Shown here piece after piece: positions 1-64,000 of a DNA stretch of 64,000 nt. A model generated the notes under the pieces. That model saw only the letters and a program-made list of their open reading frames with translations. It did no database searches and had not been told where the DNA came from. Source of the stretch: Pseudomonas pergaminensis (GTDB lineage: Bacteria > Pseudomonadota > Gammaproteobacteria > Pseudomonadales > Pseudomonadaceae); contig NZ_CP078013.2 in NCBI RefSeq assembly GCF_024112395.2, positions 3,596,001 to 3,660,000 of the forward strand. The letters are read 5' to 3'. Every line of letters starts with the position of its first letter. The first letter of the stretch is position 1. Position numbers and translations under genes: made by a program.

Positions 1-363
1 ATGGCCAGTTCCGGATCGTTTGCGGCATCCATTGTCGGCGTGATGCTACTGGCGGTAGGCGCGGTGTTGTGCGGCGTGGTCACGGCGGCGTTGCTCTCAG
101 AGACTTTCCCGACGCGCACGCGCTACACCGCCTCGGCGATTACCTACAACATGGCGTACACCCTCTTCGGCGGCACCGCCCCGCTGGTGGCTACCTGGTT
201 GATCAGCACCACAGGAAGCAACCTGTCACCGGCGTTTTACCTGATAGCCGTGGCGCTGCTGGCATTGGCAGGCGGTTTGGCGCTGCCGGAGACATCAAGG
301 ATTTCCCTGCATGACGTGGGCACGGAGTCAAAAGACGCCGAACCGGTGCTTTCGCGGTATTGA
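1..363 (+). CDS. MFS (MHS-type) transporter, C-terminal part only
   Basis: This is the last ~120 residues of a major facilitator superfamily permease; the 5' part lies outside the window, so the ATG at base 1 is probably internal. Three hydrophobic segments are visible, around residues 8-30, 45-65 and 75-95. Between the first two is the loop ETFPTRTRYTASAITYN, typical of the metabolite:H+ symporter branch (the ProP/ShiA/CitA type), where an acidic/arginine loop precedes TM11. The chain ends in a short hydrophilic tail. The substrate cannot be read from this fragment. Confidence 0.8.
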   Translation: MASSGSFAASIVGVMLLAVGAVLCGVVTAALLSETFPTRTRYTASAITYNMAYTLFGGTAPLVATWLISTTGSNLSPAFYLIAVALLALAGGLALPETSRISLHDVGTESKDAEPVLSRY

Positions 364-641
364 CCTGTAGAGCTGTTGCGAACGCGGTGGATCAGGCAGA
401 AAAACGCCGCCAGTACCACCGCCTTCGCAGCCTCGCCAGGGCTCGACAGCTCCCACAGTTGAACATCGCCACGACTTGAATTGCGCCAGCAAACACACCC
501 CCACCAACACCAACACCACCGCCCCCCTGTAGGAGCTGGCTTGCCAGCGATGGCGGCGTACCGGGCAACAAAAAATAAGGGCAATTACCCCCCTTCGTAA
601 CCGCGCAGGAGCCCACAGCGCCCTCACCACCGAAGACAGGT
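364..641. other. Non-coding gap with a REP-like sequence
   Basis: No convincing gene is present in these 278 bases. Around 530-560 lies a REP-like core (TAGGAGCTGGCTTGCCAGCG), the degenerate form of the repeats found elsewhere in the window. The C/A-rich stretch at about 480-530 is low complexity. The reading frames that cross it have no family resemblance. Confidence 0.5.
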
Positions 642-1130
642 ATGATCATCAGCCACACACCGCCTGGTCCCTCGCCCATGCCCGCCTCCCAAACCCGCCC
701 TACCCCCGCGCCATTGCTCAGCCCCGGTGAGACCGTGGTGTTGTTCGACGGCGTGTGCAAGCTGTGCAACGGTTGGGCACGGTTCCTGATTCGGCATGAC
801 CACCAACGCCGCGTCCGGCTGGCGGCGGTGCAATCCGCCGAAGGCCAGGCGCTGTTGGCCTGGGCGGGTTTGCCCCTGGATCAGTTCGACACCCTCTTGG
901 TCCTTCGCGATCATCGCTACTGGGTGCGCTCAGACGCGGTGTTCGAAATCATCGCGCAGTTGCCCGGCGCATGGCGTGCATTGCTGCTCTTACGCGCTAT
1001 CCCGCGCGCGCTGCGGGATTGGGCTTACGACCGCGTCGCGCGCAATCGCTATCGGATGTTCGGCAAGTACGACACTTGCCTATTGCCGCATCCGGACCAT
1101 GAGCAGCGCTTTTTGAAAGCACCGCAATGA
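642..1130 (+). CDS. DCC-family thiol-disulfide oxidoreductase (DUF393)
   Basis: A 162-residue protein with the signature DGVCKLCN about 30 residues in, the DxxCxxC motif that names the DCC (DUF393) family. These are small thioredoxin-like proteins predicted to carry out thiol-disulfide exchange; the physiological partner is generally unknown. The C-terminal half (YRMFGKYDTCLLPHPDHEQRF) matches the family end. A second in-frame ATG at 678 would remove 12 residues and leave the motif intact. Short stop-rich sequence follows before the convergent gene. Confidence 0.8.
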   Translation: MIISHTPPGPSPMPASQTRPTPAPLLSPGETVVLFDGVCKLCNGWARFLIRHDHQRRVRLAAVQSAEGQALLAWAGLPLDQFDTLLVLRDHRYWVRSDAVFEIIAQLPGAWRALLLLRAIPRALRDWAYDRVARNRYRMFGKYDTCLLPHPDHEQRFLKAPQ

Positions 1131-1222
1131 ACGTCTTGGTGCGCATCAACTGAATTGCCCGCGGCGTGGCGCTGCCGGGGCTGCTGGTGCGATGCTCAGC
1201 GAGGCATTTAACCCCGTGTCGC

Positions 1223-2383
1223 TCAATGTGGCCGGGCTGGCGTTGTGTGCAGTGGCTTGGCAGGCCCGTCAGAGAATCGCACGGCCAGGCTCAGGTTCGC
1301 CGGGTCATTGATGGCAGCCATGTATTCGTCGACGGTGATTTCACCTACGCACGGCCGAGCACCGGGTTCGGGCACGTAGCCCTGGGCCATTTTGATGGCC
1401 AGGGCCACGGCGGCGCAGCTCGGAATTTCCGGACCTTTGTCATTCAAGGCCGTGAGTTGCACCGCCAGTGACACAGGTTGGCCGTCGGTTCCCAAGCCCT
1501 CTACGTCGATGTACATCGCGCTTTTGCCGTCGCCAAACCGTTCGAACCAGGTGCCCAGCCGGTGCAGCCGAGCGGCCCAGGGGGCGGGGGCACGCACGAT
1601 CCCCAGCCGTATCGCCTGGGCCAGTAAGCAGTTGGCGATACCTCCCAGTTTGAGCCCGGCTCCCGCCTTGAAGCGCAAAGTGTGGGCACCATAACGGCTG
1701 GCGAAGATATCCATGTCCGGCACGTCCACATTGGCCAGCACCCGCGTGCCGAGCTGGGGCAGCTTGCGCAGTGTCAGGTCCTGCCAGCCCAGCACTTCAT
1801 GCACCTGGCCATTCCTGAGCTGCTTGATCGGTTTGCCTGCATAGGCAAGCACACCCTCGATCGTCGACAGCCCCGGCATCTTGGCCGAGGAAGAAATACC
1901 GTGCTCGATGGCATCGATGCGCGAAAAGCGAGCCCGGTATTGGTCGATGATGGCGGACGAAAGCGTCGGCACTGAACTGCAGCCACTGAGGATGGCCACA
2001 CCCGCCTGCTTGGCTTGCACATCCAGCACGCCGACGCCGTTGACGAACGTGCGGCAGTCGGACAAGTCGCAGTAGTTCACGCCTGCATCGATGCAGCGTT
2101 GGGCGACGGCGTAGGATTGCCCTTGAAACGGGCCACCGGTATGGATGACCAATTGGATGTTCTTCGACTGCAAAACGGACGCGAATCCGGCGCCCATGGC
2201 ATCGCCGCACCAGCCTTCGCACACTGTGCCGGACTGCGCGTTCAGCTCATCGAGTTTACGTTGCAACTTATGCGGATCGCGGCCCGAGAGCACCAACGCA
2301 ATGCCCGGCGCCTGCGCCAAATGCCGGCAAACGATGCTGCCAAAGTTGCCGTAGCCACCGATCACCATCACCCTGAATGTCAT
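1223..2383 (-). CDS. Saccharopine dehydrogenase-like NAD(P)-binding protein
   Basis: A 386-residue protein that opens with a Rossmann fold: VMVIGGYGNFGSIVCRHLA gives the GGxGxxG dinucleotide-binding loop, followed by LVLSGRDPHKL, whose Arg after strand 2 suggests NADP. The next segments (IHTGGPFQGQSYAVAQRCIDAGVNYCDLSD) are typical of the saccharopine dehydrogenase / carboxynorspermidine synthase superfamily. The substrate is unknown. It is followed 72 bp upstream by another NAD(P)-binding protein on the same strand, and the two may be co-transcribed. Confidence 0.75.
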   Translation of the reverse strand: MTFRVMVIGGYGNFGSIVCRHLAQAPGIALVLSGRDPHKLQRKLDELNAQSGTVCEGWCGDAMGAGFASVLQSKNIQLVIHTGGPFQGQSYAVAQRCIDAGVNYCDLSDCRTFVNGVGVLDVQAKQAGVAILSGCSSVPTLSSAIIDQYRARFSRIDAIEHGISSSAKMPGLSTIEGVLAYAGKPIKQLRNGQVHEVLGWQDLTLRKLPQLGTRVLANVDVPDMDIFASRYGAHTLRFKAGAGLKLGGIANCLLAQAIRLGIVRAPAPWAARLHRLGTWFERFGDGKSAMYIDVEGLGTDGQPVSLAVQLTALNDKGPEIPSCAAVALAIKMAQGYVPEPGARPCVGEITVDEYMAAINDPANLSLAVRFSDGPAKPLHTTPARPH

Positions 2384-2454
2384 TCCATCCGTCCCTGAAA
2401 AATCGGTCGTACGCCGCTGAGACCGCCAACGATACTCGATTTCTTCAGCGCGCC

Positions 2455-3222
2455 CTACGCCCCTTTGTGCAGCCGACCGAGCACCTCATCAAAGGCCTGC
2501 GTCCATGCCTGCGTCGCGCCGTTCTGCCTGAGCACGTCCAGTCCCGCCGACGTATACGTCCCAGGCGTGGCAATGGCATCCCCCAGCGCTTCGAGACTGG
2601 CCAGCGGTTGGTGCCGAGCACTGGCCAGGCAGTCCTGCATATTCCCCATCACCAGCTGGGCCGCCTGTTCATGGGGCAGGCCCTTGTCGACAAACCAGCG
2701 CTGAAGATCGTTGAGAAAAAAATAGAACCAGCCGTTCATGCAGGCCGCTACGGTCGCCAACTCGAATGCGTCCTCCTGCTCCAGCACGATCAACGAGCCC
2801 AGTGCACCCAGCAGCGCTTCATGGGGCTCGCCACCCGGCGTGACCACCACGGTGGACTGGTTGATCTGGGCGGCATAGGACAGCATCGCCCGCACCGCGC
2901 GTGCCTGTGGGAAGTGGTGCTGCAACGCGTCCAGCTTCACACCGGCCACCAACGACACCAGCGTCTGCCGGGGCTTGATCCGGACTTCCCTGGACAACTG
3001 CTCCACCACATCCGGGCGCACGCCAAGGAACAACACGTCCGCCTCATCGACGACCTGCTGATTGTCGGCCATCACGTCACACGCCCACTCCGCACGCAAC
3101 TGTTGTGCACGGTCGTGGTTGCGCGCAGACAGCAGCATCCGCCCGGCAAACCCGCTGCGACGCAGGCCAATCACAACCTTTTCCGTCAGCTCACCGACGC
3201 CCAGGATTCCGATGTTCAGCAC
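2455..3222 (-). CDS. Pyrroline-5-carboxylate reductase-like protein
   Basis: 255 residues with an N-terminal dinucleotide-binding motif (IGILGVGELTEKVVIGL) and the ProC-type order of elements: a middle segment VLFLGVRPDVVEQL and the core SLVAGVKLDALQHHFP. The C-terminal helical dimerisation domain is present but divergent. It is clearly in the ProC fold family. Pseudomonads have a separate canonical proC, so this may act on another cyclic imine or be an NADPH-binding accessory enzyme. It lies upstream of the saccharopine dehydrogenase-like gene on the same strand. Confidence 0.7.
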   Translation of the reverse strand: MLNIGILGVGELTEKVVIGLRRSGFAGRMLLSARNHDRAQQLRAEWACDVMADNQQVVDEADVLFLGVRPDVVEQLSREVRIKPRQTLVSLVAGVKLDALQHHFPQARAVRAMLSYAAQINQSTVVVTPGGEPHEALLGALGSLIVLEQEDAFELATVAACMNGWFYFFLNDLQRWFVDKGLPHEQAAQLVMGNMQDCLASARHQPLASLEALGDAIATPGTYTSAGLDVLRQNGATQAWTQAFDEVLGRLHKGA

Positions 3223-3339
3223 TGTAGTTGCTCCCTTGATTCTGTGTCCGACTGCATCATAAGCCTAGATAGCCCACTCGGACTCCCGCGTTCACGATGG
3301 CGTTTGCCTACGTTACACTCGCGCCCCTGAACATCAGCC

Positions 3340-3705
3340 ATGGAACCAGGCATGAGCACTCGCGGCACAGACCGAAAAATCGACAACATCGAATTCAACG
3401 TGGGTGATATTGCCCGCAGCAAAGCCTTCTACGGCGGCGCATTCGGCTGGACATTCGTCGACTACGGCCCCACCTATACCGAATTCAGCGACGGCCGCCT
3501 GACCGGAGGTTTTACCACCGGGGAACCCGTGCGACCGGGTGGGCCATTGGTGATTGTGTATGCAGATCATCTCGATGATACGCAGCAGCGGCTCAAGGCC
3601 CTGGGGGCCGTCATCACCCGCGAGACGTTTTCGTTTCCGGGTGGAAGTCGGTTCCATTTCAGGGACCTGGATGGATATGAATTGGCGGTCTGGACGGCTG
3701 AATAG
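3340..3705 (+). CDS. VOC family protein (glyoxalase-like)
   Basis: A 121-residue single vicinal-oxygen-chelate domain. It begins with IDNIEFNVGDIARSKAFYGGAFGW, the usual first beta-alpha-beta unit, and ends with FPGGSRFHFRDLDGYELAVW, where a metal ligand Glu normally sits. Proteins of this size are dimeric metal-binding enzymes or antibiotic/aldehyde-binding proteins; the substrate is not evident. An alternative ATG at 3352 would shorten it by four residues. It is divergent from the P5C reductase-like gene. Confidence 0.75.
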   Translation: MEPGMSTRGTDRKIDNIEFNVGDIARSKAFYGGAFGWTFVDYGPTYTEFSDGRLTGGFTTGEPVRPGGPLVIVYADHLDDTQQRLKALGAVITRETFSFPGGSRFHFRDLDGYELAVWTAE

Positions 3706-3774
3706 GCCACACTTAAGTGCTGCCCGCACCGGTAAGGTGAACGTGAAACTGCCTTATATTCATGGAGGAAAAAC

Positions 3775-4335
3775 ATGCAGATCTACATCACCGGCGCTTC
3801 CTGCGCGGGCGTGACCACTTTGGGTCGACACCTCGCCACGCAACTCGGCGTGCGCCAGGTGGATGTCGACGATTACTACTGGATGCCCACCAACCCGCCT
3901 TTCACCACCAAGCGGCCTCCCAACGAGCGTGTGTCACTGATGCAGCAAGCACTTGGCGATGCCGGATGGGTGCTGAGCGGTTCTTGCATGGTGTGGGGAG
4001 ATGCGCTGATCGCGGACGCCGAACTGATCGTATTCGTTGCGACCCCTACCCCTGTTCGCCTTGAACGGCTCGCAGCACGTGAAACCCAGCGATTTGGCGA
4101 CCGGATCAAGCCCGGTGGTGATATGCATGAAATACACGTGGCATTCAGGGAATGGGCTTCGCAGTATGACGATCCGAACTTTTCAGGGCGCAACCGAGCG
4201 TGGCATGAAGCGTGGTTGTCACGGCAGACGGCGCCGGTCCTGCGGATTGATGGGATGAGCACGGCTGAACAGATGGTTGCCGATGTCGTTCAAGCGCTGT
4301 CGCACACTTCCCCTATGAACTTCCTCAAAAAATGA
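3775..4335 (+). CDS. P-loop nucleotide-binding protein (adenylate-kinase-like) with an atypical Walker A
   Basis: 186 residues preceded by a strong ribosome binding site (GGAGG). The N-terminus ITGASCAGVTTLG is a P-loop in which the Walker A lysine is replaced by Val13; related small proteins often read GASGSGTTT, so loss of this lysine is a subfamily trait. The later segment VDVDDYYWMPTNPPFTTKRPPNER and a C-terminal LID-like region are typical of these uncharacterised adenylate-kinase-like proteins. Whether it hydrolyses or transfers phosphate is doubtful without the lysine. Confidence 0.65.
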   Translation: MQIYITGASCAGVTTLGRHLATQLGVRQVDVDDYYWMPTNPPFTTKRPPNERVSLMQQALGDAGWVLSGSCMVWGDALIADAELIVFVATPTPVRLERLAARETQRFGDRIKPGGDMHEIHVAFREWASQYDDPNFSGRNRAWHEAWLSRQTAPVLRIDGMSTAEQMVADVVQALSHTSPMNFLKK

Positions 4336-4454
4336 CGTCAATTTGATTGCTCGCTGACCCTAAAGCGTTGGTGTCATCGCAGCACCAACGCGCACATTGT
4401 CCAACCGCCCCACTCCGCCTTATCCTCACACCTCCCCGCACACCCGGAGCTGCC

Positions 4455-5075
4455 ATGGACCTCGCCACCCTCGCCCTCTTCCTTCCTGCCTGCTTCGCCC
4501 TCAACATGGCGCCGGGCCCGAACAACCTGCTGTCCGTGAGCAACGCCACACGCTACGGCTACCGCACTTCCTGCCTGGCCGGTGTTGGCCGCCTGTTGGC
4601 GTTCGCCGGCATGATCGCCCTCGCCTCGGCCGGGTTGGCAGTGGTGCTGCAGACGTCGGAGTTGTTGTTCTACGGGATCAAGATCCTGGGGGCGGCGTAT
4701 CTGTTTTATTTGGCGTTTCAGTTGTGGCGGGCCAATCCCGAGGCTGAGGCGGATGTGGCGGCGAAGAAGGTGGGCTTGTGGGGGTTGGCGCGGCAGGAGT
4801 TTTTGGTGGCGGCGGGCAACCCTAAAGCCATCCTGATCTTCACCGCTTTCCTGCCGCAATTCGTGGTGCCCGGTCAGCCGATCACACCGCAGTTCGCGCT
4901 GCTGGGCGCGATGTTCCTGATGCTGGAATGGATCGCCATCAGCGCCTACGCCTACATGGGCCTGCATATGCGTCGCTGGTTTGCCGAGCCTCGCGGCAAG
5001 CGGATTTTCAATCGCTGCTGCGCGGGGTTACTGTCGGCGGCGGCGTCGGTGCTGTTGATGGCGCGCAGGGCCTGA
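4455..5075 (+). CDS. LysE family amino-acid exporter
   Basis: 206 residues from the ATG at 4455, the usual length for the LysE/RhtB family. The first helix ends in the family signature FALNMAPGPNNLLSVSNATRYGYRTS (NxxPGPN motif), then further hydrophobic segments follow at about 40-65, 70-90, 115-140, 150-175 and 185-203. These inner-membrane proteins export amino acids or related small molecules; the substrate is not predictable here. The reading frame is open further upstream but lacks membrane character there, so 4455 is the likely start. Confidence 0.85.
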   Translation: MDLATLALFLPACFALNMAPGPNNLLSVSNATRYGYRTSCLAGVGRLLAFAGMIALASAGLAVVLQTSELLFYGIKILGAAYLFYLAFQLWRANPEAEADVAAKKVGLWGLARQEFLVAAGNPKAILIFTAFLPQFVVPGQPITPQFALLGAMFLMLEWIAISAYAYMGLHMRRWFAEPRGKRIFNRCCAGLLSAAASVLLMARRA

Positions 5076-5078
5076 ACG

Positions 5079-5471
5079 ATGACTCGCGACGAACTCGCTG
5101 CCTTTTACCAAGGCTATATCGACTGCCTGAACCGTCAGGATTGGGAGCACTTGGGTGACTTCGTGCACCCGGACGTGACCTACAACGGCGAAGTCGTCGG
5201 CCTCGCCGGCTACCGTGCGATGCTGCAGCGGGATTTTCGCGAGATACCGGACTTGGTGTTCTGCATCCAGTTGCTGGTCGCCGACCCGCCGACCGTGGCC
5301 AGTCGCCTGAACTTCAAGGTCACGCCCAGGGGCGAGTTCTTCGGGTTGCCGATCAATGGACGCCAGGTGACGTTCGACGAAAATGTGTTCTATGAGGTGG
5401 TCGACGGCACATTCGCCCACGTATGGTCGGTGATCGACAAAGCGGCCATCGCGCAGCAACTGGGCGGCTAA
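5079..5471 (+). CDS. SnoaL-like ester cyclase family protein
   Basis: 130 residues, starting three bases after the LysE stop, so probably translated from the same transcript. It has the SnoaL / nuclear transport factor 2 fold pattern: an N-terminal helix (YIDCLNRQDWEHLGDFVHPDVTYNG), the middle MLQRDFREIPDLVFCIQLLVADPPTVASRL and FDENVFYEVVDGTFAHVWSVID. The family covers polyketide cyclases and many uncharacterised small-molecule-binding proteins. No specific reaction can be assigned. Confidence 0.7.
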   Translation: MTRDELAAFYQGYIDCLNRQDWEHLGDFVHPDVTYNGEVVGLAGYRAMLQRDFREIPDLVFCIQLLVADPPTVASRLNFKVTPRGEFFGLPINGRQVTFDENVFYEVVDGTFAHVWSVIDKAAIAQQLGG

Positions 5472-5505
5472 ACTCCACAGGGCCATTCTCACGTGGAGAC
5501 CGATC

Positions 5506-5988
5506 ATGACCCACAAAAACACGCTCTGCCTCTGGTACAACGGCACCGCCCTGGAGGCCGCGACCTTCTACGCCATGACCTTCCCGGACAGCCGGGTGAA
5601 TGCCGTCCACCTGGCACCCGGTGATTACCCGTCCGGTAAACAGGGCGATATATTGACCGTGGACTTCACCGTGTTGGGCATCCCCTGCATCGGCCTCAAC
5701 GGCGGGCCGACCTTCCCGCACACCGAAGCGTTTTCGTTCCAGGTGGCCACCGATGACCAGGCGGAAACCGACCGTTACTGGAACGCCATCGTCGGCAATG
5801 GCGGCCAGGAAAGCGCCTGCGGCTGGTGCAAGGACAAATGGGGGGTGTCGTGGCAGATCAGCCCGCGCGTGCTGACCGATGCCGTGACCCACCCGGACCC
5901 GGAGACAGCCAAGCGCGCCTTCGAGGCGATGATGACCATGAAGAAGATCGACATCGCTGCCATTGAAGCGGCGGTCGCGGCAGGTTAA
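5506..5988 (+). CDS. PhnB-like VOC family protein
   Basis: 160 residues with a good ribosome binding site (GGAGA). The sequence LCLWYNGTALEAATFYAMTFPDS with the later VDFTVLGIPCIGLNGGPTFPHTEAFSFQV is characteristic of the PhnB-like branch of the VOC superfamily (often misnamed 3-demethylubiquinone methyltransferase). The substrate is unknown. Its stop overlaps the stop of the convergent SGNH hydrolase by four bases. Confidence 0.8.
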   Translation: MTHKNTLCLWYNGTALEAATFYAMTFPDSRVNAVHLAPGDYPSGKQGDILTVDFTVLGIPCIGLNGGPTFPHTEAFSFQVATDDQAETDRYWNAIVGNGGQESACGWCKDKWGVSWQISPRVLTDAVTHPDPETAKRAFEAMMTMKKIDIAAIEAAVAAG

Positions 5989-6881
5989 GGCAACGCCTCA
6001 AGCATCGCCTTGGCCGCCAGTGCATGCACCTTGCGGGTGGGGTGCCATTCGTCCCAGTAGTAATGGGTGTCCGGGTCGGCGCACACCGGTTTCACCTGCG
6101 GGTAGGTGGCCTGGCACGGCGTATCGAGGTCGGTGAAACCATTGTCCGCCGGGTTGGCGCGCAGTCTGTCGCTAAAGGCCAGATGATCGAAGTAGCTCAC
6201 CTTCGCCGTCCCGATCTGTGCCAGCACTGCCGGAAGTTGCTGCGCGAGCAACTGCTGGTACTTTTTCGCAGTGTCGACCTGATTGCCCTGCACCACGGCA
6301 GGCACATGGCTCAGGTCCGTGGTGCCCACGACCATGATGTGCCTGGCGCCTGCTGCAACCAACTGTTCGGTGGCGCTGCGGATATTCGCCACGCTGGCTT
6401 CGCTCAAGGCCTCGACCGTTTCAGGATGGGCGAAGTCGGCCCATTCAAAAAAGTCGTTGGCCGAGATGAAGATGAAATACAGCGCCTTGGGGTCGGCCTT
6501 GTTGGCCTTGGCGGCCTGCAAATGCTCAGTGACCTGGCCCAGTACTCCGGTGTCGCGCGACGGCATCATCCACGCGTAGTAGTTGCCATGGCCACTCTTG
6601 GCGCCGCCCACCGCATAGTCGGTCAGGGGGATGCTCAACGCCTGTGCCAGGCCTTCGACGGCGGTGGGGCCATTGCTCCAGCGCCCCTTCCAGTACAGGG
6701 GGCCTGGCAGCGCCTGGGCCTCCTTGACCTTCTGCGCGGCGAGGCGGGTGGTGAGTTCCTCACCCGCGCCATTGTCGGAGTAGCTGTCGCCGAAGGCATA
6801 CAAATGATCGTAGGTCGAACCGCCAAAGGCAGTCGAGGCGGACAGGGTCAACAGAGCGGCCAGACACGCACGTCGGATCAT
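5985..6881 (-). CDS. Secreted SGNH/GDSL hydrolase
   Basis: 298 residues from the ATG at 6881, chosen because GGGAG lies just upstream and a signal peptide follows (MIRRACLAALLTLSASTAFG). The SGNH blocks are in order: GDSYSDNG at residues 31-38 with Ser33 as nucleophile, the Gly and Asn (FIFISANDFFEWAD) of the oxyanion hole, and DEWHPT near the end carrying the catalytic Asp and His. These are exported esterases or lipases of the thermolabile-haemolysin / PlaA type. Longer upstream frames lack a ribosome binding site. Confidence 0.8.
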   Translation of the reverse strand: MIRRACLAALLTLSASTAFGGSTYDHLYAFGDSYSDNGAGEELTTRLAAQKVKEAQALPGPLYWKGRWSNGPTAVEGLAQALSIPLTDYAVGGAKSGHGNYYAWMMPSRDTGVLGQVTEHLQAAKANKADPKALYFIFISANDFFEWADFAHPETVEALSEASVANIRSATEQLVAAGARHIMVVGTTDLSHVPAVVQGNQVDTAKKYQQLLAQQLPAVLAQIGTAKVSYFDHLAFSDRLRANPADNGFTDLDTPCQATYPQVKPVCADPDTHYYWDEWHPTRKVHALAAKAMLEALP

Positions 6882-7089
6882 CGAGGTTCTCCCGGAATAT
6901 CTGCACAGCCTACCGCCTCGTTGCAACCACGGCAGGACAATTGCGACCCGCACATATCCGGCGGCGGCCACCCCATGGCTGTACACAGGCAGCCATCCTC
7001 GTTAGGCTTGCGGCCCGCAACAACCGGTTAAAGATTCAGCTTTACCCGCCGTCACCCTTACATCCCTGAATGGACTCAACGAGGCTCCC

Positions 7090-8481
7090 GTGCGCTTTAT
7101 CACTCCCCTTTTGCTGATCGGTGGCATTGCCACCCTGCCCGGTTGCGCCACCCAGAAAGCCCAGGTTGATCAAATGTTCACCCTGGCCCTCACGCAACCC
7201 CTGGTGGAAAACAGCATCGTGCGCGAAGGCGATTCGCTGAGCTTCGAGCTGCTGATGCCGCCCATTCCCAATGGTGTGCGCCGCACGATGCAAGTTGAAG
7301 CAGCGTGTGCGTCACCGAAGGTCTACCTGCTATACCTGGATGCTGTGCGACGGATGTACCCGGCTAGCATTGATCGCTATGCGTCCGCGCAGACGTTGTC
7401 GCCACAACAGTACGCAACCCTGGCTGCCAACCCGACCTTCGTGCGCGCCTGCGCCGAGACACCCAAGCCCGACTGGCGCCTGGTGCAGACCAATGAGCGT
7501 GACAACCAGGTCCTGATCGACGCCAACAGCATCAAGACCGTCAACGGCGAAACGCGCTTCTGGGCCGCCTTCGATAACCCGACAGTGCTCAACGACCTGC
7601 CCTACAACGCGCCCTACGCGCAAAAACGCGAACACTTTTCGGTAGCCTGCAAAGCCGGCACGTACATGCAACTGGCCGGCTACGACATGGATGCCAACAA
7701 CCGCGTCAGCGACGGCCGTGTCGACAGTTCCCCCACGCCGCAGAACATCGCCGGCAGCAATGCCGACTATGAGTTGCTGTTCAAGAACGTCTGCGTCACC
7801 CCGGAAAAAATCGCCGCGCTGCCGGCGTTCAAGCCACGCCTGAAGGCTCCGGCTACCATCGCTCTGACGTCAGTGCAGCCAGCCGTGCTGGCGGCCATCA
7901 CGCAGCTGAACCTGGACAAGCCCACCCGCTCGTTCAAATACGTCCAGTTCGCGGGCACCAGCAACTACCGTGGCAAGACCAGCGATAACCAAAGCACGCA
8001 GTTCATCAGCCAGGACGCACCAAGCGGCCAGTTGGCCCTGGCCACCCGTGGCGACGGCTATGAGAGTCAGGCCGTGAGCTGGCGCAACCTGTTCCACCTG
8101 GTGTCCAAAGCCACCTACGGCGGTTCGGGCATGGCGGAAAGCTCGACCCTGACCCAACTGAGCTTCACCGGTAACTGGAAGGCCCTGCCCGTGGGCGAGA
8201 CCGTCACCTACACCACCGTACGCTCCAGCCTCAACAGCCTGATCGGCAGCAGCACCAACACGCAGACCAACCGTTGCCAGGTCGAGCGTGAACTGCCGGC
8301 CAGCGAACTCAACGCGAAACTGGCGGGCAGCGCCAAGGCGTTGTCCTGCCGAACCGACGACGACAAGTACAAGCGCGTGAGCCACCTGTACTTCCTGACC
8401 GACTACGCCTACTTCTTTGAATCGAGCACCGACAAGAACGAGTTTTTCTACTCTGACTCGCGTATCGATAAATTCGAATAA
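7090..8481 (+). CDS. Predicted outer-envelope lipoprotein with surface-adhesin-E-like region
   Basis: 463 residues starting at a GTG. The N-terminus MRFITPLLLIGGIATLPGC is a lipoprotein signal with lipobox LPGC, so the mature protein should be anchored at Cys19. In the middle, DWRLVQTNERDNQVLIDANSIKTVNG with RFWAAFDNP resembles the surface-adhesin protein E repeat seen in many proteobacterial lipoproteins. The rest is unfamiliar and has no catalytic motif. No function is proposed. Confidence 0.65.
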   Translation: MRFITPLLLIGGIATLPGCATQKAQVDQMFTLALTQPLVENSIVREGDSLSFELLMPPIPNGVRRTMQVEAACASPKVYLLYLDAVRRMYPASIDRYASAQTLSPQQYATLAANPTFVRACAETPKPDWRLVQTNERDNQVLIDANSIKTVNGETRFWAAFDNPTVLNDLPYNAPYAQKREHFSVACKAGTYMQLAGYDMDANNRVSDGRVDSSPTPQNIAGSNADYELLFKNVCVTPEKIAALPAFKPRLKAPATIALTSVQPAVLAAITQLNLDKPTRSFKYVQFAGTSNYRGKTSDNQSTQFISQDAPSGQLALATRGDGYESQAVSWRNLFHLVSKATYGGSGMAESSTLTQLSFTGNWKALPVGETVTYTTVRSSLNSLIGSSTNTQTNRCQVERELPASELNAKLAGSAKALSCRTDDDKYKRVSHLYFLTDYAYFFESSTDKNEFFYSDSRIDKFE

Positions 8482-8775
8482 GCACCGTTGACACACTCTG
8501 TAATATTCCATGAAGATGGAGGCCTTATTCAGGGTGTGTCAGCGAATGTCCACAATGTCCTCCGTTAACCTTTGCGCCATTGGCTTGATTGCCAAGGCGC
8601 AAGGTTGCGTTGCGCACGCCCTCAAATCGAAGAAACAGTCGCTCATGTGACCGGGGCGCGCTGTCCCGTCAGATGAGCTGACTGGACATTGAGCGCGACG
8701 GTCTCCCCCTCCTTTGCACAATTGCCCTTGCCCTTCTGACGGTGACTCCAGCGGTCAACTATCAGGAGAAAGTGC
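8482..8775. other. Non-coding gap with two strong hairpins
   Basis: Two inverted repeats dominate this 294-base gap. The first pairs TGACACACTCTG (8489-8500) with CAGGGTGTGTCA (8530-8541), one mismatch, enclosing an inner TCCAT/ATGGA hairpin. The second pairs AACCTT-GCGCC-TTGGC (8567-8584, two single-base bulges) with its complement at 8591-8606. Neither has a T tract. The rest before the DapA-like gene shows nothing I recognise apart from a GGAGA ribosome binding site. Confidence 0.6.
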
Positions 8776-9639
8776 ATGTCAGCGTTTCAAGGTATCTGGG
8801 TTCCCGTGGTCACGCCGTTCCATGACGGCGCCATCGACTTTATCGGCCTGCGCCGGCTGGTCAGCCACCTGCTGGAAAAGCACGTGGCCGGGATCATGGT
8901 CTGCACCACCACCGGGGAGGCCGCGTCGCTGAGCCGTCAGGAACAACTGGCAGTGCTCGACGCAGTGCTGCAGTTGGTCCCCGCGCACCGCGTGGTGATG
9001 GGCCTGGCGGGCAACAACCAGATTGAGTTGCTCGAGTTCCAGGGTGAAATCCTGCAACGCCCGCTGGCGGGGTTGCTGGTGCCCGCGCCAAGTTACATCC
9101 GCCCGTCCCAGGCCGGCCTGGAAGCATTCTTCCGTACAGTGGCGGATGCCTCCAGTGTGCCGATCATCCTCTACGATATCCCCTACCGCACCGGCGCAAC
9201 CTTCGAGCAGGCCACGCTGCTGAACATCATCGCTCACGAACGCATCGTCGCGATCAAGGACTGTGGCGGCAACCTGGGCAATACCCTCGCGCTGTTGGCC
9301 AGTGGTGCGGTGGACGTGCTGTGTGGCGAAGACCTGCAAATATTCAACGCGCTGTGCCTTGGCGCGACGGGCGCCATCGCCGCCTCGGCCCACCTGCATA
9401 CCGAGGAATTTGTGGCGCTGTGCCAGCAAGTGCGCGACAACCAGCTCGCCGAAGCGCGAGCGACGTTCTTCCGGTTGCAGCCGCTGATCAACACGATGTT
9501 CATGGAACCCAACCCGGCGCCGGTCAAAGCCGCGCTGGCCTTGCACGGGTTGATCGGCAGCGAGTTGCGCGCGCCGATGCAGGTCGCCAGTGCCGGCGTC
9601 GTCACGCGCTTGCAGCAGGTGCTGAACCCGCCCGGCTAA
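8776..9639 (+). CDS. DapA family (beta/alpha)8 aldolase, dihydrodipicolinate-synthase-like
   Basis: 287 residues. The family residues are present: CTTTGEAASLS (residues 43-53), Tyr133 in LYDIPYRTG and the Schiff-base Lys161 in AIKDCGGN. DapA-family enzymes (dihydrodipicolinate synthase, N-acetylneuraminate lyase, dehydratases of sugar acids) condense or cleave pyruvate-containing substrates. Pseudomonads usually carry several paralogues, and this one is not next to lysine genes, so a true dapA role is uncertain. The cystathionine beta-synthase gene follows after 116 bp on the same strand. Confidence 0.8.
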   Translation: MSAFQGIWVPVVTPFHDGAIDFIGLRRLVSHLLEKHVAGIMVCTTTGEAASLSRQEQLAVLDAVLQLVPAHRVVMGLAGNNQIELLEFQGEILQRPLAGLLVPAPSYIRPSQAGLEAFFRTVADASSVPIILYDIPYRTGATFEQATLLNIIAHERIVAIKDCGGNLGNTLALLASGAVDVLCGEDLQIFNALCLGATGAIAASAHLHTEEFVALCQQVRDNQLAEARATFFRLQPLINTMFMEPNPAPVKAALALHGLIGSELRAPMQVASAGVVTRLQQVLNPPG

Positions 9640-9755
9640 TGCGCCAAAAACAGACAGCCAACGGACCGTCCGGTTGCGACCGGACCGATCCCGGCCTATC
9701 GTCGAACCCACGCTTTGCCTTTTGCTGTCCATCCCATCCGTATTCAGGTGACGAC

Positions 9756-11132
9756 ATGCCCAGCCTTCCCCGCCCCGCCGTCCTCGAACTGATCGGCAAC
9801 ACGCCGTTGGTTCGGGTCAGCCGTTTCGATACCGGCCCCTGCACGCTGTTCCTCAAGCTTGAATCCCAAAACCCCGGCGGTTCCATTAAGGACCGTATCG
9901 GCCTGGCGATGATCGACGCCGCCGAACGCGACGGCCGCCTGCGCCCCGGTGGCACCATTATCGAAGCCACCGCCGGCAATACCGGCCTGGGCCTGGCGCT
10001 GGTCGGCCGGGCCAAGGGCTACCGCGTGGTGCTGGTGGTGCCCGACAAGATGTCCACGGAAAAGGTGCTGCACCTCAAGGCCATGGGCGCCGAAGTGCAC
10101 ATCACCCGCTCCGACGTCGGCAAAGGCCACCCCGAGTATTACCAGGACGTGGCGGCGCGCCTGGCCAAGGACATCCCCGGTTCGTTCTTCGCCGACCAGT
10201 TCAACAACCCCGCCAACCCCCTGGCCCACGAAACCAGCACCGCGCCTGAGATCTGGGCGCAAACCCAGCACGATGTCGATGCGATTGTGGTAGGTGTCGG
10301 CTCAGCCGGCACCCTTACCGGGCTGACGCGTTTCTTCAAGCGCGTTCAGCCGGAGCTGGCCATGGTGCTGGCCGACCCGGTGGGTTCGGTGATGGCCGAG
10401 TACAGCCGCAGCGGCAAGCTGGAAACGCCAGGCTCCTGGGCGGTAGAAGGCATCGGCGAAGACTTCATCCCGTCGATTGCCGACCTGTCCAGCGTGCGCC
10501 ACGCCTATTCCATCAGCGATGAGGAAAGCTTCGATCACGCCCGGCAGTTGCTCAAGGCCGAGGGCATTCTCGGCGGTTCCTCCACCGGCACCCTGCTCGC
10601 CGCAGCGCTGCGCTACTGCCGTGAACAGACCGAGCCCAAGCGTGTGGTCACGTTCGTGTGCGACACCGGCACGCGCTACCTGTCGAAGGTCTACAACGAC
10701 CAATGGATGAATGACGCGGGGCTGTTGCAATACAAGCATTACGGCGACCTGCGCGACCTGATCGCGCGGCGCTTCGAAGACGGCCGCGTGATCAGCGTGA
10801 GCCCCGATGACACCTTGCTCACGGCGTTCCAGCGCATGCGCCTGGCCGACGTCTCGCAACTGCCGGTGCTGATGGACGGTCAAGAATTGGTGGGAGTGAT
10901 CGATGAGTCCGACATCCTGCTGGGCCTGCACCATGACGCCGCAGACTTCAAGATGATTGTCGCCAGCGCCATGACCAACACCTTGCAAACCCTGGCCCCC
11001 AGCGCCAGCCTGGCGGAACTGCAGGCGGAGCTGGATCGCGGCCTGGTTGCGATTATTGCCGACGATTCAGGCTTCCACGGCCTGATCACCCGCGTCGACC
11101 TGCTCAACCATCTACGGAGATCCCTTGCATGA
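9756..11132 (+). CDS. Cystathionine beta-synthase
   Basis: 458 residues from the ATG at 9756. The PLP domain (about 1-320) starts with LELIGNTPLVRVSRFD and has the PLP-binding NPGGSIKDRIG with Lys45, then EATAGNTGLGLALVGRAKGY and GGSSTGTLLAAAL. A pair of CBS domains follows (about 335-455), matching the eukaryotic-type arrangement without a haem domain. It condenses serine and homocysteine to cystathionine. Its last four bases overlap the start of the next gene (ATGA), which encodes the partner enzyme, so the pair probably forms the reverse transsulfuration pathway from homocysteine to cysteine. Confidence 0.85.
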   Translation: MPSLPRPAVLELIGNTPLVRVSRFDTGPCTLFLKLESQNPGGSIKDRIGLAMIDAAERDGRLRPGGTIIEATAGNTGLGLALVGRAKGYRVVLVVPDKMSTEKVLHLKAMGAEVHITRSDVGKGHPEYYQDVAARLAKDIPGSFFADQFNNPANPLAHETSTAPEIWAQTQHDVDAIVVGVGSAGTLTGLTRFFKRVQPELAMVLADPVGSVMAEYSRSGKLETPGSWAVEGIGEDFIPSIADLSSVRHAYSISDEESFDHARQLLKAEGILGGSSTGTLLAAALRYCREQTEPKRVVTFVCDTGTRYLSKVYNDQWMNDAGLLQYKHYGDLRDLIARRFEDGRVISVSPDDTLLTAFQRMRLADVSQLPVLMDGQELVGVIDESDILLGLHHDAADFKMIVASAMTNTLQTLAPSASLAELQAELDRGLVAIIADDSGFHGLITRVDLLNHLRRSLA

Positions 11133-12295
11133 GTCAGTCCGATAAAGGCGCGTTTGCCACCCGCGTGATCCACGCCGGGCAATCCCCCGACCCAACCACG
11201 GGTGCGCTGATGCCGCCGATCTACGCCAACTCCACCTACCTGCAAGACAGCCCCGGCGTGCACAAGGGCTTTGACTATGGTCGCTCCCACAACCCCACGC
11301 GCTTTGCCCTGGAGCGCTGTGTGGCCGACCTCGAAGGTGGTAGCCAGGCGTTTGCCTTCGCGTCCGGGCTGGCGGCGATTTCGACGGTGCTGGAGCTGCT
11401 GGATGCCGGCGCCCATATCGTGTCCGGCAATGACCTGTACGGCGGCACCTTCCGCCTATTCGACAAAGTGCGCCAACGCAGCGCCGGGCACCGCTTCAGC
11501 TTTGTCGACCTGAGTGATCTGTCGGCGTTTGAAGCAAGCCTGCAGGACGACACACGCATGGTCTGGGTCGAAACCCCGAGCAACCCGCTGCTGAGCCTCA
11601 CCGACCTCAGCGCCATCGCACGTATCTGCCGCAATCGAGGCATCATCTGCGTGGCCGACAACACCTTCGCCAGCCCATGGATCCAGCGTCCGCTGGAACT
11701 GGGCTTCGATGTGGTGGTGCACTCCACCACCAAATACCTCAACGGCCACTCCGATGTGATTGGCGGCATTGCCATCGTCGGCGATAACCCCGAACTGGCC
11801 GAACGCCTAGGCTTCCTGCAGAACTCGGTCGGCGCCATCGCGGGGCCCTTCGACGCGTTCCTCACCCTGCGCGGCGTGAAAACCCTGGCCCTGCGCATGG
11901 AGCGCCATTGCAGCAACGCCCTGGACCTGGCCACCTGGCTGGAGCAGCAACCGCAGGTGGCACGGGTTTACTACCCAGGCCTGGCCTCCCACCCGCAGCA
12001 TGAACTGGCGCGCAAACAGATGCGTGGGTTTGGCGGGATGATTTCGATTGACCTGAACAGCGACCTGGCCGGCGCGACGCGCTTCCTGGAGAACGTCAAG
12101 ATCTTCGCCCTGGCCGAAAGCCTCGGCGGCGTGGAAAGCCTGATCGAACACCCGGCGATCATGACCCATGCAAGTATCCCAGCCGCGACCCGCGCGCAGT
12201 TGGGCATTGGCGACGGGTTGGTACGGTTGTCGGTGGGGGTTGAGGATGTGGAGGATCTGCGGGCGGATTTGGCGCAAGCATTGGCACTTATCTAA
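11129..12295 (+). CDS. Cystathionine gamma-lyase / gamma-synthase family PLP enzyme
   Basis: 388 residues, the usual Cys/Met metabolism PLP enzyme length. Features include the N-terminal TRVIHAGQSPDPTTGALMPPIYANSTY, the Tyr/Arg segment YGRSHNPTR, and the PLP lysine at 202 in HSTTKYLNGHSDVIGG. The C-terminus SLGGVESLIEHPAIMTHASIP is also typical. Sequence alone does not separate lyase from synthase. The four-base overlap with cystathionine beta-synthase argues for cystathionine gamma-lyase, which releases cysteine. Confidence 0.85.
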   Translation: MSQSDKGAFATRVIHAGQSPDPTTGALMPPIYANSTYLQDSPGVHKGFDYGRSHNPTRFALERCVADLEGGSQAFAFASGLAAISTVLELLDAGAHIVSGNDLYGGTFRLFDKVRQRSAGHRFSFVDLSDLSAFEASLQDDTRMVWVETPSNPLLSLTDLSAIARICRNRGIICVADNTFASPWIQRPLELGFDVVVHSTTKYLNGHSDVIGGIAIVGDNPELAERLGFLQNSVGAIAGPFDAFLTLRGVKTLALRMERHCSNALDLATWLEQQPQVARVYYPGLASHPQHELARKQMRGFGGMISIDLNSDLAGATRFLENVKIFALAESLGGVESLIEHPAIMTHASIPAATRAQLGIGDGLVRLSVGVEDVEDLRADLAQALALI

Positions 12296-12331
12296 AGCAC
12301 TTTAGCTTGGCCTGCGTGGTGAACCGGCCTG

Positions 12332-12364
12332 CTGTGGTGAGCGGGGCAAGCCCGCTCACCACAG
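12332..12364. terminator. Perfect REP-type palindrome between convergent genes
   Basis: CTGTGGTGAGCGGG and its exact complement form a 14-bp stem around a 5-base loop. It sits in the 95-bp gap between two converging genes. There is no T tract, so it may act as a bidirectional Rho-resistant block or simply be a REP copy. Confidence 0.6.
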
Positions 12365-12390
12365 CAAGCCAGTTTCCACAGAAAGCTGTG

Positions 12391-14589
12391 TCAGGCTGAG
12401 GCGACGTTGGCACGCGCCGCATGCAGCTTTTTGTAGCTGTCGATCAAGCGCAAGTGCCGGTCCAGCCCTTCCAGCTTCATGCTGGTCGGCGTCAGGCCAT
12501 AGAAGCGCACATCGCCTTTCACCGAGCCAATCACCGCGTCCATCCGCTCATCACCGAACATGCGGCGGAAGTTGGCTTCGTAATCCGCCAGGTCCAGGTC
12601 GTCGTCCAGTTCCATCTCCAGCACCGCATTCATCGCCTGGTAGAACAGGCCACGCTCGGCGGTGTTGTCGTTGTACTGCAGGAACATCTCCACGCACTCC
12701 TTGGCCTCTTCGTATTGCTGCAAGGCCAGGAATATCAGCAGCTTCAACTCCAGGATGGTCAGTTGGCCCCAGGCGGTGTTGTCGTCGAACTCGATGCCGA
12801 TCAGGGTGGTGATATCGGTGTAGTCGTCCAGCTCGCTTTCAATCAGCCGCTCGACCAACGCCTGCAACTCTTCATCGTTGAGGCGGTGCAGGTTGAGAAT
12901 GTCCTCGCGGAAGAACAGCGCCTTGTTGGTGTTGTCCCAGATCAGGTCATCCACCGGGTAGATTTCCGAGTAGTCCGGCACCAGGATGCGGCACGCCGTA
13001 GCGCCCAGGTGTTCGTACACCGCCATGTAGGACTCCTTGCCCATGCCTTCGAGAATCCCGAACAGGGTCGCGGCTTCCTGGGCGTTCGAATCGGCCCCTT
13101 CGCCGGTGAAGTCCCACTCAACGAATTCGTAATCCGACTGCGCGCTGAAGAAGCGCCACGACACCACGCCACTGGAGTCGATGAAGTGCTCGACGAAGTT
13201 GTTCGGCTCAGTCACTGCCTGGCCTTCGAAGGTGGGCTGCGGCAAGTCGTTCAAGCCCTCGAAACTGCGGCCTTGCAGCAGTTCGGTGAGGCTGCGCTCC
13301 AGCGCCACTTCCAGGCTGGGATGTGCGCCGAACGAGGCAAACACGCCGCCGGTGCGCGGGTTCATCAGGGTCACACACATCACCGGGAATTCACCGCCCA
13401 GGGATGCGTCCTTGACCAGCACCGGGAAACCCTGGGCTTCCAGACCCTGGATACCGGCCAGGATGCTGGGGTACTTGGCCAGCACCTCGGCGGGTACATC
13501 CGGCAAGGCGAACTCGCCTTCGATGATTTCACGCTTCACCGCGCGCTCGAAGATCTCCGACAGGCACTGCACCTGGGCTTCGGCCAGGGTGTTGCCGGCG
13601 CTCATGCCGTTGCTGAGGTAGAGGTTTTCGATCAGGTTGGACGGGAAGTACACCACCTCACCGTCCGATTGGCGCACGAACGGCAGCGAAACAATGCCGC
13701 GCTCTTCATTGCCGGAGTTGGTGTCGAACAGGTGCGAACCGCGCAGTTCGCCGTCGCGGTTATAGACCTTGAGGCAGTAGGCGTCGAGGATTTCGCTCGG
13801 CAGTTCGTCGTTGGGGCCGGGCTGGAACCAGCGCTCATCCGGGTAATGCACGAACGGCGAATTCGCCAGTTCCTCACCCCAGAACTGGTCGTTGTAGAAG
13901 AAGTTGCAGTTGAGCCGTTCGATAAACTCGCCCAACGCCGACGCCAAGGCGCCCTCTTTGGTCGCGCCCTTGCCGTTGGTGAAGCACATCGGCGAATGCG
14001 CATCGCGGATATGCAGCGACCACACGTTAGGCACGATATTGCGCCACGACGCGATCTCGATCTTCATGCCCAGGCCGGCCAGGATGCCGGACATGTTGGC
14101 GATGGTCTGTTCCAGTGGCAGGTCCTTGCCGGCGATGTAGGTGCCGCCGTCGGAGGTTGAGTTCGGCATCAGCAAGGCCTGGGCATCGGCGTCGAGGTTC
14201 TCGACTTCTTCGATGACAAACTCAGGCCCGGCCTGCACCACTTTCTTCACGGTGCAACGGTCAATGGAACGCAAAATGCCCTGGCGATCCTTCTCGGAGA
14301 TATCCGCTGGCAATTCCACCTGGATCTTGAAGATCTGGTTATAGCGGTTTTCCGGGTCGACGATGTTGTTCTGCGATAGGCGAATATTGTCGGTGGGGAT
14401 ATTGCGCGTCTGGCAATACAACTTCACGAAGTACGCCGCGCACAACGCCGACGACGCCAGGAAGTAATCGAACGGCCCCGGTGCCGAGCCATCGCCTTTG
14501 TAGCGGATGGGCTGGTCGGCAATCACCGTGAAGTCATCGAACTTGGCTTCAAGCCGGAGGTTGTCGAGAAAGTTGACCTTGATTTCCAT
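12391..14589 (-). CDS. OsmC domain / YcaO domain fusion protein
   Basis: 732 residues. Residues 1-135 are an OsmC-type domain with the two expected cysteines (Cys50 in ASSALCAAYF and Cys112 in SIDRCTVKK), the thiol-peroxidase pair. From about 150 to the end it follows the Escherichia coli YcaO order: NVWSLHIRD, CFTNGKGATKEGALASALGE, FVHYPDERW, LSNGMSAGNTLAEA, ERSLTELLQGR, then a helical C-terminal region. YcaO proteins use ATP to activate amide backbones; E. coli YcaO has been linked to RimO-dependent ribosomal protein S12 methylthiolation. How the peroxidase-like domain serves this is unknown. It sits next to the transsulfuration pair, convergent with it. Confidence 0.85.
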   Translation of the reverse strand: MEIKVNFLDNLRLEAKFDDFTVIADQPIRYKGDGSAPGPFDYFLASSALCAAYFVKLYCQTRNIPTDNIRLSQNNIVDPENRYNQIFKIQVELPADISEKDRQGILRSIDRCTVKKVVQAGPEFVIEEVENLDADAQALLMPNSTSDGGTYIAGKDLPLEQTIANMSGILAGLGMKIEIASWRNIVPNVWSLHIRDAHSPMCFTNGKGATKEGALASALGEFIERLNCNFFYNDQFWGEELANSPFVHYPDERWFQPGPNDELPSEILDAYCLKVYNRDGELRGSHLFDTNSGNEERGIVSLPFVRQSDGEVVYFPSNLIENLYLSNGMSAGNTLAEAQVQCLSEIFERAVKREIIEGEFALPDVPAEVLAKYPSILAGIQGLEAQGFPVLVKDASLGGEFPVMCVTLMNPRTGGVFASFGAHPSLEVALERSLTELLQGRSFEGLNDLPQPTFEGQAVTEPNNFVEHFIDSSGVVSWRFFSAQSDYEFVEWDFTGEGADSNAQEAATLFGILEGMGKESYMAVYEHLGATACRILVPDYSEIYPVDDLIWDNTNKALFFREDILNLHRLNDEELQALVERLIESELDDYTDITTLIGIEFDDNTAWGQLTILELKLLIFLALQQYEEAKECVEMFLQYNDNTAERGLFYQAMNAVLEMELDDDLDLADYEANFRRMFGDERMDAVIGSVKGDVRFYGLTPTSMKLEGLDRHLRLIDSYKKLHAARANVASA

Positions 14590-14751
14590 GGGGGCACACC
14601 AGAATAACGGCTAAACAAAAATGGCCGCCATTATGAGGTTTTTCGGCAGGAAGTTTCAGGCTTTTGACCAGTGGCTGGCGAATTGGCAAATGTGCATTAA
14701 CCTTTTCGCACATGGCGCCGATGGACTGAGGGCAACCAGGGAGTAGTCGGA

Positions 14752-16317
14752 ATGCGCAATAACCAGCCCATAACACAGCGTGAGATTTCCCTCGCGCCTT
14801 CGCAAAAACTCATCTCCGCCACGGATGTCCGAGGTGTCATCACTTACTGCAATGACGCCTTTGTCGAGATCAGCGGCTTTGAACGCGCCGACCTGATCGG
14901 CGCGCCGCAGAACATCGTGCGCCATCCGGATGTGCCACCCGCCGTGTTTGCGCACATGTGGGGTGCACTCAAGCAAGGCCTGCCCTGGATGGGCATCGTC
15001 AAGAACCGCTCGAAAAACGGCGACCATTATTGGGTCAACGCCTATGTCACGCCGATCTTCGACGGCAGCAAGGTGGTGGGTTTCGAATCGGTGTGGGTCA
15101 AACCCACTGCCGATGAGATCCGCCGTGCCCAGGCCCTTTACCGCCGCATCAGCCAGGGTAAGCCGGGCGTGCCACGCCAGGATGCCTGGCTGCCTGCCGC
15201 GATCAGTTGCGTGCCGTATGTGGCCACCGGATTGGCCGGCAGCCTCGCCGGCCTGTTCCTCAGTGCACCGCTGGCGATTGCGGTGGCCGTCGTTGTCGCG
15301 GTGCCAGTGGGCGTGCTCTGCTCGCGCGTGCGCCAAGGCAGCACACTGCGCCTGTTGCAGGGGGTGGAACCCTCGACTTCGGACGCCTTGATCGCACAAA
15401 TGTACAGCGACGCCAGCGGGCCCCAGGCACGCTTGGAAACCGCGTTCCTCAGCCAAAACGCGCGCCTCAAGACCTGCCTGACGCGTTTACAGGACAGTGC
15501 CGAACAATTGAGCGCCCTGGCCGGGCAATCCGACCAGTTGGCCACCGCCAGCTCCAAGGGCCTGGACCGCCAGCGCGTCGAAACCGAACAGGTCTCGGCC
15601 GCCGTCAACCAGATGGCCGCCACCACCCAGGAAGTCGCCAGCCACGTCCAGCGCACCGCCGACGCCACCCAGCAAGCCAATGTGCTGACCGGGCGCGGCC
15701 GTGAAGTGGCACGGGACACCCGTGAGGCCATCGAACGTTTGTCCAGTGTGGTCAGCGAAACCGGCGCGACCGTAGCGCAACTGGCACGGGACAGCGACGA
15801 AATCGGCAGCGTGGTGGATGTGATCAAGGGCATTGCCGACCAGACCAACCTGCTGGCGCTCAACGCCGCCATCGAAGCCGCGCGTGCGGGTGAGCAAGGC
15901 CGTGGTTTTGCCGTGGTCGCCGACGAAGTTCGCCAGTTGGCCCAGCGTACCTCTCAGTCCACCACCCAGATCCACGCGCTGATTACCCAGTTGCAGGCAT
16001 CTTCAAACAACGCGGTGCAAAGCATGGAACACGGCCAGCGCCAGGCCCAGGAAGGCGTGGCCTGGGTACTCGAGGCCGACCAGGCGCTGGTGGGTATCAG
16101 CGAGGCCGTGTCCCACATCACCGACATGACCACCCAGATCGCCGCCGCCACCGAAGAACAGAGCGCGGTCGCCGAGGAGATCAGCCGCAACATCACCACC
16201 ATCGCCGAACTGGCCGACCAGACCTCGATACAAGCCCATCAATCCACGGACCTGAGCAAGGAACTGACAAACACCGCGTCCACCCAATATGCGTTGGTCG
16301 AGCGCTTCAATCGCTGA
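14752..16317 (+). CDS. Aer-like PAS-containing methyl-accepting chemotaxis protein
   Basis: 521 residues. The N-terminal PAS domain (about 10-120: [49 protein letters not shown]) is the cytoplasmic energy/redox sensor type found in Aer. Two adjacent hydrophobic segments at about 145-190 form the membrane anchor. The C-terminal signalling domain contains the tip [35 protein letters not shown]. There is no periplasmic domain. The predicted role is aerotaxis or energy taxis through CheA/CheW. Confidence 0.9.
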
Positions 16318-16334
16318 GCCTGCACTGAACTGCG

Positions 16335-16368
16335 GGTGAGCGGGCTAGCTGTGGCAAGCCCACTCACC
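16335..16368. terminator. REP-type palindrome after the chemoreceptor gene
   Basis: GGTGAGCGGGCT pairs with AAGCCCACTCACC (one mismatch) about 20 bp after the chemoreceptor stop. The sequence is a copy of the same repeat family seen at 12332, 24614 and 27952. Confidence 0.5.
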
Positions 16369-16382
16369 ACAAACAACCCGGC

Positions 16383-16522
16383 TGCCTGGTCTGCGCCCAC
16401 GTGATACGCCGCTTGGCCCAGGCCCTCCTCCGGCACATGCCCATACACCCGCGCCGCATCGGTGTGATACACACCACTTCGGAGCCCACTCAACCGGTGG
16501 CTCCCGTGACAAATACGTGCAT
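16383..16522 (-). pseudogene. Remnant of an NmrA/SDR-type NAD-binding protein
   Basis: Reading from 16522 the frame gives MHVFVTGATG, a stop, then VGSEVV in the same frame, which is the classic start of an atypical short-chain dehydrogenase. A different frame then gives VYHTDAARVYGHVPEEGLGQAAYHVGAD, resembling the C-terminal HxxDAARxY segment of the same family. About 150 residues in between are missing. The gene has been deleted internally and frameshifted. Confidence 0.55.
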
Positions 16523-16537
16523 GAGTTGACGCCTCGA

Positions 16538-17194
16538 TTACCCCAGGCGTATTGAAAGTTCGATGTCATCGGCAAATGGAACGGACAAGTAGCCGTTCTC
16601 GGGGGCGCGTACGTAGGCCAGGTATTCAGGGCAGTAATCGGTGTTGTCGGCCACCACCAAAGCACCGGGGCGCAGGTGGCTTTCCACCAGGCGGAGTACC
16701 TCGCCATAGAGTGCCTTGGCGCCATCCAGCAGCAGCAGATCGACACTGTTCGGCAGGTCGCTGGCCAGGGTCACCAGCGCATCGCCTTCGCGGATGTGGA
16801 TCAAGTCACTCACGCCGCCCTGGATAAAATGGTCCCGCGCCAGGGCCACCTTCGAGGCCTCGAACTCGCTGCCGATCAGCACACCGCCACCGTTGTCACG
16901 CAGCGCGGCAGCCAAGTGCAAGGTGGACAATCCGAACGAAGTGCCAAATTCCACGATCGCCCGTGCCTTGCTGCTGCGCGCCAGCATGTAGAGCAGCTTG
17001 CCGGTGTCCCGCGACACGGGAAGCCACAGATCCTTGAGCATCGAATACAGCGTCACGTATTCGGTCTTGCTGTGCATCAGCCGCTCGCGCTCTTCCTTCG
17101 ATACCGTGCTCATCACCGGGCTGGTGGCGGCGCTGGCTTGGGCATACAGGCGTTCAATCAGTTGCGCCAAAGGCGCGGTGGTCAGGCTCGACAT
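16538..17194 (-). CDS. O-methyltransferase, class I SAM-dependent
   Basis: 218 residues from the ATG at 17194; the frame is open further upstream, but that extension is encoded by the palindromic regulatory DNA and is unlikely to be translated. The fold is that of the small caffeoyl-CoA/catechol O-methyltransferases: ARAIVEFGTSFGLSTLHLAAAL is the SAM-binding motif I, and SVDLLLLDGAKALYGEVLRLVESHLRPGALVVADN is the motif II-III region with the metal-binding Asp pair. The natural substrate is unknown. The divergent TetR gene and shared operators suggest induction by a small molecule. Confidence 0.8.
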   Translation of the reverse strand: MSSLTTAPLAQLIERLYAQASAATSPVMSTVSKEERERLMHSKTEYVTLYSMLKDLWLPVSRDTGKLLYMLARSSKARAIVEFGTSFGLSTLHLAAALRDNGGGVLIGSEFEASKVALARDHFIQGGVSDLIHIREGDALVTLASDLPNSVDLLLLDGAKALYGEVLRLVESHLRPGALVVADNTDYCPEYLAYVRAPENGYLSVPFADDIELSIRLG

Positions 17195-17222
17195 AATTGA
17201 TTTCCGTAGAGTGGGGGCTAAG

Positions 17223-17269
17223 ATGCGACTAATTCGTCGCATTAAAAGTATGCGAGTGATTCGTCGCAT
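17223..17269. promoter_or_regulatory. Two tandem 20-bp palindromes, candidate TetR operators
   Basis: ATGCGACTAATTCGTCGCAT (17223-17242) and ATGCGAGTGATTCGTCGCAT (17250-17269) lie between the divergent O-methyltransferase and TetR genes, with start points 27 bp apart. Each is a near-perfect inverted repeat. A third half-site (ATTCGCAT, 17276-17283) follows. The arrangement fits an autoregulated TetR repressor that also controls the methyltransferase. Confidence 0.75.
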
Positions 17270-17305
17270 TCGCTATTCGCATTAGCCCCATTACCGGAGC
17301 CCTGC

Positions 17306-17938
17306 ATGACCAGCCGCCAAACCCCGCGTATTTCCACGCGCAAGCAGCCACAACAGGCGCGCTCCACCGAGTTGGTGGCAGCGATCCTCGAAGCGGCTAT
17401 TCAGGTTTTGGCCAAGGAAGGCGCCACCCGTTTCACCACCGCACGGGTCGCGGAAAAAGCCGGCGTGAGCGTGGGGTCGGTTTACCAGTACTTTCCGAAC
17501 AAGGCGGCGATCCTGTTCAGGTTGCAGAGTGATGAGTGGCAGCAGACCACCCAGATGCTGCGCGACATACTGGAGAAACACGACGAAGCGCCACTGGAGC
17601 GCCTGCGCACGTTGGTGCACGCCTTTATCCGATCCGAATGCGAAGAAGCGCAGATGCGCGGGGCGTTAAGCGACGCGGCGCCGCTCTATCGCGATGCGCC
17701 GGAGGCCCTGGAAGTGCGGGCTGCCGGACGGCAGGCGTTCAAGGCGTTCATGCTGGAGTTGCTGCCCGACGTGTCGATCGACACGCGTACATTGGCCAGT
17801 GATCTGATCCTGACCACCCTCAGTTCAGTCGGGAAAGAATTTTCCAACAGCCCACGCACCACGGAAGAAATCGCTGTTTATGCCGACGCCATGACTGATA
17901 TGTTTCGCGCCTATGTAATCGCGCTCAACCCTCCATGA
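17306..17938 (+). CDS. TetR/AcrR family transcriptional regulator
   Basis: 210 residues. The N-terminal helix-turn-helix (about 18-65) reads ELVAAILEAAIQVLAKEGATRFTTARVAEKAGVSVGSVYQYFPNKAAIL, a textbook TetR DNA-binding domain. The ligand domain is helical and unremarkable. It is divergent from the O-methyltransferase with two palindromes between, and probably represses both genes until a ligand binds. Confidence 0.9.
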   Translation: MTSRQTPRISTRKQPQQARSTELVAAILEAAIQVLAKEGATRFTTARVAEKAGVSVGSVYQYFPNKAAILFRLQSDEWQQTTQMLRDILEKHDEAPLERLRTLVHAFIRSECEEAQMRGALSDAAPLYRDAPEALEVRAAGRQAFKAFMLELLPDVSIDTRTLASDLILTTLSSVGKEFSNSPRTTEEIAVYADAMTDMFRAYVIALNPP

Positions 17939-17966
17939 AGCGCCCCCTCCCAGCAAAGGACTGCCC

Positions 17967-18767
17967 ATGAACTTCTTCAAGAAACTCTTCGGTTCAACGA
18001 AAAAACCGACTGCGCCCGCCCCGACGCCCACCGAACCGCAATCGCCCGAGCCCGACGCCGCCAACCAGGCCGCCCGCCTGGCCAGCGCCGAATGCCTGGA
18101 CCGACACTGGCAGTCGGTGGGCACCGTCGAGAAAGACGTGCTCGCCTACCTGATCAGCCCCAGCCTCACCGGCGGCCCCTACTGGCCGTCGACCCGCCAG
18201 GCTTATCGCGTGGTACGCCGGGGCGACAGCATCGTGCTGGCAACCGACGGCCTATCCGACCCCTTCGACGACGCCGAAGGCCTCGGCAATGGCTTCGAAA
18301 TGGAACTGTTCCTGGAAACCGCCGACATCCCCGAACCAGCCCGAGGCACACTCGGTGACGTCGACCCACTGCGCCACAGCTGGGCATTCGAATTGCTCGA
18401 ACACGTCGCCAAGACCGTCGCCAACGCCGGCGGCATCACCCACCAGTTGGAGAACCACGGCGTACTCTCCCTGGAACTGCCCGGCTTCAGCCAATCGCAC
18501 CTGATGAGCGACCAACTGCCCAGCCTCTTCGTCACCGCCGACGACGCCGCCGGCGTCCTGCTGGGCGGCCCCGCCCCGGACTTCCCGACCCGCCTCGACG
18601 ACATGCCGCTCTCACCGGTGCAACTGGTGCCGGTGGTGTTGATCACGGCGGCGGAGCTTGAATATGTGCGTGAAGGTGGGCGCGCAGCGCGGGAGGATTT
18701 GGTGGCAAGGTTGCAGGCGGCGGGGGTTGGGCATGTGAGTCGGGTGGGTCGGGAGAGTGTGGTGTAG
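17967..18767 (+). CDS. Suppressor-of-fused (SUFU) domain protein, probable
   Basis: 266 residues, starting 28 bp after the TetR stop. A positively charged start (MNFFKKLFGSTKKP) and a Pro/Ala-rich linker precede a domain from about residue 45, with segments such as VVRRGDSIVLATDGLSDPFDDAEGLGNGFEMELFLET and SPVQLVPVVLITAAELEYVREGG that resemble bacterial SUFU proteins. Some bacterial SUFU proteins act as immunity proteins, but no toxin gene is adjacent here. Function unassigned. Confidence 0.55.
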   Translation: MNFFKKLFGSTKKPTAPAPTPTEPQSPEPDAANQAARLASAECLDRHWQSVGTVEKDVLAYLISPSLTGGPYWPSTRQAYRVVRRGDSIVLATDGLSDPFDDAEGLGNGFEMELFLETADIPEPARGTLGDVDPLRHSWAFELLEHVAKTVANAGGITHQLENHGVLSLELPGFSQSHLMSDQLPSLFVTADDAAGVLLGGPAPDFPTRLDDMPLSPVQLVPVVLITAAELEYVREGGRAAREDLVARLQAAGVGHVSRVGRESVV

Positions 18768-19021
18768 GCGTGTGCCAACTCCCAGCTGGAATCTGACACT
18801 GTGCAAACCGCTCTTCGGTGTCGGTTGCAACATCGGGCGGTGCTATCCGGTGAAAAACCTACGCAACCTCCTGGGTCATTGAACCGTCCGTATCGACGTG
18901 ATCGCCAGGAAGGTCGTCGGCCCATCGGGACCGGACGGCCCGCGGTAACAGTCTTGCGTCTGAATATGACGCCCCTCGATTAAGCCTGTGGATCATGACC
19001 GTTAAGCCTCGACGACCGGAT

Positions 19022-20425
19022 TTACGGCTGCTTGCGATACATCCCCGTCAAGTAATCATCACTGTCCGGCGCCGAGTTATGCTCGATCACCGCGAAGTTT
19101 TTCACCAACTGTATGTGGTACGGCCCGGTGCGTGGCGTCGCCATAGGCTCGCGAACGATGATCAGGTTTTCGGCCTCCATCGGCACACTATGGTGAGCGA
19201 CCACGATCTGTTTCCCGCTCTTGACCTCTTTCAATGTCAGGGTCACTTCCGCCACTTCCCTGCCCTGCGCATCTCGCTCTGGCAGGATGTTGAGTTCCAG
19301 GTCGCCGTCACGCCCGAGGAAGTCATCGCGCATCTGGTAATGGCCGTTGCGCTGGTCGCGCTCAAGGTCGGTGGGCAGGTCATCGTCGGGTTCACTGTCG
19401 GTTGCGTGCAGCAAAATCGCCAGTTCGGGGTGCTCGCCCTTGGCACTGCTGACCCAGGTGCCGGTGTAGTCGTAGGGCGCCTCGGTGTCACGGGTGATGC
19501 GCCAGATACCGGTCTGGTGGCCGTCATCCGTGTATTCGTGCAGGTACACGAAGGGTTTGTCGTCGTAGTCGCTCTGGTCGCCCACCAGTTTGATCGGCTG
19601 GCCGTTGCCACTTTTGGTGTAGCGCAATTCGCCGATGAGGACCGCTCCCTGCTGTTGGTACCAGATGTCCACCGGGATCTTGCCGTTGAGGGTGCCGGTG
19701 AGTCTCTGCACATCTTGGTGGGTCGGGCCTTCGAGGCGCTGGGTTTCCTGCCATTGGCCATCCTTCAATGCGCCGGTAGTGATCAGGGTGTAGCCGCTGG
19801 GCATGCTGGAGTTTTCGCCGAATTCGGTGGGCTGGACCTGCTCTTCGGTGGAGGTGCTGAGGCGGACCAACTCGCCATCGCGCATTTTCCAGTGGCTCAT
19901 GCGTGTCCAGCAGCAGTCCCGGTCGACCTGGGACAGCAGGATGCCGTCGTCGGGGATCAGCGAGAACATGCCACTGGTGGTCTCCTTGGCCAGGTCGGTC
20001 AGGGGCTGGTTGAGCACCCACTGCCGGTTCTGTGGGGTTTGCACGTACACATCGAACATCGGCTTGTAGGCCTGTTCGAGATCGGTGCCGTTGCGAATCG
20101 CCAGGTCGAGGCGGCCGTCCAGATCGAAGTCGGCGAAGTACAACAGGCTGAAGGGCCCGAGCAGCCAGCCGTTGTCCTGGCCATTGCTGTCCACCGGCAC
20201 ATTCGCGGCGGGGGTCTTGAATTGCTGGAGGGTTTCGAGGGTGTGCTTGTCGCGCACGGTGATGAGCGCGGGCACCAGTTGATTGGGGTGGTCGGGGACC
20301 TCCGGGAACAGCACCTCGACCAGGTATTGGTCACTGCGGTCGACCACCGAAAATGAACGCGGTTCGGCCAAGACAGGGGCCGCCAGGGCCAGGGAAAGGC
20401 ACACACCGCCAAGTATCGAGCGCAT
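19022..20425 (-). CDS. Exported protein of unknown function (FG-GAP-like/XAC2610-type)
   Basis: 467 residues from the ATG at 20425, chosen because AAGGA lies eight bases upstream and a signal peptide follows (ILGGVCLSLALAAPVLAEP). A segment near residue 85-110 (SLLYFADFDLDGRLDLAIRNG) is a calcium-loop-like D-x-D-x-D-G motif, as in FG-GAP/VCBS and XAC2610-related periplasmic proteins. The rest is beta-rich without catalytic signature. It is divergent from the isochorismatase-family gene. Confidence 0.55.
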   Translation of the reverse strand: MRSILGGVCLSLALAAPVLAEPRSFSVVDRSDQYLVEVLFPEVPDHPNQLVPALITVRDKHTLETLQQFKTPAANVPVDSNGQDNGWLLGPFSLLYFADFDLDGRLDLAIRNGTDLEQAYKPMFDVYVQTPQNRQWVLNQPLTDLAKETTSGMFSLIPDDGILLSQVDRDCCWTRMSHWKMRDGELVRLSTSTEEQVQPTEFGENSSMPSGYTLITTGALKDGQWQETQRLEGPTHQDVQRLTGTLNGKIPVDIWYQQQGAVLIGELRYTKSGNGQPIKLVGDQSDYDDKPFVYLHEYTDDGHQTGIWRITRDTEAPYDYTGTWVSSAKGEHPELAILLHATDSEPDDDLPTDLERDQRNGHYQMRDDFLGRDGDLELNILPERDAQGREVAEVTLTLKEVKSGKQIVVAHHSVPMEAENLIIVREPMATPRTGPYHIQLVKNFAVIEHNSAPDSDDYLTGMYRKQP

Positions 20426-20553
20426 CCAACGCATCCTTGCTGAAATTCGAGGGCGGCAGTGTAAATGGAAACGGTGCGGGCTTCGAACAAATCGCTGTCT
20501 GGGCACACAGGTTGGCTGATATGTTTCGAGCCTCACGAACACAGGGATTCGCC

Positions 20554-21123
20554 ATGCCAACGTTAGCCAGCAATGCCGCACTGCTGATCATCGACATGCA
20601 GCAAGGCATGTACCAGCCGAAGCTGGGGCGACGCAACAACCCGGACGCCGAGGTGCAGATGCAGCGCCTGCTGAATGCGTGGCGGCAGTCCAATCGGCCG
20701 GTCGTGCACATCCGGCACATGTCCCGCGCGCCCGACTCGGTGTTCTGGCCCGGCCAGCCAGGGTGCGAGTTCCAGCCGGCGCTACAACCCCTGGCCCATG
20801 AGCATGTGGTGGAAAAGAACGTCCCGGATGCGTTCACCGCCACAGGGCTGGAGCGCTGGTTGCATGCGCGTGGGATCCGCCAACTGGTGATCGTGGGTGT
20901 GATCACCAACAACTCGGTCGAGGCCACCGCACGTTCGGGCGGCAACCTGGGTTTTGAGGTGACGGTGGTTGCCGACGCTTGCTACACCTTCGATCAAACC
21001 GATTTGTCCGGGCGCCTGTGGCCGGCCGAGGACGTGCATGCGATGTCGTTGAGCAATCTGGCGATGGACTATGCCGGGGTTACCGAAGCCGATGAAATCC
21101 TGGCTCAGCTCACAACCACTTGA
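20554..21123 (+). CDS. Isochorismatase-fold hydrolase with Ser at the catalytic Cys position
   Basis: 189 residues from the ATG at 20554 (AGGGA upstream). The family Asp is Asp14 in LLIIDMQQG and the family Lys is Lys88 in VEKNVPDAF. The nucleophile position reads GVITNNSVEATARSGG, so Ser121 replaces the Cys found in nicotinamidases and N-carbamoylsarcosine amidases. A Ser at this site is seen in a sizeable subfamily, and true isochorismatases also lack the Cys. C-N hydrolysis by the usual thioester route is therefore unlikely; substrate unknown. Confidence 0.75.
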   Translation: MPTLASNAALLIIDMQQGMYQPKLGRRNNPDAEVQMQRLLNAWRQSNRPVVHIRHMSRAPDSVFWPGQPGCEFQPALQPLAHEHVVEKNVPDAFTATGLERWLHARGIRQLVIVGVITNNSVEATARSGGNLGFEVTVVADACYTFDQTDLSGRLWPAEDVHAMSLSNLAMDYAGVTEADEILAQLTTT

Positions 21124-21172
21124 TGTGCATTTAACAAACCCGCGACCCGCGTGCGCAATGCTCCATGCTCGC

Positions 21173-21865
21173 TTAATGCGTCTGCGCCACCATCGCCCGC
21201 CACGCCCGGACGCTAGGCCGCTTGCTCACCCTGGCATGCCAGGCGTGCATAGCCTCGCATTCTTCCGGCACCGGCAACTCCACCAGCGCGGCGAAGATCA
21301 TGCCGCCCAACAACGCGATGTCGGCCATGGAGAACTCATCACCTGCGACATAGGACCGGCGCTTGAGGACCTCGTCGAAGTAGCGCATGCCGCGCAGTGC
21401 CTTGTCACGCATGCGCAGGCCCCATTCGGCATTCTGGTAGAGCTCGACGTGCGGCCCGAGCCCGGGGGTTGCGTGATGGAAGTACACACTCACGGCATCC
21501 ATCAGCTCGATTTCGGCACGCTTGGTCATCATGTGGATCAGGCCCTGCTCGGCAGGTGTTTTGCCGGTCAACGTCGGGTTGCCGTCGAGTACATCCAGGT
21601 ACTGGGTGATCGCTGTGCATTCAGCGATCAGCGTTCCGTCGTCCAGTTGGAGGACGGGCAAAGTTCCCGAGTAGTTGAGCGCAAGAAATGCCGGTTGCTT
21701 ATGCTCGCCTTTCCATAGGTTGACCGAGACAAACTCCACCTTGGGCAGCAGGCCTTTTTCGGCCAATGCAATTCGCACCCGGGCCGGATAGGGGCCGCTG
21801 TGCCAGTCAAAAATGGTCATCATAGAACGTTGGCATGCTTGGGAATACGGCTGTTGCGTAATCAT
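21173..21865 (-). CDS. Glutathione S-transferase family protein
   Basis: 230 residues. The thioredoxin-like N-terminal domain (IFDWHSGPYPARVRIALAEKGL, then YSGTLPVLQLDDGTLIAECTAITQYLD) carries the glutathione-binding cis-Pro and the E-C/S motif. The helical C-terminal domain follows (FSMADIALLGGMIFAALVELPVPEE). The start at 21865 keeps an AGGCGAG ribosome binding site; a later Met-Met pair lacks one. The divergent TetR gene and paired palindromes upstream suggest an inducible detoxification gene. Confidence 0.85.
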   Translation of the reverse strand: MITQQPYSQACQRSMMTIFDWHSGPYPARVRIALAEKGLLPKVEFVSVNLWKGEHKQPAFLALNYSGTLPVLQLDDGTLIAECTAITQYLDVLDGNPTLTGKTPAEQGLIHMMTKRAEIELMDAVSVYFHHATPGLGPHVELYQNAEWGLRMRDKALRGMRYFDEVLKRRSYVAGDEFSMADIALLGGMIFAALVELPVPEECEAMHAWHARVSKRPSVRAWRAMVAQTH

Positions 21866-21877
21866 GGTTTTCTCGCC

Positions 21878-21951
21878 TACCTGTCAAGTGGTAGGTAGAG
21901 ATTGAAAGCTTTATTTCCAGCTGTCAACCACTACCTACCAGTTGGCAGGTA
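21878..21951. promoter_or_regulatory. Two 20-bp palindromes between GST and TetR genes
   Basis: TACCTGTCAAGTGGTAGGTA (21878-21897) and TACCTACCAGTTGGCAGGTA (21932-21951) share the inverted-repeat pattern TACCTnYCAnnTGRnAGGTA. They lie 54 bp apart start to start in the gap between the divergent genes; the first is 13 bp from the GST start. They are probable binding sites of the adjacent TetR protein. Confidence 0.75.
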
Positions 21952-22004
21952 AAAACTTTTACGCGTAGAATCGGCCCATCCCCTACGAAACGAGGAACCC
22001 ATAC

Positions 22005-22568
22005 GTGAGCGAAAATGCGCGAGAAGCCATCCTTGAAGCTGCCAAAGTCGCTGCTCAGCATTACGGCTACAGCGGCATCAACTTCCGCAGCATCGGCGAA
22101 ACGGTGGGGATCAAGAACGCCAGTATCTATTACCACTTCCCGAGCAAGGCCGACCTCGGCGCGGCCGTTGCCAAGCGTTACTGGGAAGACACCGCCAGCG
22201 CCCTTGCCGCGATACGCGCGCAAAACCCAGAGCCGCTGCAGTGCCTGCGGATCTACCCGAGTATCTTTCGAAAATCCCTCGAAGACGGCAATCGTCTCTG
22301 CCTGTCCAGCTTCATGGCGGCTGAATACCAGGACCTGCCCGAGGCCGTGAAGACAGAGGTCCTGGCATTTGCCGATATCAACGTGGCCTGGCTCGCGGCT
22401 TTGCTTACGGAGATCGACAACGGCAGTGTGCAGGACAACGAGCGGCGCGCCCGTGCCATCTACACCGCCATCGCCGGCGCGCAGTTGATTGCCCGTACGC
22501 GCCTCGATATCGGCTTGTATGACGAACTGATCCAGAGTTATCAGGCCGCCGGGCTTATCCCGGCGTGA
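22005..22568 (+). CDS. TetR/AcrR family transcriptional regulator
   Basis: 187 residues starting at a GTG. The DNA-binding domain is AREAILEAAKVAAQHYGYSGINFRSIGETVGIKNASIYYHFPSKADLG (about 4-50). It resembles the AcuR/NemR-like group whose members often control detoxification enzymes. It is divergent from the GST gene with two shared palindromes. Its 3' end overlaps the convergent FAD monooxygenase gene by 28 bp. Confidence 0.9.
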   Translation: MSENAREAILEAAKVAAQHYGYSGINFRSIGETVGIKNASIYYHFPSKADLGAAVAKRYWEDTASALAAIRAQNPEPLQCLRIYPSIFRKSLEDGNRLCLSSFMAAEYQDLPEAVKTEVLAFADINVAWLAALLTEIDNGSVQDNERRARAIYTAIAGAQLIARTRLDIGLYDELIQSYQAAGLIPA

Positions 22569-24049
22569 ACCAACAGATAGGCCTCCAGTTCCTCTCGTTG
22601 CCCGGACGTTACAATCGCGCCGATATACCCATCAGGCCGCACCAGCACCCACTCGCCAATCGCCAGTTGGTAGGCACGTTGAAACTGACCTTGCTCGTCA
22701 ATCACATCTCCCTCAGGCCCAACGATATGGACCTGCACGCCCGGCCAAGCGGGCACTGAATCACGCGTGACGCCATACCCCAGCAGCGTCCAGTGCGTGC
22801 CCTGGAACAGATGGAACAGCCGCAGCGCCTGCCCGGCGGCACCTCGAAGTGGCGCGTCCGGCGCGCGGTCGCCCGCTGCAATGCCGCTACGCACGGGGTG
22901 CTGCAACGCCAGTGAGGACTCGGGGTAGCCGATGTCCAGTTGATGCACTTCCCTGCCCCGGCGCAGTTCGCCATGCTGCATTTCTCCCAGCAGTCTGGTG
23001 GACAAACCGAGCACGGAGGCAGCCACCGGCCGGCGCTCTTCTTCATAGGTATCGAGTAAAGCCTCAGGGGCGCCCTGCACCACCGCCGCCAGCTTCCAGC
23101 CGAGGTTATAGGCGTCCTGCACGCTGGTGTTGAGACCCTGGCCACCGGTGGGCGGATGGATATGCGCGGCGTCGCCCACCAGCAACACCCGGCCCAGGCG
23201 GTAGTGATCGGCCAGGCGCGCATTCATGGTATAGGCCGATGACCAGGCCACGCTGTGCACCTGGATGTCGGTGCGACCGGTGCGTTGGGCGATCAGTGCG
23301 GTGAGCCCTTCGGCGCTGAAGTCGACGTCGCCCTCCGCCGGGACCGGCCCTTGAAGCTGGAACAGGTCGGTGCCGGCCAGCGGGCATATCGCAATCTGGC
23401 GCTGCATATCCCCTTCGCCAAAGCGGTGCCAGGCCTCACGCGTCAGGCCGGTAAGCACCGTATCCGCCACCAGGGCGCGCACGCCCAGGGTCTTGCCGGG
23501 AAAGCCGATCGCCAGGGCATGCCGGACAAAGCTGCGACCGCCATCGGCCCCCACCAGCCAGCGGGCACGCATGCGCTCTTCGCCACCCTTGCCGGCCAGC
23601 CGTGCCGTGACACCGTCGGCGTCCTGGTCGAAGCCGACCAGCTCACAACCGAACTCAGGCGCGTGACCGAGCTCAAGCAGGCGCTCACGCATCACCTGTT
23701 CCGTCAGAAACTGCCGGACCATCAACGGTTGTTGGTAGGGCTCAGCCGGTGTGGGCGCCGTGGATTCGGTGAATTCAGCCTCGCTGTAGCTGCCATCGTC
23801 GCGGTAGCGCCGGTCAGTCGGATAGACTCCACCCACGGCCATCAACCGGTCGAGAATCCCCAGGTCTTCAAAGACTTCCTGGGACCTGGGCTGGATGCCC
23901 TTGCCACGCGAGCCGTGGAAAGGCTGCTGGGTCTTTTCGATCAGTCGGAAGGTGATGCCCCTTCTCGCCAGGTCGATCGCCAAGGTCAGGCCAGCGGCAC
24001 CGGCACCGGCACCGCAAATCAGTACATCGACAGCGAATTGCGCTTTCAT
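22541..24049 (-). CDS. FAD-dependent aromatic monooxygenase (class A, PHBH-like)
   Basis: 502 residues. VLICGAGAGAAGLTLAIDLARRGITFRLIEK is the FAD-binding GxGxxG with the ribityl Glu, ARWLVGADGGRSFVRHAL is the DG motif and GRVLLVGDAAHIHPPTGGQGLNTSVQDAYNLGWKLA is the GD motif. A thioredoxin-like C-terminal domain is present, as in phenol- and resorcinol-type hydroxylases. It should hydroxylate an aromatic ring using NAD(P)H and O2. The ribosome binding site is AGGTGA. It is divergent from a MarR gene with shared palindromes. Confidence 0.85.
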   Translation of the reverse strand: MKAQFAVDVLICGAGAGAAGLTLAIDLARRGITFRLIEKTQQPFHGSRGKGIQPRSQEVFEDLGILDRLMAVGGVYPTDRRYRDDGSYSEAEFTESTAPTPAEPYQQPLMVRQFLTEQVMRERLLELGHAPEFGCELVGFDQDADGVTARLAGKGGEERMRARWLVGADGGRSFVRHALAIGFPGKTLGVRALVADTVLTGLTREAWHRFGEGDMQRQIAICPLAGTDLFQLQGPVPAEGDVDFSAEGLTALIAQRTGRTDIQVHSVAWSSAYTMNARLADHYRLGRVLLVGDAAHIHPPTGGQGLNTSVQDAYNLGWKLAAVVQGAPEALLDTYEEERRPVAASVLGLSTRLLGEMQHGELRRGREVHQLDIGYPESSLALQHPVRSGIAAGDRAPDAPLRGAAGQALRLFHLFQGTHWTLLGYGVTRDSVPAWPGVQVHIVGPEGDVIDEQGQFQRAYQLAIGEWVLVRPDGYIGAIVTSGQREELEAYLLVHAGISPAA

Positions 24050-24061
24050 ACTGGATCACCT

Positions 24062-24129
24062 ATATGTGCAATACGCACATATTAAGAGAGGCGAACACCG
24101 TGTCAATTAAAAATGTGCAAAGCGCACAT
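24062..24129. promoter_or_regulatory. Two ATGTGC-N5-GCACAT palindromes, candidate MarR operators
   Basis: ATATGTGCAATACGCACATAT (24062-24082, 8-bp arms) and ATGTGCAAAGCGCACAT (24113-24129, 6-bp arms) share the same core, 49 bp apart. The first is 13 bp upstream of the monooxygenase start; the second overlaps the first codons of the MarR gene. Binding at both could repress the two divergent genes. Confidence 0.75.
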
Positions 24130-24597
24130 ATATCCGCCCAGCTGCGTGACCTGCATGGCTCACTGGTTGAGATCGTAGGGGTGATGAACCGCCCGCAACG
24201 CGACGAGGCGATGGTACGCGAGGCCGGGATTTCCCTGGACCGCGCCCTGTTTCCGTTGCTGGTGCTGGTGGAGCGGTTGGGTCCGATTGGCGTGGTCGAG
24301 CTGGCCGACCGCGTCGGCCGCGACTACACCACGGTGAGTCGGCAGGTGGCGAAGCTGGAAAGCCTGGGCCTGGTCTTGCGCCAGGCAAGCGCACTCGATC
24401 GCCGCGTACGCGAGTCGGTGATTACCGAGAAAGGCAAGGCCATGACTGACCGCGTCGATGATGCCCGGGAGCGGATGGGTGTGTCGATCTTCTCCACCTG
24501 GGAGGAAGGCGATTTCGACAATCTGGTGCGGTTGATGCGCAAGTTTGCCAAGGACATCAAGGAAGACTCATTGCGTGCGACTGAGGGCATTTCCTGA
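24100..24597 (+). CDS. MarR family transcriptional regulator
   Basis: 165 residues from a GTG at 24100, preferred over the ATG at 24064 because GAGAGG lies eight bases upstream and the ATG would fall inside an operator palindrome. The winged helix is ISLDRALFPLLVLVERLGPIGVVELADRVGRDYTTVSRQVAKLESLGLVLRQASALDRRVRESVITEKGK with the usual D-x-R-x wing. It probably represses the divergent FAD monooxygenase and itself, and is released by an aromatic ligand. Confidence 0.85.
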   Translation: MSIKNVQSAHISAQLRDLHGSLVEIVGVMNRPQRDEAMVREAGISLDRALFPLLVLVERLGPIGVVELADRVGRDYTTVSRQVAKLESLGLVLRQASALDRRVRESVITEKGKAMTDRVDDARERMGVSIFSTWEEGDFDNLVRLMRKFAKDIKEDSLRATEGIS

Positions 24598-24613
24598 GGC
24601 CTGATGAGGATTG

Positions 24614-24655
24614 CTGTGGTGAGCGGGCTCACCACAAGAAGCCCGCTCACCACAG
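24614..24655. terminator. REP palindrome between convergent MarR and nirD
   Basis: CTGTGGTGAGCGGGCT and its perfect complement form a 16-bp stem with a 10-base loop. It lies between the stops of the MarR gene and nirD. It has the same core as the palindromes at 12332 and 27952. Confidence 0.6.
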
Positions 24656-24707
24656 GAAGTTGGTGTGCCACAGGAAATCGGTTCGCCGCAAAATCCTGCA
24701 CACAACA

Positions 24708-25070
24708 TCAATCCAATGCCAGCTCCACCACCCCGCCGTTCAACCGCACCGGCCATACCCGCAACCGCTGGTCCGGCGTCTCCAGGCACTGCCCGTCTTC
24801 CAGGCGGTAGTGCTGCTTGTAGATCGGCGCCGCCACCACCAAGTCGCCCTTGATACTGCCGATCAAGCCGCGACCGATCACATTGGCCCCGGATTCCGGG
24901 TCGTGGTTGTCGATGGCATACAGGGTCTGGTTCTGCGCGCCCGGCAGGTAGAACAGCGCGACTTGCGCGCCGTCCAACCACACCACCACGCCGGAATTGC
25001 TCACAAGGTCGGCCTCGCTGCACACGCTTTTCCAGGTGGCCAGGTTGCGTTGGGTAGTGGGCTGGCTCAT
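24708..25070 (-). CDS. nirD: Nitrite reductase (NADH) small subunit NirD
   Basis: 120 residues, the expected NirD length. The protein is a Rieske-like fold (GVVVWLDGAQVALFYLPG, YAIDNHDPESGANVIGRGLIGSIKGDLVVAAPIYKQHYRLEDGQCLE) in which the Rieske Cys/His ligands are replaced, as is normal for NirD. It partners NirB in reduction of nitrite to ammonium in the cytoplasm. Its start codon overlaps the nirB stop (TGATG), so translation is coupled. Confidence 0.92.
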   Translation of the reverse strand: MSQPTTQRNLATWKSVCSEADLVSNSGVVVWLDGAQVALFYLPGAQNQTLYAIDNHDPESGANVIGRGLIGSIKGDLVVAAPIYKQHYRLEDGQCLETPDQRLRVWPVRLNGGVVELALD

Positions 25071-27610
25071 CAGGCAATCTCCTCGGTGACGGGAATCAGG
25101 TTGAGTTCGGCGGCCATGATCGGCCGGCGCTGGCCGCGTTCCTGGACGAAGTGGATGTCCGGGTCGGGGCGTTTGTCGTTGACGAAGGTGCGGAAGCGCT
25201 TGAGTTTTTCCGGGTCTTTGAGGGCGTTGGCCCACTCGCACTCGTAGCGATCGACCACCAGTTGCATCTGCGCTTCCAGCTCGGCACCCAGGCCCAGGCT
25301 GTCGTGCAGGATCACGTCCTTGAGGAAGTCCAGGCCGCCTTCCAGGCTCTCGCGCCATACCGACGTGCGCTGCAACTTGTCGGCGGTGCGGATGTAGAAC
25401 ATCAGGAAGCGGTCGATATAGCGGATCAGCGTGGCATCGTCCAAGTCGGTGGCGAACAGCTCCGCATGACGCGGGCGCATGCCACCGTTACCGGCGATGT
25501 AGAGGTTCCAGCCCTTCTCCGTGGCGATCACCCCCACGTCCTTGCTCTGGGCTTCGGCGCACTCGCGGGTGCAGCCAGACACCGCGAACTTGAGCTTGTG
25601 CGGCGAGCGCAGGCCCTTGTAGCGGTCCTCGATCAGCAGTGCCATTTTCACGCTGTCTTGCACGCCGTAACGGCACCAGGTGCTGCCCACGCAGGACTTC
25701 ACCGTGCGCGTGGACTTGCCATACGCATGCCCCGTCTCGAACCCCGCCGCGATCAATTCGGCCCAGATATCCGGCAGCTCGTGCAGTTGCGCGCCAAACA
25801 GGTCGATGCGCTGGCCACCAGTGATCTTGGTGTAGAGGTCGTATTTCTTCGCCACTTCGCCGATCACGATGAGTTTGTCCGCGGTGATCTCGCCCCCCGG
25901 AATACGCGGCACCACCGAGTAGGTACCGTTCTTCTGCATGTTGGCCATGAACGTATCGTTGGTGTCCTGCAGCGGCACCAGGGACGCGTCCATGATCGGC
26001 TGGTTCCAGCACGACGCCAGGATCGAGCCCACCGCCGGCTTGCACACGTCGCAGCCGGTGTGGCCACGGCCGTGTTTGGCCAGCAGTTCGTCAAAAGTGA
26101 TGATGCCTTCCACGCGCACCAGGGCGTATAGCTCCTGGCGGGTGTAGGCGAAGTGTTCGCACAGGCTCTTGTCGACGCTGACGCCACGGGCGATCAGTTC
26201 ATGCTCGAACACTTGCTTGAGCAAGCCTGCGCAGCCACCGCAACCGGTGCACGCTTTTGTTTGGGATTTAAGTAAGCCGAGGTCGCTGCAGCCGCTGTCG
26301 ATGGCCGAGCAGATCGCGCCCTTGGTCACGTTGTGGCAGGAGCACAGGGTGGCCGATTCCGGCAACGCGCCGGGGCCCAGGGTCGGCGCGCCGCTGGAGG
26401 ATGGCAGGATCAGGCTGGCCGGCTCGGACGGCAACGCGATGCCGTTCTGCATGTATTGCAGCAAGGTGTCGTAGTAGCTGTTGTCGCCCACCAGCACGGC
26501 GCCGATCACCTGCTTGCCCGCAGCGTCCACTACCAGGCGGCGATAGCTGGCGCTGGCTTCGTCGATAAATTGGTAGCTGCGCGCGCCGGGCGTATGGGCA
26601 TGAGCGTCGCCAATGGAACCCACATCCACGCCGAGCAGCTTGAGTTTGGTGGACATGTCCGCGCCCACAAACGGCTCGGCGGTCTGCCCGCAGAGCAGCG
26701 CGGCGACGCCTCGGGCCATCTGGTAGCCCGGTGCGACCAAGCCGAACAGGCTGCCGTTCCAGGAGGCGCACTCGCCAATCGCGTAGATGTTCGGGTCGCA
26801 ACTCAGGCACTCGTCGTTGATCACCACCCCGCCGCGCGGGCCGATGTCCAGGCCGGCCTGACGGGCCAGCGCGTCCTGGGCGCGGATACCGGCAGAGAAC
26901 ACGATCAAGTCGGTTTCGAGGTATTCGTCATTGGCGAAGTTCATGCGGTAGCGGTAGTGCTCGCCCGCACTGATCGACTGGGTGGCGCGCGACAAATGCA
27001 CCCCCACGCCCAGCCGCTCGATCTGCGCCTTGAGCGCCAGGCCGCCAAAGTCGTCCAGTTGCACCGGCATCAAGCGTGGCGCGAACTCCACCACGTGAGC
27101 TTCAAGGCCCAGGCTCTTCAACGCGTTGGCGGCTTCCAGGCCCAACAGGCCACCGCCCACCACCACGCCGCGTCGCGCATTCGCGGCCGCCTTGCGAATC
27201 GCATCCAGGTCTTCAAGGGTGCGATACACCAGCCGCGAATCGCCTTCGGCGCCTTCGATCGGCGGCACGAACGGATAGGAACCGGTGGCCAGCACCAGCG
27301 TGTCATAGGCCACGCAACCGTTGGCGGTGATCACCTCGCAGCGCGCGCGGTCGATCTCCAGCACCGGCACGCCGAGGTGCAGGGTCACGCCCGGCACCTG
27401 GTACAGCGAAGCCTCGGACAAGGCCAGCGACTCGGCATCACGGCCGGTGAAATACTCGGACAGATGCACCCGGTCATAGGCGCGCATCGGCTCCTCGCTG
27501 AACACATGCAAGCGGTAGTGATCCAGCGCGCCGCGCTCGATCAGTTGCGCCACACAGTGGTGGCCGACCATGCCATTGCCGACGACGATCAAGGTTTTGA
27601 GATGGTTCAT
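25070..27610 (-). CDS. nirB: Nitrite reductase (NADH) large subunit NirB
   Basis: 846 residues. The N-terminal FAD/NADH domain (LIVVGNGMVGHHCVAQL, then GVVVGGGLLGLEAANALKSLG) is followed by a BFD-like [2Fe-2S] domain (CSCHNVTKGAICSAIDSG, ACTGCGGCAGLLKQV, about 425-470). The sirohaem / [4Fe-4S] nitrite reductase region has SCVGSTWCRYGVQDS and SGCTRECAEAQSKDVGVIAT. It reduces nitrite to ammonium with six electrons from NADH. The ATG at 27610 is preferred over a GTG nine bases earlier. Expression appears to depend on a sigma-54 promoter and an antiterminated leader. Confidence 0.93.
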   Translation of the reverse strand: MNHLKTLIVVGNGMVGHHCVAQLIERGALDHYRLHVFSEEPMRAYDRVHLSEYFTGRDAESLALSEASLYQVPGVTLHLGVPVLEIDRARCEVITANGCVAYDTLVLATGSYPFVPPIEGAEGDSRLVYRTLEDLDAIRKAAANARRGVVVGGGLLGLEAANALKSLGLEAHVVEFAPRLMPVQLDDFGGLALKAQIERLGVGVHLSRATQSISAGEHYRYRMNFANDEYLETDLIVFSAGIRAQDALARQAGLDIGPRGGVVINDECLSCDPNIYAIGECASWNGSLFGLVAPGYQMARGVAALLCGQTAEPFVGADMSTKLKLLGVDVGSIGDAHAHTPGARSYQFIDEASASYRRLVVDAAGKQVIGAVLVGDNSYYDTLLQYMQNGIALPSEPASLILPSSSGAPTLGPGALPESATLCSCHNVTKGAICSAIDSGCSDLGLLKSQTKACTGCGGCAGLLKQVFEHELIARGVSVDKSLCEHFAYTRQELYALVRVEGIITFDELLAKHGRGHTGCDVCKPAVGSILASCWNQPIMDASLVPLQDTNDTFMANMQKNGTYSVVPRIPGGEITADKLIVIGEVAKKYDLYTKITGGQRIDLFGAQLHELPDIWAELIAAGFETGHAYGKSTRTVKSCVGSTWCRYGVQDSVKMALLIEDRYKGLRSPHKLKFAVSGCTRECAEAQSKDVGVIATEKGWNLYIAGNGGMRPRHAELFATDLDDATLIRYIDRFLMFYIRTADKLQRTSVWRESLEGGLDFLKDVILHDSLGLGAELEAQMQLVVDRYECEWANALKDPEKLKRFRTFVNDKRPDPDIHFVQERGQRRPIMAAELNLIPVTEEIA

Positions 27611-27650
27611 AGTAAGCACCCGTCAAAGCTCATCACGGTTTAAAAAAGCA

Positions 27651-27685
27651 AAAAAAAACGCCTGAAACCTTACGGTTCCAGGCGT
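27651..27685 (-). terminator. Intrinsic terminator in the nirB leader
   Basis: On the minus strand ACGCCTGGAACC-GTAA-GGTTTCAGGCGT (27685-27658) forms a stem with one mismatch, followed by a run of eight T residues. It lies 41 bp upstream of nirB, so it would stop transcription before the gene unless overridden. Confidence 0.85.
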
Positions 27686-27770
27686 CTTTGCCTGTTCTTA
27701 TGCGGGTTCGGATCAGGCGACTGCGCCGGACTCACCGCTATGCCCCAGGGTGTCGATCGTCGTTGACCGA
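27679..27770 (-). promoter_or_regulatory. ANTAR-type antitermination hairpins, nirB leader
   Basis: Two hexaloop hairpins lie on the minus strand. P1 is TCGGTC-AACGAC-GATCGA (27770-27753). P2 is CAGGC-AAAGAC-GCCTG (27694-27679). Both loops have A at position 1 and G at position 4, the pattern recognised by ANTAR proteins such as NasR/NasT. The 3' side of P2 uses the bases of the terminator's 5' arm, so P2 and the terminator are mutually exclusive. The 58-base linker between P1 and P2 is long. Confidence 0.7.
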
Positions 27771-27789
27771 GGTGGGTTAAGGGGGAGCT

Positions 27790-27805
27790 TGCAGGGTCTG
27801 TGCCA
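27790..27805 (-). promoter_or_regulatory. Sigma-54 promoter of nirBD
   Basis: The minus strand reads TGGCACAGACCCTGCA, close to TGGCACG-N4-TTGCW, with GG and GC separated as required (12 bp start to start). Transcription should start near 27779, about nine bases before hairpin P1. Enhancer sites were not firmly identified; TGCAC half-sites occur around 27883-27907. Confidence 0.7.
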
Positions 27806-27951
27806 AACGAGGGCGAAGCCTGTGTTCATGGCTCAACAGGCTGATCGGCAATTCTGAGCCCCCCTCCAGCGCCTCCAACTGGTGCACCTCGCGTTATAAA
27901 AGTGCACGATTTGCCAGGGGTAAACAGTGTTCTGTGATGAGCGGGCTTGCT

Positions 27952-28042
27952 GTGGTGAGCGGGCTTGTCCCGCGCGGGGGCACCACGGTATCAATTTAAG
28001 GGGCTGCTGCGCAGCCCAGCGCGGGGCAAGCCCGCTCACCAC
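27952..28042. repeat. REPIN-like long inverted repeat between nirB and nasA promoters
   Basis: GTGGTGAGCGGGCTTG-TCCCGCGC (from 27952) pairs imperfectly with the complementary arm at 28019-28042. A central hairpin GGGCTGCTGCGCAGCCC lies between them. An extra partial copy (GATGAGCGGGCTTGC) precedes it at about 27937. Unlike other copies it separates two divergent promoters. Confidence 0.7.
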
Positions 28043-28099
28043 AAAAATCCCGTTCATCACAATAGGCCAGTTCACCGACAAACCGCGTCGTGAACAAAC

Positions 28100-28115
28100 T
28101 GGCGCGTGACTTGCT
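28100..28115 (+). promoter_or_regulatory. Sigma-54 promoter of the nitrate reductase gene
   Basis: TGGCGCGTGACTTGCT matches TGGCACG-N4-TTGCW with one change in the -24 block. The GG to GC spacing is correct. The predicted start near 28126 is about seven bases before hairpin P1. Confidence 0.75.
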
Positions 28116-28132
28116 AGTAACACGTCAACCAA

Positions 28133-28173
28133 GCAGTCAACGCTGACTGCCCTCTCACGACAAAGGCGCCGTG
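28133..28173 (+). promoter_or_regulatory. ANTAR-type antitermination hairpins, nasA leader
   Basis: P1 is GCAGTC-AACGCT-GACTGC (28133-28150), a perfect 6-bp stem with a hexaloop. P2 is CACGAC-AAAGGC-GCCGTG (28156-28173), a hexaloop stem with one A-C mismatch. Both loops have A1 and G4. The loop and 3' arm of P2 are the start of the terminator's 5' arm, so the two structures compete, as in NasR/NasT-controlled leaders. Confidence 0.75.
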
Positions 28174-28214
28174 TAATCCCCGTTTTCAACGGAGGGTTAC
28201 AAGGCGCCTTTTTT
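28162..28214 (+). terminator. Intrinsic terminator in the nasA leader
   Basis: AAAGGCGCC-GTGTAA... pairs with ...TTACAAGGCGCC followed by six T residues. Inner pairs CCGTT/AACGG close the stem. It ends 17 bp before the start codon, a position that makes sense only if it is conditionally bypassed. Confidence 0.85.
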
Positions 28215-28231
28215 GTTTACATGGGTTCCAG

Positions 28232-31200
28232 ATGACCAACCAAAGCATCCGCAGTGTGTGTCCTTATTGTGGCGTGGGCTGTGGCATCGTCATGCAGGTC
28301 GAGCACAATAAAGTGGTCAAGGTGATCGGCGACAAGGCCCATCCCACCAACTTCGGGCGCCTGTGCACCAAAGGCACCACCTGCGGGCAAGCCATCGCCG
28401 ACTCCGGGCGCATGGAGAACGCCTATGTGCGCCAGGCCCGCGAGCAAGACCCCGTGCGCCTCGCCATGGACACGGCCATCAGCGAAACCGCGCGGCGCTT
28501 GCGCCACGTGCTCGACACGCACGGGCCGGACGCGCTGGGCTTCTACGTGTCGGGCCAGATGTCGCTGGAATCCCAGTACCTGATCAACAAATTGGCCAAG
28601 GGCTTCGTGCGCACCGCCAACATCGAGTCCAATTCCCGCCTGTGCATGGCCAGCGCGGGCAGCGGCTACAAGCTGTCCCTCGGCGCGGACGGCCCTCCAG
28701 GCTCCTATGAAGACTTCGACCGTGCCGACCTGTTCTTCGTGATCGGCGCGAATATGGCCGACTGTCACCCGATCCTGTTCCTGCGCATGATGGACCGGGT
28801 CAAGGCCGGAGCGAAGCTGATCGTGGTCGATCCTCGGCGCAGCGCCACGGCGGACAAGGCCAACCTGTTCCTGCCGATCAAACCCGGCACCGACCTGGCC
28901 CTGCTCAATGGCCTGCTGCACCTGTTGGTCAAAAACGGGCATACCGACCCCGAGTTTATCGCCGCGTTCACCGACGGCTGGGAAGTGATGCCCGCGTTCC
29001 TGGAGGACTATTCACCACAGCGTGTCGCGGGCATCACCGGCCTTGCCGAAGCCGATATCCGCCAAGCCGCCGACTGGATCGGCCAGGCCGCCGAATGGAT
29101 GAGCTGCTGGACCATGGGCCTCAACCAGAGCACCCACGGCACCTGGAACACCAACGCCCTGTGCAACCTGCACCTGGCCACCGGTGCCATCTGCCGGCCC
29201 GGCAGCGGCCCGTTCTCCCTCACCGGTCAACCCAACGCCATGGGCGGTCGCGAAATGGGCTACATGGGACCGGGCCTGCCGGGGCAGCGCTCGGTACTGG
29301 TGGAGGCCGACCGCGCTTTTATCGAGGACCTGTGGCAGATCCCCCACGACAGCCTGCCGCGCCAGGCCGGCAGCGGCACCGTGGCAATGTTCGAGCAAAT
29401 GGCTGCCGGGCAGATCAAGGCCTGCTGGATCATCTGCACCAACCCGGTGGCCAGCGTGCCCAACCGCCAAACCGTGATCAAAGGGCTACAGGCCGCCGAA
29501 CTGGTGATCACCCAGGACGCCTTCCTCGACACCGAGACCAACCGCTACGCCGATATCCTCTTGCCGGGCGCGCTGTGGGCCGAAGCCGAAGGGGTGATGA
29601 TCAACTCTGAACGCAACCTGACCCTGATGCAAAAAGCCGTCGACGCCCCCGGCGAAACCCTGCCCGACTGGCAGATCATCGCCAGGGTCGCCTGTGAGAT
29701 GGGCTTTGCCGAGGCCTTCACCTACGCATCCGCCGCCGACGTGTTCGAAGAAATCAAACGTGCCTGGAACCCCAAGACCGGTTACGACATTCGCGGAGCA
29801 AGTTACCCACGCCTGCGTGAACAGCCGTTGCAATGGCCGTGCGCGTCCGTTGATGCCGCCCACCGCAACCCGATCCGCTATCGCACCCAGGGCAGTCTCA
29901 CCTTCGCCACCGAAAACGGTAAGGCGCGGTTCTTCGCCCGCCCGCATATGCCGCCCGCCGAGATGCCCGATGACACCTTCCCCTTTGTGCTCAATACCGG
30001 CCGCGTGCAGCACCAATGGCACACCCTGACCAAGACCGGCAAGGTCGCCACCCTGAACAAACTCAACCCCGGCCCCTTCGTGGAACTGCACCCCGAAGAT
30101 GCCACGCGCCTGGGCATCAAGGACAAGGACCGGGTCGAAGTGCGCTCCCGGCGCGGGCATGCGGTGCTGCCGGCCGTGGTCACCGACCGTGTACGGCCAG
30201 GCCACTGTTTTGCACCCTTCCATTGGAACGATGTGTTCGGCGAACACCTGGCGATCAACGCGGTGACCAACGACGCCGTGGACCCGATTTCCCTGCAGCC
30301 TGAGTTCAAGTGCTGCGCGGTCGCCCTGGCCCGCGTCGCGCTGATCGATCACCAGTTTCTCGACCTCCCTTCCCCCGTAGCAGAGGACTGCACCATGTCG
30401 CGCCTCGACGCCTTCGCCGACCTCGCCGGCATCCGTCACCTATCCCCGCCGCCACTGAGCGACAGCGAGCGCACCTACCTCGCCGGCTTCCTCAGCGGCC
30501 TGCAATCCAACGCCGCACATCAGGCCGTCGGCGTACCGACAATGCCCGCGAACGCGCCGCTGGCCGACGCCTCCCGGCTATGGCTGAACGGCTTGCTCGG
30601 CGGGTTGTTCGGCCACATGCAAGCCCTTGCCGCGCCCTCCCCGGCCGTCACCCTGCTGTGGGCGTCGCAAACCGGCAACGCCGAAGCCCTGGCTGAACGA
30701 TTCGCCCAGCGCCTGCGCGATGCGGGTATCACAGTGGAACTGAGCGCGATGTCGGACTTCCCCGCGAGCAAACTCGCGTCCACTCACACCCTGGCATTGA
30801 TCAGCAGCACCTTTGGCGATGGCGACCCACCGGACAATGGCGAAGGTTTCTGGCACAGCCTCAGCACCGCCAAGACGCGCCTGGAGTCGCTGCGCTTTGC
30901 GGTGCTGGCCCTGGGCGATCCCAACTACGACCAGTTCTGCAACCACGGCAAGCAACTCGACCAGCGCCTGCTGGAACTGGGCGCCACCCGCCTGCTTGAA
31001 CGCGTCGACTGCGACACCGAATTCGAAGCCCCTGCTGATGCCTGGCTGGTGCGCTTCCAACAGAGCCTCAACCCGGCAAAACCCGTGGCGCTGGCCGCAC
31101 CCGCCACGCCTGCCGGCAAGACCAAGCTGTACGGGTCGCGGCTGCTGCTCAACCGGCACCTGAACCCGCACAGCGTCCACAAGGAGACCCGCCAGTTCGC

Positions 31201-32215
31201 CCTGGACCTGGCCGACTCCGGGCTCAGCTACGAAGCCGGCGATGCCCTGGGCGTGCGGCCCCGCAACTGCCCCGAACTGGTCAGCGAATTGCTCGACCTC
31301 ACCCGCCTGGGCGCCAATACCAGCGTGAACATCGATACCTTCGGCGATGTTCCCCTGCAACAGGCACTCACCCAGCATTTCGAAATCGCCCGGCCCAGCA
31401 GCGACACCCTGGCCTTCATCGCCGAGCGCAGCGCCAACCCAGGCCTCAAGCAGTTGCTCAACCCCGAGCACAAAGCCGAACTGAATAACTGGCTGTGGGG
31501 CCGGCAACTGGCGGACGTGCTGCATGAATACCCCATCGAGTGTTCAGCGGACGAATTGCTGGGCACGCTCAAGCGCCTGCAGCCGCGTCTGTATTCGATC
31601 GCGTCGAGTGCCAAGGCCTACCCGCACGAAGTCCACCTGACCGTGGCCGCCGTGCGCTACGGCAAACGCAAGGGCGTGTCCTCGACCTTCCTGGCCGACC
31701 GTGTCGGTGACGGTGAAGTGCCGTTGTTCATACAGCCGTCCAAGCACTTTCGCCCCCCCAGTGACGGCGAGGTGCCGATGATCATGATCGGCCCCGGCAC
31801 GGGGGTCGCACCGTTTCGCGCGTTTCTGCAAGAACGCCGGGCGCTCGGGCATCTGGGCCGCAACTGGCTGTTCTTCGGCGAACAGCACGCCGCCACTGAC
31901 TTTTACTACCAGGATGAACTGCAAGGCCTACAGCGCGACGGCCTGCTCACCCACCTGAGCCTGGCGTTTTCCCGCGACCAGGCGCAGAAGGTCTACGTGC
32001 AGGATCGCATTCGCGAGCAAGGCGCCGAACTGTGGCGTTGGTTGCAGGACGGCGCCAAGCTGTACATCTGCGGCGATGCCAGCCATATGGCCAAGGACGT
32101 CGACCAGGCCCTGCGCCAAGTGGCGCAAACCCACGGCGGGCTTGGCGTTGAGGGTGCCGTCGATTACTGGCGACAGTTGAGCGAGCAGAAGCGTTACCTG
32201 CGTGATGTGTATTGA
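28232..32215 (+). CDS. nasA: Assimilatory nitrate reductase fused to a diflavin (CysJ/CPR-like) reductase
   Basis: 1327 residues. Residues 1-700 are a molybdopterin-guanine-dinucleotide nitrate reductase: the [4Fe-4S] site CPYCGVGC (10-17) with the later Cys in RLCTKGTTCG, then LCMASAGSGYKLSLGADGPPGSYED and a MoCo C-terminal domain. From about 803 there is a flavodoxin domain (TLLWASQTGNAEALAERF). From about 964 comes a FAD/NADPH reductase with RLYSIASSAK (~1119) and MIMIGPGTGVAPFRAFLQER (~1183). One chain should pass electrons from NADPH through FAD and FMN to the molybdenum centre and reduce nitrate to nitrite for NirBD. Such fusions are known in pseudomonads; no separate reductase subunit is needed. 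Confidence 0.9.
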   Translation: MTNQSIRSVCPYCGVGCGIVMQVEHNKVVKVIGDKAHPTNFGRLCTKGTTCGQAIADSGRMENAYVRQAREQDPVRLAMDTAISETARRLRHVLDTHGPDALGFYVSGQMSLESQYLINKLAKGFVRTANIESNSRLCMASAGSGYKLSLGADGPPGSYEDFDRADLFFVIGANMADCHPILFLRMMDRVKAGAKLIVVDPRRSATADKANLFLPIKPGTDLALLNGLLHLLVKNGHTDPEFIAAFTDGWEVMPAFLEDYSPQRVAGITGLAEADIRQAADWIGQAAEWMSCWTMGLNQSTHGTWNTNALCNLHLATGAICRPGSGPFSLTGQPNAMGGREMGYMGPGLPGQRSVLVEADRAFIEDLWQIPHDSLPRQAGSGTVAMFEQMAAGQIKACWIICTNPVASVPNRQTVIKGLQAAELVITQDAFLDTETNRYADILLPGALWAEAEGVMINSERNLTLMQKAVDAPGETLPDWQIIARVACEMGFAEAFTYASAADVFEEIKRAWNPKTGYDIRGASYPRLREQPLQWPCASVDAAHRNPIRYRTQGSLTFATENGKARFFARPHMPPAEMPDDTFPFVLNTGRVQHQWHTLTKTGKVATLNKLNPGPFVELHPEDATRLGIKDKDRVEVRSRRGHAVLPAVVTDRVRPGHCFAPFHWNDVFGEHLAINAVTNDAVDPISLQPEFKCCAVALARVALIDHQFLDLPSPVAEDCTMSRLDAFADLAGIRHLSPPPLSDSERTYLAGFLSGLQSNAAHQAVGVPTMPANAPLADASRLWLNGLLGGLFGHMQALAAPSPAVTLLWASQTGNAEALAERFAQRLRDAGITVELSAMSDFPASKLASTHTLALISSTFGDGDPPDNGEGFWHSLSTAKTRLESLRFAVLALGDPNYDQFCNHGKQLDQRLLELGATRLLERVDCDTEFEAPADAWLVRFQQSLNPAKPVALAAPATPAGKTKLYGSRLLLNRHLNPHSVHKETRQFALDLADSGLSYEAGDALGVRPRNCPELVSELLDLTRLGANTSVNIDTFGDVPLQQALTQHFEIARPSSDTLAFIAERSANPGLKQLLNPEHKAELNNWLWGRQLADVLHEYPIECSADELLGTLKRLQPRLYSIASSAKAYPHEVHLTVAAVRYGKRKGVSSTFLADRVGDGEVPLFIQPSKHFRPPSDGEVPMIMIGPGTGVAPFRAFLQERRALGHLGRNWLFFGEQHAATDFYYQDELQGLQRDGLLTHLSLAFSRDQAQKVYVQDRIREQGAELWRWLQDGAKLYICGDASHMAKDVDQALRQVAQTHGGLGVEGAVDYWRQLSEQKRYLRDVY

Positions 32216-32353
32216 TTGGATACAGAACAATATGCAGTTTGTATTGTGTACAAAAAACCCTAAAGGTTTGTGGAAGCCATGCCGAAACAGCAGTGATAGC
32301 AAATCGCCGCAATCCTGCTCAGGTGCGCGGCGGTTTGGCCGCCCTTCACGCTG

Positions 32354-34303
32354 ATGGTCGTCTCGATGAAAATAAAAAATAAGCTGGTACTGGCATTTGT
32401 CTCTGTAGCGTTTATCCCGGTGAGCTTGGTGGCCGTGATTTCGGTCATGAACACCCGGACCCAGGCGGTGGATCAATTCATCGATGGCAGCACCCGGGAA
32501 ATCCGACAGATCGATGGCAACATCCGCCAGTTCTTCGACGGTACGCTGCAAAACGTCGATCAAATGGCCACCGATCCTGTATACACATCGCTGAACACCC
32601 TGAAAAACTACCAGCCCGCCGACGCGGCCAGCCAGCCGATGCCGGCAGAGGCGCAAGCCGTGATCGACCGCTTCGCGCGTTTTGGCGCCACACACCCGGC
32701 GGCGGCGATCCTGTCCATCGGCCTGGAAGACGGCACCTACGCCAAATGGCCGGACGACCCGCAACTGGCCAAATACGACCCCCGCACCCGCCCCTGGTAC
32801 AAGGCGGCCATGGCCAGCCCCGGCAAGACCGTGCGCACGCCGGCTTACTACTACGACAAAGATGACGTGGCGCTGGTGGGCACTGCGCGAGCATTGTTGG
32901 ACAACGGCAAGGCCAAGGGTGTGTTCGTGGTCAGCGTGTCGTTGAAGAATCTCACCGAGCTGGTCAAGAGCATCAAGCTGGGCGAAAGCGGCTACGTGAT
33001 GTTGATCGAAGACGGTGTGGTGCTGGTGGACCCGCGCGATGCGGCCCACAGTTTCAAGCCGCTCAAGGACTTGGGCGCACCCTATGCGCATTTGGCCGAC
33101 ACGCCGCAAGGCTCCACCGAGGTGGTGATCGACGGCGTGCGCTACATGGCCAACGTGTGGACCTCCCCCGGCCTCGGCTGGCGCTACATCGGGTTGATCG
33201 AACACCGTGAAGTCATGGCCGAAGCCACGCGCATGACCTACCTCACCGCAATCATCGTCGGCGTGCTGGTGCTGATCTTCGGCCTGATCGCGGCGGCGTT
33301 TTCCAAGGTCATCGTCAAGCCCATCGGCCAGGTCAGCACCGGCCTGCAGTCCATCGCCCAGGGCGAAGGCGACTTGCGCCACGAGCTGCAGGTACAGGGC
33401 AAGGATGAAACCGCCGAATTGGCCGGCTGGTTCAACAAGTTTCTCGCGGCGATCCGCCAACTGATCCAGCATATCGGCGCGGCCTCGGCCAATTTGCACA
33501 ACGCCTCCAAGGTCAACAGCGAGGTGGCGCACAACATGAACGAGGCGGCCGGCCGCCAGCGAGAGGCGGTTGAATTGGTCTCCACCGCGTTCAATGAAAT
33601 GGTGGCCACCGCCAACGAAGTCGCGCGTTCATGCAGCGGTGCAGCCGAGTCCGCCGAGAACGGGCACCGTCGCGTGGCCGAGGGCAAGCAGCAGATCGAA
33701 GTCACCACCGACAACGTCAACCGCTTGGGGCGCCGCCTTACCGAGTCGTCCCAGGCCATGGTCGAACTGGAAGCCGGCAGCCGCAGCATCAACCAGATCC
33801 TTGGCACCATCCGCGCGATTGCCGAACAGACCAACCTCTTGGCACTCAACGCCGCCATCGAGGCCGCCCGCGCCGGTGACCAGGGCCGTGGCTTCGCGGT
33901 GGTGGCCGATGAAGTGCGTGCCCTGGCCAAGCGCACGTCCGACTCCACCGGTGAGATCGAGCAACTGCTCGGCACCCTGGAAAACAAGACCCAGGAAGTC
34001 ACCCAGAAGATGGGCAGTTGCCTGGACTTGTCGCGGGCCAGCGTATCGTCCATCGAAAGCGCGCGGGACAGCTTTGAAGGCATCCAGACGTCGGTCAACG
34101 AAATCCGCGACCAGAACCTGCAGATCTCCGCCGCCGCCGAGGAACAACACAGCGTGGCCGAGGAGATCAACCGGCATATCCAGCAGATCTACGACGAGGC
34201 GCGGCTGGTGGAAAGCCTGGCCAACTCGGCGCAGGACGACTCTGGGCGGTTGTCGAATTTGTCGGATGAGCTAAATGGCTTGGTGGGGCGATTCAAGTCC
34301 TGA
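32354..34303 (+). CDS. Methyl-accepting chemotaxis protein with dCache sensor domain
   Basis: 649 residues; an alternative ATG at 32366 gives the more typical start [17 protein letters not shown] first membrane helix (about 10-32) and second (about 295-317) flank a periplasmic double-Cache domain with the motif [34 protein letters not shown] that usually binds amino acids or small acids. HAMP follows, then the signalling domain with [35 protein letters not shown]. It follows the nitrate reductase gene by about 140 bp. The ligand is unknown. Confidence 0.9.
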
Positions 34304-34885
34304 GAAAATCAGCGATTTGCTGCCACATCGCGCCAGGGTTGGAATACATCGGGAAGTGCCCGCACTCGTCAATCGGCGCCAGCCGCACGCCGTGGGCCTG
34401 GATGTGCGGCAGGTAGGACAGCCCGGCGTTCTGCTCGCCGTACATGAACAGCTTCGGGCAGGGCAGCCCGAGGAACTTGCCCATCAGGTCGGCGTTATCG
34501 GAAAGCTCCACCATCGACTGGAAGATTCCGCGCACGGCGCCCGCCCGTACCTTATGGCGCAGGTTCGCCGAATACAGCGCGCTGGCCAAGCTCGACAGGC
34601 TGATGCGCGTACGCGCGGCCAAAGCATGGTGGCTGGGCAACGCCACCATCAAACGGTCTTCCCGCAACGGCAGCGACTGAACCGTCGGGCCCAGGTCGCC
34701 GTCCAGGCGGGCAAAGGCCAGGTCGATATTCCCTGCTTCCAGCGCCGGCAGCGCTTCCACGCTGTCGATCTCGCGCACCGCGGGCAGTATCGCCGCGCCG
34801 CGAACGCTCGAACAGCGTGACCTCGAGCGCCTGCTCCAGCACCTGGATCTGCTCGCTCAACGGCGGCTGCGACACCCCCAGGTAC
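34293..34885 (-). pseudogene. Chimeric remnant of a LysR regulator and an alpha/beta hydrolase
   Basis: On the minus strand the sequence starts with a truncated LysR helix-turn-helix (VSQPPLSEQIQVLEQALEVTLFERS) lacking its first ~25 residues, then shifts frame. A new frame gives a LysR ligand-domain piece (LPALEAGNIDLAFARLDGDL, then LPLREDRLMVALPSHHALA). Near 34600 this fuses directly to the C-terminal end of an alpha/beta hydrolase (KLFMYGEQNAGLSYLPHI, DECGHFPMYSNP with the catalytic His). An internal deletion has joined two genes. The 161-residue open frame is unlikely to be functional. Confidence 0.7.
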
Positions 34886-34902
34886 TATCCCCCCACGCTA
34901 AC

Positions 34903-35323
34903 CACGATGCGAAGCGAGCCGCTCTTGCTCTTGCTCTTGCTCTTGCTCTTGCTCTTGATCTTGATCTTAGGCGCCCCGTCAAACACGCTGGCCGGAATTC
35001 GACAGGGATTTGGGGGGTAAACCGGCAGGGATGCCGGTTTAGCCGCCCCGCGCCATGGATGGCGCGTGGCGGCGGCCCCCCAAATACCTGTCGGATTACG
35101 GGCACACCGAGCCTAGGCGAGGTGCCGAGTGTTGGGGCAAGAGCCTTTTGCTTACTTTTGGGCTTTTCAAAAGTGAGCCGCCGTAAGGGCGGAACCCATA
35201 GCAGCCGTTACCTAAATAACGGATATGTACCCGATCAGATCCAACATCCAGGTCGGCTGTCAGGCCGCCTTCGCGAGCAAGCCCGCTCCCACATTTGGAT
35301 CGCGGGGCAACAGTCAGAGCGTG
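34903..35323. repeat. Structured interspersed element, copy 1
   Basis: About 420 bp, nearly identical to 55160-55590. In order: a CTTGCT/CTTGAT hexanucleotide tract (34920-34970); an 18-bp arm CGACAGGGATTTGGGGGG (35000-35017) whose complement is at 35076-35093; nested between them the hairpins TAAACCGGCA/TGCCGGTTTA and CGCGCCAT/ATGGCGCG; then a GGCAC/GTGCC hairpin around GCCTAGGC, GCTTACTTTTG/CAAAAGTGAGC (35150-35178) and CCGCC/GGCGG (35179-35193). It ends in a REP-like unit. Open frames through it differ by amino-acid-changing substitutions between copies and are not believed to be genes. I do not know a name for the family. Confidence 0.75.
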
Positions 35324-35660
35324 GTCGGCTGTTAGGCCGTCTTCGCAGGCAAGCCAGCTCCCACAGTTTTGAATCGCGGGGCAACAGTCAGAGCGTGGTC
35401 GGCTGTTAGGCCGTCTTCGCGGGCAAGCCAGCTCCCACAGTTTTGGATCGCGGGGCAACAGTCAGAGCGTGGTCGGCTGTTAGGTCGCCATCGCTGGCAA
35501 GCCAGCTCCTACAGTTAGATCGCGGGGTGATAGTTAGATTGTGGTCGGCTGTCAGGCCGTCTTCGCAGGCGAGCCAGCTCCCACATTTAGATCTCGGGGT
35601 GACAGTTAGATTGTGGTCGGCTGTCAGGCCGCCATCGCAGGCAAGCCAGCGCCTACAGAG
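35252..35660. repeat. Tandem array of about 5.5 REP-containing units
   Basis: The sequence GTCGGCTGTYAGG recurs at 35252, 35324, 35398, 35472, 35544 and 35616, giving a period of 72-74 bp. Each unit carries a REP-type core (TTCGCAGGCAAGCCAGCTCC or variants). The last unit runs into the 3' end of the nucleotidyltransferase gene. There are no unique spacers, so this is not a CRISPR array. Confidence 0.85.
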
Positions 35661-36432
35661 GAACGGCCATATGACTTCGCTGTAAAACCATCCACCCCAG
35701 AAACGCTTGAAGCCGGGCCAAGAACCTCTCACCGTCAGCACCCGGGTTTCGAGCCTCAAACAGAAAAAACGCCACCTGCGTCACCCGCATCGGATACCTC
35801 TGCACGAACAGCGCAACATACTCCTCCAATGTCTGCGGCCAAGTCGCGCCCTCTACCCCGCACACTATCTGCGTCGCCCTGATCAGCTTGCGTGACGCTT
35901 CGCGCTGCAGGCGAAGCCGCTCGTGTTCGGTGTCGGCACGCGCAATGCGGCTGAGGTAAGCGCTCAGCACCGCTTCAAAGTCACCATTCACAGCCAAGGC
36001 GATGTCCAGTGATGGCCGAAATCGCTCGAACTGCACCGCCAGATCATTGCCCCATACGCACCGGCAATGGTGCTTGAGCCAGAACCCCCAACGATGTTTA
36101 TTCTCAACAGCCAGTACCTGCGCGCGGCTGCCGATATCGAAATCGACCTTGGTGACTGACGGGTGCCGCAGCGCCAGGTCGCACCGAATCCGTTCCAACC
36201 GCTCCAGGCTCGCAGCGGTAGGCGGCTCGCTCAGCACCAACGTGAGATCAAGATCGGATACACCCGGCAGCGCATCGCCGCGTGCAACACTGCCATAGAC
36301 ATAAATGCCGTCAACCCCCAAGCCTGGCTGCGAGAGCAGGCCGCAGGCATCCTCAAGCAAAGGCTGAAACTCACGCTGCACGGGGGCTGAGGATAAAACC
36401 CTCGGCGTCCACACCCATGGGTTGCGATGCAC
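35653..36432 (-). CDS. Nucleotidyltransferase-domain protein
   Basis: 259 residues starting at a GTG one base after the stop of the upstream kinase-like gene, so probably coupled. The motif GIYVYGSVARGDALPGVSDLDLTLVLSE (about 43-70) is the GSxxRGxxxxxSDxD signature of the pol-beta nucleotidyltransferase superfamily, with the metal-binding Asp pair. The C-terminal half is helical and similar to aminoglycoside-nucleotidyltransferase-like proteins. The final residues (LQRSHMAVPL) are encoded by the last REP unit, suggesting the original C-terminus was altered by repeat insertion. Confidence 0.7.
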   Translation of the reverse strand: MHRNPWVWTPRVLSSAPVQREFQPLLEDACGLLSQPGLGVDGIYVYGSVARGDALPGVSDLDLTLVLSEPPTAASLERLERIRCDLALRHPSVTKVDFDIGSRAQVLAVENKHRWGFWLKHHCRCVWGNDLAVQFERFRPSLDIALAVNGDFEAVLSAYLSRIARADTEHERLRLQREASRKLIRATQIVCGVEGATWPQTLEEYVALFVQRYPMRVTQVAFFLFEARNPGADGERFLARLQAFLGWMVLQRSHMAVPL

Positions 36433-36912
36433 TCATGGGCGATGCCTCTCGATCACCAGGCCTTCTGCCTCAGTCGGCACGCAGAAATGGCGGGTAATCA
36501 GATCGAACTCGGCATCAGTGGCGGCGAAGTCATGCTCACCCTGGGCATTGCGCGCGTGCAGCCGGGCCCGGCAGGTGGCGTCGTCCAGTTCAAGGTAATG
36601 CAGGCAGTGCCGGACCTTGGCGACCTGTGCCAAGCCCAGCAGCCATTCGCGGTTAGCCAAGGTGTTGGCAGGGAAATCCAGCACCACGTTGGCACCCGAC
36701 TGCAGCACATTGATCACCAATGGGCCCAGTACGCCGCGTATTCGCTGGGCACAACGGATGTAGTCGGCAATGGAGCGGATTTCACCGGGGTAAAGCGTGG
36801 CAAGCCAGTGGTCTTCGCTGAGCACAATGGCCGCGTGCTCGGTGGCCAGGGTCTTGGCGAGCGTGGACTTGCCGGAGGCGATCTTGCCGCAGAGCAAATG
36901 CAGGGTTGGCAT
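36433..36912 (-). CDS. P-loop ATPase / small-molecule kinase-like protein
   Basis: 159 residues from the ATG at 36912 (AAGGA upstream). The Walker A motif LLCGKIASGKSTLAK is intact with Lys15. The later VLSEDHWLATLYPGEI and ANVVLDFPANTLANREWL correspond to the Asp-containing base region of zeta-toxin/chloramphenicol-phosphotransferase-like kinases. The C-terminal FDLITRHFCVPTEAEGL is common in this group. The substrate is unknown. It overlaps neither neighbour, but the nucleotidyltransferase starts directly after it. Confidence 0.75.
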   Translation of the reverse strand: MPTLHLLCGKIASGKSTLAKTLATEHAAIVLSEDHWLATLYPGEIRSIADYIRCAQRIRGVLGPLVINVLQSGANVVLDFPANTLANREWLLGLAQVAKVRHCLHYLELDDATCRARLHARNAQGEHDFAATDAEFDLITRHFCVPTEAEGLVIERHRP

Positions 36913-36960
36913 GGCAAGGTTCCTTATGTGAGGCCAGCCAGCATGCACGCTGGGGGTTGA

Positions 36961-37989
36961 TCACACAACGCGCCGCTGCCAGTGCGCGTAGAACGCGAGG
37001 GCCGCGACGTTCTTGTCCTTGGCTTCGAGCATGATGTCGAAGCGGTCGAGAAACTGCAGCGCGTAATCGTTGGTCCAGCGGTTCCACATTTGCGCGCTGT
37101 GGGCGTAGAGGTCGCGCTTGGACACCACCTGCAACAGCGCGTCCATTTCCAGCTTGTGCTCGGCGTCGAACCCCAGCTCCTGCAGGCTCTCCTGGGGTTG
37201 GGAGTAGTGCATGGTCGGGCGAACGCCGCGCCAGCTTTCGATCACACGGGCGACCCGTTCCGAGTGGGGGTCGATGTAGTCGTTTTCATTGATCCAGCAG
37301 TGGTGGATGTCCAGCACCACTGGCGCCAGGTCCGCGACTTGCAGGCAGTGGTCCAGGCCGTAGGTCTTCTCGTCGTTCTCGAAGGTAATGCAGTTGCGCG
37401 CCACTTCCGACAGGCGCGCCCACACCGCGCGGGTACCCGCCACGCCAAGGCGACCGGCGATATGCACGTTGCACTTGAGGTCCTGGAAGCGTCGGCCGTA
37501 GCCCATCATGCGGATCATGTCGGCGTGGTATTCGAATTCGGCCAGGCTGTTTTCCACCACGCCAGGGTTCTCCGAACCCAGCACACAGTACTGGCCGGGG
37601 TGGAACGACAGGCGGATATCCGCAGCGCGCGCCAAGTCACCGATCGCGGCAAACCCCTCGATCAACTGATGCTCGATGGCCGGGTCCTTGTACACCGCGG
37701 CAATTTTCGGGTGGCTGTAGAACGGCAACAGATCGCTGCTCAGGCGCAGCATGCGCAAGGTTGGCGGCAATTCGGCGACATACGCCAACAGGCGCAATTG
37801 GGCCGCCAGGTTGTGGGTGACCACTTCCACCAATTTGTCGCGGGCCACTTGGGGCGTGACACTGTCCATCCAGCGCAACGTGGTGGTGCGCGGGTTGAAG
37901 GGGCCTTCGATCGGCTTCAAGGCGCTGGCCGACAGCAGGCGTTCGGGGTGCTTGTACTGGCACGCGAAGCCGATTCGAGGGTGGGTCAT
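36961..37989 (-). CDS. uvsE: UV damage endonuclease UvsE/UVDE
   Basis: 342 residues. The TIM-barrel endonuclease has the UVDE motifs in order: RIGFACQ at the start, RLSSDLLPF, LSFHPGQYCVLGSE, FENDEKTYGLDHCL, VVLDIHHCWIN and MHYSQPQE. The His, Glu and Asp residues of these blocks coordinate the metal cluster. The enzyme nicks DNA 5' to UV photoproducts, an alternative start of excision repair. The tail after residue 290 (LYAHSAQMWNRWTNDYALQFLDRFDIMLEAKDKNVAAL) carries the final family Glu. Confidence 0.88.
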   Translation of the reverse strand: MTHPRIGFACQYKHPERLLSASALKPIEGPFNPRTTTLRWMDSVTPQVARDKLVEVVTHNLAAQLRLLAYVAELPPTLRMLRLSSDLLPFYSHPKIAAVYKDPAIEHQLIEGFAAIGDLARAADIRLSFHPGQYCVLGSENPGVVENSLAEFEYHADMIRMMGYGRRFQDLKCNVHIAGRLGVAGTRAVWARLSEVARNCITFENDEKTYGLDHCLQVADLAPVVLDIHHCWINENDYIDPHSERVARVIESWRGVRPTMHYSQPQESLQELGFDAEHKLEMDALLQVVSKRDLYAHSAQMWNRWTNDYALQFLDRFDIMLEAKDKNVAALAFYAHWQRRVV

Positions 37990-38142
37990 GGAGAGGCCTG
38001 GAGGTGAACAATCGTGGGAATTATAAGAGCTTAGGTGGGTAACACCGCCAGGGGTTCACTCTGGAAAATAAGTTGAATCCTGGTTTTCGCAGGCAGTCAC
38101 CTATAAGGACAACAGCGAGACGACAACGCAACGGAGGTGGCT

Positions 38143-38247
38143 ATGAACCTTGCAATGACACTCTTCAGCCTGTTTGCCGGATGGATGGCGATTGTGTTTT
38201 CAATGATGTGGGGCGTACTGCGGGTAGTACGCTGGCACCATGATTAG
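38143..38247 (+). CDS. 34-residue membrane peptide, hypothetical
   Basis: A strong ribosome binding site (ACGGAGG) lies six bases upstream of the ATG. The peptide MNLAMTLFSLFAGWMAIVFS followed by MMWGVLRVVRWHHD has one hydrophobic helix and a basic end, consistent with a small inner-membrane protein. Its last eight bases overlap the start of the next gene, suggesting translational coupling. No family is known to me; the case rests on the ribosome binding site and overlap. Confidence 0.5.
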   Translation: MNLAMTLFSLFAGWMAIVFSMMWGVLRVVRWHHD

Positions 38248-38563
38248 CACGCCGGATGGGCGCTACTTTGTGGTCAAGGGCCAACTCTGGCGCTGCACCA
38301 ACCCGGCGCTGGACGAAGACACCCGCCAGCGCCTGGTCAATGCATTGATGGACGCGCGCCGTGCCGTCAAGGCGGCCAAGGCCTCGGGTGACCCGCAACA
38401 ACTGAGGGTGGCGCGACACCAGGTGCACGGTGCCAAGGTCGACCTTGGCGAAAGCGGCCCCGTCTGGTGGAGCGATGGCAGCCCGGACTTCAATCGCTGT
38501 CAGGTTGCCAATACGCCTTATGCCGAATGGTTTGAAAAACATCTGGACATGAAACCCCAGTGA
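38240..38563 (+). CDS. Conserved hypothetical protein, 107 residues
   Basis: The ATG at 38240 overlaps the 34-residue ORF before it. The protein (TPDGRYFVVKGQLWRCTNPALDEDTRQRLVNALMDARRAV, then KVDLGESGPVWWSDGSPDFNR) resembles small proteins widespread in proteobacteria, always of this length and with the GPVWW-DGxPDxNR ending. No function is known. It is soluble and without obvious catalytic residues. Confidence 0.75.
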   Translation: MISTPDGRYFVVKGQLWRCTNPALDEDTRQRLVNALMDARRAVKAAKASGDPQQLRVARHQVHGAKVDLGESGPVWWSDGSPDFNRCQVANTPYAEWFEKHLDMKPQ

Positions 38564-38650
38564 ACTTTCCCGCGAACGCCACGCTCCTTTCCTATGCGAA
38601 GTCATTGCGCCCTGAATCCAGGAGCGCTGAACGATAAGGAGCCGCCCCCC

Positions 38651-39076
38651 ATGACTACCCTCCCCGCCTACTACGCAACACGGCCAGGCCCGCTGCATGC
38701 ACTCTTGCTGGCTGGCAGCGTACCGTTGTTTCTGGGTGCCCTGCTCAGCGACGTTGCCTACGGCCAGACCTACCAGATTCAATGGGCCAATTTCGCTTCC
38801 TGGTTGATTGCCGGCGCCTTGGTGTTCAGTGGGTTCGCGCTGTTGTTCGCGCTGGTCAACCTGCTTCGTGCGCGGCGCAAATCCGGGCGACCGGCCGCTT
38901 ACTTCCTGTTGCTGCTGGCGGCCTGGGTACTGGGTTTGGTCAATGCTTTCCAGCATGCCAAGGATGCATACGCCATGATGCCCGCCGGCCTGGTGCTGTC
39001 GGTGATCGTTACGCTGCTGGCACTGGTGGCTGCGTGGATCGGCCTGTCTGACCTGCGTTCGGGAGATGCCAAATGA
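38651..39076 (+). CDS. DUF2231-like inner-membrane protein
   Basis: 141 residues from the ATG at 38651, with AAGGAG nine bases upstream. Four hydrophobic helices (about 17-35, 48-70, 82-100, 112-132) are separated by short loops, with ARRKSGRPA on the cytoplasmic side. The arrangement resembles DUF2231 membrane proteins. Its stop overlaps the start of the sorbosone dehydrogenase-like gene by four bases, so the pair is an operon, possibly a membrane partner for electron transfer. Confidence 0.7.
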   Translation: MTTLPAYYATRPGPLHALLLAGSVPLFLGALLSDVAYGQTYQIQWANFASWLIAGALVFSGFALLFALVNLLRARRKSGRPAAYFLLLLAAWVLGLVNAFQHAKDAYAMMPAGLVLSVIVTLLALVAAWIGLSDLRSGDAK

Positions 39077-40365
39077 AAACGTCCAGCACCCTGACCCTGT
39101 TGAGCGCCGCCCTGTTGCTGACCGCCTGCGGTGGCGAAGGCGACAAGACCCAGGCCCGCGGCCCTGACCCCAAACTGCCGGAGCAGCAAAGCAGCCTGCT
39201 GCCGAGCATGAAGATTGCCGAACCAGTGCCGTGGGGCGAGCAAAAACCCAAGGTCCCGGAAGGCTACAGCGTGACCGCTATCGCCACCGACCTGGCCATA
39301 CCGCGCCAGACCCTGGTGCTGCCCAACGGCGACATCCTCGTCGCTGAAGGCCGTGGCGGCAGTGCGGCCAAGCTCAAGCCCAAGGACGTGATCGCCAGCC
39401 TGATCAAGGCCGAAGGCAACACCAAGGTCAAGGGTGGCAACCGCCTGACCTTGCTGCGTGACGCCGATGGCGACGGCACCTACGAACTCAAGACGGTGTT
39501 TGCCGACAACCTCAACGCGCCGTACGGCCTGGCGTTTGCCAACGGCAAGCTCTACGTGGCCAATCAGGATGCGCTGGTGAGCTTCGACTACGCCGACGGC
39601 CAGACCAAGGCCAGCGGCCCGCCGAGCAAAGTCACCGACCTGCCGGCGCAAATCAACCATCACTGGACCAAATCCCTGGCCGTAAGCGCTGACGGCAGCC
39701 AGCTCTACGTGGGCATCGGCTCCAACAGCAACGTCACTGAACGCGGCATGGAAGTGGAGATCGACCGCGCGATGGTCTGGCAGATCGACGCCACCACCGG
39801 CGCGCACAAGCCTTACGCCACCGGCCTGCGCAACCCGACGGCACTGACCATCCAGCCGGACACCGGACAACTGTGGACGGTGGTCAACGAACGCGACGAA
39901 CTGGGCCCGGACCTGGTACCGGACTACCTCACCTCGGTGCGTGAAGGTGCCTTCTATGGCTGGCCCTACAGCTATTGGGGCCAGAACGTCGACCCGCGTG
40001 CACAGCCGCAGAACCCGGCCAAGGTCGCCGCCGCGATCAAGCCGGATTACAGCCTGGGTTCCCACGTGGCGGCACTCGGCGTGGACTTTTCCATCCCGCA
40101 AATGGGCGAGAAGTTTGCCGATGGTGTGTTTGTCGGCGAGCACGGCAGTTGGAACCGTGACAACCCGGTGGGCTACAAGGTGATCTTCGTGCCCTTCAGC
40201 AATGGCAAGCCGTCCGGTGAGCCTATCGACTTCGCCACCGGCTTTCGCGGTGACGATGGCAAGACCCGTGGGCGCCCCGTGGGGGTGACGGTGGACCCCA
40301 AAGGCGCACTGATCATTGCTGATGACCTGGCCAATACCGTCTGGCGGGTGACGCGCAACCGCTAA
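39073..40365 (+). CDS. Sorbosone/glucose dehydrogenase-like lipoprotein
   Basis: 430 residues. The signal MKTSSTLTLLSAALLLTAC ends in lipobox LTAC, so the mature protein is lipid-anchored in the periplasm. The body is the six-bladed propeller of the L-sorbosone / PQQ-dependent sugar dehydrogenase family: LPNGDILVAEGRGG, APYGLAFANGKLYVAN, GLRNPTALTIQPDTGQLWTVVNERDELG, GVFVGEHGSWNR and GRPVGVTVDPKGALIIADD. It may oxidise a sugar or aldehyde, with electrons passed on through the membrane protein encoded just upstream. Confidence 0.8.
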   Translation: MKTSSTLTLLSAALLLTACGGEGDKTQARGPDPKLPEQQSSLLPSMKIAEPVPWGEQKPKVPEGYSVTAIATDLAIPRQTLVLPNGDILVAEGRGGSAAKLKPKDVIASLIKAEGNTKVKGGNRLTLLRDADGDGTYELKTVFADNLNAPYGLAFANGKLYVANQDALVSFDYADGQTKASGPPSKVTDLPAQINHHWTKSLAVSADGSQLYVGIGSNSNVTERGMEVEIDRAMVWQIDATTGAHKPYATGLRNPTALTIQPDTGQLWTVVNERDELGPDLVPDYLTSVREGAFYGWPYSYWGQNVDPRAQPQNPAKVAAAIKPDYSLGSHVAALGVDFSIPQMGEKFADGVFVGEHGSWNRDNPVGYKVIFVPFSNGKPSGEPIDFATGFRGDDGKTRGRPVGVTVDPKGALIIADDLANTVWRVTRNR

Positions 40366-40374
40366 GCAAACTGT

Positions 40375-40420
40375 TTGACATGGTTGCCTGAAGCAACAAT
40401 ATAATTGCTTCAGGCAACCA
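40375..40420 (+). promoter_or_regulatory. Promoter and long palindromic operator of the MarR-GNAT gene
   Basis: A -35 TTGACA (40375-40380) and a -10 TATAAT (40400-40405), 19 bp apart, are both consensus. A perfect 16-bp inverted repeat, TGGTTGCCTGAAGCAA (40381-40396) and its complement (40405-40420), fills the spacer and overlaps the -10. A protein bound there would block RNA polymerase, so autorepression by the MarR domain is likely. Confidence 0.8.
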
Positions 40421-40435
40421 TTCGAGCATTTCAGC

Positions 40436-41356
40436 ATGTCCACTCCCCTGCTTGTCGAACGCGCCGGCATCGTGCGCGGCTTCAATCGCTTCTACACCCA
40501 CCAGATCGGCGTGCTGCAGGAACACCTGCTGCAGAGCGACTATTCGCTCACCGAAATCCGCGTGATGTACGAATTGTCTACTCGTGGTGATCTCACCAGC
40601 GCCGACCTGTGCCAAATGCTCAGCCTCGACGCGGGTTACCTGAGCCGATTGACCAGTGGTTTCGAAAAGAAGGGCCTGATCCAGAAAGTCCGCTCCGCCA
40701 CCGACGCCCGCGCGGTGCAACTGCACCTCACCGACCACGGCCGCGACGTGCTGGCACCTCTGGAGCAGCAAACCCAGAACGAAGTCATCACCCTGCTCAA
40801 CAGCCTGCCCGAACCCCAGCAACGCCAGCTCACCGAAGCCATGAAGCGCATCCAGGCCCTGCTGCAAGGCACGGCGCCCAGCTATCTGCTACGCGATCCC
40901 CAACCCGGCGACATGGGCGTGGTGGTGCAACAACAGACCGCGTTGTATGCCCGTGAATATGGTTGGAACTGGGAGTTCGAAGCATTGGTAGCGGAGACGG
41001 TTGCCAAGTACCTGAGGGCGTTTGATCCAACCTGCGAGCGTTGCTGGATCGCGGAAAAGGACGGCGAAGTGGTGGGTTCGGTGTTCGTTATCCGCCACGG
41101 CGAAACCACAGCCCAACTGCGCATGCTCTACGTGGACGCCAGTGCGCGCGGCATGGGCATCGGCCAACGGCTGGTGGATGAGTGTGTGCGCTTTGCCCGG
41201 CAGGTCGGCTACCAACGCATGCAACTGTGGACGGTGGACATCCTCGGCGATGCGCGCAAGCTGTATCAGAAGGCCGGGTTCGCGTTGGTCGAGGAAGAAA
41301 CGATAGACAGCTTCGGCAAATCCCTGGTCAGCCAGACCTGGGCGCTCACGCTTTAA
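40436..41356 (+). CDS. Bifunctional MarR regulator / GNAT acetyltransferase
   Basis: 306 residues. Residues 1-145 are a MarR winged helix (YSLTEIRVMYELSTRGDLTSADLCQMLSLDAGYLSRLTSGFEKKGLIQKVRSATDARAVQLHLTDHGRDVL). Residues 150-306 are a GNAT domain with the acetyl-CoA loop LYVDASARGMGIGQRLVDECVRFARQVGYQRM and the C-terminal ARKLYQKAGFALVEEE. This fusion is common in proteobacteria. The acetyltransferase substrate is not known. The gene probably controls itself through the palindrome upstream. Confidence 0.9.
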   Translation: MSTPLLVERAGIVRGFNRFYTHQIGVLQEHLLQSDYSLTEIRVMYELSTRGDLTSADLCQMLSLDAGYLSRLTSGFEKKGLIQKVRSATDARAVQLHLTDHGRDVLAPLEQQTQNEVITLLNSLPEPQQRQLTEAMKRIQALLQGTAPSYLLRDPQPGDMGVVVQQQTALYAREYGWNWEFEALVAETVAKYLRAFDPTCERCWIAEKDGEVVGSVFVIRHGETTAQLRMLYVDASARGMGIGQRLVDECVRFARQVGYQRMQLWTVDILGDARKLYQKAGFALVEEETIDSFGKSLVSQTWALTL

Positions 41357-41362
41357 AGTGTT

Positions 41363-41383
41363 CCCGCGCCGTTGCGGCGCGGG
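41363..41383. terminator. Hairpin between convergent MarR-GNAT and MFS genes
   Basis: CCCGCGCCG-TTG-CGGCGCGGG is a perfect 9-bp stem with a 3-base loop, in the 37-bp gap between two converging stops. No T tract follows on either strand. Confidence 0.6.
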
Positions 41384-41393
41384 ACATAAGACC

Positions 41394-42797
41394 TTACAGG
41401 TCAGTGATTTCCTTGTGACGCGGCACCAGCGTCTTCATCACGCTCCAGGCCACCAGGTAGGCCAGTGCGCAGATGGCGAACATGATCATGTAGCCGGTGT
41501 GAATGTCGCCGACGGACTTGTAGTAGTCGAACACCCAACCGCCGATCTTGGTCATGACCACGCCACCCAGGCCGCCGGCCATGCCGCCGATACCGACCAC
41601 CGAGGCCACGGTTTTCTGCGGGAACATGTCCGACACCGTGGTGAAGATGTTGCATGACCACGCCTGGTGCGCCGAGGCGCCCACGCCAATCAGCAATACC
41701 GGCACCCAGAAGCTGATATAGCCCAATGGCTGCGCCAGCAACACCACCAGCGGGAACAGCGCGATCACCAACATGGCTTTCATACGGCCATCGTAGGGCG
41801 CATCACCGCGTGCCATGAAGTAGCTCGGGAACCAGCCGCCGCCGATACTGCCGACCATGGTCATGCTGTACAGCACCGCCAGCGGCATCACGATATCGGC
41901 GCCTTTCATGCCGTATTGCGCCGACAGATAGGTGGGCAGCCAGAACAGGAAGAACCACCACACACCGTCGGTCATGAACTTACCGAAGGCAAAGGCCCAG
42001 GTCTGGCGATAGGTGAGCAACTTGAACCACGAGACTTTCTTCTGCACCGCGCCCGCCGCTGCCGGGGTGAAGGGCTCCACGGTCTGGTCGCTGCGGATGT
42101 ACGCCAGTTCGGCGGGCGACAGGCGTTTTTGCTCATCGGGCTTCTTGTAGAGTGCAATCCACACCGCGACCCACACAAAACCCAACGCACCAATCACGAT
42201 AAACGCCGCTTCCCAGCCCCAGAGCCCCGCGATCAACGGCACGCAGATCGGTGCCAGGATCGCGCCCACGTTGGCGCCGGAGTTGAAGATACCCGTGGCC
42301 AAGGAGCGTTCTTTCTTGGGGAAGTACTCGGCGGTGGCCTTGATCGCAATCGGGAAGTTACCCGCCTCGCCAATCGCCAATACCGCGCGGGATAGCATGA
42401 AGCCGGCAATCGACACCGGGATCACCGCCAGGCCTATCGCCCCGCTGATGGCGGCGATGCCCTCGCCCATCGGCACCGAGAACGCATGCATGACGGCGCC
42501 CGTGGACCAGATACCAATCGCCACCACATAAGCCGCCTTGGTGCCGATCTTGTCGACAAAGCGCCCGGCGAACAGCATGGAGATCGCGTAGACAAACTGG
42601 AACACCGCCGCGATATTGGCGTAATCGGTGTTACTCCAGCCAAATTGCGTGGACAACTGAGGGGCCAAGAGACTGAGCACCTGGCGGTCGAGATAGTTGA
42701 CGGTAGTCGCGAAGAACAGCATCGCGCAGATGGTCCAGCGATAGTTGCCTACAGCTTGGCCAACGCGGTGAGCGTTGATGGGCTCGTTCAAGTTCAT
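41394..42797 (-). CDS. MFS transporter, hexuronate/aldarate (ExuT/GudP) type
   Basis: 467 residues from the ATG at 42797; the longer frame upstream lies in promoter sequence. Twelve membrane segments are predicted. FFATTVNYLDRQVLSLLAPQL is the N-terminal signature of the anion:cation symporter branch (hexuronate, glucarate, tartrate, phthalate carriers), and LAIGEAGNFPIAIKATAEYFPKKERSLATGIFNSGANVGAILAP is its central motif. ExuT-like proteins are the closest by motif. No sugar-acid catabolic gene is adjacent, so the substrate remains open. Confidence 0.8.
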   Translation of the reverse strand: MNLNEPINAHRVGQAVGNYRWTICAMLFFATTVNYLDRQVLSLLAPQLSTQFGWSNTDYANIAAVFQFVYAISMLFAGRFVDKIGTKAAYVVAIGIWSTGAVMHAFSVPMGEGIAAISGAIGLAVIPVSIAGFMLSRAVLAIGEAGNFPIAIKATAEYFPKKERSLATGIFNSGANVGAILAPICVPLIAGLWGWEAAFIVIGALGFVWVAVWIALYKKPDEQKRLSPAELAYIRSDQTVEPFTPAAAGAVQKKVSWFKLLTYRQTWAFAFGKFMTDGVWWFFLFWLPTYLSAQYGMKGADIVMPLAVLYSMTMVGSIGGGWFPSYFMARGDAPYDGRMKAMLVIALFPLVVLLAQPLGYISFWVPVLLIGVGASAHQAWSCNIFTTVSDMFPQKTVASVVGIGGMAGGLGGVVMTKIGGWVFDYYKSVGDIHTGYMIMFAICALAYLVAWSVMKTLVPRHKEITDL

Positions 42798-42940
42798 GGC
42801 ATCACTTTTTATTTTTGTTAGGTAGGACACATGTAACGTCATATGTCGTCGTACAACTGCGACTTTTATATCGGGACGCCTGAACGCTGTCAATCTGAAA
42901 GATTGCCGTTTATCGAGGTATTGCTCGGGTATGTGAAATG

Positions 42941-43471
42941 TCAGGCAAAAGCAGTTGTAGGATGACGAACGCGTAGTACCAGGCTGGGTGCCTGGCCCGG
43001 CACATCATCGAGGGTACCGAAAGGCTGCATGCCGATCTTTTCCAGCACGCGGATGGATGCCGCGTGATCCGGCCGTACCAACCCGAACACTTCGGGCAAG
43101 CCAAGTGTTTCGAAGGCCAGCTTCAATGCATCACGGCCCAACTCGGTGGCGTAGCCCTGCCCCCAGGCTTGCACCGCAAACCGATAACCCAGGTTGATGC
43201 GTCTTTCGGTCAGGTAGTCCATCGGCGCGATTCCACCAAAGCCGATGATGTGATCCGGCGCTTCGACGCGTGCAATCGCCCACCAGCCGTAGCCTTGGGT
43301 AGCCCACTGTTTGAGCCAGTGATCGAGCAGGCGTTGTGCACCCTCCAGGCTGGCCATGGGGCCGGCGGGGTTGAACAGGTTGGTCTGCGGATCGCCGTAG
43401 ATCGCGAACAATCGCTGCACGTCACCGGGTTGTGGGCGACGGTAGGTCAGTCGCGAGGCAGCAGCGGGCAT
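42941..43471 (-). CDS. GNAT family N-acetyltransferase (RimJ/RimL-like)
   Basis: 176 residues. LTYRRPQPGDVQRLFAIYGDPQTN is the N-terminal block of the RimJ/RimL branch, and NLGYRFAVQAWGQGYATELGRDALKLAFETLGL contains the acetyl-CoA-binding Q/R-x-x-G-x-G/A motif. HAASIRVLEKIGMQPFG is the typical ending. It may acetylate a ribosomal N-terminus, an amino acid or a toxin. It is divergent from proP. Confidence 0.85.
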   Translation of the reverse strand: MPAAASRLTYRRPQPGDVQRLFAIYGDPQTNLFNPAGPMASLEGAQRLLDHWLKQWATQGYGWWAIARVEAPDHIIGFGGIAPMDYLTERRINLGYRFAVQAWGQGYATELGRDALKLAFETLGLPEVFGLVRPDHAASIRVLEKIGMQPFGTLDDVPGQAPSLVLRVRHPTTAFA

Positions 43472-43624
43472 TCGGTTTTCTCCTGGGTAAACCTGTGAAG
43501 TTCAATGCATGTGCAAAAAAACGCAAAAAGTGGTGAATTATTTCATGTCCGCTTGTATCTGAACTGACAGAGCGGTGCCATCGCAACGATGGCACCTCCC
43601 CTGTTCTGCTTTAGAGTGTCCCGC

Positions 43625-45127
43625 ATGAAATTACGTAAGAAAAGCGTCAAGCCCATCGGATTGAAAGACATCACCATCGTCGACGACACCAAAGTGCGCA
43701 AGGCGATCACCGCCGCCGCACTGGGTAATGCCATGGAATGGTTCGACTTTGGCGTCTACGGTTTCGTCGCCTATGTGCTCGGCAAGGTGTTCTTCCCCGA
43801 CGCCTCGCCCAGCGTACAAATGATCGCTGCACTCGGCACGTTCTCGGTGCCGTTCCTGATCCGTCCCCTGGGTGGCCTGTTCTTCGGCGCCCTGGGCGAT
43901 AAATACGGACGGCAAAAGGTCCTCGCCGCGACCATCGTGATCATGTCCCTGAGCACCTTTGCCATCGGCCTGATCCCCTCCTACGCCTCCATCGGTATCT
44001 GGGCGCCGATTTTGCTGTTGCTGTGCAAAATGGCCCAGGGTTTCTCGGTGGGTGGTGAATACACCGGCGCCTCGATCTTCGTCGCCGAGTATGCCCCGGA
44101 CCGCAAGCGTGGCTTCCTCGGCAGTTGGCTGGACTTCGGATCGATCGCCGGTTTCGTGCTGGGCGCCGGCGTTGTCGTGCTGATCTCAAGCATATTGGGC
44201 GAAGCTGACTTTGAGTCATGGGGCTGGCGCCTGCCGTTCTTCCTTGCCCTGCCCCTGGGCATTATCGGCCTGTACCTGCGTCATGCGCTGGAAGAGACCC
44301 CAGCCTTCCAGCAGCACATGGACAAAATGGAGCAAGGCGACCGCGAAGGCCTGACCCACGGCCCCAAAGTCTCGTTCAAGGAAGTGGCGACCAAGCACTG
44401 GCGCAGCCTGCTGACCTGCATCGGCATCGTGGCGGCGACCAACGTGACGTACTACATGTTGCTCACCTACATGCCGAGCTACCTGTCGCACAACCTGCAC
44501 TACAAAGAAAACAGCGGCGTGCTGATCATCATCGCGATCATGGTCGGCATGCTGTTCGTGCAGCCGTTCATTGGTTTCATCAGTGACAAGATCGGCCGCA
44601 AGCCCTTCATCATCGCCGGCAGTATCGGCCTGTTGTTCCTGTCCATCCCGGCGTTCATGTTGATCACCAGCGGCAAGATCGGCCTGATCTTCGCGGGCTT
44701 GCTGATCCTCGCCGTGATCCTCAACTTCTTCATCGGCGTGATGGCTTCGACGCTGCCCGCAATGTTCCCGACTCACCTGCGCTACAGCGCGTTGGCCAGT
44801 GCGTTCAACGTGTCGGTGCTGATTGCTGGCGTGACCCCGACCGCCGTAGCCTGGTTGGTGGAAAGCACCAATGATCTGTACATGCCCGCCTACTACCTGA
44901 TGGTGTTTGCCGTGGTCGGCCTGGTCACCGGCCTGACCATGAAGGAAACTGCCAACAAGCCACTGCGTGGCGCAGCGCCGGCCGCTTCGGACATGGAAGA
45001 AGCCAAGGAACTGCTGCAGGAGCATCACGACAATATCGAGCAGAAGATCGAAGACATCGATGCCGAGATTGCCGAATTGGAAGCCAAGCGTAAGAATCTC
45101 GTCGAGCAGCATCCGCGCATCAACTAA
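43625..45127 (+). CDS. proP: ProP-type osmoprotectant:H+ symporter
   Basis: 500 residues from the ATG at 43625, the same length as E. coli ProP. The first helix region NAMEWFDFGVYGFVAYVLGKVFFP and KYGRQKVLAATI are the MHS family marks, with twelve membrane segments. The tail DMEEAKELLQEHHDNIEQKIEDIDAEIAELEAKRKNL is a long acidic coiled coil, the feature that tunes osmotic activation in ProP and separates it from other MHS carriers. It imports proline and glycine betaine under osmotic stress. The upstream region is AT-rich but no clear promoter was chosen. Confidence 0.88.
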   Translation: MKLRKKSVKPIGLKDITIVDDTKVRKAITAAALGNAMEWFDFGVYGFVAYVLGKVFFPDASPSVQMIAALGTFSVPFLIRPLGGLFFGALGDKYGRQKVLAATIVIMSLSTFAIGLIPSYASIGIWAPILLLLCKMAQGFSVGGEYTGASIFVAEYAPDRKRGFLGSWLDFGSIAGFVLGAGVVVLISSILGEADFESWGWRLPFFLALPLGIIGLYLRHALEETPAFQQHMDKMEQGDREGLTHGPKVSFKEVATKHWRSLLTCIGIVAATNVTYYMLLTYMPSYLSHNLHYKENSGVLIIIAIMVGMLFVQPFIGFISDKIGRKPFIIAGSIGLLFLSIPAFMLITSGKIGLIFAGLLILAVILNFFIGVMASTLPAMFPTHLRYSALASAFNVSVLIAGVTPTAVAWLVESTNDLYMPAYYLMVFAVVGLVTGLTMKETANKPLRGAAPAASDMEEAKELLQEHHDNIEQKIEDIDAEIAELEAKRKNLVEQHPRIN

Positions 45128-45177
45128 CGCCTGAAAGCGCGGGGTGGCCCAGGCCACCCCGCTACTGGAGTGTCCTC

Positions 45178-45681
45178 ATGGTTCCAAGCGTCACCGCCTC
45201 ACAGTCCTTGCTCAGCGCCGATGAACGCGCTGCCATCGCCGAAATAGAAGCTACCACCAGCATCCTGCAACTGGTCACCCGCCTGACGGGGATGCGCTTT
45301 GCCGGCATCGCCAAATTCACCGACCTGGAATGGGTAGTCTGCTCGGTGCACGACACCGTGGACATGGGCCTCCATGTCGACGATGTGCTCGATCTGGAAA
45401 CCACCTTGTGCAGCGAATTCTGCATCAACCCGCAAACCCTGTTCATCCCGCAGATCAGCCAGAACGGCCGCTTCGCCGCCCGCCCGGTGGTCAAGCAATT
45501 CGCCATTGAGAGCTATGCCGGCGCGCCGATCTTCTTGCCCGACGGTCGGCTGTTTGGCGCTCTGTGTGCGCTGGACTCTCGGGCGATGCTATTCGAGGAC
45601 CCCAACCTGCCGGAAACCCTGAGCCTGTTTGCGCGGCTGATTGGGTGCATATTCTTTGCTAATTTGACGTCCGATCATTGA
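45178..45681 (+). CDS. Single GAF-domain protein
   Basis: 167 residues comprising only a GAF domain (about 20-160): ATTSILQLVTRLTGMRFAGIAKFTDLEWVVCSVHD, then FAIESYAGAPIFLPDGRLFGALCALDSR. No output domain is attached, so it probably binds a ligand or pairs with a separate signalling protein. It follows proP by 50 bp on the same strand. Its 3' end overlaps the convergent AraC gene by 23 bp. Confidence 0.8.
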   Translation: MVPSVTASQSLLSADERAAIAEIEATTSILQLVTRLTGMRFAGIAKFTDLEWVVCSVHDTVDMGLHVDDVLDLETTLCSEFCINPQTLFIPQISQNGRFAARPVVKQFAIESYAGAPIFLPDGRLFGALCALDSRAMLFEDPNLPETLSLFARLIGCIFFANLTSDH

Positions 45682-46579
45682 CCTCGGTCCTGCCACGCAG
45701 CGCCGTGATATCACGTTTGGGTGGCACCCCAAACAACCGGCCGTATTCGCGACTGAACTGAGAGGGGCTTTCATAGCCCACCTTGAAAGCCGCGCTGGAC
45801 ACGTCCTGATGCTCGTTCAACATCAAGCGCCGCGCCTCGTTAAGGCGCAGCCACTTCTGATACTGCAACGGGCTCATCGCCGTCAGTTGGCGAAAGTGGT
45901 GGTGAAACGTCGCTGCGCTCATTTGCACGCGCGCGGCCAACTCCTCCACGCGCAATGCCGTGGTGTAGTTGAGCTTCAGCCAATCGATGGCCTTGGCAAT
46001 CCGATACCCCTGGCCGTCGACGGAGCAGATCTGGCGCAATCGGTTCGCCTGGTCGCTTTTCAGTAGCCGGTAATGGATTTCGCGCTGAATCAAAGGCGCT
46101 AGCACCGGGATGGCTTCAGGCTCGTCGAGCAGCGCCACCAGGCGCGCAAACGATGCCAGCATGCCCTCGGTCACCGTGCCAATACCCACGCCCTTCAACA
46201 CTGCCCGCTCCCGCGTTGGCGGTAGCTCACTCTGGGCGATCAGCTCGGCCAATATGCGCAAGTCCAGCTTGAAAGTGAGCCCCAGGCACGGTTGCTCTGG
46301 GCTGGCCGCCAGCACTTCGGAGTTGGCGGGAATGTCCAGGGAGGTCACCAGGAAGCGTGACGTGTCATACGGGTAGCCCTCGCCACCGACCCACAACTGC
46401 TTTTCACCCTGGGCAACCAGCACGATGCACGGTTCCACCATGCACACGACGGGAGTTGCAGGCTGATCACGATGATAAAAACCCAGGCCCGGAATCGGCA
46501 TGGGGTAGTCACCGGGCGCGTGCACGCGCGAGCCGATGGCCTGGATCAGCGCATTCAAGGATGTTTGATGAGTGGTCAT
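45659..46579 (-). CDS. AraC family regulator (AraC_N type)
   Basis: 306 residues. The N-terminal ligand domain (GLGFYHRDQPATPVVCMVEPCIVLVAQGEKQLWVGGEGYPYDTSRFLVTSLDIPANSEV) is the AraC_N cupin common in pseudomonads. The C-terminal double helix-turn-helix reads LRVEELAARVQMSAATFHHHFRQLTAMSPLQYQKWLRLNEARRLML, followed by AFKVGYESPSQFSREYGRLFGVPP. It is divergent from the hydrolase/MFS pair at 46746 and probably activates it. Confidence 0.9.
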   Translation of the reverse strand: MTTHQTSLNALIQAIGSRVHAPGDYPMPIPGLGFYHRDQPATPVVCMVEPCIVLVAQGEKQLWVGGEGYPYDTSRFLVTSLDIPANSEVLAASPEQPCLGLTFKLDLRILAELIAQSELPPTRERAVLKGVGIGTVTEGMLASFARLVALLDEPEAIPVLAPLIQREIHYRLLKSDQANRLRQICSVDGQGYRIAKAIDWLKLNYTTALRVEELAARVQMSAATFHHHFRQLTAMSPLQYQKWLRLNEARRLMLNEHQDVSSAAFKVGYESPSQFSREYGRLFGVPPKRDITALRGRTEVNDRTSN

Positions 46580-46745
46580 TACAGGCTCTTTCCTCTCTTC
46601 TTCGGACTTTACCCCGTCGCGCCCATGGCCGTCCCCGGCAAACTACAAGACTCAGAGGATCAGGCAAGTATTCCAGTCAAACGCACTACAGAACCCTGCT
46701 CTCACTCGGGAAAATGCGCGGACCAACCTTCTCGAGGAACCCCCG

Positions 46746-47768
46746 ATGAAAAGCCTCTTGCTCACCCTGAGTTTGCTGGTGACCTCAATGTCGACACTGG
46801 GAGCCGATATGTCCAATGGTGCTAACAACTTCTACCAAAGCGAGCGGGTGACCGTCGAAAAAGTCACCTTCAACAATCAATATGGCATGACGGTTGCAGG
46901 CAACTTGTTTGTGCCCAAGCACCTTGCCCCCTCTTCAAAAAATGCGGCAATCATCGTGGGCCACCCGATGGGCGCCGTCAAAGAACAGAGCGCGAATCTG
47001 TATGCCACCAAAATGGCCGAGCAGGGCTTTGTCACCCTTTCCTTGGACTTGTCGTTCTGGGGCGCAAGCGCTGGCGAGCCGCGCAATGCCGTGTTGCCCG
47101 ATCTTTACAGTGAAGCGTTCAGCGCCGCCGTGGATTACCTCGGCACCCGCCCGATGGTCGACCGCGAGCGCATCGGCGTGATTGGCATCTGCGGCAGCGG
47201 CAGCTTTGCCATCGCAGCGGCAAAGATCGACCCGCGCCTCAAAGCCATCGCTACGGTGAGTATGTACGACATGGGCGCAGCCAACCGTAACGGCCTTAAA
47301 CGCGGCGTGACCTTGGCGCAGCGCCAGCAAGTAATGCTGCAAGCCGCCAACCAGCGTTATGTGGAGTTCCAGGGTGGCAACACCGTCTACACCGGCGGCA
47401 CGCCTCAGGCCCTGACCGGCGATGCAGTGGGCGATGAGTTCTACGACTTCTATCGCACGCCGCGTGGTGCGTTCACCCCGGCGGGTGCCTCGCCGCAAAA
47501 CACCACACGGCCGACGATGACCAGCAACGTTAAGTTCATAAATTTCTACCCGTTCAACGACATCGAGACGCTTTCCCCACGACCACTGCTGTTGATTGCC
47601 GGTGCCAATGCCCATTCACTTGAGTTCAGCGAGGACGCCTACCAGCGTGCTGCCGAGCCCAAGGAACTGGTGATCATCCCGGATGCCGGCCATGTGGACC
47701 TGTACGACCGAGTCAGCCTGATCCCGTTCGACAAGCTGACCAGCTTTTTCAGGAGCAACTTGAAGTGA
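46746..47768 (+). CDS. Exported alpha/beta hydrolase (dienelactone-hydrolase-like)
   Basis: 340 residues from the ATG at 46746 (GAGGAA upstream). A signal peptide (MKSLLLTLSLLVTSMSTLGA) precedes the hydrolase fold. The nucleophile elbow is GVIGICGSGSFAIAAA with Ser in GxCGSGS, LLIAGANAHSLEFSED supplies the acid region, and IPDAGHVDLYD the catalytic His. It resembles esterases often placed beside AraC regulators and MFS exporters. The four-base overlap with the next gene suggests one transcript. Confidence 0.8.
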   Translation: MKSLLLTLSLLVTSMSTLGADMSNGANNFYQSERVTVEKVTFNNQYGMTVAGNLFVPKHLAPSSKNAAIIVGHPMGAVKEQSANLYATKMAEQGFVTLSLDLSFWGASAGEPRNAVLPDLYSEAFSAAVDYLGTRPMVDRERIGVIGICGSGSFAIAAAKIDPRLKAIATVSMYDMGAANRNGLKRGVTLAQRQQVMLQAANQRYVEFQGGNTVYTGGTPQALTGDAVGDEFYDFYRTPRGAFTPAGASPQNTTRPTMTSNVKFINFYPFNDIETLSPRPLLLIAGANAHSLEFSEDAYQRAAEPKELVIIPDAGHVDLYDRVSLIPFDKLTSFFRSNLK

Positions 47769-48979
47769 TCTCCGACACCCCGAAAAACTGGGGCGCTGTG
47801 CTCGCGATGTCCCTGGCCGCCTTTGCCCTGGTGGCGTCCGAGTTCATGCCCGTAAGCCTGCTCACGCCCCTGGCGGCCGACTTGCAGATTACCGAGGGGC
47901 AAGCCGGCCAGGGCATTTCGGTGTCTGGTCTGTTTGCGTTGCTTACCAGCCTGCTGATCGCAGGCGTAGCGGCGCGGGTCGAGCGCAAGCGCCTCTTGCT
48001 GGCCTTGACCGTGCTGATGATCGTTTCTGGCACTGTGGTGGCGCTGGCACCGAATTACCCGGTGTTCATGCTTGGCCGTGCGTTAATCGGCGTGGCCATC
48101 GGCGGCTTTTGGTCATTGTCGGCCGCCACGGCCATGCGCCTGGTGCCTGAGCCCCAGGTGCCGCGTGCGCTGGCGATCGTCAATGGTGGCAACGCTTTGG
48201 CGACGGTGATCGCCGCGCCATTGGGCAGTTTTGTCGGCGGCTTGATCGGCTGGCGCGGGGCGTTCTTTTGCGTCGTCCCCGTCGCGACGTTGGCAGCGGC
48301 CTGGTTGATGATCAGCCTGCCTTCAATCAAGGCTCAAGGCGTCGCCAAAAACACCAGCCTGCTGCACTTGATGAAACGCACGCCGGTGGCCTTGGGCATG
48401 CTGGCGGTGAGTGTGTTTTTCATGGGCCAGTTTATGTTGTTCACCTACCTGCGGCCGTTTCTGGAGGCCGTCACCCAGGTAAGTGCGTCCGGACTGCCGT
48501 TGATCTTGCTGGTGCTGGGATTGGCTGGTTTTGCGGGGACGTTGGTGATTGAGCGCTTCCTGAAAAAAAGCCTGTTTCTGACGCTGGGCATTATTCCGCT
48601 GGTGATGGCCGGGATTGCGCTGGCGCTGGTCGTGTTTGGCAGTTCCACAGTGATAACCACGCTATTACTGGGGCTCTGGGGCCTGGTCGCCACCGCCGCC
48701 CCCGTGGGTTGGTGGACCTGGCTGTCAAAAACCCTGCCCGACGACGCCGAGACAGGGGGTGGCTTGATGGTGGCGATCATCCAACTGGCGATCGCTTCCG
48801 GCGCTATCGTGGGCGGCCTGATGTTCGACCTGAGCGGGTATCAGGCGACATTCGAGTTGAGTGCTGCGGTGCTGAGCGTCGCGGCCCTATTGACGTGGTT
48901 GGCAACGCGCGCCAGCAGCCCCCCTCCCCGGCGGTCTAATTGTTTTGCCAGAGCTGCCGATAACAAGGGACACCCCTGA
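47765..48979 (+). CDS. MFS efflux transporter (NepI/AraJ-like)
   Basis: 404 residues, GTG start overlapping the hydrolase stop. Twelve membrane segments. The opening LAAFALVASEFMPVSLLTPLAADLQITEGQAGQGISVSGLFAL is the signature of the DHA1 drug/sugar efflux branch (NepI, AraJ, YdhP), with RALIGVAIGGFWSLSAATAMRLV as motif C region. It should export a small molecule in exchange for protons. The C-terminal tail of 20 polar residues is unusual but of no clear meaning. Confidence 0.85.
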   Translation: MISDTPKNWGAVLAMSLAAFALVASEFMPVSLLTPLAADLQITEGQAGQGISVSGLFALLTSLLIAGVAARVERKRLLLALTVLMIVSGTVVALAPNYPVFMLGRALIGVAIGGFWSLSAATAMRLVPEPQVPRALAIVNGGNALATVIAAPLGSFVGGLIGWRGAFFCVVPVATLAAAWLMISLPSIKAQGVAKNTSLLHLMKRTPVALGMLAVSVFFMGQFMLFTYLRPFLEAVTQVSASGLPLILLVLGLAGFAGTLVIERFLKKSLFLTLGIIPLVMAGIALALVVFGSSTVITTLLLGLWGLVATAAPVGWWTWLSKTLPDDAETGGGLMVAIIQLAIASGAIVGGLMFDLSGYQATFELSAAVLSVAALLTWLATRASSPPPRRSNCFARAADNKGHP

Positions 48980-49005
48980 CCAGCAGCGACTCCCTGCGGG
49001 AAACT

Positions 49006-51582
49006 ATGCCGAACGCTCTCGCCCCTATCGTCCGCTCGCTTTCCGATCGCACCAGTCTGTCGCTGGCGCGCACCTCACTCTTCAGGTTCATGGCCTTGCT
49101 GGCTGTGGTGTTTGCCGCCGCGGCCTACTCGTTGGTCTATCTGGCCCATGAACTGGACCGCTCCGAGCAGGTTGAAAGCGCGTTCTATACCCGCAAAGCC
49201 GTGCAGTCGCTGGAAAAGTCCCTGCGGGTGACGGTCAAGGACTACGCCTTCTGGAGTGACGCCTACAAGCATTTGCATATGACGGTAGACGCTGATTGGG
49301 CCTTTGTCCGTGGCAACATCGGCGCCACGCTGTTCGATGATTTCGGCTTTCAAGGCCTGTTCGTGGTCGACGACGCCGACCGCACGGTGTATGCCGTCGT
49401 TGACGGCCAGTTACAGACCGTCGAACTCAACCAGTGGCTCGGTGGCCCCATCACCGAGATTCTTGAGCAGGCTCGCGCGGGCGCAGACAATGAGACACCC
49501 GCCACGGCCTTTATCAACGTGCACGGCAGCCCTGCACTGGTAGCTGCCGCCGCCATCACCCCCGGTACCGACCCCACGGTGTTGCCCGACGGCCGGACAG
49601 CGTCGGTGCTGATCTTTATCGACATTCTCGACAGCGCCAAACTGGCGGTGATCGGCGATGAATTCGGCGTGGACAAACTGCACGTCGCCACCGCCGATGA
49701 AATCGGCAAGACCTTGCTCTTCCCCCTCGGCGACAACGGCTCGGCCGGCAGCCTCCACTGGGAGCCGGCTCGTCCAGGCTTGCGCCTGATGGGCGTAGGC
49801 CTGCCGCTGCTGGGCCTGGCTGCGCTGCTGGTGTGCGTGATGAGCTGGGTCATTTCGCGGCGCACCACCGCCGCCGCGCTGGCCCTTGATGCCAGCCACT
49901 CGTCGCTGCAAAACAGCCAGAATGCCCTGGCCACCAGCGAAGCACGCTTTCGCGATGTGGTGGAGGCCAGCTCCGACTGGGTGTGGGAAATCGATGCCGG
50001 TTGGCGTTTTACTTACCTGTCGGAGCGCTTCGAAAACGTCACCGGACTGGCCCGGCAAACCTGGATCGGCGCCACGATGAACGACCTGCTGGAGACCGAC
50101 GGCGGCCTGCTGTCTCAATGGCTGAGCATGCCAGGCCGACGTCCCGATATCAGCGTGCAATGCCGCTATCGCGATGCCGACAGACAGGAACGCACCACGC
50201 GCCTGTCTGCGCGGCAGATGCCCTGCGGCGGGTTTCGAGGCACGGCAACCGACGTGACCGAAGAGGTCGAAGCCCGGCGGCGCATCGAGTTCCTGTCCCA
50301 ACACGACGCTCTCACCGGGTTGCCCAATCGCACGCGCCTGCAAGCGTTCCTCGGCGGCAAGTTGAAGGCGCTGGCCACGTCGGGGCGACCGTTAGTCATG
50401 CTCAGCCTGGACCTGGACCGCTTCAAGCCGGTCAATGACCTCCTCGGGCACGCCGCTGGCGACCGCGTGCTCAACGCCGTCTCAGGCCGCCTGGCGGCCT
50501 GTGTGCGCCATGGGGATCTGGTCGCTCGAGTGGGCGGTGACGAGTTTGTGTTGATTCTCACCGAGGCAGGCACCCAGGGGGAAGTCGAGGCGCTGTGCAG
50601 GCGGTTGATCGATTCGATCGAACAGGCCATCCGCATCGACGAACAGGAAGTGTTCATCAGCGCCAGCATCGGCATTGCCCTCGCGCCCAACGACGCCAGC
50701 GAGGTCACCGAGTTGCTGCGTTATGCCGATATTGCGCTGTACGAGGCCAAATCTGCCGGTCGCAATACCTGGCGTTTTTATTCAGGGGAAATGAATGCCC
50801 GCATCATTGAGCGTCGCCGTCTGGAAAGTGACCTGCGCTATGCGATCAAGCACGGGGAACTGCGCCTGCACTTCCAACCGCGCTACCGCATCGCCGATGG
50901 GCAGATGGTGGGTGCCGAAGCACTGGTTCGCTGGCAGCATCCGGACCGTGGCCTGATTGCACCGGACACCTTCATCGCGATTGCCGAGGAGTCGGGGTTG
51001 ATACTCTCGCTGAGCGACTGGGTACTGAAAACCGCCTGTGCCTGTGCCGCCGCCTGGCCGGATCACTTGTTTGTGTCGGTAAACCTCTCACCCACGGAAT
51101 TCAAGCGCGGCGACCTGGTGGAGCGTATACGGCGAGCCCTGGACAGCGCCGGCATCCACCCCACGCGGGTGGAACTGGAAATCACCGAAAGCGTGATGCT
51201 CGAAGATGCCGTCGGCGCACTGGCAATCATGCACACCCTGAAGCACCTGGGCATTCGCATCGCCATGGATGACTTCGGCACCGGCTATTCCTCCCTGAGC
51301 TATCTGCGCGAATTCCCGTTCGACGGCCTCAAGATTGATCGCACGTTCCTGAGCCGGCTTGAGCAAAGTGAAGACGACAAGGCCATCATCCAGGCCATCG
51401 TCGGCCTGGGGCGCGCGTTGTCGTTGACCGTCACGGCCGAGGGCATTGAGACGGCTGAACACCTGGCAATGCTCAAGGCGGTGGACTGTGAGGAAGGCCA
51501 GGGCTACTTTCTCAGCCACCCGCTGGACCTCGAGGCGTTCAACAGCCTGTTGGACGTGCACGCCGGCCTGGTGCACTCATAA
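49006..51582 (+). CDS. CHASE4-PAS-GGDEF-EAL c-di-GMP enzyme
   Basis: 858 residues. A membrane helix at about 25-45 and another at about 265-285 enclose a periplasmic CHASE4 domain (RVTVKDYAFWSDAYKHLHMTVDADW, DFGFQGLFVVDDADRTVYAV). A PAS domain (310-420) and then GGDEF (about 425-590) follow: the active site reads RVGGDEFVLIL and the allosteric RxxD inhibitory site is present (RHGD). The EAL domain has EALVRWQHP, LEITESVML, MDDFGTGYSSLSYL and KIDRTFL, all intact. Both synthesis and breakdown of c-di-GMP are possible. Confidence 0.9.
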   Translation: MPNALAPIVRSLSDRTSLSLARTSLFRFMALLAVVFAAAAYSLVYLAHELDRSEQVESAFYTRKAVQSLEKSLRVTVKDYAFWSDAYKHLHMTVDADWAFVRGNIGATLFDDFGFQGLFVVDDADRTVYAVVDGQLQTVELNQWLGGPITEILEQARAGADNETPATAFINVHGSPALVAAAAITPGTDPTVLPDGRTASVLIFIDILDSAKLAVIGDEFGVDKLHVATADEIGKTLLFPLGDNGSAGSLHWEPARPGLRLMGVGLPLLGLAALLVCVMSWVISRRTTAAALALDASHSSLQNSQNALATSEARFRDVVEASSDWVWEIDAGWRFTYLSERFENVTGLARQTWIGATMNDLLETDGGLLSQWLSMPGRRPDISVQCRYRDADRQERTTRLSARQMPCGGFRGTATDVTEEVEARRRIEFLSQHDALTGLPNRTRLQAFLGGKLKALATSGRPLVMLSLDLDRFKPVNDLLGHAAGDRVLNAVSGRLAACVRHGDLVARVGGDEFVLILTEAGTQGEVEALCRRLIDSIEQAIRIDEQEVFISASIGIALAPNDASEVTELLRYADIALYEAKSAGRNTWRFYSGEMNARIIERRRLESDLRYAIKHGELRLHFQPRYRIADGQMVGAEALVRWQHPDRGLIAPDTFIAIAEESGLILSLSDWVLKTACACAAAWPDHLFVSVNLSPTEFKRGDLVERIRRALDSAGIHPTRVELEITESVMLEDAVGALAIMHTLKHLGIRIAMDDFGTGYSSLSYLREFPFDGLKIDRTFLSRLEQSEDDKAIIQAIVGLGRALSLTVTAEGIETAEHLAMLKAVDCEEGQGYFLSHPLDLEAFNSLLDVHAGLVHS

Positions 51583-51599
51583 CGCGCGGCTGACCGGCT

Positions 51600-52373
51600 C
51601 TACCTGAAGAAATGACTCGGCGTCTTGCCGAACTGTTTCTTGAACATGCTGGTAAACGCACTGGGGCTTTCATAGCCCAGTTCCAGGGCGATATCGATCA
51701 CCTTCTCGCCCACCGCAATCCTCTCCAATGCCAGCAGCAGCCGCGCCTGCTGGCGCCACTGGCCGAAGGTCATGCCGGTTTCCTTGCGGAACAGGCGCTG
51801 GATGGTTTTCTGATCCAGGTTCAGGCGCTCACTCCAGTGGGCGACAGTGGAGGCGTCGCCGGGCTCTTCCTGCAACGCGAGGCAAATGCGCTGCAGGCGC
51901 GGGTCGGCGGGCTGGGGCAAGGACAGTGGCAAGGCCGGCAGGATGGCGAGTTCGTCGAGGATCAGGTGCATGATCCGCGCATCCCGCGAGTCCTCGGCAT
52001 ACGGTGGCTTGAGGCTGACCGACGCCTTGATCAGCTCGCTCAACAAAGGTGAGATGCTGACCGTCTTCGGCTCGCCGGGCATGTTCGGGAAGCGATCCGG
52101 GCGCACGAATACGCTGCGCATTTTCAGCGTGCCCACACAGCGCAGGGAATGCACTTGGCCGGCGGGCATCCAGATTCCGCGATTGGGCGGCACCGTCCGT
52201 TGGTTAAGCGCCGAGTACACCACCATCACGCCTTCGATGGCGTAGAGCAGTTGGTGTTTCTCGTGGCTGTGTTCGGGGATCACCCAGTTTTCCGGGTAGT
52301 CGGTGGCAGAACTGATGACCGCCCAAGCGCCTTCGTTGATTTCCTGCAAGAATTCATTGAGTGGTTTAATCAT
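51600..52373 (-). CDS. AraC family regulator with N-terminal cupin
   Basis: 257 residues from the ATG at 52373 (AGGGCG upstream). The N-terminal cupin (WVIPEHSHEKHQLLYAIEGVMVVYSALNQRTVPPNRGIWMPAGQVHSL) is the AraC_binding type. The helix-turn-helix is STVAHWSERLNLDQKTIQRLFRKETGMTFGQWRQQARLLLALERIAVGEKVIDIALELGYESPSAFTSMFKKQFGKTPSHFF. It is divergent from the Fsr-like transporter and probably controls it. Confidence 0.88.
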   Translation of the reverse strand: MIKPLNEFLQEINEGAWAVISSATDYPENWVIPEHSHEKHQLLYAIEGVMVVYSALNQRTVPPNRGIWMPAGQVHSLRCVGTLKMRSVFVRPDRFPNMPGEPKTVSISPLLSELIKASVSLKPPYAEDSRDARIMHLILDELAILPALPLSLPQPADPRLQRICLALQEEPGDASTVAHWSERLNLDQKTIQRLFRKETGMTFGQWRQQARLLLALERIAVGEKVIDIALELGYESPSAFTSMFKKQFGKTPSHFFR

Positions 52374-52519
52374 TTCGCCCTTTTTGCGATGGTTGTCGCC
52401 CGAATTACGCGAGACAGGCATTCCTGACGAATCTAGCATGAACGCCGAATCATTTTGTAATGGATGGCGACCTTAAGAAGTTGCCGCCTCTGATTAGCTG
52501 CCTTGTATGGAATGCCTGC

Positions 52520-53731
52520 ATGTCGACCCTCACCGCGTCACCCGCCGCTGCAACCACCACACCCCAAGCCAGCCCTTTGGTCATGCGTGTTCTCGGCGCC
52601 TGCGCCCTGGCGCATTTGATCAATGACCTGATCCAGGCTGTGCTGCCGTCGATCTACCCAATGCTCAAGGCCAACTACGGCCTGTCGTTTACCCAGGTAG
52701 GCCTGATCACCCTGACGTTCCAGCTGACCGCATCCCTGCTGCAGCCGTGGATCGGCTACCACACCGATCGCCACCCGAAACCCTGGCTGCTGCCGGCGGG
52801 CATGGTCTGCACCTTGATCGGCATTCTGATGCTGGCGTTTGTCGGCACGTTCCCAGCGATTCTGCTCGCAGCAGGCCTGGTGGGCGTCGGCTCGTCGACC
52901 TTCCACCCGGAAACCTCCCGCGTTGCGCGCCTGGCGTCCGGCGGTCGCTACGGCCTGGCGCAATCCACCTTCCAGGTCGGCGGCAACACCGGCAGTGCTT
53001 TCGGCCCGTTGCTGGCGGCCGCGATCATCATTCCTTACGGCCAGGGCAATATCGCCTGGTTCGGGTTGTTTGCAGTGTTCGCCATCTTGGTGCTTTACGG
53101 TTTGAGCCGCTGGTACCGCAACCACCTCAACCTGTTCAAGCTCAAGCAAGGCGGCAAAGCCACCCACGGCTTGTCCAAGGGCCGCGTGACCTTCGCCCTG
53201 GTGGTGCTGGCCGTGCTGGTGTTCTCCAAATACTGGTACATGACCAGCCTGACCAGCTACTTCACGTTCTACCTGATCGAGAAATTCCAGCTGTCGGTCG
53301 CAAGCTCCCAGATGTACCTGTTCCTGTTCCTCGGCGCCGTGGCCGTCGGCACCTTCGCCGGCGGCCCGATCGGCGACAAGATCGGCCGTAAGAAAGTCAT
53401 CTGGTTCTCAATCCTCGGTGCCGCGCCGTTCACCCTGGCCCTGCCCTACGTCGACCTGTTCTGGACGGCGGTGTTGAGCGTGGTGATCGGCTTTATCATC
53501 GCGTCGGCCTTCTCGGCCATCGTGGTGTATGCCCAGGAACTGGTGCCGGGTAACGTGGGCATGATCGCCGGGATCTTCTTCGGCCTGATGTTCGGGTTCA
53601 GCGGGATTGGTGCGGCGTTGCTCGGTTTGCTCGCTGATACCCACGGTATCGAGTACGTCTACAAGCTGTGTTCGTTCCTGCCGCTGGTGGGCATCCTCAC
53701 GGTCTTGCTGCCCACGACCAAGGGCGCCTGA
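52520..53731 (+). CDS. MFS transporter, fosmidomycin-resistance (Fsr) type
   Basis: 403 residues from the ATG at 52520. Twelve membrane segments with the Fsr family marks: LAHLINDLIQAVLPSIYPMLKANYGLSFTQVGLITLTFQLTASLLQPWIGYHTDRHPKPW near the start and VGVGSSTFHPETSRVARLASGGRYGLAQSTFQVGGNTGSAFGPLLAA in the middle. Fsr exports fosmidomycin in E. coli, but the physiological substrate is usually unknown. The neighbouring divergent AraC gene suggests inducible export. Confidence 0.85.
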   Translation: MSTLTASPAAATTTPQASPLVMRVLGACALAHLINDLIQAVLPSIYPMLKANYGLSFTQVGLITLTFQLTASLLQPWIGYHTDRHPKPWLLPAGMVCTLIGILMLAFVGTFPAILLAAGLVGVGSSTFHPETSRVARLASGGRYGLAQSTFQVGGNTGSAFGPLLAAAIIIPYGQGNIAWFGLFAVFAILVLYGLSRWYRNHLNLFKLKQGGKATHGLSKGRVTFALVVLAVLVFSKYWYMTSLTSYFTFYLIEKFQLSVASSQMYLFLFLGAVAVGTFAGGPIGDKIGRKKVIWFSILGAAPFTLALPYVDLFWTAVLSVVIGFIIASAFSAIVVYAQELVPGNVGMIAGIFFGLMFGFSGIGAALLGLLADTHGIEYVYKLCSFLPLVGILTVLLPTTKGA

Positions 53732-53840
53732 CCTGCCGATCATCGCCTGGCCGTGTGCCATCACGATGAAAGCTCTGAAAAACCTGCGTGTGCGCTTACA
53801 ATCCCGGTTCTAAACGCACACCAGGCAGACCCGGCAAGAA

Positions 53841-55007
53841 ATGACGCTCGACCCTCCTACGATTTTGGCACTCACCGTTGCCCTGGCAGCCGCTGCCGCC
53901 CTGTATCTGGCCGTTGAATGGCGCAGTGTGCGCGAACCTTCGCTGCTGTACTGGAGCGCCGGCTTCGCCACCATCACCGTCGGCTCCACCCTCGCGCTGC
54001 TGCGCCTCAATGGCTTCTTGATGATTGGCATCTGGTTCGCCAATGGCTTGCTGGTGACCGCGCACTTTCTGTTTTTGCTCGGCGTGGCGCGGTTCACCCA
54101 AGTGCGCCTGTCGCCGCTGTGGCTGCTGATGTTGGTGGTCTGGCTGGGCATGTTGGCGCTGCCGGCCGATCTGCCGTGGTCCAAAGCCATGCTGGGCGTA
54201 CAGTCGCTGCTGGTGGCATTGCCGACCTTGCGCGCCAGCTTCCTGCTACGGCCCCACGGCAAATCCTTGAGCATCGGCGCGGTGCAGTTGCGCTATGTAC
54301 TGCTGATCCACGGGGCGTTCTATGTGGCCAAGGCACTGTCGGTGCTGGTCCCCGGCACCTTGATCGACCTCGCCGCCTTCAAGGGCGAGATCATTCAGGT
54401 CTCCCTGGTGGAAGGCGCCATGGCGATCATGCTGATTGCATTGTCGATGACCGGCTCCGAACGCTACCGCCGCGAACAACAGATCGCCCGCCTTGCCGCC
54501 CGCGACCCACTGACCGCGCTGTACAACCGCCGCGCCCTCGACCTGCGCGCACCGCGCCTGCTGGCCCAAGTGTCGCCGGCGCAACCGGGTGCGCTGCTGC
54601 TGATCGACATCGACAACTTCAAATCGGTCAACGACCTCCACGGCCATACCGCCGGCGACCGTTTGCTGATCGCCTTGAGCGAGATGATCCGCGGCGTGGT
54701 GCCCCACGGCGCGCTGGCGGCACGCCTGGGCGGGGATGAATTCGTGATCCTGCTCAACCCGGCCTCCACCGAACAGATCGTCGAACTGGGCAGCAGCCTG
54801 CGCGACCAGTTTCACCAACTGGCCTCGCAAACCTTCAACACGCCGGCGCCGGTGACCCTGAGCATCGGCGCCAACCTGTTCGATCAACCGCCGCCAAGCC
54901 TGGCGGCGTTGATTGAGCAAGGCGATACCACGCTGTATGAGTCCAAGCGGGGTGGGCGGGATAGCATCCGCCTTGTCGACCGCACGGGTTCAAGCTCCTA
55001 CGGTTAA
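53841..55007 (+). CDS. Membrane-bound diguanylate cyclase
   Basis: 388 residues. Six membrane helices (about 5-22, 38-55, 63-80, 90-108, 120-145 and 160-205, the last being long) form a MASE-like sensor region. The GGDEF domain (about 215-385) has LIDIDNFKSVNDLHGHTAGDRLL and the active site RLGGDEFVILL. The inhibitory RxxD site is absent: the position reads PHGA. It should produce c-di-GMP without product feedback. It stands alone after the Fsr-like gene. Confidence 0.88.
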   Translation: MTLDPPTILALTVALAAAAALYLAVEWRSVREPSLLYWSAGFATITVGSTLALLRLNGFLMIGIWFANGLLVTAHFLFLLGVARFTQVRLSPLWLLMLVVWLGMLALPADLPWSKAMLGVQSLLVALPTLRASFLLRPHGKSLSIGAVQLRYVLLIHGAFYVAKALSVLVPGTLIDLAAFKGEIIQVSLVEGAMAIMLIALSMTGSERYRREQQIARLAARDPLTALYNRRALDLRAPRLLAQVSPAQPGALLLIDIDNFKSVNDLHGHTAGDRLLIALSEMIRGVVPHGALAARLGGDEFVILLNPASTEQIVELGSSLRDQFHQLASQTFNTPAPVTLSIGANLFDQPPPSLAALIEQGDTTLYESKRGGRDSIRLVDRTGSSSYG

Positions 55008-55159
55008 AGGTCGTAACTGACCGCCACGCACGCCCAGTCCTCACCGACTCCAACGCACAGCTCGCCAAATAGTTCCTGGTGACGGTCCATCAGGCAGACC
55101 GAGTCGACGCCATCGCCAGCAAGCCAGCGCCTACAAAACCGCGTACCCACCGCGTACCC

Positions 55160-55590
55160 ACGATGCGAAGCGAGCCGCTCTTGATCTTGATCTTGATCTT
55201 GATCTGGCTTTTGATCTCGCTTTTGATCTTAGGCGCCCCATCAAACACGCTGGCCGGAATTCGACAGGGATTTGGGGGGTAAACCGGCAGGGATGCCGGT
55301 TTAGCCGCCCCGCGCCATGGATGGCGCGTGGCGGCGGCCCCCCAAATACCTGTCGGATTACGGGCACACCGAGCCTAGGCGAGGTGCCGAGTGTTGGGGC
55401 AAGAGCCCTTTGCTTACTTTGGGGCTTTTCCAAAGTGAGCCGCCGTAAGGGCGGAACCAATAGAAGCCTTTACCTAAATAACGGATATGTACCCGATCAG
55501 ATCCAACATCCAGGTCGGCTGTCAGGCCGCCTTCGCAGGCAAGCCAGCTCCCACATTTGGATTGCGGGGTGACAGTTAGATTGTGGTCGT
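55160..55590. repeat. Structured interspersed element, copy 2
   Basis: Second copy of the element at 34903. The hexanucleotide tract is CTTGAT-based rather than CTTGCT. The 18-bp arms are at 55262-55279 and 55338-55355 with the same two nested hairpins. The hairpin at 55412-55440 has a changed base pair: ACTTTGG/CCAAAGT where copy 1 has ACTTTTG/CAAAAGT. One REP-like unit (from 55514) closes the element, where copy 1 has a tandem array. Confidence 0.75.
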
Positions 55591-55705
55591 CCATACGAGC
55601 GCTGGCGGGAGCAAGCTCCCTCGCCACAGGTCCAGCGCCGTACTCAGAACTGTATAGATACCTATGCCCTGAAGGCCTACCCCTCAGCCGGCGCCGACAA
55701 TTACG
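55591..55705. other. Gap after element copy 2, with a REP-like hairpin
   Basis: A second kind of REP core, GGCGGGAGCAAGCTCCCTCGCC, lies at about 55605-55628. No gene is seen before the MAPEG gene stop. Confidence 0.5.
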
Positions 55706-56128
55706 TCAGAGCAAACCGCCCGCTACCAACCCACCCAACCCGAACAGACACACCGTACCAGCCGCATAGGCAAGCGTGCGCCAAGGCTGCCATCCGCCCA
55801 AATACAGCAGCGTATGCGCCACGCGCGACAAGGTAAAACCGCCGAACAGCCCGGCAGTCACCCCGCTGGGCGTGCCCAACACCACACACAACCCGCCCAT
55901 CACAAAAAACAGCGGAATATTCTCCAGGTCATTCGCCCACGCCTTGCCCGCCCTCACCACCTGCGGCAGTTCCTCTGCCTGCGCGGCGCAGCTGAAGAAC
56001 GCGGCATCCTCCCGATTAGTAAACGCCCGCGCCCGTAGCCGAAAGCCTCCCTGATAACAGGAAATCGCAAACATCTTCAGGCACAGCAACAGCACGCACA
56101 GTGCGTAGACCTGCAGAAGCTCACTCAT
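55706..56128 (-). CDS. MAPEG family membrane protein
   Basis: 140 residues from the ATG at 56128. Four membrane helices and the family motif TNREDAAFFSCAAQAEELPQVVRAGKAWANDLENIPLFF, which contains the conserved R-x-x-x-x-x-N-x-x-E of MAPEG (eicosanoid and glutathione metabolism) proteins, followed by FTLSRVAHTLLYLGG. Bacterial members have glutathione transferase or peroxidase activity in the membrane. Its start overlaps the end of the DUF2834-like gene by eight bases. Confidence 0.82.
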   Translation of the reverse strand: MSELLQVYALCVLLLCLKMFAISCYQGGFRLRARAFTNREDAAFFSCAAQAEELPQVVRAGKAWANDLENIPLFFVMGGLCVVLGTPSGVTAGLFGGFTLSRVAHTLLYLGGWQPWRTLAYAAGTVCLFGLGGLVAGGLL

Positions 56129-56426
56129 CTGCGCCACCCCGCACCACCAGATAAAGCAACGGCCCCACCGACACAAACACCGCCGTGAGCAAAAAATACC
56201 GCACCACTGACGCCACCGACCGACCGCGACGCTGCGTGTCCCGGTACATCCACACGCACGCCAGCACCGCCATCAGGTACAGGTCGATCACCACTTGCGC
56301 GGTGTCCGGCCGTGACAGCAGTTCCTGTCCAAAGGCCAGCAGCGACTGCTCAGCCGTGAGCATCGTCGCCAGGGTGTACAGCGAAAACCCGAGCAAACCA
56401 GCCAGGGCAACATAGGGTCTTTTCAT
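56121..56426 (-). CDS. DUF2834-like membrane protein
   Basis: 101 residues from the ATG at 56426. Three hydrophobic helices (about 6-26, 45-65, 78-98) with the segment DLYLMAVLACVWMYRDTQRRGRSVASVVRYFLLTAVFVSVGPLLYL, typical of DUF2834 proteins. Function unknown. It is co-transcribed with the MAPEG gene (overlap) and divergent from the MmyB-like regulator. Confidence 0.75.
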   Translation of the reverse strand: MKRPYVALAGLLGFSLYTLATMLTAEQSLLAFGQELLSRPDTAQVVIDLYLMAVLACVWMYRDTQRRGRSVASVVRYFLLTAVFVSVGPLLYLVVRGGADE

Positions 56427-56509
56427 GGTCGCGTCCTTGAGGTGATAAAGGCCCACGTTAGTGATAGGGTTCGGGCCCTCGCAATGACCTCGGAGGTCAT
56501 GATCCCGCC

Positions 56510-57298
56510 ATGGACACCCCTGCTACCGCCGGCGAACACCTGCGCCAACTGCGCAGGCACGCCAAGCTGAGCCAGCTCGACCTGGCCTTGATCACTGGCG
56601 TTTCCCAGCGTCACCTCAGTTGCATTGAAACCAGCCGGGCCAAGCCGAGCCCAGGGACCTTGCATAACCTGCTGACAGCGCTCGAAGCACCGCTAGATCG
56701 CTGCAACCAGGTGTTCCTCGCCGCTGGATACGCGCCGCGCTACAGCGCCACGCCGCTCGCCTCCCCCGCCATGGCCGCGATCCGCGAAGCGGTCAGCCAT
56801 GTATTGCACACCAACAATCCAGCCCCGGCGATCCTGTTGGGCAGCCAATGGGAAGTGCTAGCGGCGAATGCCAGCACCGGCGTGCTGTTCGCACTGGTGG
56901 GCATAGCGCCGGATGCCGCCGACGGCGTGAACCTGCTGACCACGCTGCTGCAGCCCGGCGGCCTGGGCGATCACTTGATCAATGCCGAGGAGATCCGCAC
57001 CCTGGCCTGGCAGCGCGCCACCCGTGAGGCGCTGGACAATCCTGGCTTGGCTACATTGCTGGCGAGCTTGCCCACACCGGCCAGCACCGAACCGCCTGAA
57101 CAGTTGCCGCCGCTGGTGCTGACGCGCATTCGCTCCAGCCATGGCGAGCTGAGTTTTCTGTCCACCTTCACCACCTTCGGCATGCCCCAGGACATCACCC
57201 TCACCTCCCTGCGGATCGAACATCTGATTCCCGCCGACGAGGCCACCTGGCAGGTGATGCGTGGCGCCTACGCGAGTTATGCGGCGCTGGTTTTGTGA
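56510..57298 (+). CDS. XRE regulator with MmyB-like ligand domain
   Basis: 262 residues. The helix-turn-helix (about 8-63) is GEHLRQLRRHAKLSQLDLALITGVSQRHLSCIETSRAKPSPGTLHNLLTAL. The C-terminal part (ILLGSQWEVLAANASTGVLFALVGIAP, then ELSFLSTFTTFGMPQDITLTSLRIEHLIPAD) is the MmyB-like ligand-binding domain, a PAS-like fold. It is divergent from the MAPEG/DUF2834 pair. Confidence 0.88.
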   Translation: MDTPATAGEHLRQLRRHAKLSQLDLALITGVSQRHLSCIETSRAKPSPGTLHNLLTALEAPLDRCNQVFLAAGYAPRYSATPLASPAMAAIREAVSHVLHTNNPAPAILLGSQWEVLAANASTGVLFALVGIAPDAADGVNLLTTLLQPGGLGDHLINAEEIRTLAWQRATREALDNPGLATLLASLPTPASTEPPEQLPPLVLTRIRSSHGELSFLSTFTTFGMPQDITLTSLRIEHLIPADEATWQVMRGAYASYAALVL

Positions 57299-57352
57299 AA
57301 TATCTGTACGTAGACTGCCGCCATACCCCCACTTGAAGGCGGCGAAAAAAAC

Positions 57353-59062
57353 GTGATGCAAGTTACCGAAGTCTCCATTGCCCAGTTGCGCGCTGCGCTT
57401 GAATGCGGCCAGACCACGGCCGTTGAACTGGTCCAGGCCTACCTGGCGCGAATCGAGGCCTATGACGGCCCGCAGACCGCCACCGCCTTGAACGCCGTCG
57501 TGGTGCGCAACCCCGAAGCCCTGAAGGAAGCCGAGGCGTCCGATGCGCGTCGGGCCAAAGGCGAAACCTTGGGGCCCTTGGATGGCATTCCCTACACCGC
57601 CAAAGACAGCTACCTGGTCAAGGGCCTGACCGCCGCCTCCGGCAGCCCGGCATTTGCCAACCTGGTCGCCCAACGCGATGCGTTCACCATCGAGCGCCTG
57701 CGCGCCGGTGGCGCCATCTGCCTGGGCAAGACCAATATGCCGCCGATGGCCAATGGCGGCATGCAGCGTGGTGTGTATGGCCGCGCGGAAAGCCCGTATA
57801 ACGCCGATTACCTAACCGCGCCCTTTGCCTCGGGCTCGTCCAACGGTGCCGGCACCGCCACGGCAGCGAGCTTTGCAGCGTTTGGCCTGGCCGAAGAAAC
57901 CTGGTCGAGCGGCCGTGGCCCGGCGTCCAACAATGGCCTGTGCGCCTACACTCCGTCTCGCGGGGTAATTTCGGTGCGCGGCAACTGGCCGCTCACACCG
58001 ACCATGGACGTGGTCGTGCCTTACGCCCGCACCATGGCCGACCTGCTGGAAATCCTCGACGTGGTGGTGGCCGAAGACCCGGACACCCGTGGCGACCTGT
58101 GGCGCCTGCAGCCCTGGGTGCCGATCCCGAGCGTCGCCTCGGTTCGCCCGGCGTCCTACGCTGAACTGGCCGTGAGTTCCGAATCCCTCGCCGGCAAGCG
58201 CTTTGGCGTGCCGCGCATGTACATCAATGCCGACCCCGACGCCGGCACCAGCGAAAAGCCGGGCATTGGCGGCCCGACCGGGCAGAAGATCAACACCCGC
58301 GCCAGCGTGATCGACCTGTGGGAAGACGCACGCCAAGCGTTGGTTGCGGCCGGTGCCGAAGTCATCGACGTGGACTTCCCACTGGTGTCCAACTGCGAAG
58401 GCGACCGCCCTGGCGCACCCACCGTGTTCACCCGTGGACTGGTGTCCAAGGAATTCCTGCACGATGAACTGTGGGAACTGTCGGCCTGGGCCTTTGATGA
58501 CTTCCTGCGTGCCAACAATGACCCGGCCCTCAACCGCCTGGCGGATGTGGACGGCCCGAAAATCTTCCCCCACGATCCCGGCACCCTGCCCAACCGTGAG
58601 GACGACCTGGCCGCGGGCATGGACGAATACGTGCGCATGGCCGAACGCGGCATTACCCCGTGGAACGAGATCAGCACGGTCCCCGATGGCCTGCGCGGTT
58701 TGGAACAGACCCGCCGCATCGACCTGGAAGACTGGATGGACACGCTCGGTCTCGACGCCGTGCTGTTCCCGACCGTGGCTGACGTAGGCCCGGCGGATGC
58801 TGACGTGAATGAAGCGTCGGCTGACATCGCCTGGAGCAACGGCGTGTGGGTCGCCAACGGCAACCTCGCCATCCGCCACCTGGGCGTACCGACCGTCACC
58901 GTGCCGATGGGCGTGATGGCCGACATCGGCATGCCGGTGGGGCTGACGTTTGCCGGACGGGCGTATGACGATTCGGCATTGCTGCGCTTTGCTTCTGCCT
59001 ATGAAGCCACCGGCAGCAAACGCCTGGTTCCACCGCGTACACCCCCGCTGACAGCTGACTAA
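57353..59062 (+). CDS. Amidase signature family enzyme
   Basis: 569 residues. The catalytic triad of the amidase signature family can be traced: Lys84 in IPYTAKDSYLVKG, the cis-Ser at 162 in ASGSSNGAG, and the nucleophile Ser186 in EETWSSGRGPAS, with the expected 24-residue spacing. The signature is divergent (the usual DTGGSIRxPA reads ETWSSGRGPA). The enzyme should hydrolyse a small amide. It follows the MmyB-like regulator by 54 bp. Confidence 0.82.
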   Translation: MMQVTEVSIAQLRAALECGQTTAVELVQAYLARIEAYDGPQTATALNAVVVRNPEALKEAEASDARRAKGETLGPLDGIPYTAKDSYLVKGLTAASGSPAFANLVAQRDAFTIERLRAGGAICLGKTNMPPMANGGMQRGVYGRAESPYNADYLTAPFASGSSNGAGTATAASFAAFGLAEETWSSGRGPASNNGLCAYTPSRGVISVRGNWPLTPTMDVVVPYARTMADLLEILDVVVAEDPDTRGDLWRLQPWVPIPSVASVRPASYAELAVSSESLAGKRFGVPRMYINADPDAGTSEKPGIGGPTGQKINTRASVIDLWEDARQALVAAGAEVIDVDFPLVSNCEGDRPGAPTVFTRGLVSKEFLHDELWELSAWAFDDFLRANNDPALNRLADVDGPKIFPHDPGTLPNREDDLAAGMDEYVRMAERGITPWNEISTVPDGLRGLEQTRRIDLEDWMDTLGLDAVLFPTVADVGPADADVNEASADIAWSNGVWVANGNLAIRHLGVPTVTVPMGVMADIGMPVGLTFAGRAYDDSALLRFASAYEATGSKRLVPPRTPPLTAD

Positions 59063-59074
59063 ACGCGGTCAAAC

Positions 59075-59165
59075 ATGTGGGAGCGGGCTTGCTCGCGAAT
59101 ACGGTCCTTCAGCCACAAATAGGCTGACTGATCCACCGCTTTCGCGAGCAAGCCCGCTCCCACAT
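59075..59165. repeat. Perfect REPIN (paired inverted REP sequences)
   Basis: The 25-bp arm at 59075-59099, starting ATGTGGGAGCGGGCTTGCTC, has its exact complement at 59141-59165, with a 41-bp spacer. This is the arrangement of REPIN elements spread by RAYT transposases in P. fluorescens. It lies after the amidase gene. Confidence 0.85.
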
Positions 59166-59183
59166 TTTCGCCTGTGTTTCAGA

Positions 59184-59460
59184 TCAGGCGATGTGGGGCA
59201 CGGTAATCAACAGGATTGCCGCGCCATGGGTCAATGTCGCCGCCAACACCCCGTAGCGCATGCGCACCAGCGCGCACGCCAACCCTTCGATCAAGGTAAA
59301 CAGCAACACTGGCCAGCCCAGCTGAGTCACACTCAAGGCCAGGAACCCATGGCAGGCCGCGAAGGCCACGCCACTGCCCAGTGCCGCACGCAACGGCGTG
59401 ACATGTTGCTCCAGATAGCCCTGCAAGAACCCGCGAAACTCAGTACCGCCATGCCTTGAG
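59184..59460 (-). pseudogene. C-terminal remnant of a CPBP-type intramembrane protease
   Basis: The frame gives TEFRGFLQGYLEQHVTPLRAAL, VAFAACHGFLAL (FxxxH) and a final helix with LTHGAAILL, the order of CPBP (CAAX protease) motifs. There is a stop at about position 59478 on the minus strand and no ATG or GTG before the motif; a TTG at 59426 could start an 80-residue piece. The N-terminal membrane half is missing, so this looks like a truncated gene. Confidence 0.6.
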
Positions 59461-59474
59461 TAATCATCGATGGC

Positions 59475-59945
59475 TCAACCGTGCGCCACCGCAATCATAT
59501 CGATCTCCACCGCCGCCGATTTCGGCAACTGCATCACGCCAATCGAGGTGCGCGTATGCACTCCGGCAGCGCCGAGAATTTCGTGCAGCAAGTCCGACGC
59601 GCCGTTGGCCACTTCACTCTGCTGGTCAAAATCCTCGGCACTGCGCACATACACGGTGATGCGCAGGATTGCCTTGACCTGGTCCAGCGAACCCAAGGCC
59701 TGCTTGAGCAAACCCAGGCAGCGCAATGCACTGATCCCGGCGGCGATTTGCGCCTGGGCCAAGGTCAAGGTGTCTCCGACCTTGCCCGGCAGCACGATGG
59801 CATCGCCGACCCGGGGAATCTGGCCGCTGATGTACAGGTGGTTGGCGTCCCGGACCAGTGGCGTGTAGTTGCCACCGACTTTGAATTCATCCAGCTGATA
59901 GCCGAGACGTTGCTGGGCGGCCTGGTATTTTTCGTCGGGTGTCAT
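59475..59945 (-). CDS. RidA/YjgF family protein
   Basis: 156 residues from the ATG at 59945 (GAGGA nine bases upstream). The family pattern is clear: ANHLYISGQIPRVGDAIVLPGKVGDTLTLAQAQIAAGISALRCLGLLKQALGSLDQVKAILRITVYV and the ending SIGVMQLPKSAAVEIDMIAVA. Canonical RidA hydrolyses reactive enamines and imines; this longer member belongs to a less studied branch. It overlaps the upstream DUF6434-like gene by four bases. Confidence 0.85.
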   Translation of the reverse strand: MTPDEKYQAAQQRLGYQLDEFKVGGNYTPLVRDANHLYISGQIPRVGDAIVLPGKVGDTLTLAQAQIAAGISALRCLGLLKQALGSLDQVKAILRITVYVRSAEDFDQQSEVANGASDLLHEILGAAGVHTRTSIGVMQLPKSAAVEIDMIAVAHG

Positions 59946-60160
59946 GGGCGTGAATCCTCGTTTCGGCGTTGCCACTCGTCCACCACGTCGCCCAGGGTCT
60001 TGGGCACCTCGTTGCGGATCCAGGCCATGAACGGCCGGTCGAATTTGAACCCTGGGCCGCAGTGTTCACGCATGAAGCGGCGGACGTTTTGAGTGTTTTT
60101 GTAGTGTGGGGTTACCGGAGTGGCGCGGGTGAGCGTGTCGCTGTGCCAGTCAAAATCCAT
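59942..60160 (-). CDS. DUF6434-like small protein
   Basis: 72 residues: MDFDWHSDTLTRATPVTPHY, then NTQNVRRFMREHCGPGFKFDRPFMAWIRNEVPKTLGDVVDEWQRR. It resembles a domain found alone or at the C-terminus of SAP-domain proteins (DUF6434). Function unknown. The four-base overlap with the RidA gene implies coupled translation. Confidence 0.7.
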   Translation of the reverse strand: MDFDWHSDTLTRATPVTPHYKNTQNVRRFMREHCGPGFKFDRPFMAWIRNEVPKTLGDVVDEWQRRNEDSRP

Positions 60161-60407
60161 TTTGTCTCTCGGGCAGTGTCAGGTTTCGGCAGTAGCATAG
60201 CGATGTGCTACTTGCACAGGAAGCGAGGCATGATTAGATCGACGTGTTGAGACATCGTATAAGTTTTCGTGTGCTTTATAACGCCTTAAAGCCTAATCTT
60301 TTCAACATATTTCGAAATTTCACTTTCCTTCCCCACTCGAAATATTGCATGGTTGTACGACGACTTAAGCTGTCGTGCCAGCCCCCAACAACAATAAGGA
60401 AACACCC
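60161..60407. other. AT-rich gap
   Basis: A locally AT-rich stretch (about 60240-60350) between divergent genes. It should contain the promoters of both but I could not settle on a -35/-10 pair. A run TACGACGACTTAAGC lies about 40 bp before the next start. No gene is seen. Confidence 0.4.
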
Positions 60408-60839
60408 ATGCAAAACGTCAAAGTGCTGATCGGTTTTCTGTGCCTGTTCACCGGTTATGTCGCAGCCGCGCCTGCCCCTGCCGAAAAGGATGTGGCCCAA
60501 GCGGTCGACCAACTGACCCAAGCCATGCTTCACCTGGACCTCAAGCAGCTTCACGCGCTGACCGCCGACAAGCTCACCTACGGCCACTCCAGCGGCAAGG
60601 TGCAGAACAAAGATCAATTCATCGCTGACCTGGAAACCCACACCAGCGCGTTCAAGACCCTGGAAATGCAAAACCAGACCATCACCCTGCAAGGCGACAC
60701 CGCACTGGTGCGCAACCACTTCCACGCCCTGGCGGTGAACAGCGGTGTCGAAGTGCCGACGGATATCGACAACTTCCAGGTGTGGCAGAAGCAGAAAGGC
60801 AAATGGCTGCTGATCGGGCGTCAGGCTTACAAGTACTGA
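60408..60839 (+). CDS. Exported NTF2-like (DUF4440/SnoaL) protein
   Basis: 143 residues from the ATG at 60408 (AAGGA upstream). A signal peptide (MQNVKVLIGFLCLFTGYVAAA) is followed by an NTF2-like domain: VAQAVDQLTQAMLHLDLKQLHALTADKLTYGHSSGKVQNKDQFIADL and IDNFQVWQKQKGKWLLIGRQAYKY. Periplasmic proteins of this type often bind small ligands. No enzyme activity can be assigned. Confidence 0.75.
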   Translation: MQNVKVLIGFLCLFTGYVAAAPAPAEKDVAQAVDQLTQAMLHLDLKQLHALTADKLTYGHSSGKVQNKDQFIADLETHTSAFKTLEMQNQTITLQGDTALVRNHFHALAVNSGVEVPTDIDNFQVWQKQKGKWLLIGRQAYKY

Positions 60840-60867
60840 TGCCCAGCGGTGAGCCGCTGAAACCGGC

Positions 60868-62193
60868 TCACCACGCCACCACCTTGCGCACTTTCACCAA
60901 TGCCTCATGCAGCGCCGGCATGGTCACCGAACCCAAGGCCAACCGCAACGCATGCGGGACATGTCCCGAGACGGCAAACGGCTCGGCGGTGGACACTGAA
61001 ATATTGTCGCGCTGCAAGGTCATGGCGACCTGATCGGCCCGGGCGTCTTCCGCCAACGGCAGCCATAGAAAATACGACGAGGGATGGCTGATGGTGGTCA
61101 GCCCTTTGAACACCTGAGCGGCCAAAGCCTGGCGTGCCTGGGCGTCCTCGCGCTTTTGCGCCTCAAGCTGTGCCACGGTGCCATCCTCCAGCCATGCCAC
61201 CGCCATGGCGCTCATCACGCCGGGTACATTCCAGGTGGTGGCCATGATGGTCCGCTCCAGCGTCTTTACCGATTCCATCGGCGCCGCGACAAACCCCACG
61301 CGTAGGCCCGTCGCCACGCTTTTTGACAGCCCACCCACATACACCGTGCGCTCCGGCGCCAGCGTCGCCACCGGGGGCGGTGGGTCTTCAACGAGGAACG
61401 CGTAAGCCGCGTCTTCAATGATCACCAGATTGTGCTGACGGGCGATGGACACCAGCCGTTCGCGTTGGGTCAGATCCATCACCCAACCGAGGGGATTGTG
61501 CAGGGTCGGCATGCTGTATACGGCGCGCACCGGGCGCTTGCGACAAAGGTTTTGCAAGGCTTCCAGGTCCGGGCCGGTCGGCGTCACCGGGATCGCGACA
61601 ATTTCCAGGTGCAGGGTTTCGGCCAGTACCTTGAAGCCCGAGTAGGTCAGCGCATCCACCGCGATCACATCCCCGGGCTTGAGCAACGCCATCAGAGTGA
61701 CCGCCAAGCCGTGTTGGGCGCCGCTGACCAGCAGCACCTGGTCGGCCTCCACGCTCAATCCTCGGCTGAGCAAATGCCGTGCGAATGCAGCACGCTCATG
61801 CTGGCGCCCGGCATGGGGCTGGTAACGCAGCAGGGCTTCGAGGTCGCCGGATAACGCTAACTGGCGCAACGCCGTGCGCAACAGGTCTGCCTGGCCCGGC
61901 AACGAGGGGTAATTGAAGTTGAGGTCGAGCATCCCCGCAGCCACCGTCATCTGCCCACTGCCCTGCCCCGGTGGCAGCGAGATTTCGCGCACAAAGGTGC
62001 CACGCCCGGTCTCACCACTGACCAGCCCCATGGCCTCCAACTCGGTATAGACCCGACTGGCAGTGACCAGCGCCAGACCCTGTTCGGCAGCCAACTGGCG
62101 GTGAGTCGGCAGGCGCGTACCGGGCGGCATCTTTCCGCTGCGGATGTCTGCGGCGAACCGGTCGACCAGGGATTTATAGCGGGCGCGGGGCAT
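60868..62193 (-). CDS. MocR-type regulator (GntR helix-turn-helix fused to aminotransferase domain)
   Basis: 441 residues. Residues 1-75 are a GntR winged helix (YKSLVDRFAADIRSGKMPPGTRLPTHRQLAAEQGLALVTASRVYTELEAMGLVSGETGRGTFV). From about 85 on is an aminotransferase class I domain with the PLP lysine in VGGLSKSVATGLRVGF. MocR proteins use PLP as an effector, and PdxR is one example. The divergent EamA gene is the probable target. Confidence 0.9.
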   Translation of the reverse strand: MPRARYKSLVDRFAADIRSGKMPPGTRLPTHRQLAAEQGLALVTASRVYTELEAMGLVSGETGRGTFVREISLPPGQGSGQMTVAAGMLDLNFNYPSLPGQADLLRTALRQLALSGDLEALLRYQPHAGRQHERAAFARHLLSRGLSVEADQVLLVSGAQHGLAVTLMALLKPGDVIAVDALTYSGFKVLAETLHLEIVAIPVTPTGPDLEALQNLCRKRPVRAVYSMPTLHNPLGWVMDLTQRERLVSIARQHNLVIIEDAAYAFLVEDPPPPVATLAPERTVYVGGLSKSVATGLRVGFVAAPMESVKTLERTIMATTWNVPGVMSAMAVAWLEDGTVAQLEAQKREDAQARQALAAQVFKGLTTISHPSSYFLWLPLAEDARADQVAMTLQRDNISVSTAEPFAVSGHVPHALRLALGSVTMPALHEALVKVRKVVAW

Positions 62194-62207
62194 AGGGATG
62201 TATCCAT

Positions 62208-62225
62208 GACAATTTTTTGATTGTC
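62208..62225. promoter_or_regulatory. GACAAT-N6-ATTGTC palindrome, candidate MocR site
   Basis: An exact 6-bp inverted repeat, GACAATTTTTTGATTGTC, lies in the short gap between the MocR and EamA genes, about 15 bp from the MocR start. Its position suits control of both genes. Confidence 0.5.
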
Positions 62226-62252
62226 TTAATGCTCGCCCCTAGGATGGCTCGC

Positions 62253-63176
62253 ATGCAACCCCCCTCTTTCTTCGGGCACACCCTCATGGAACGTACCTCT
62301 CGCCTCAACACCCTGGACACTGGCACCCAAGGCTGGATCAACGGCTTTATCGGCGTGGTGATTTTCAGCGGCTCATTGCCGGCCACGCGCCTGGCGGTGA
62401 TGGAATTCGACCCGGTGTTCCTGACCATGATCCGCGCCGCCATCGCGGCCGTTTTGGGGGGAGTGCTGCTGTGGCTGTTCAAGGAGAAACGCCCCGCACG
62501 CCCTCAGTGGATGTCGCTGGCGGTCGTCGCCCTTGGCGTGGTGATCGGCTTCCCGCTGCTCACCGCCCTGGCGCTGCAATACGTGACCTCGGCCCACTCC
62601 ATTGTGTTTATCGGCTTGCTGCCACTGGCCACTGCGGTCTTTGGCGTGCTGCGCGGCGGCGAACGCCCGCGCCCGGTGTTCTGGCTGTTCTCGGTGCTCG
62701 GCAGCGCGCTGGTGATGGGTTATGCCTTCGCCCAGGGCCTGAGCGCCGCGCCGGCCGGCGACGTGCTGATGCTGCTGGCGGTATTGGCCTGCGGCCTGGG
62801 TTATGCCGAAGGCGCCAAGCTGTCGCGCAGCCTCGGCGGCTGGCAGGTGATCTGTTGGGCGCTGGTGGTGTCGCTTCCCGTGGTGCTGCCCTTGAGCCTG
62901 GTGCTGGCGCCGAGAACCTTCACCGGCATCAGCCTGCCAGCCTGGCTGAGCCTAGGCTATGTGTCGCTGTTCAGCATGCTCATCGGCTTCGTGTTCTGGT
63001 ACCGCGGCCTGGCCCAGGGTGGCATCGCCGCCGTCGGCCAGTTGCAGTTGCTGCAACCGTTTTTCGGCCTGGCGCTGGCGGCAGGCCTGCTGCATGAGCA
63101 GGTCAGCCTGGGCATGGTGCTGGTGACGGTCGCGGTGATCGGCTGCGTGGCCGGCGCAAAGAAGTTCGCCCGTTAA
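62253..63176 (+). CDS. EamA/DMT family exporter
   Basis: 307 residues from the ATG at 62253, which has AGGA upstream; an ATG at 62286 is an alternative that removes 11 residues. Ten membrane helices form the two EamA repeats (GFIGVVIFSGSLPATRLAVMEFDPVFLTMIRAAIAAVLGG, then AAPAGDVLMLLAVLACGLGYAEGAKLSRSLGGWQVI). Such transporters export amino acids or metabolites. Divergent MocR genes often control members of this family. Confidence 0.85.
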   Translation: MQPPSFFGHTLMERTSRLNTLDTGTQGWINGFIGVVIFSGSLPATRLAVMEFDPVFLTMIRAAIAAVLGGVLLWLFKEKRPARPQWMSLAVVALGVVIGFPLLTALALQYVTSAHSIVFIGLLPLATAVFGVLRGGERPRPVFWLFSVLGSALVMGYAFAQGLSAAPAGDVLMLLAVLACGLGYAEGAKLSRSLGGWQVICWALVVSLPVVLPLSLVLAPRTFTGISLPAWLSLGYVSLFSMLIGFVFWYRGLAQGGIAAVGQLQLLQPFFGLALAAGLLHEQVSLGMVLVTVAVIGCVAGAKKFAR

Positions 63177-63739
63177 CGCTGCGGAGCGACCATCTTGAAC
63201 TTGATGTTGATGTCATTGGACACCACGCTGTTGCCGGCCCACTCGCCCTCGCCTATCTTGAAATCGCCGCGCTTGAGGATGAACTCACCGTCGAACACAC
63301 CAATGCCGCCCTGTTCCTTGAGCACCACGTCAACGTCCACCGGGCGCGTGGTGCCCTTGATGGTCAGGTGGCCGCTGATCATGTAGCGGTTGTCCCCCAG
63401 GGCCTTGACGCCGGTGGATTCGTACACGCCCACCGGGTAGGTCGCGGTATCGAACCAGGACGCGCGCTGCAGTTCGTCGTTGGCGTCCGGGCTGCCGGCG
63501 TCGATGCTGGCAAGCTGGATCTTGAGCAACGCATGCCCGGCTTCCGGCTGCTGCGTGTCGAAGTTCAAGGTGCCCTCGAAGTCGCTGAAGGTGCCGTATA
63601 CGCGCTGCCCCAATTGCTGGTAGGTAAAGCTGATCTGGCTGGCGGTGCGGTTGACGTCCTTGTACTCCACCGCTTGTGCGCTGGCGCCATAGGCAAGGAT
63701 CAAGGCCAGTACCGCGACCGGGGACATTCGTCGTTTCAT
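63173..63739 (-). CDS. YceI family periplasmic protein
   Basis: 188 residues from the ATG at 63739 (GGAGCG upstream). A signal peptide (RMSPVAVLALILAYGASAQA) precedes the YceI lipocalin-like domain: ISFTYQQLGQRVYGTFSDFEGTLNFD, LLKIQLASIDAGSPDANDELQRASWFDTATYPVGVYESTGV and GHLTIKGTTRPVDVDVVL. YceI proteins bind polyisoprenoid lipids. Its stop overlaps the stop of the convergent EamA gene by four bases. Confidence 0.88.
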   Translation of the reverse strand: MKRRMSPVAVLALILAYGASAQAVEYKDVNRTASQISFTYQQLGQRVYGTFSDFEGTLNFDTQQPEAGHALLKIQLASIDAGSPDANDELQRASWFDTATYPVGVYESTGVKALGDNRYMISGHLTIKGTTRPVDVDVVLKEQGGIGVFDGEFILKRGDFKIGEGEWAGNSVVSNDINIKFKMVAPQR

Positions 63740-63848
63740 GCAGCGCTCCGCTAGAGGTAAGGACACAGGGCGACACCAGGGATTTATTCCCATCCGGCGC
63801 CTGTCCTGCTAAACAGAGTAGTCGCACACGCACCTATAAGGACTCTGC

Positions 63849-64000
63849 ATGCACGCCCCTTCACTCCAGGATATTACCGCGCCGGAAGGCATTTGCTACG
63901 GCTGCGGCGGCAGCAACCCCCACGGCTTGCATATCAAGAGCCGTTGGGACGCGGACGGCATCCACCTCGTCGCCGAGCACCTGCCCGAAGCCCAATACAG
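63849..64000 (+). CDS. PaaI-type thioesterase, N-terminal part only
   Basis: Starts at the ATG at 63849 with AAGGA eight bases upstream and runs off the window. The N-terminus GICYGCGGSNPHGLHIKSRW is the CxxCGxxNPxGL opening of PaaI-like hotdog thioesterases. Only about 50 residues are visible, so the catalytic part cannot be judged. Confidence 0.75.
   Translation, partial: MHAPSLQDITAPEGICYGCGGSNPHGLHIKSRWDADGIHLVAEHLPEAQY

Follow-up and report, generated by a model that had tools for sequence, protein, structure and literature searches.

What kind of element is the structured repeat that occurs twice in the 64,000-nucleotide stretch of Pseudomonas pergaminensis DNA analysed here (the window), and what may its fold be good for? 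The preliminary description took the stretch 34903–35323 as one element of about 400 bp with a nearly identical second copy. The two copies are real, and a repeat search of the window pairs them over 300 nt with 95% identity, yet the extent had to be redrawn. The conserved unit is an arm of approximately 265 nt (TAGGCGCCCC...GGATATGTACC) that spans 34968–35231 in copy 1 and 55230–55493 in copy 2, both on the + strand, with boundaries placed by an alignment of 43 genomic copies and by alignment A1 (see below) and with both sequences read. The 3' part of 34903–35323 already enters an array of its own, built of REP-like units repeated directly every 72–74 bp (35251–35660, +; family D1 of the repeat search), which lies 3' of the arm and outside the fold. 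On the 5' side the arm is preceded by a run of hexamers, (CTTGCT/CTTGAT)n at 34926–34968 (+), which on reading differs in number among copies. The 3' end of the arm, AACGGATATGTACC (35218–35231, +), is conserved in sequence across copies and forms the outer terminus of head-to-head pairs.

The window copies are two of 43 that a two-hairpin pattern finds in the host genome (G000; 6,609,381 bases in a single contig), 23 in forward and 20 in reverse orientation. A 39-nt core is identical in all 43, and the pattern read backwards as a control gave zero matches. A pattern for one of the hairpins described below, helix B, finds three more arms in this genome, so that 43 is the number of core copies and not of every arm. 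The exact 39-base core is present in at least 120 named public stretches, all with Pseudomonas titles. Most of the 43 copies carry variable hexamer repeats 5' and either unique DNA or REP-like 72–74 bp repeats 3'; sequence similar to the 35251–35660 array follows many of the solo copies in the host genome. A second, diverged arm (type II) sits head-to-head in eight of the 43 copies, for an overall length of 747–805 bp, and the other 35 are solo.

This repeat is a dispersed, protein-less element with arms that occur solo, head-to-head or tail-to-tail. Within 120 named loci of the P. fluorescens group, 21 pairs of neighbouring arms no more than 3 kb apart comprise 19 head-to-head, zero tail-to-tail and two tandem cases; among 218 loci with arms, pairs less than 700 bp apart are head-to-head in 43 cases, tail-to-tail in six and tandem in four. 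Inspected by eye, the matches listed include at least 20 head-to-head and at least seven tail-to-tail pairs, the latter in genomes G057, G145 and G102. One such pair each from G057 and G145 was read directly, and G116 also has some. These tail-to-tail pairs in four genomes rule out one fixed two-arm unit as a general rule. At L330, L331, L358 and L342 (from G116, G057 and G145), the hexamer repeats lie outside the tail-to-tail arms, which inverts the order seen in elements of the P. fluorescens type.

The preliminary description recognised no described family. The repeat is not unnamed, however, because its core passes the cut-off of the Rfam family TwoAYGGAY (RF01731): copy 1 matches at 34984–35110 and copy 2 at 55246–55372 (both +), each with 61.7 bits against a gathering score of 43. 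A paper of 2014 still described TwoAYGGAY as an RNA family with no known function (PMC4333381). A published table rates it as probably RNA, probably not cis-regulatory and probably not a riboswitch (PMC2864571), unlike the Rfam entry, which gives its type as Cis-reg. The arm shares with this family a long stem and two adjacent GGA hairpins. It differs in that the core is part of a 265-nt arm with further covarying helices, in that it is mobile and occurs in tens of copies, and in its first loop, which reads AGGGAT and not AYGGAY. Our repeat is probably also R200, a 320-bp repeat tabulated with 47 copies in P. fluorescens SBW25 and with no structure in that table (Silby 2009, PMC2718517), a match made by size and by copy number (43 core copies here) only. 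For P. putida, the stem-loop clusters in a survey of 2008 number 75 (PMC2267715), and our element may be one of them. New here is that TwoAYGGAY cores are arms of a dispersed mobile element; we found no paper that ties the family to a mobile repeat in literature judged mostly by titles and abstract openings, which is no proof of absence.

Among 149 sampled Pseudomonas genomes, 83 have TwoAYGGAY matches above the cut-off and 95 have matches with E ≤0.001, at least 87 of these 95 with two or more; with up to 17 candidates scored per genome, these counts are lower bounds. None of 14 control genomes gave a match. In 26 Pseudomonas genomes that were examined in detail, there are up to 64 matches per genome and at least 20 in 10 of the 26, some of them below the cut-off. 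A survey of 321 genomes of the class gave matches in 20 including the host, 14 of them above the cut-off, and at least 11 of the other 19 have three or more matches with at most eight candidates scored per genome. Elements with a TwoAYGGAY core are also present in some non-Pseudomonas genera. Close pairs in the class survey are head-to-head in G438 (two) and G327 (one) and tandem in G259 (one). By eye, copies in G438 and G410 keep the architecture of the arm, with stems that are unrelated in sequence and a different terminus (GTTTCGCACGC...GCGTGCGAAAC).

We then consider the structure itself. Selection for structure had been proposed from a single pair in one hairpin, and direct reading of both copies confirms this double change: the hairpin arms GCTTACTTTTG/CAAAAGTGAGC at 35150–35160/35168–35178 in copy 1 read GCTTACTTTGG/CCAAAGTGAGC in copy 2, with T-A replaced by G-C. 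Far more support comes from alignment A1, which contains 74 arms (43 from the host, eight partner arms, plus a further 23 that represent 19 more Pseudomonas genomes; 20 genomes). Its rows are full-length arms with a score >90 that reach both ends; incomplete arms and L059, a duplicate, were excluded. The collection of further copies that the preliminary description had advised revealed changes on both sides in 34 of 82 tested pairs, with 96.8% of cells paired, in statistics that count related copies many times. Pairing falls to 35–46% when the partners are slid by 1–3 columns, a control that flatters the structure because the latter was derived partly from the same sequences. None of 500 shuffles was as high on any of five measures. 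Run on A1 without the proposed structure, RNAalifold returns most of P1 as well as P2, P3, P4, B and P6, together with an additional closing stem. Selection on a single-strand structure is thus well supported.

The closing stem P0 of the RNAalifold consensus (34973–35138, +) consists of GCCCC 34973–34977/GGGGC 35134–35138 and CAC 34984–34986/GTG 35129–35131; its pairs are nearly invariant and therefore uninformative either way. The long stem P1 (helix 1; 34992–35017 with 35076–35101, 34992–35101, +) encloses both GGA hairpins and has double changes at 14 of 24 pairs, with 96.3% of cells paired. The enclosed hairpins are P2 (35018–35041, +; 10 pairs, three double-changed), with the loop AGGGAT of the RsmA/CsrA type A-N-GGA-N, and P3 (35042–35073, +; 13 pairs, four double-changed), with the loop ATGGAT. 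Helix P4 (helix 4; 35102–35125, +; seven pairs, two double-changed, 99.6% paired) contains an inner GAGC...GCGA with tandem G-A by inspection. Further 3' are helix A (helices 5 and 6; AAGAGCC 35139–35145 with GGCTTTT 35161–35167, 35139–35167, +), in which six of seven pairs are double-changed and about 95% of cells pair; helix B, the hairpin of the preliminary description (helix 7; 35150–35160 with 35168–35178, 35150–35178, +; 10 pairs tested, three double-changed, 99.9% paired); and hairpin P6, CCGCC-GTAAG-GGCGG (helix 8; 35178–35192, +; five pairs, two double-changed). Two pairs of helix B are C-G or G-C (39/34) and T-A, G-C or C-G (50/22/1) in 73 distinct rows. Every helix tested contains double changes except the last, P7 at the 3' end (helix 9), which was dropped with 84% pairing and zero double changes.

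Helix A interlocks with helix B. Since the two share no bases, are ordered A5'-B5'-A3'-B3' and leave zero linker between A3' and B3', they are incompatible when complete. Helix A covaries in A1 and is weak in other lineages: in 34 distinct arms selected through helix B, it scores 15.0, barely above the control, against a mean of 13.5 (sd 0.55) for mismatched partners, with 14.9 as the best of 200 draws, and in this set it is not general beyond P. fluorescens-type arms. The geometry together with the weak score in the wider arm set rules out helix A as a universal pseudoknot. In P. fluorescens-type arms, the interlocked geometry suggests that the 3' part of the RNA probably alternates between helix A and helix B. 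A neighbouring change at 35146, unpaired in helix B, had been counted among the single changes. It is not independent: 25 copies combine T at this position with the T-A pair and 18 combine C with the G-C pair, a linkage without exception in 43 of 43, and all three positions that distinguish copy 2 from copy 1 in the hairpin region are fully linked in the 43 copies (T/T/A 25, C/G/C 18). In the alternative helix 35139–35145/35161–35167, a C at 35146 would add a C-G pair with 35160; copy 1 has U-G.

All 74 arms have the sequence A-(N)-GGA-(T/C) in the loops of both hairpins enclosed by P1, with variation only in N and in the last base, and the P3 loop is A-N-GGAT in all 74. Measured against the literal AYGGAY, loop 2 is ATGGAT in 65 and ACGGAT in one of the 74 arms, and loop 1 is AGGGAT in 54 and ATGGAT in three. 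Because Rfam matches are partly chosen for GGA, we also collected arms with helix B and P6 as the sole criteria. This GGA-blind set holds 40 arms from 33 loci, three loci from the host and 30 from 23 of 30 genomes that already match TwoAYGGAY. With loop content ignored, 34 of the 40 arms contain two hairpins 25–31 nt apart and six have no hairpin pair. GGA is found in both loops of 33 of these 34 arms if 4 nt on either side are counted and of 32 if 1 nt is counted, as compared to 0 of 34 on the reverse strand; the two failures at 1 nt are a loop with AGTA and a mis-picked hairpin of L367. In a GGA-filtered list, 30 of 42 loci have stems of often unrelated sequence with loops 27–29 nt apart. 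Some non-Pseudomonas copies (L316 and L317 of G438) have, by eye, lost GGA from one hairpin.

According to a review (PMC7652899), RsmE/CsrA recognises a hairpin whose hexaloop reads ANGGAN, and one dimer bridges sites 10–63 nt apart, best >18. Most of the GGA-blind arms carry loops of this kind at such a dimer-bridgeable spacing. The same review describes SELEX ligands with mostly ≤4 contiguous pairs; the stems of the arm hairpins are longer and GC-rich, which counts against a reading in terms of RsmA/E. The host genome contains three CsrA-family genes, and CsrA binding of TwoAYGGAY was proposed from motif matches in 2014 (PMC4333381). A mobile repeat with RsmA/CsrA-type hairpins suggests an element linked to bacterial RNA control.

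How might such an element work? In a model that we regard as evenly poised between right and wrong, the arm is a non-coding mobile sequence with its + strand kept in a TwoAYGGAY-type fold, and the transcribed arm captures a dimer of RsmA/E. The + strand of each arm would be selected to form the long stem, the two A-N-GGA-N hairpins, P4 and the covarying hairpin region. The arm would be transcribed from the element or by read-through, and one RsmA/RsmE (CsrA) dimer would bridge the two loops of the arm RNA. The element may then protect and regulate the transcript that carries the arm, or tens of copies may together add decoy sites for RsmA/E. Transcription of the arm, binding of RsmA/E and function are all predicted here from sequence, and we know of no arm transcript. 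Further points that weigh against the model are the six GGA-blind arms with no hairpin pair, the choice of the sampled genomes among those already matching TwoAYGGAY, the GGA losses in G438, the weakness of helix A in other lineages, the inconstant order of the arms, the lack of any transposase in what we found and the good folding of the minus strand. The arms resemble sponge RNAs of the CsrB/RsmY/RsmZ type in their repeated A-N-GGA hairpin loops, but they have only two sites and are mobile and multicopy; the CsrB/RsmX/Y/Z families are absent from the three gathering-score Rfam matches of the window. A more far-reaching idea, which we hold with considerable doubt, is that the elements parasitise or rewire Csr/Rsm. 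Insertion would plant a dimer site for RsmA/E, spread would depend on binding, and copy number would tune the amount of free RsmA/E.

The + strand folds with –135.8 kcal/mol (z –7.3 vs shuffles) and the minus strand with –124.3 kcal/mol (z –6.7); both fold well, so energy alone cannot pick the strand. A U-G pair in helix B is invariant in 74 of 74 arms. The variable pairs of A1, without P7 and the loop-closing pair of P2, contain 151 G-U cells versus 21 A-C cells, over 15 and nine pairs, with 105 of the 151 from just two pairs. The RsmA-type loops and the excess of G-U over A-C favour RNA, or at least one defined strand.

Dispersal means that the DNA of the element does move, and the strand bias would also suit single-stranded DNA. 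Recognition of single-stranded DNA hairpins occurs in IS200/IS605- or RAYT-type systems. It is possible, if on balance rather unlikely, that the fold forms in such DNA, with hairpins that are read by a transposase or recombinase in movement and with GGA loops as protein-recognition bases unrelated to RsmA. Mobility itself, which this explanation builds on, is well supported. At site L048, G000 and G017 carry a two-arm element and G031 has a piece of one arm. The element is missing from G004, G030 and G032, and also from G016, with a flank that is less alike. In the empty sites, the 24–34 bp that separate the matched flanks are diverged. The element at the window copy-2 site is found in none of six relatives, with no clean junction, and that at L023 is present in G017 and in none of six others. 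A clean empty site with a duplication was not found at L048, the window copy-2 site or L023. In G052, one IS-interrupted two-arm element occurs at two unrelated sites (stretches of 1,664 nt and 327 nt with 98.5% and 93.6% identity, respectively, and about 100 middle bases in one copy only). On the left the similarity ends with the terminus; on the right it runs about ten C/A-rich bases past it. This double occurrence may also stem from segmental duplication by another route.

Insertion-site duplications, which the preliminary description had thought worth a search, were not found with 4 nt or more in any of 25 flank pairs; 22 had none and three had 3 nt. This lack would suit movement through single-stranded DNA. 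On the other hand, the loops and their spacing closely match the published RsmE/CsrA target, and no gene for an enzyme of the required kind was found with the element. Arm pairs 1.1–2.3 kb apart are present in G052, G125 and G129. Six of the seven long versions examined contain IS-like genes of at least four kinds, assigned by eye on the opening residues, with none common to all, and L372 has a 140-aa ORF. By eye, we take the IS of L368 and L370, which interrupts an arm, to be one kind, that of L373 and L374 another, and those of L369 and L371 to be others. Because gene content varied with no gene in common, the long versions look like secondary insertions and were rejected as an autonomous parent; no transposase of the element was found in the seven. 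In L368 and L370 (G052) and in L373 and L374 (G129), the IS lies inside the element, each at two places.

Compared with MITEs and REPINs, the arms are similarly short, gene-less and dispersed, with inverted termini in head-to-head pairs. These terminal inverted repeats of the MITE type (GTACATATCC...GGATATGTAC) are a feature of head-to-head pairs only, the comparison being inapplicable to solo and tail-to-tail arms. In contrast to both, we found no target-site duplication in the flank pairs and no parent transposase in the seven long versions, and the conserved fold is much longer. Matches in plasmid and phage sequences amount to one record each. The phage record MT121968.1 (11,903 bases) contains, at 5303–5479, a 93.8% identical counterpart of the query's first 176 bases; this could be host DNA in the assembly. 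Outward flanks of the arms are C-rich and G-poor (C 0.41 and G 0.12 over the first 20 nt of 97 distinct REP-free ends, by a crude motif test). Microsatellites of this composition (CCAAC, CCCAT and ACC runs) stand directly outside the GTAC end at, for example, L161, L374 and L056, and at L025, L091 and L161 the outer microsatellites differ in length at apparently the same sites. The flanks on the two sides of the two-arm elements L085 and L181 are near-inverted copies for about 20 nt, as if template-switched.

Another explanation assigns no role to RsmA. The arms may be terminators or insulators, with a structured spacer that is tolerated or maintained where genes converge, which we consider improbable. 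According to a crude ORF caller, the 43 copies of the host genome lie between convergent genes in 23 cases, between co-directional genes in sense in 13 and in antisense in six, and between divergent genes in one. A larger set of 124 solo arms has 61 convergent, 30 sense, 28 antisense and five divergent settings, and the convergent share exceeds that of arm-free gene pairs (98 of 599) by the same crude caller. Repeats of P. fluorescens were described with a tail-repeat-tail bias (Silby 2009, PMC2718517). Between co-directional genes, the solo arms favour neither orientation (sense in 30 and antisense in 28 of 124), a point against capture of RsmA/E by transcribed arms. Two-arm elements are mostly co-directional, however, which argues against a spacer between convergent genes: oriented by the best arm, 30 of them gave 16 sense, three antisense, six convergent and five divergent settings. 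The 28 elements of type I plus type II, four without flank, gave 17 sense, one antisense, five convergent and one divergent when oriented by type I, and 11, one, four and one after merging of same sites. The antisense call, L161, may be an error of the caller because its flanks resemble those of L025, which was called sense. Terminator function also leaves the near-invariant GGA loops and their paired spacing unexplained.

Finally, a scenario without structural selection, in which template switching perfects imperfect palindromes and gene conversion spreads the changes, is already disfavoured and very improbable: the copies are very similar, paired arms are inverted repeats and some two-arm copies have palindromic flanks, but the U-G pair of helix B in 74 of 74 arms and a recurring C-U mismatch in P3 (by eye) would be corrected away, G-U cells outnumber A-C, and unrelated stems retain the same loops and spacing.

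Csr/Rsm is a switch that controls secondary metabolism and biocontrol in these bacteria. R200-like repeats appear as bare entries in a table; joining them with TwoAYGGAY indicates that, in at least part of this family, the conserved fold belongs to a mobile element. The capture of RsmA/E by transcribed arms would make each match in the 10 of 26 detailed genomes with at least 20 matches a candidate dimer site, and the repeat offers a direct test of a role for transposable elements in spreading or altering the binding sites of Csr/Rsm. Our guess is that studies of RsmA targets masked such sites as repeats.

Two further features of the window lie apart from the element. A 141-nt direct repeat with 78% identity occurs at 15832–15972 and 33818–33958, and the Rfam family narK RNA (RF03032) matches at 28101–28172 (+) with 54.2 bits against a cut-off of 43.2.
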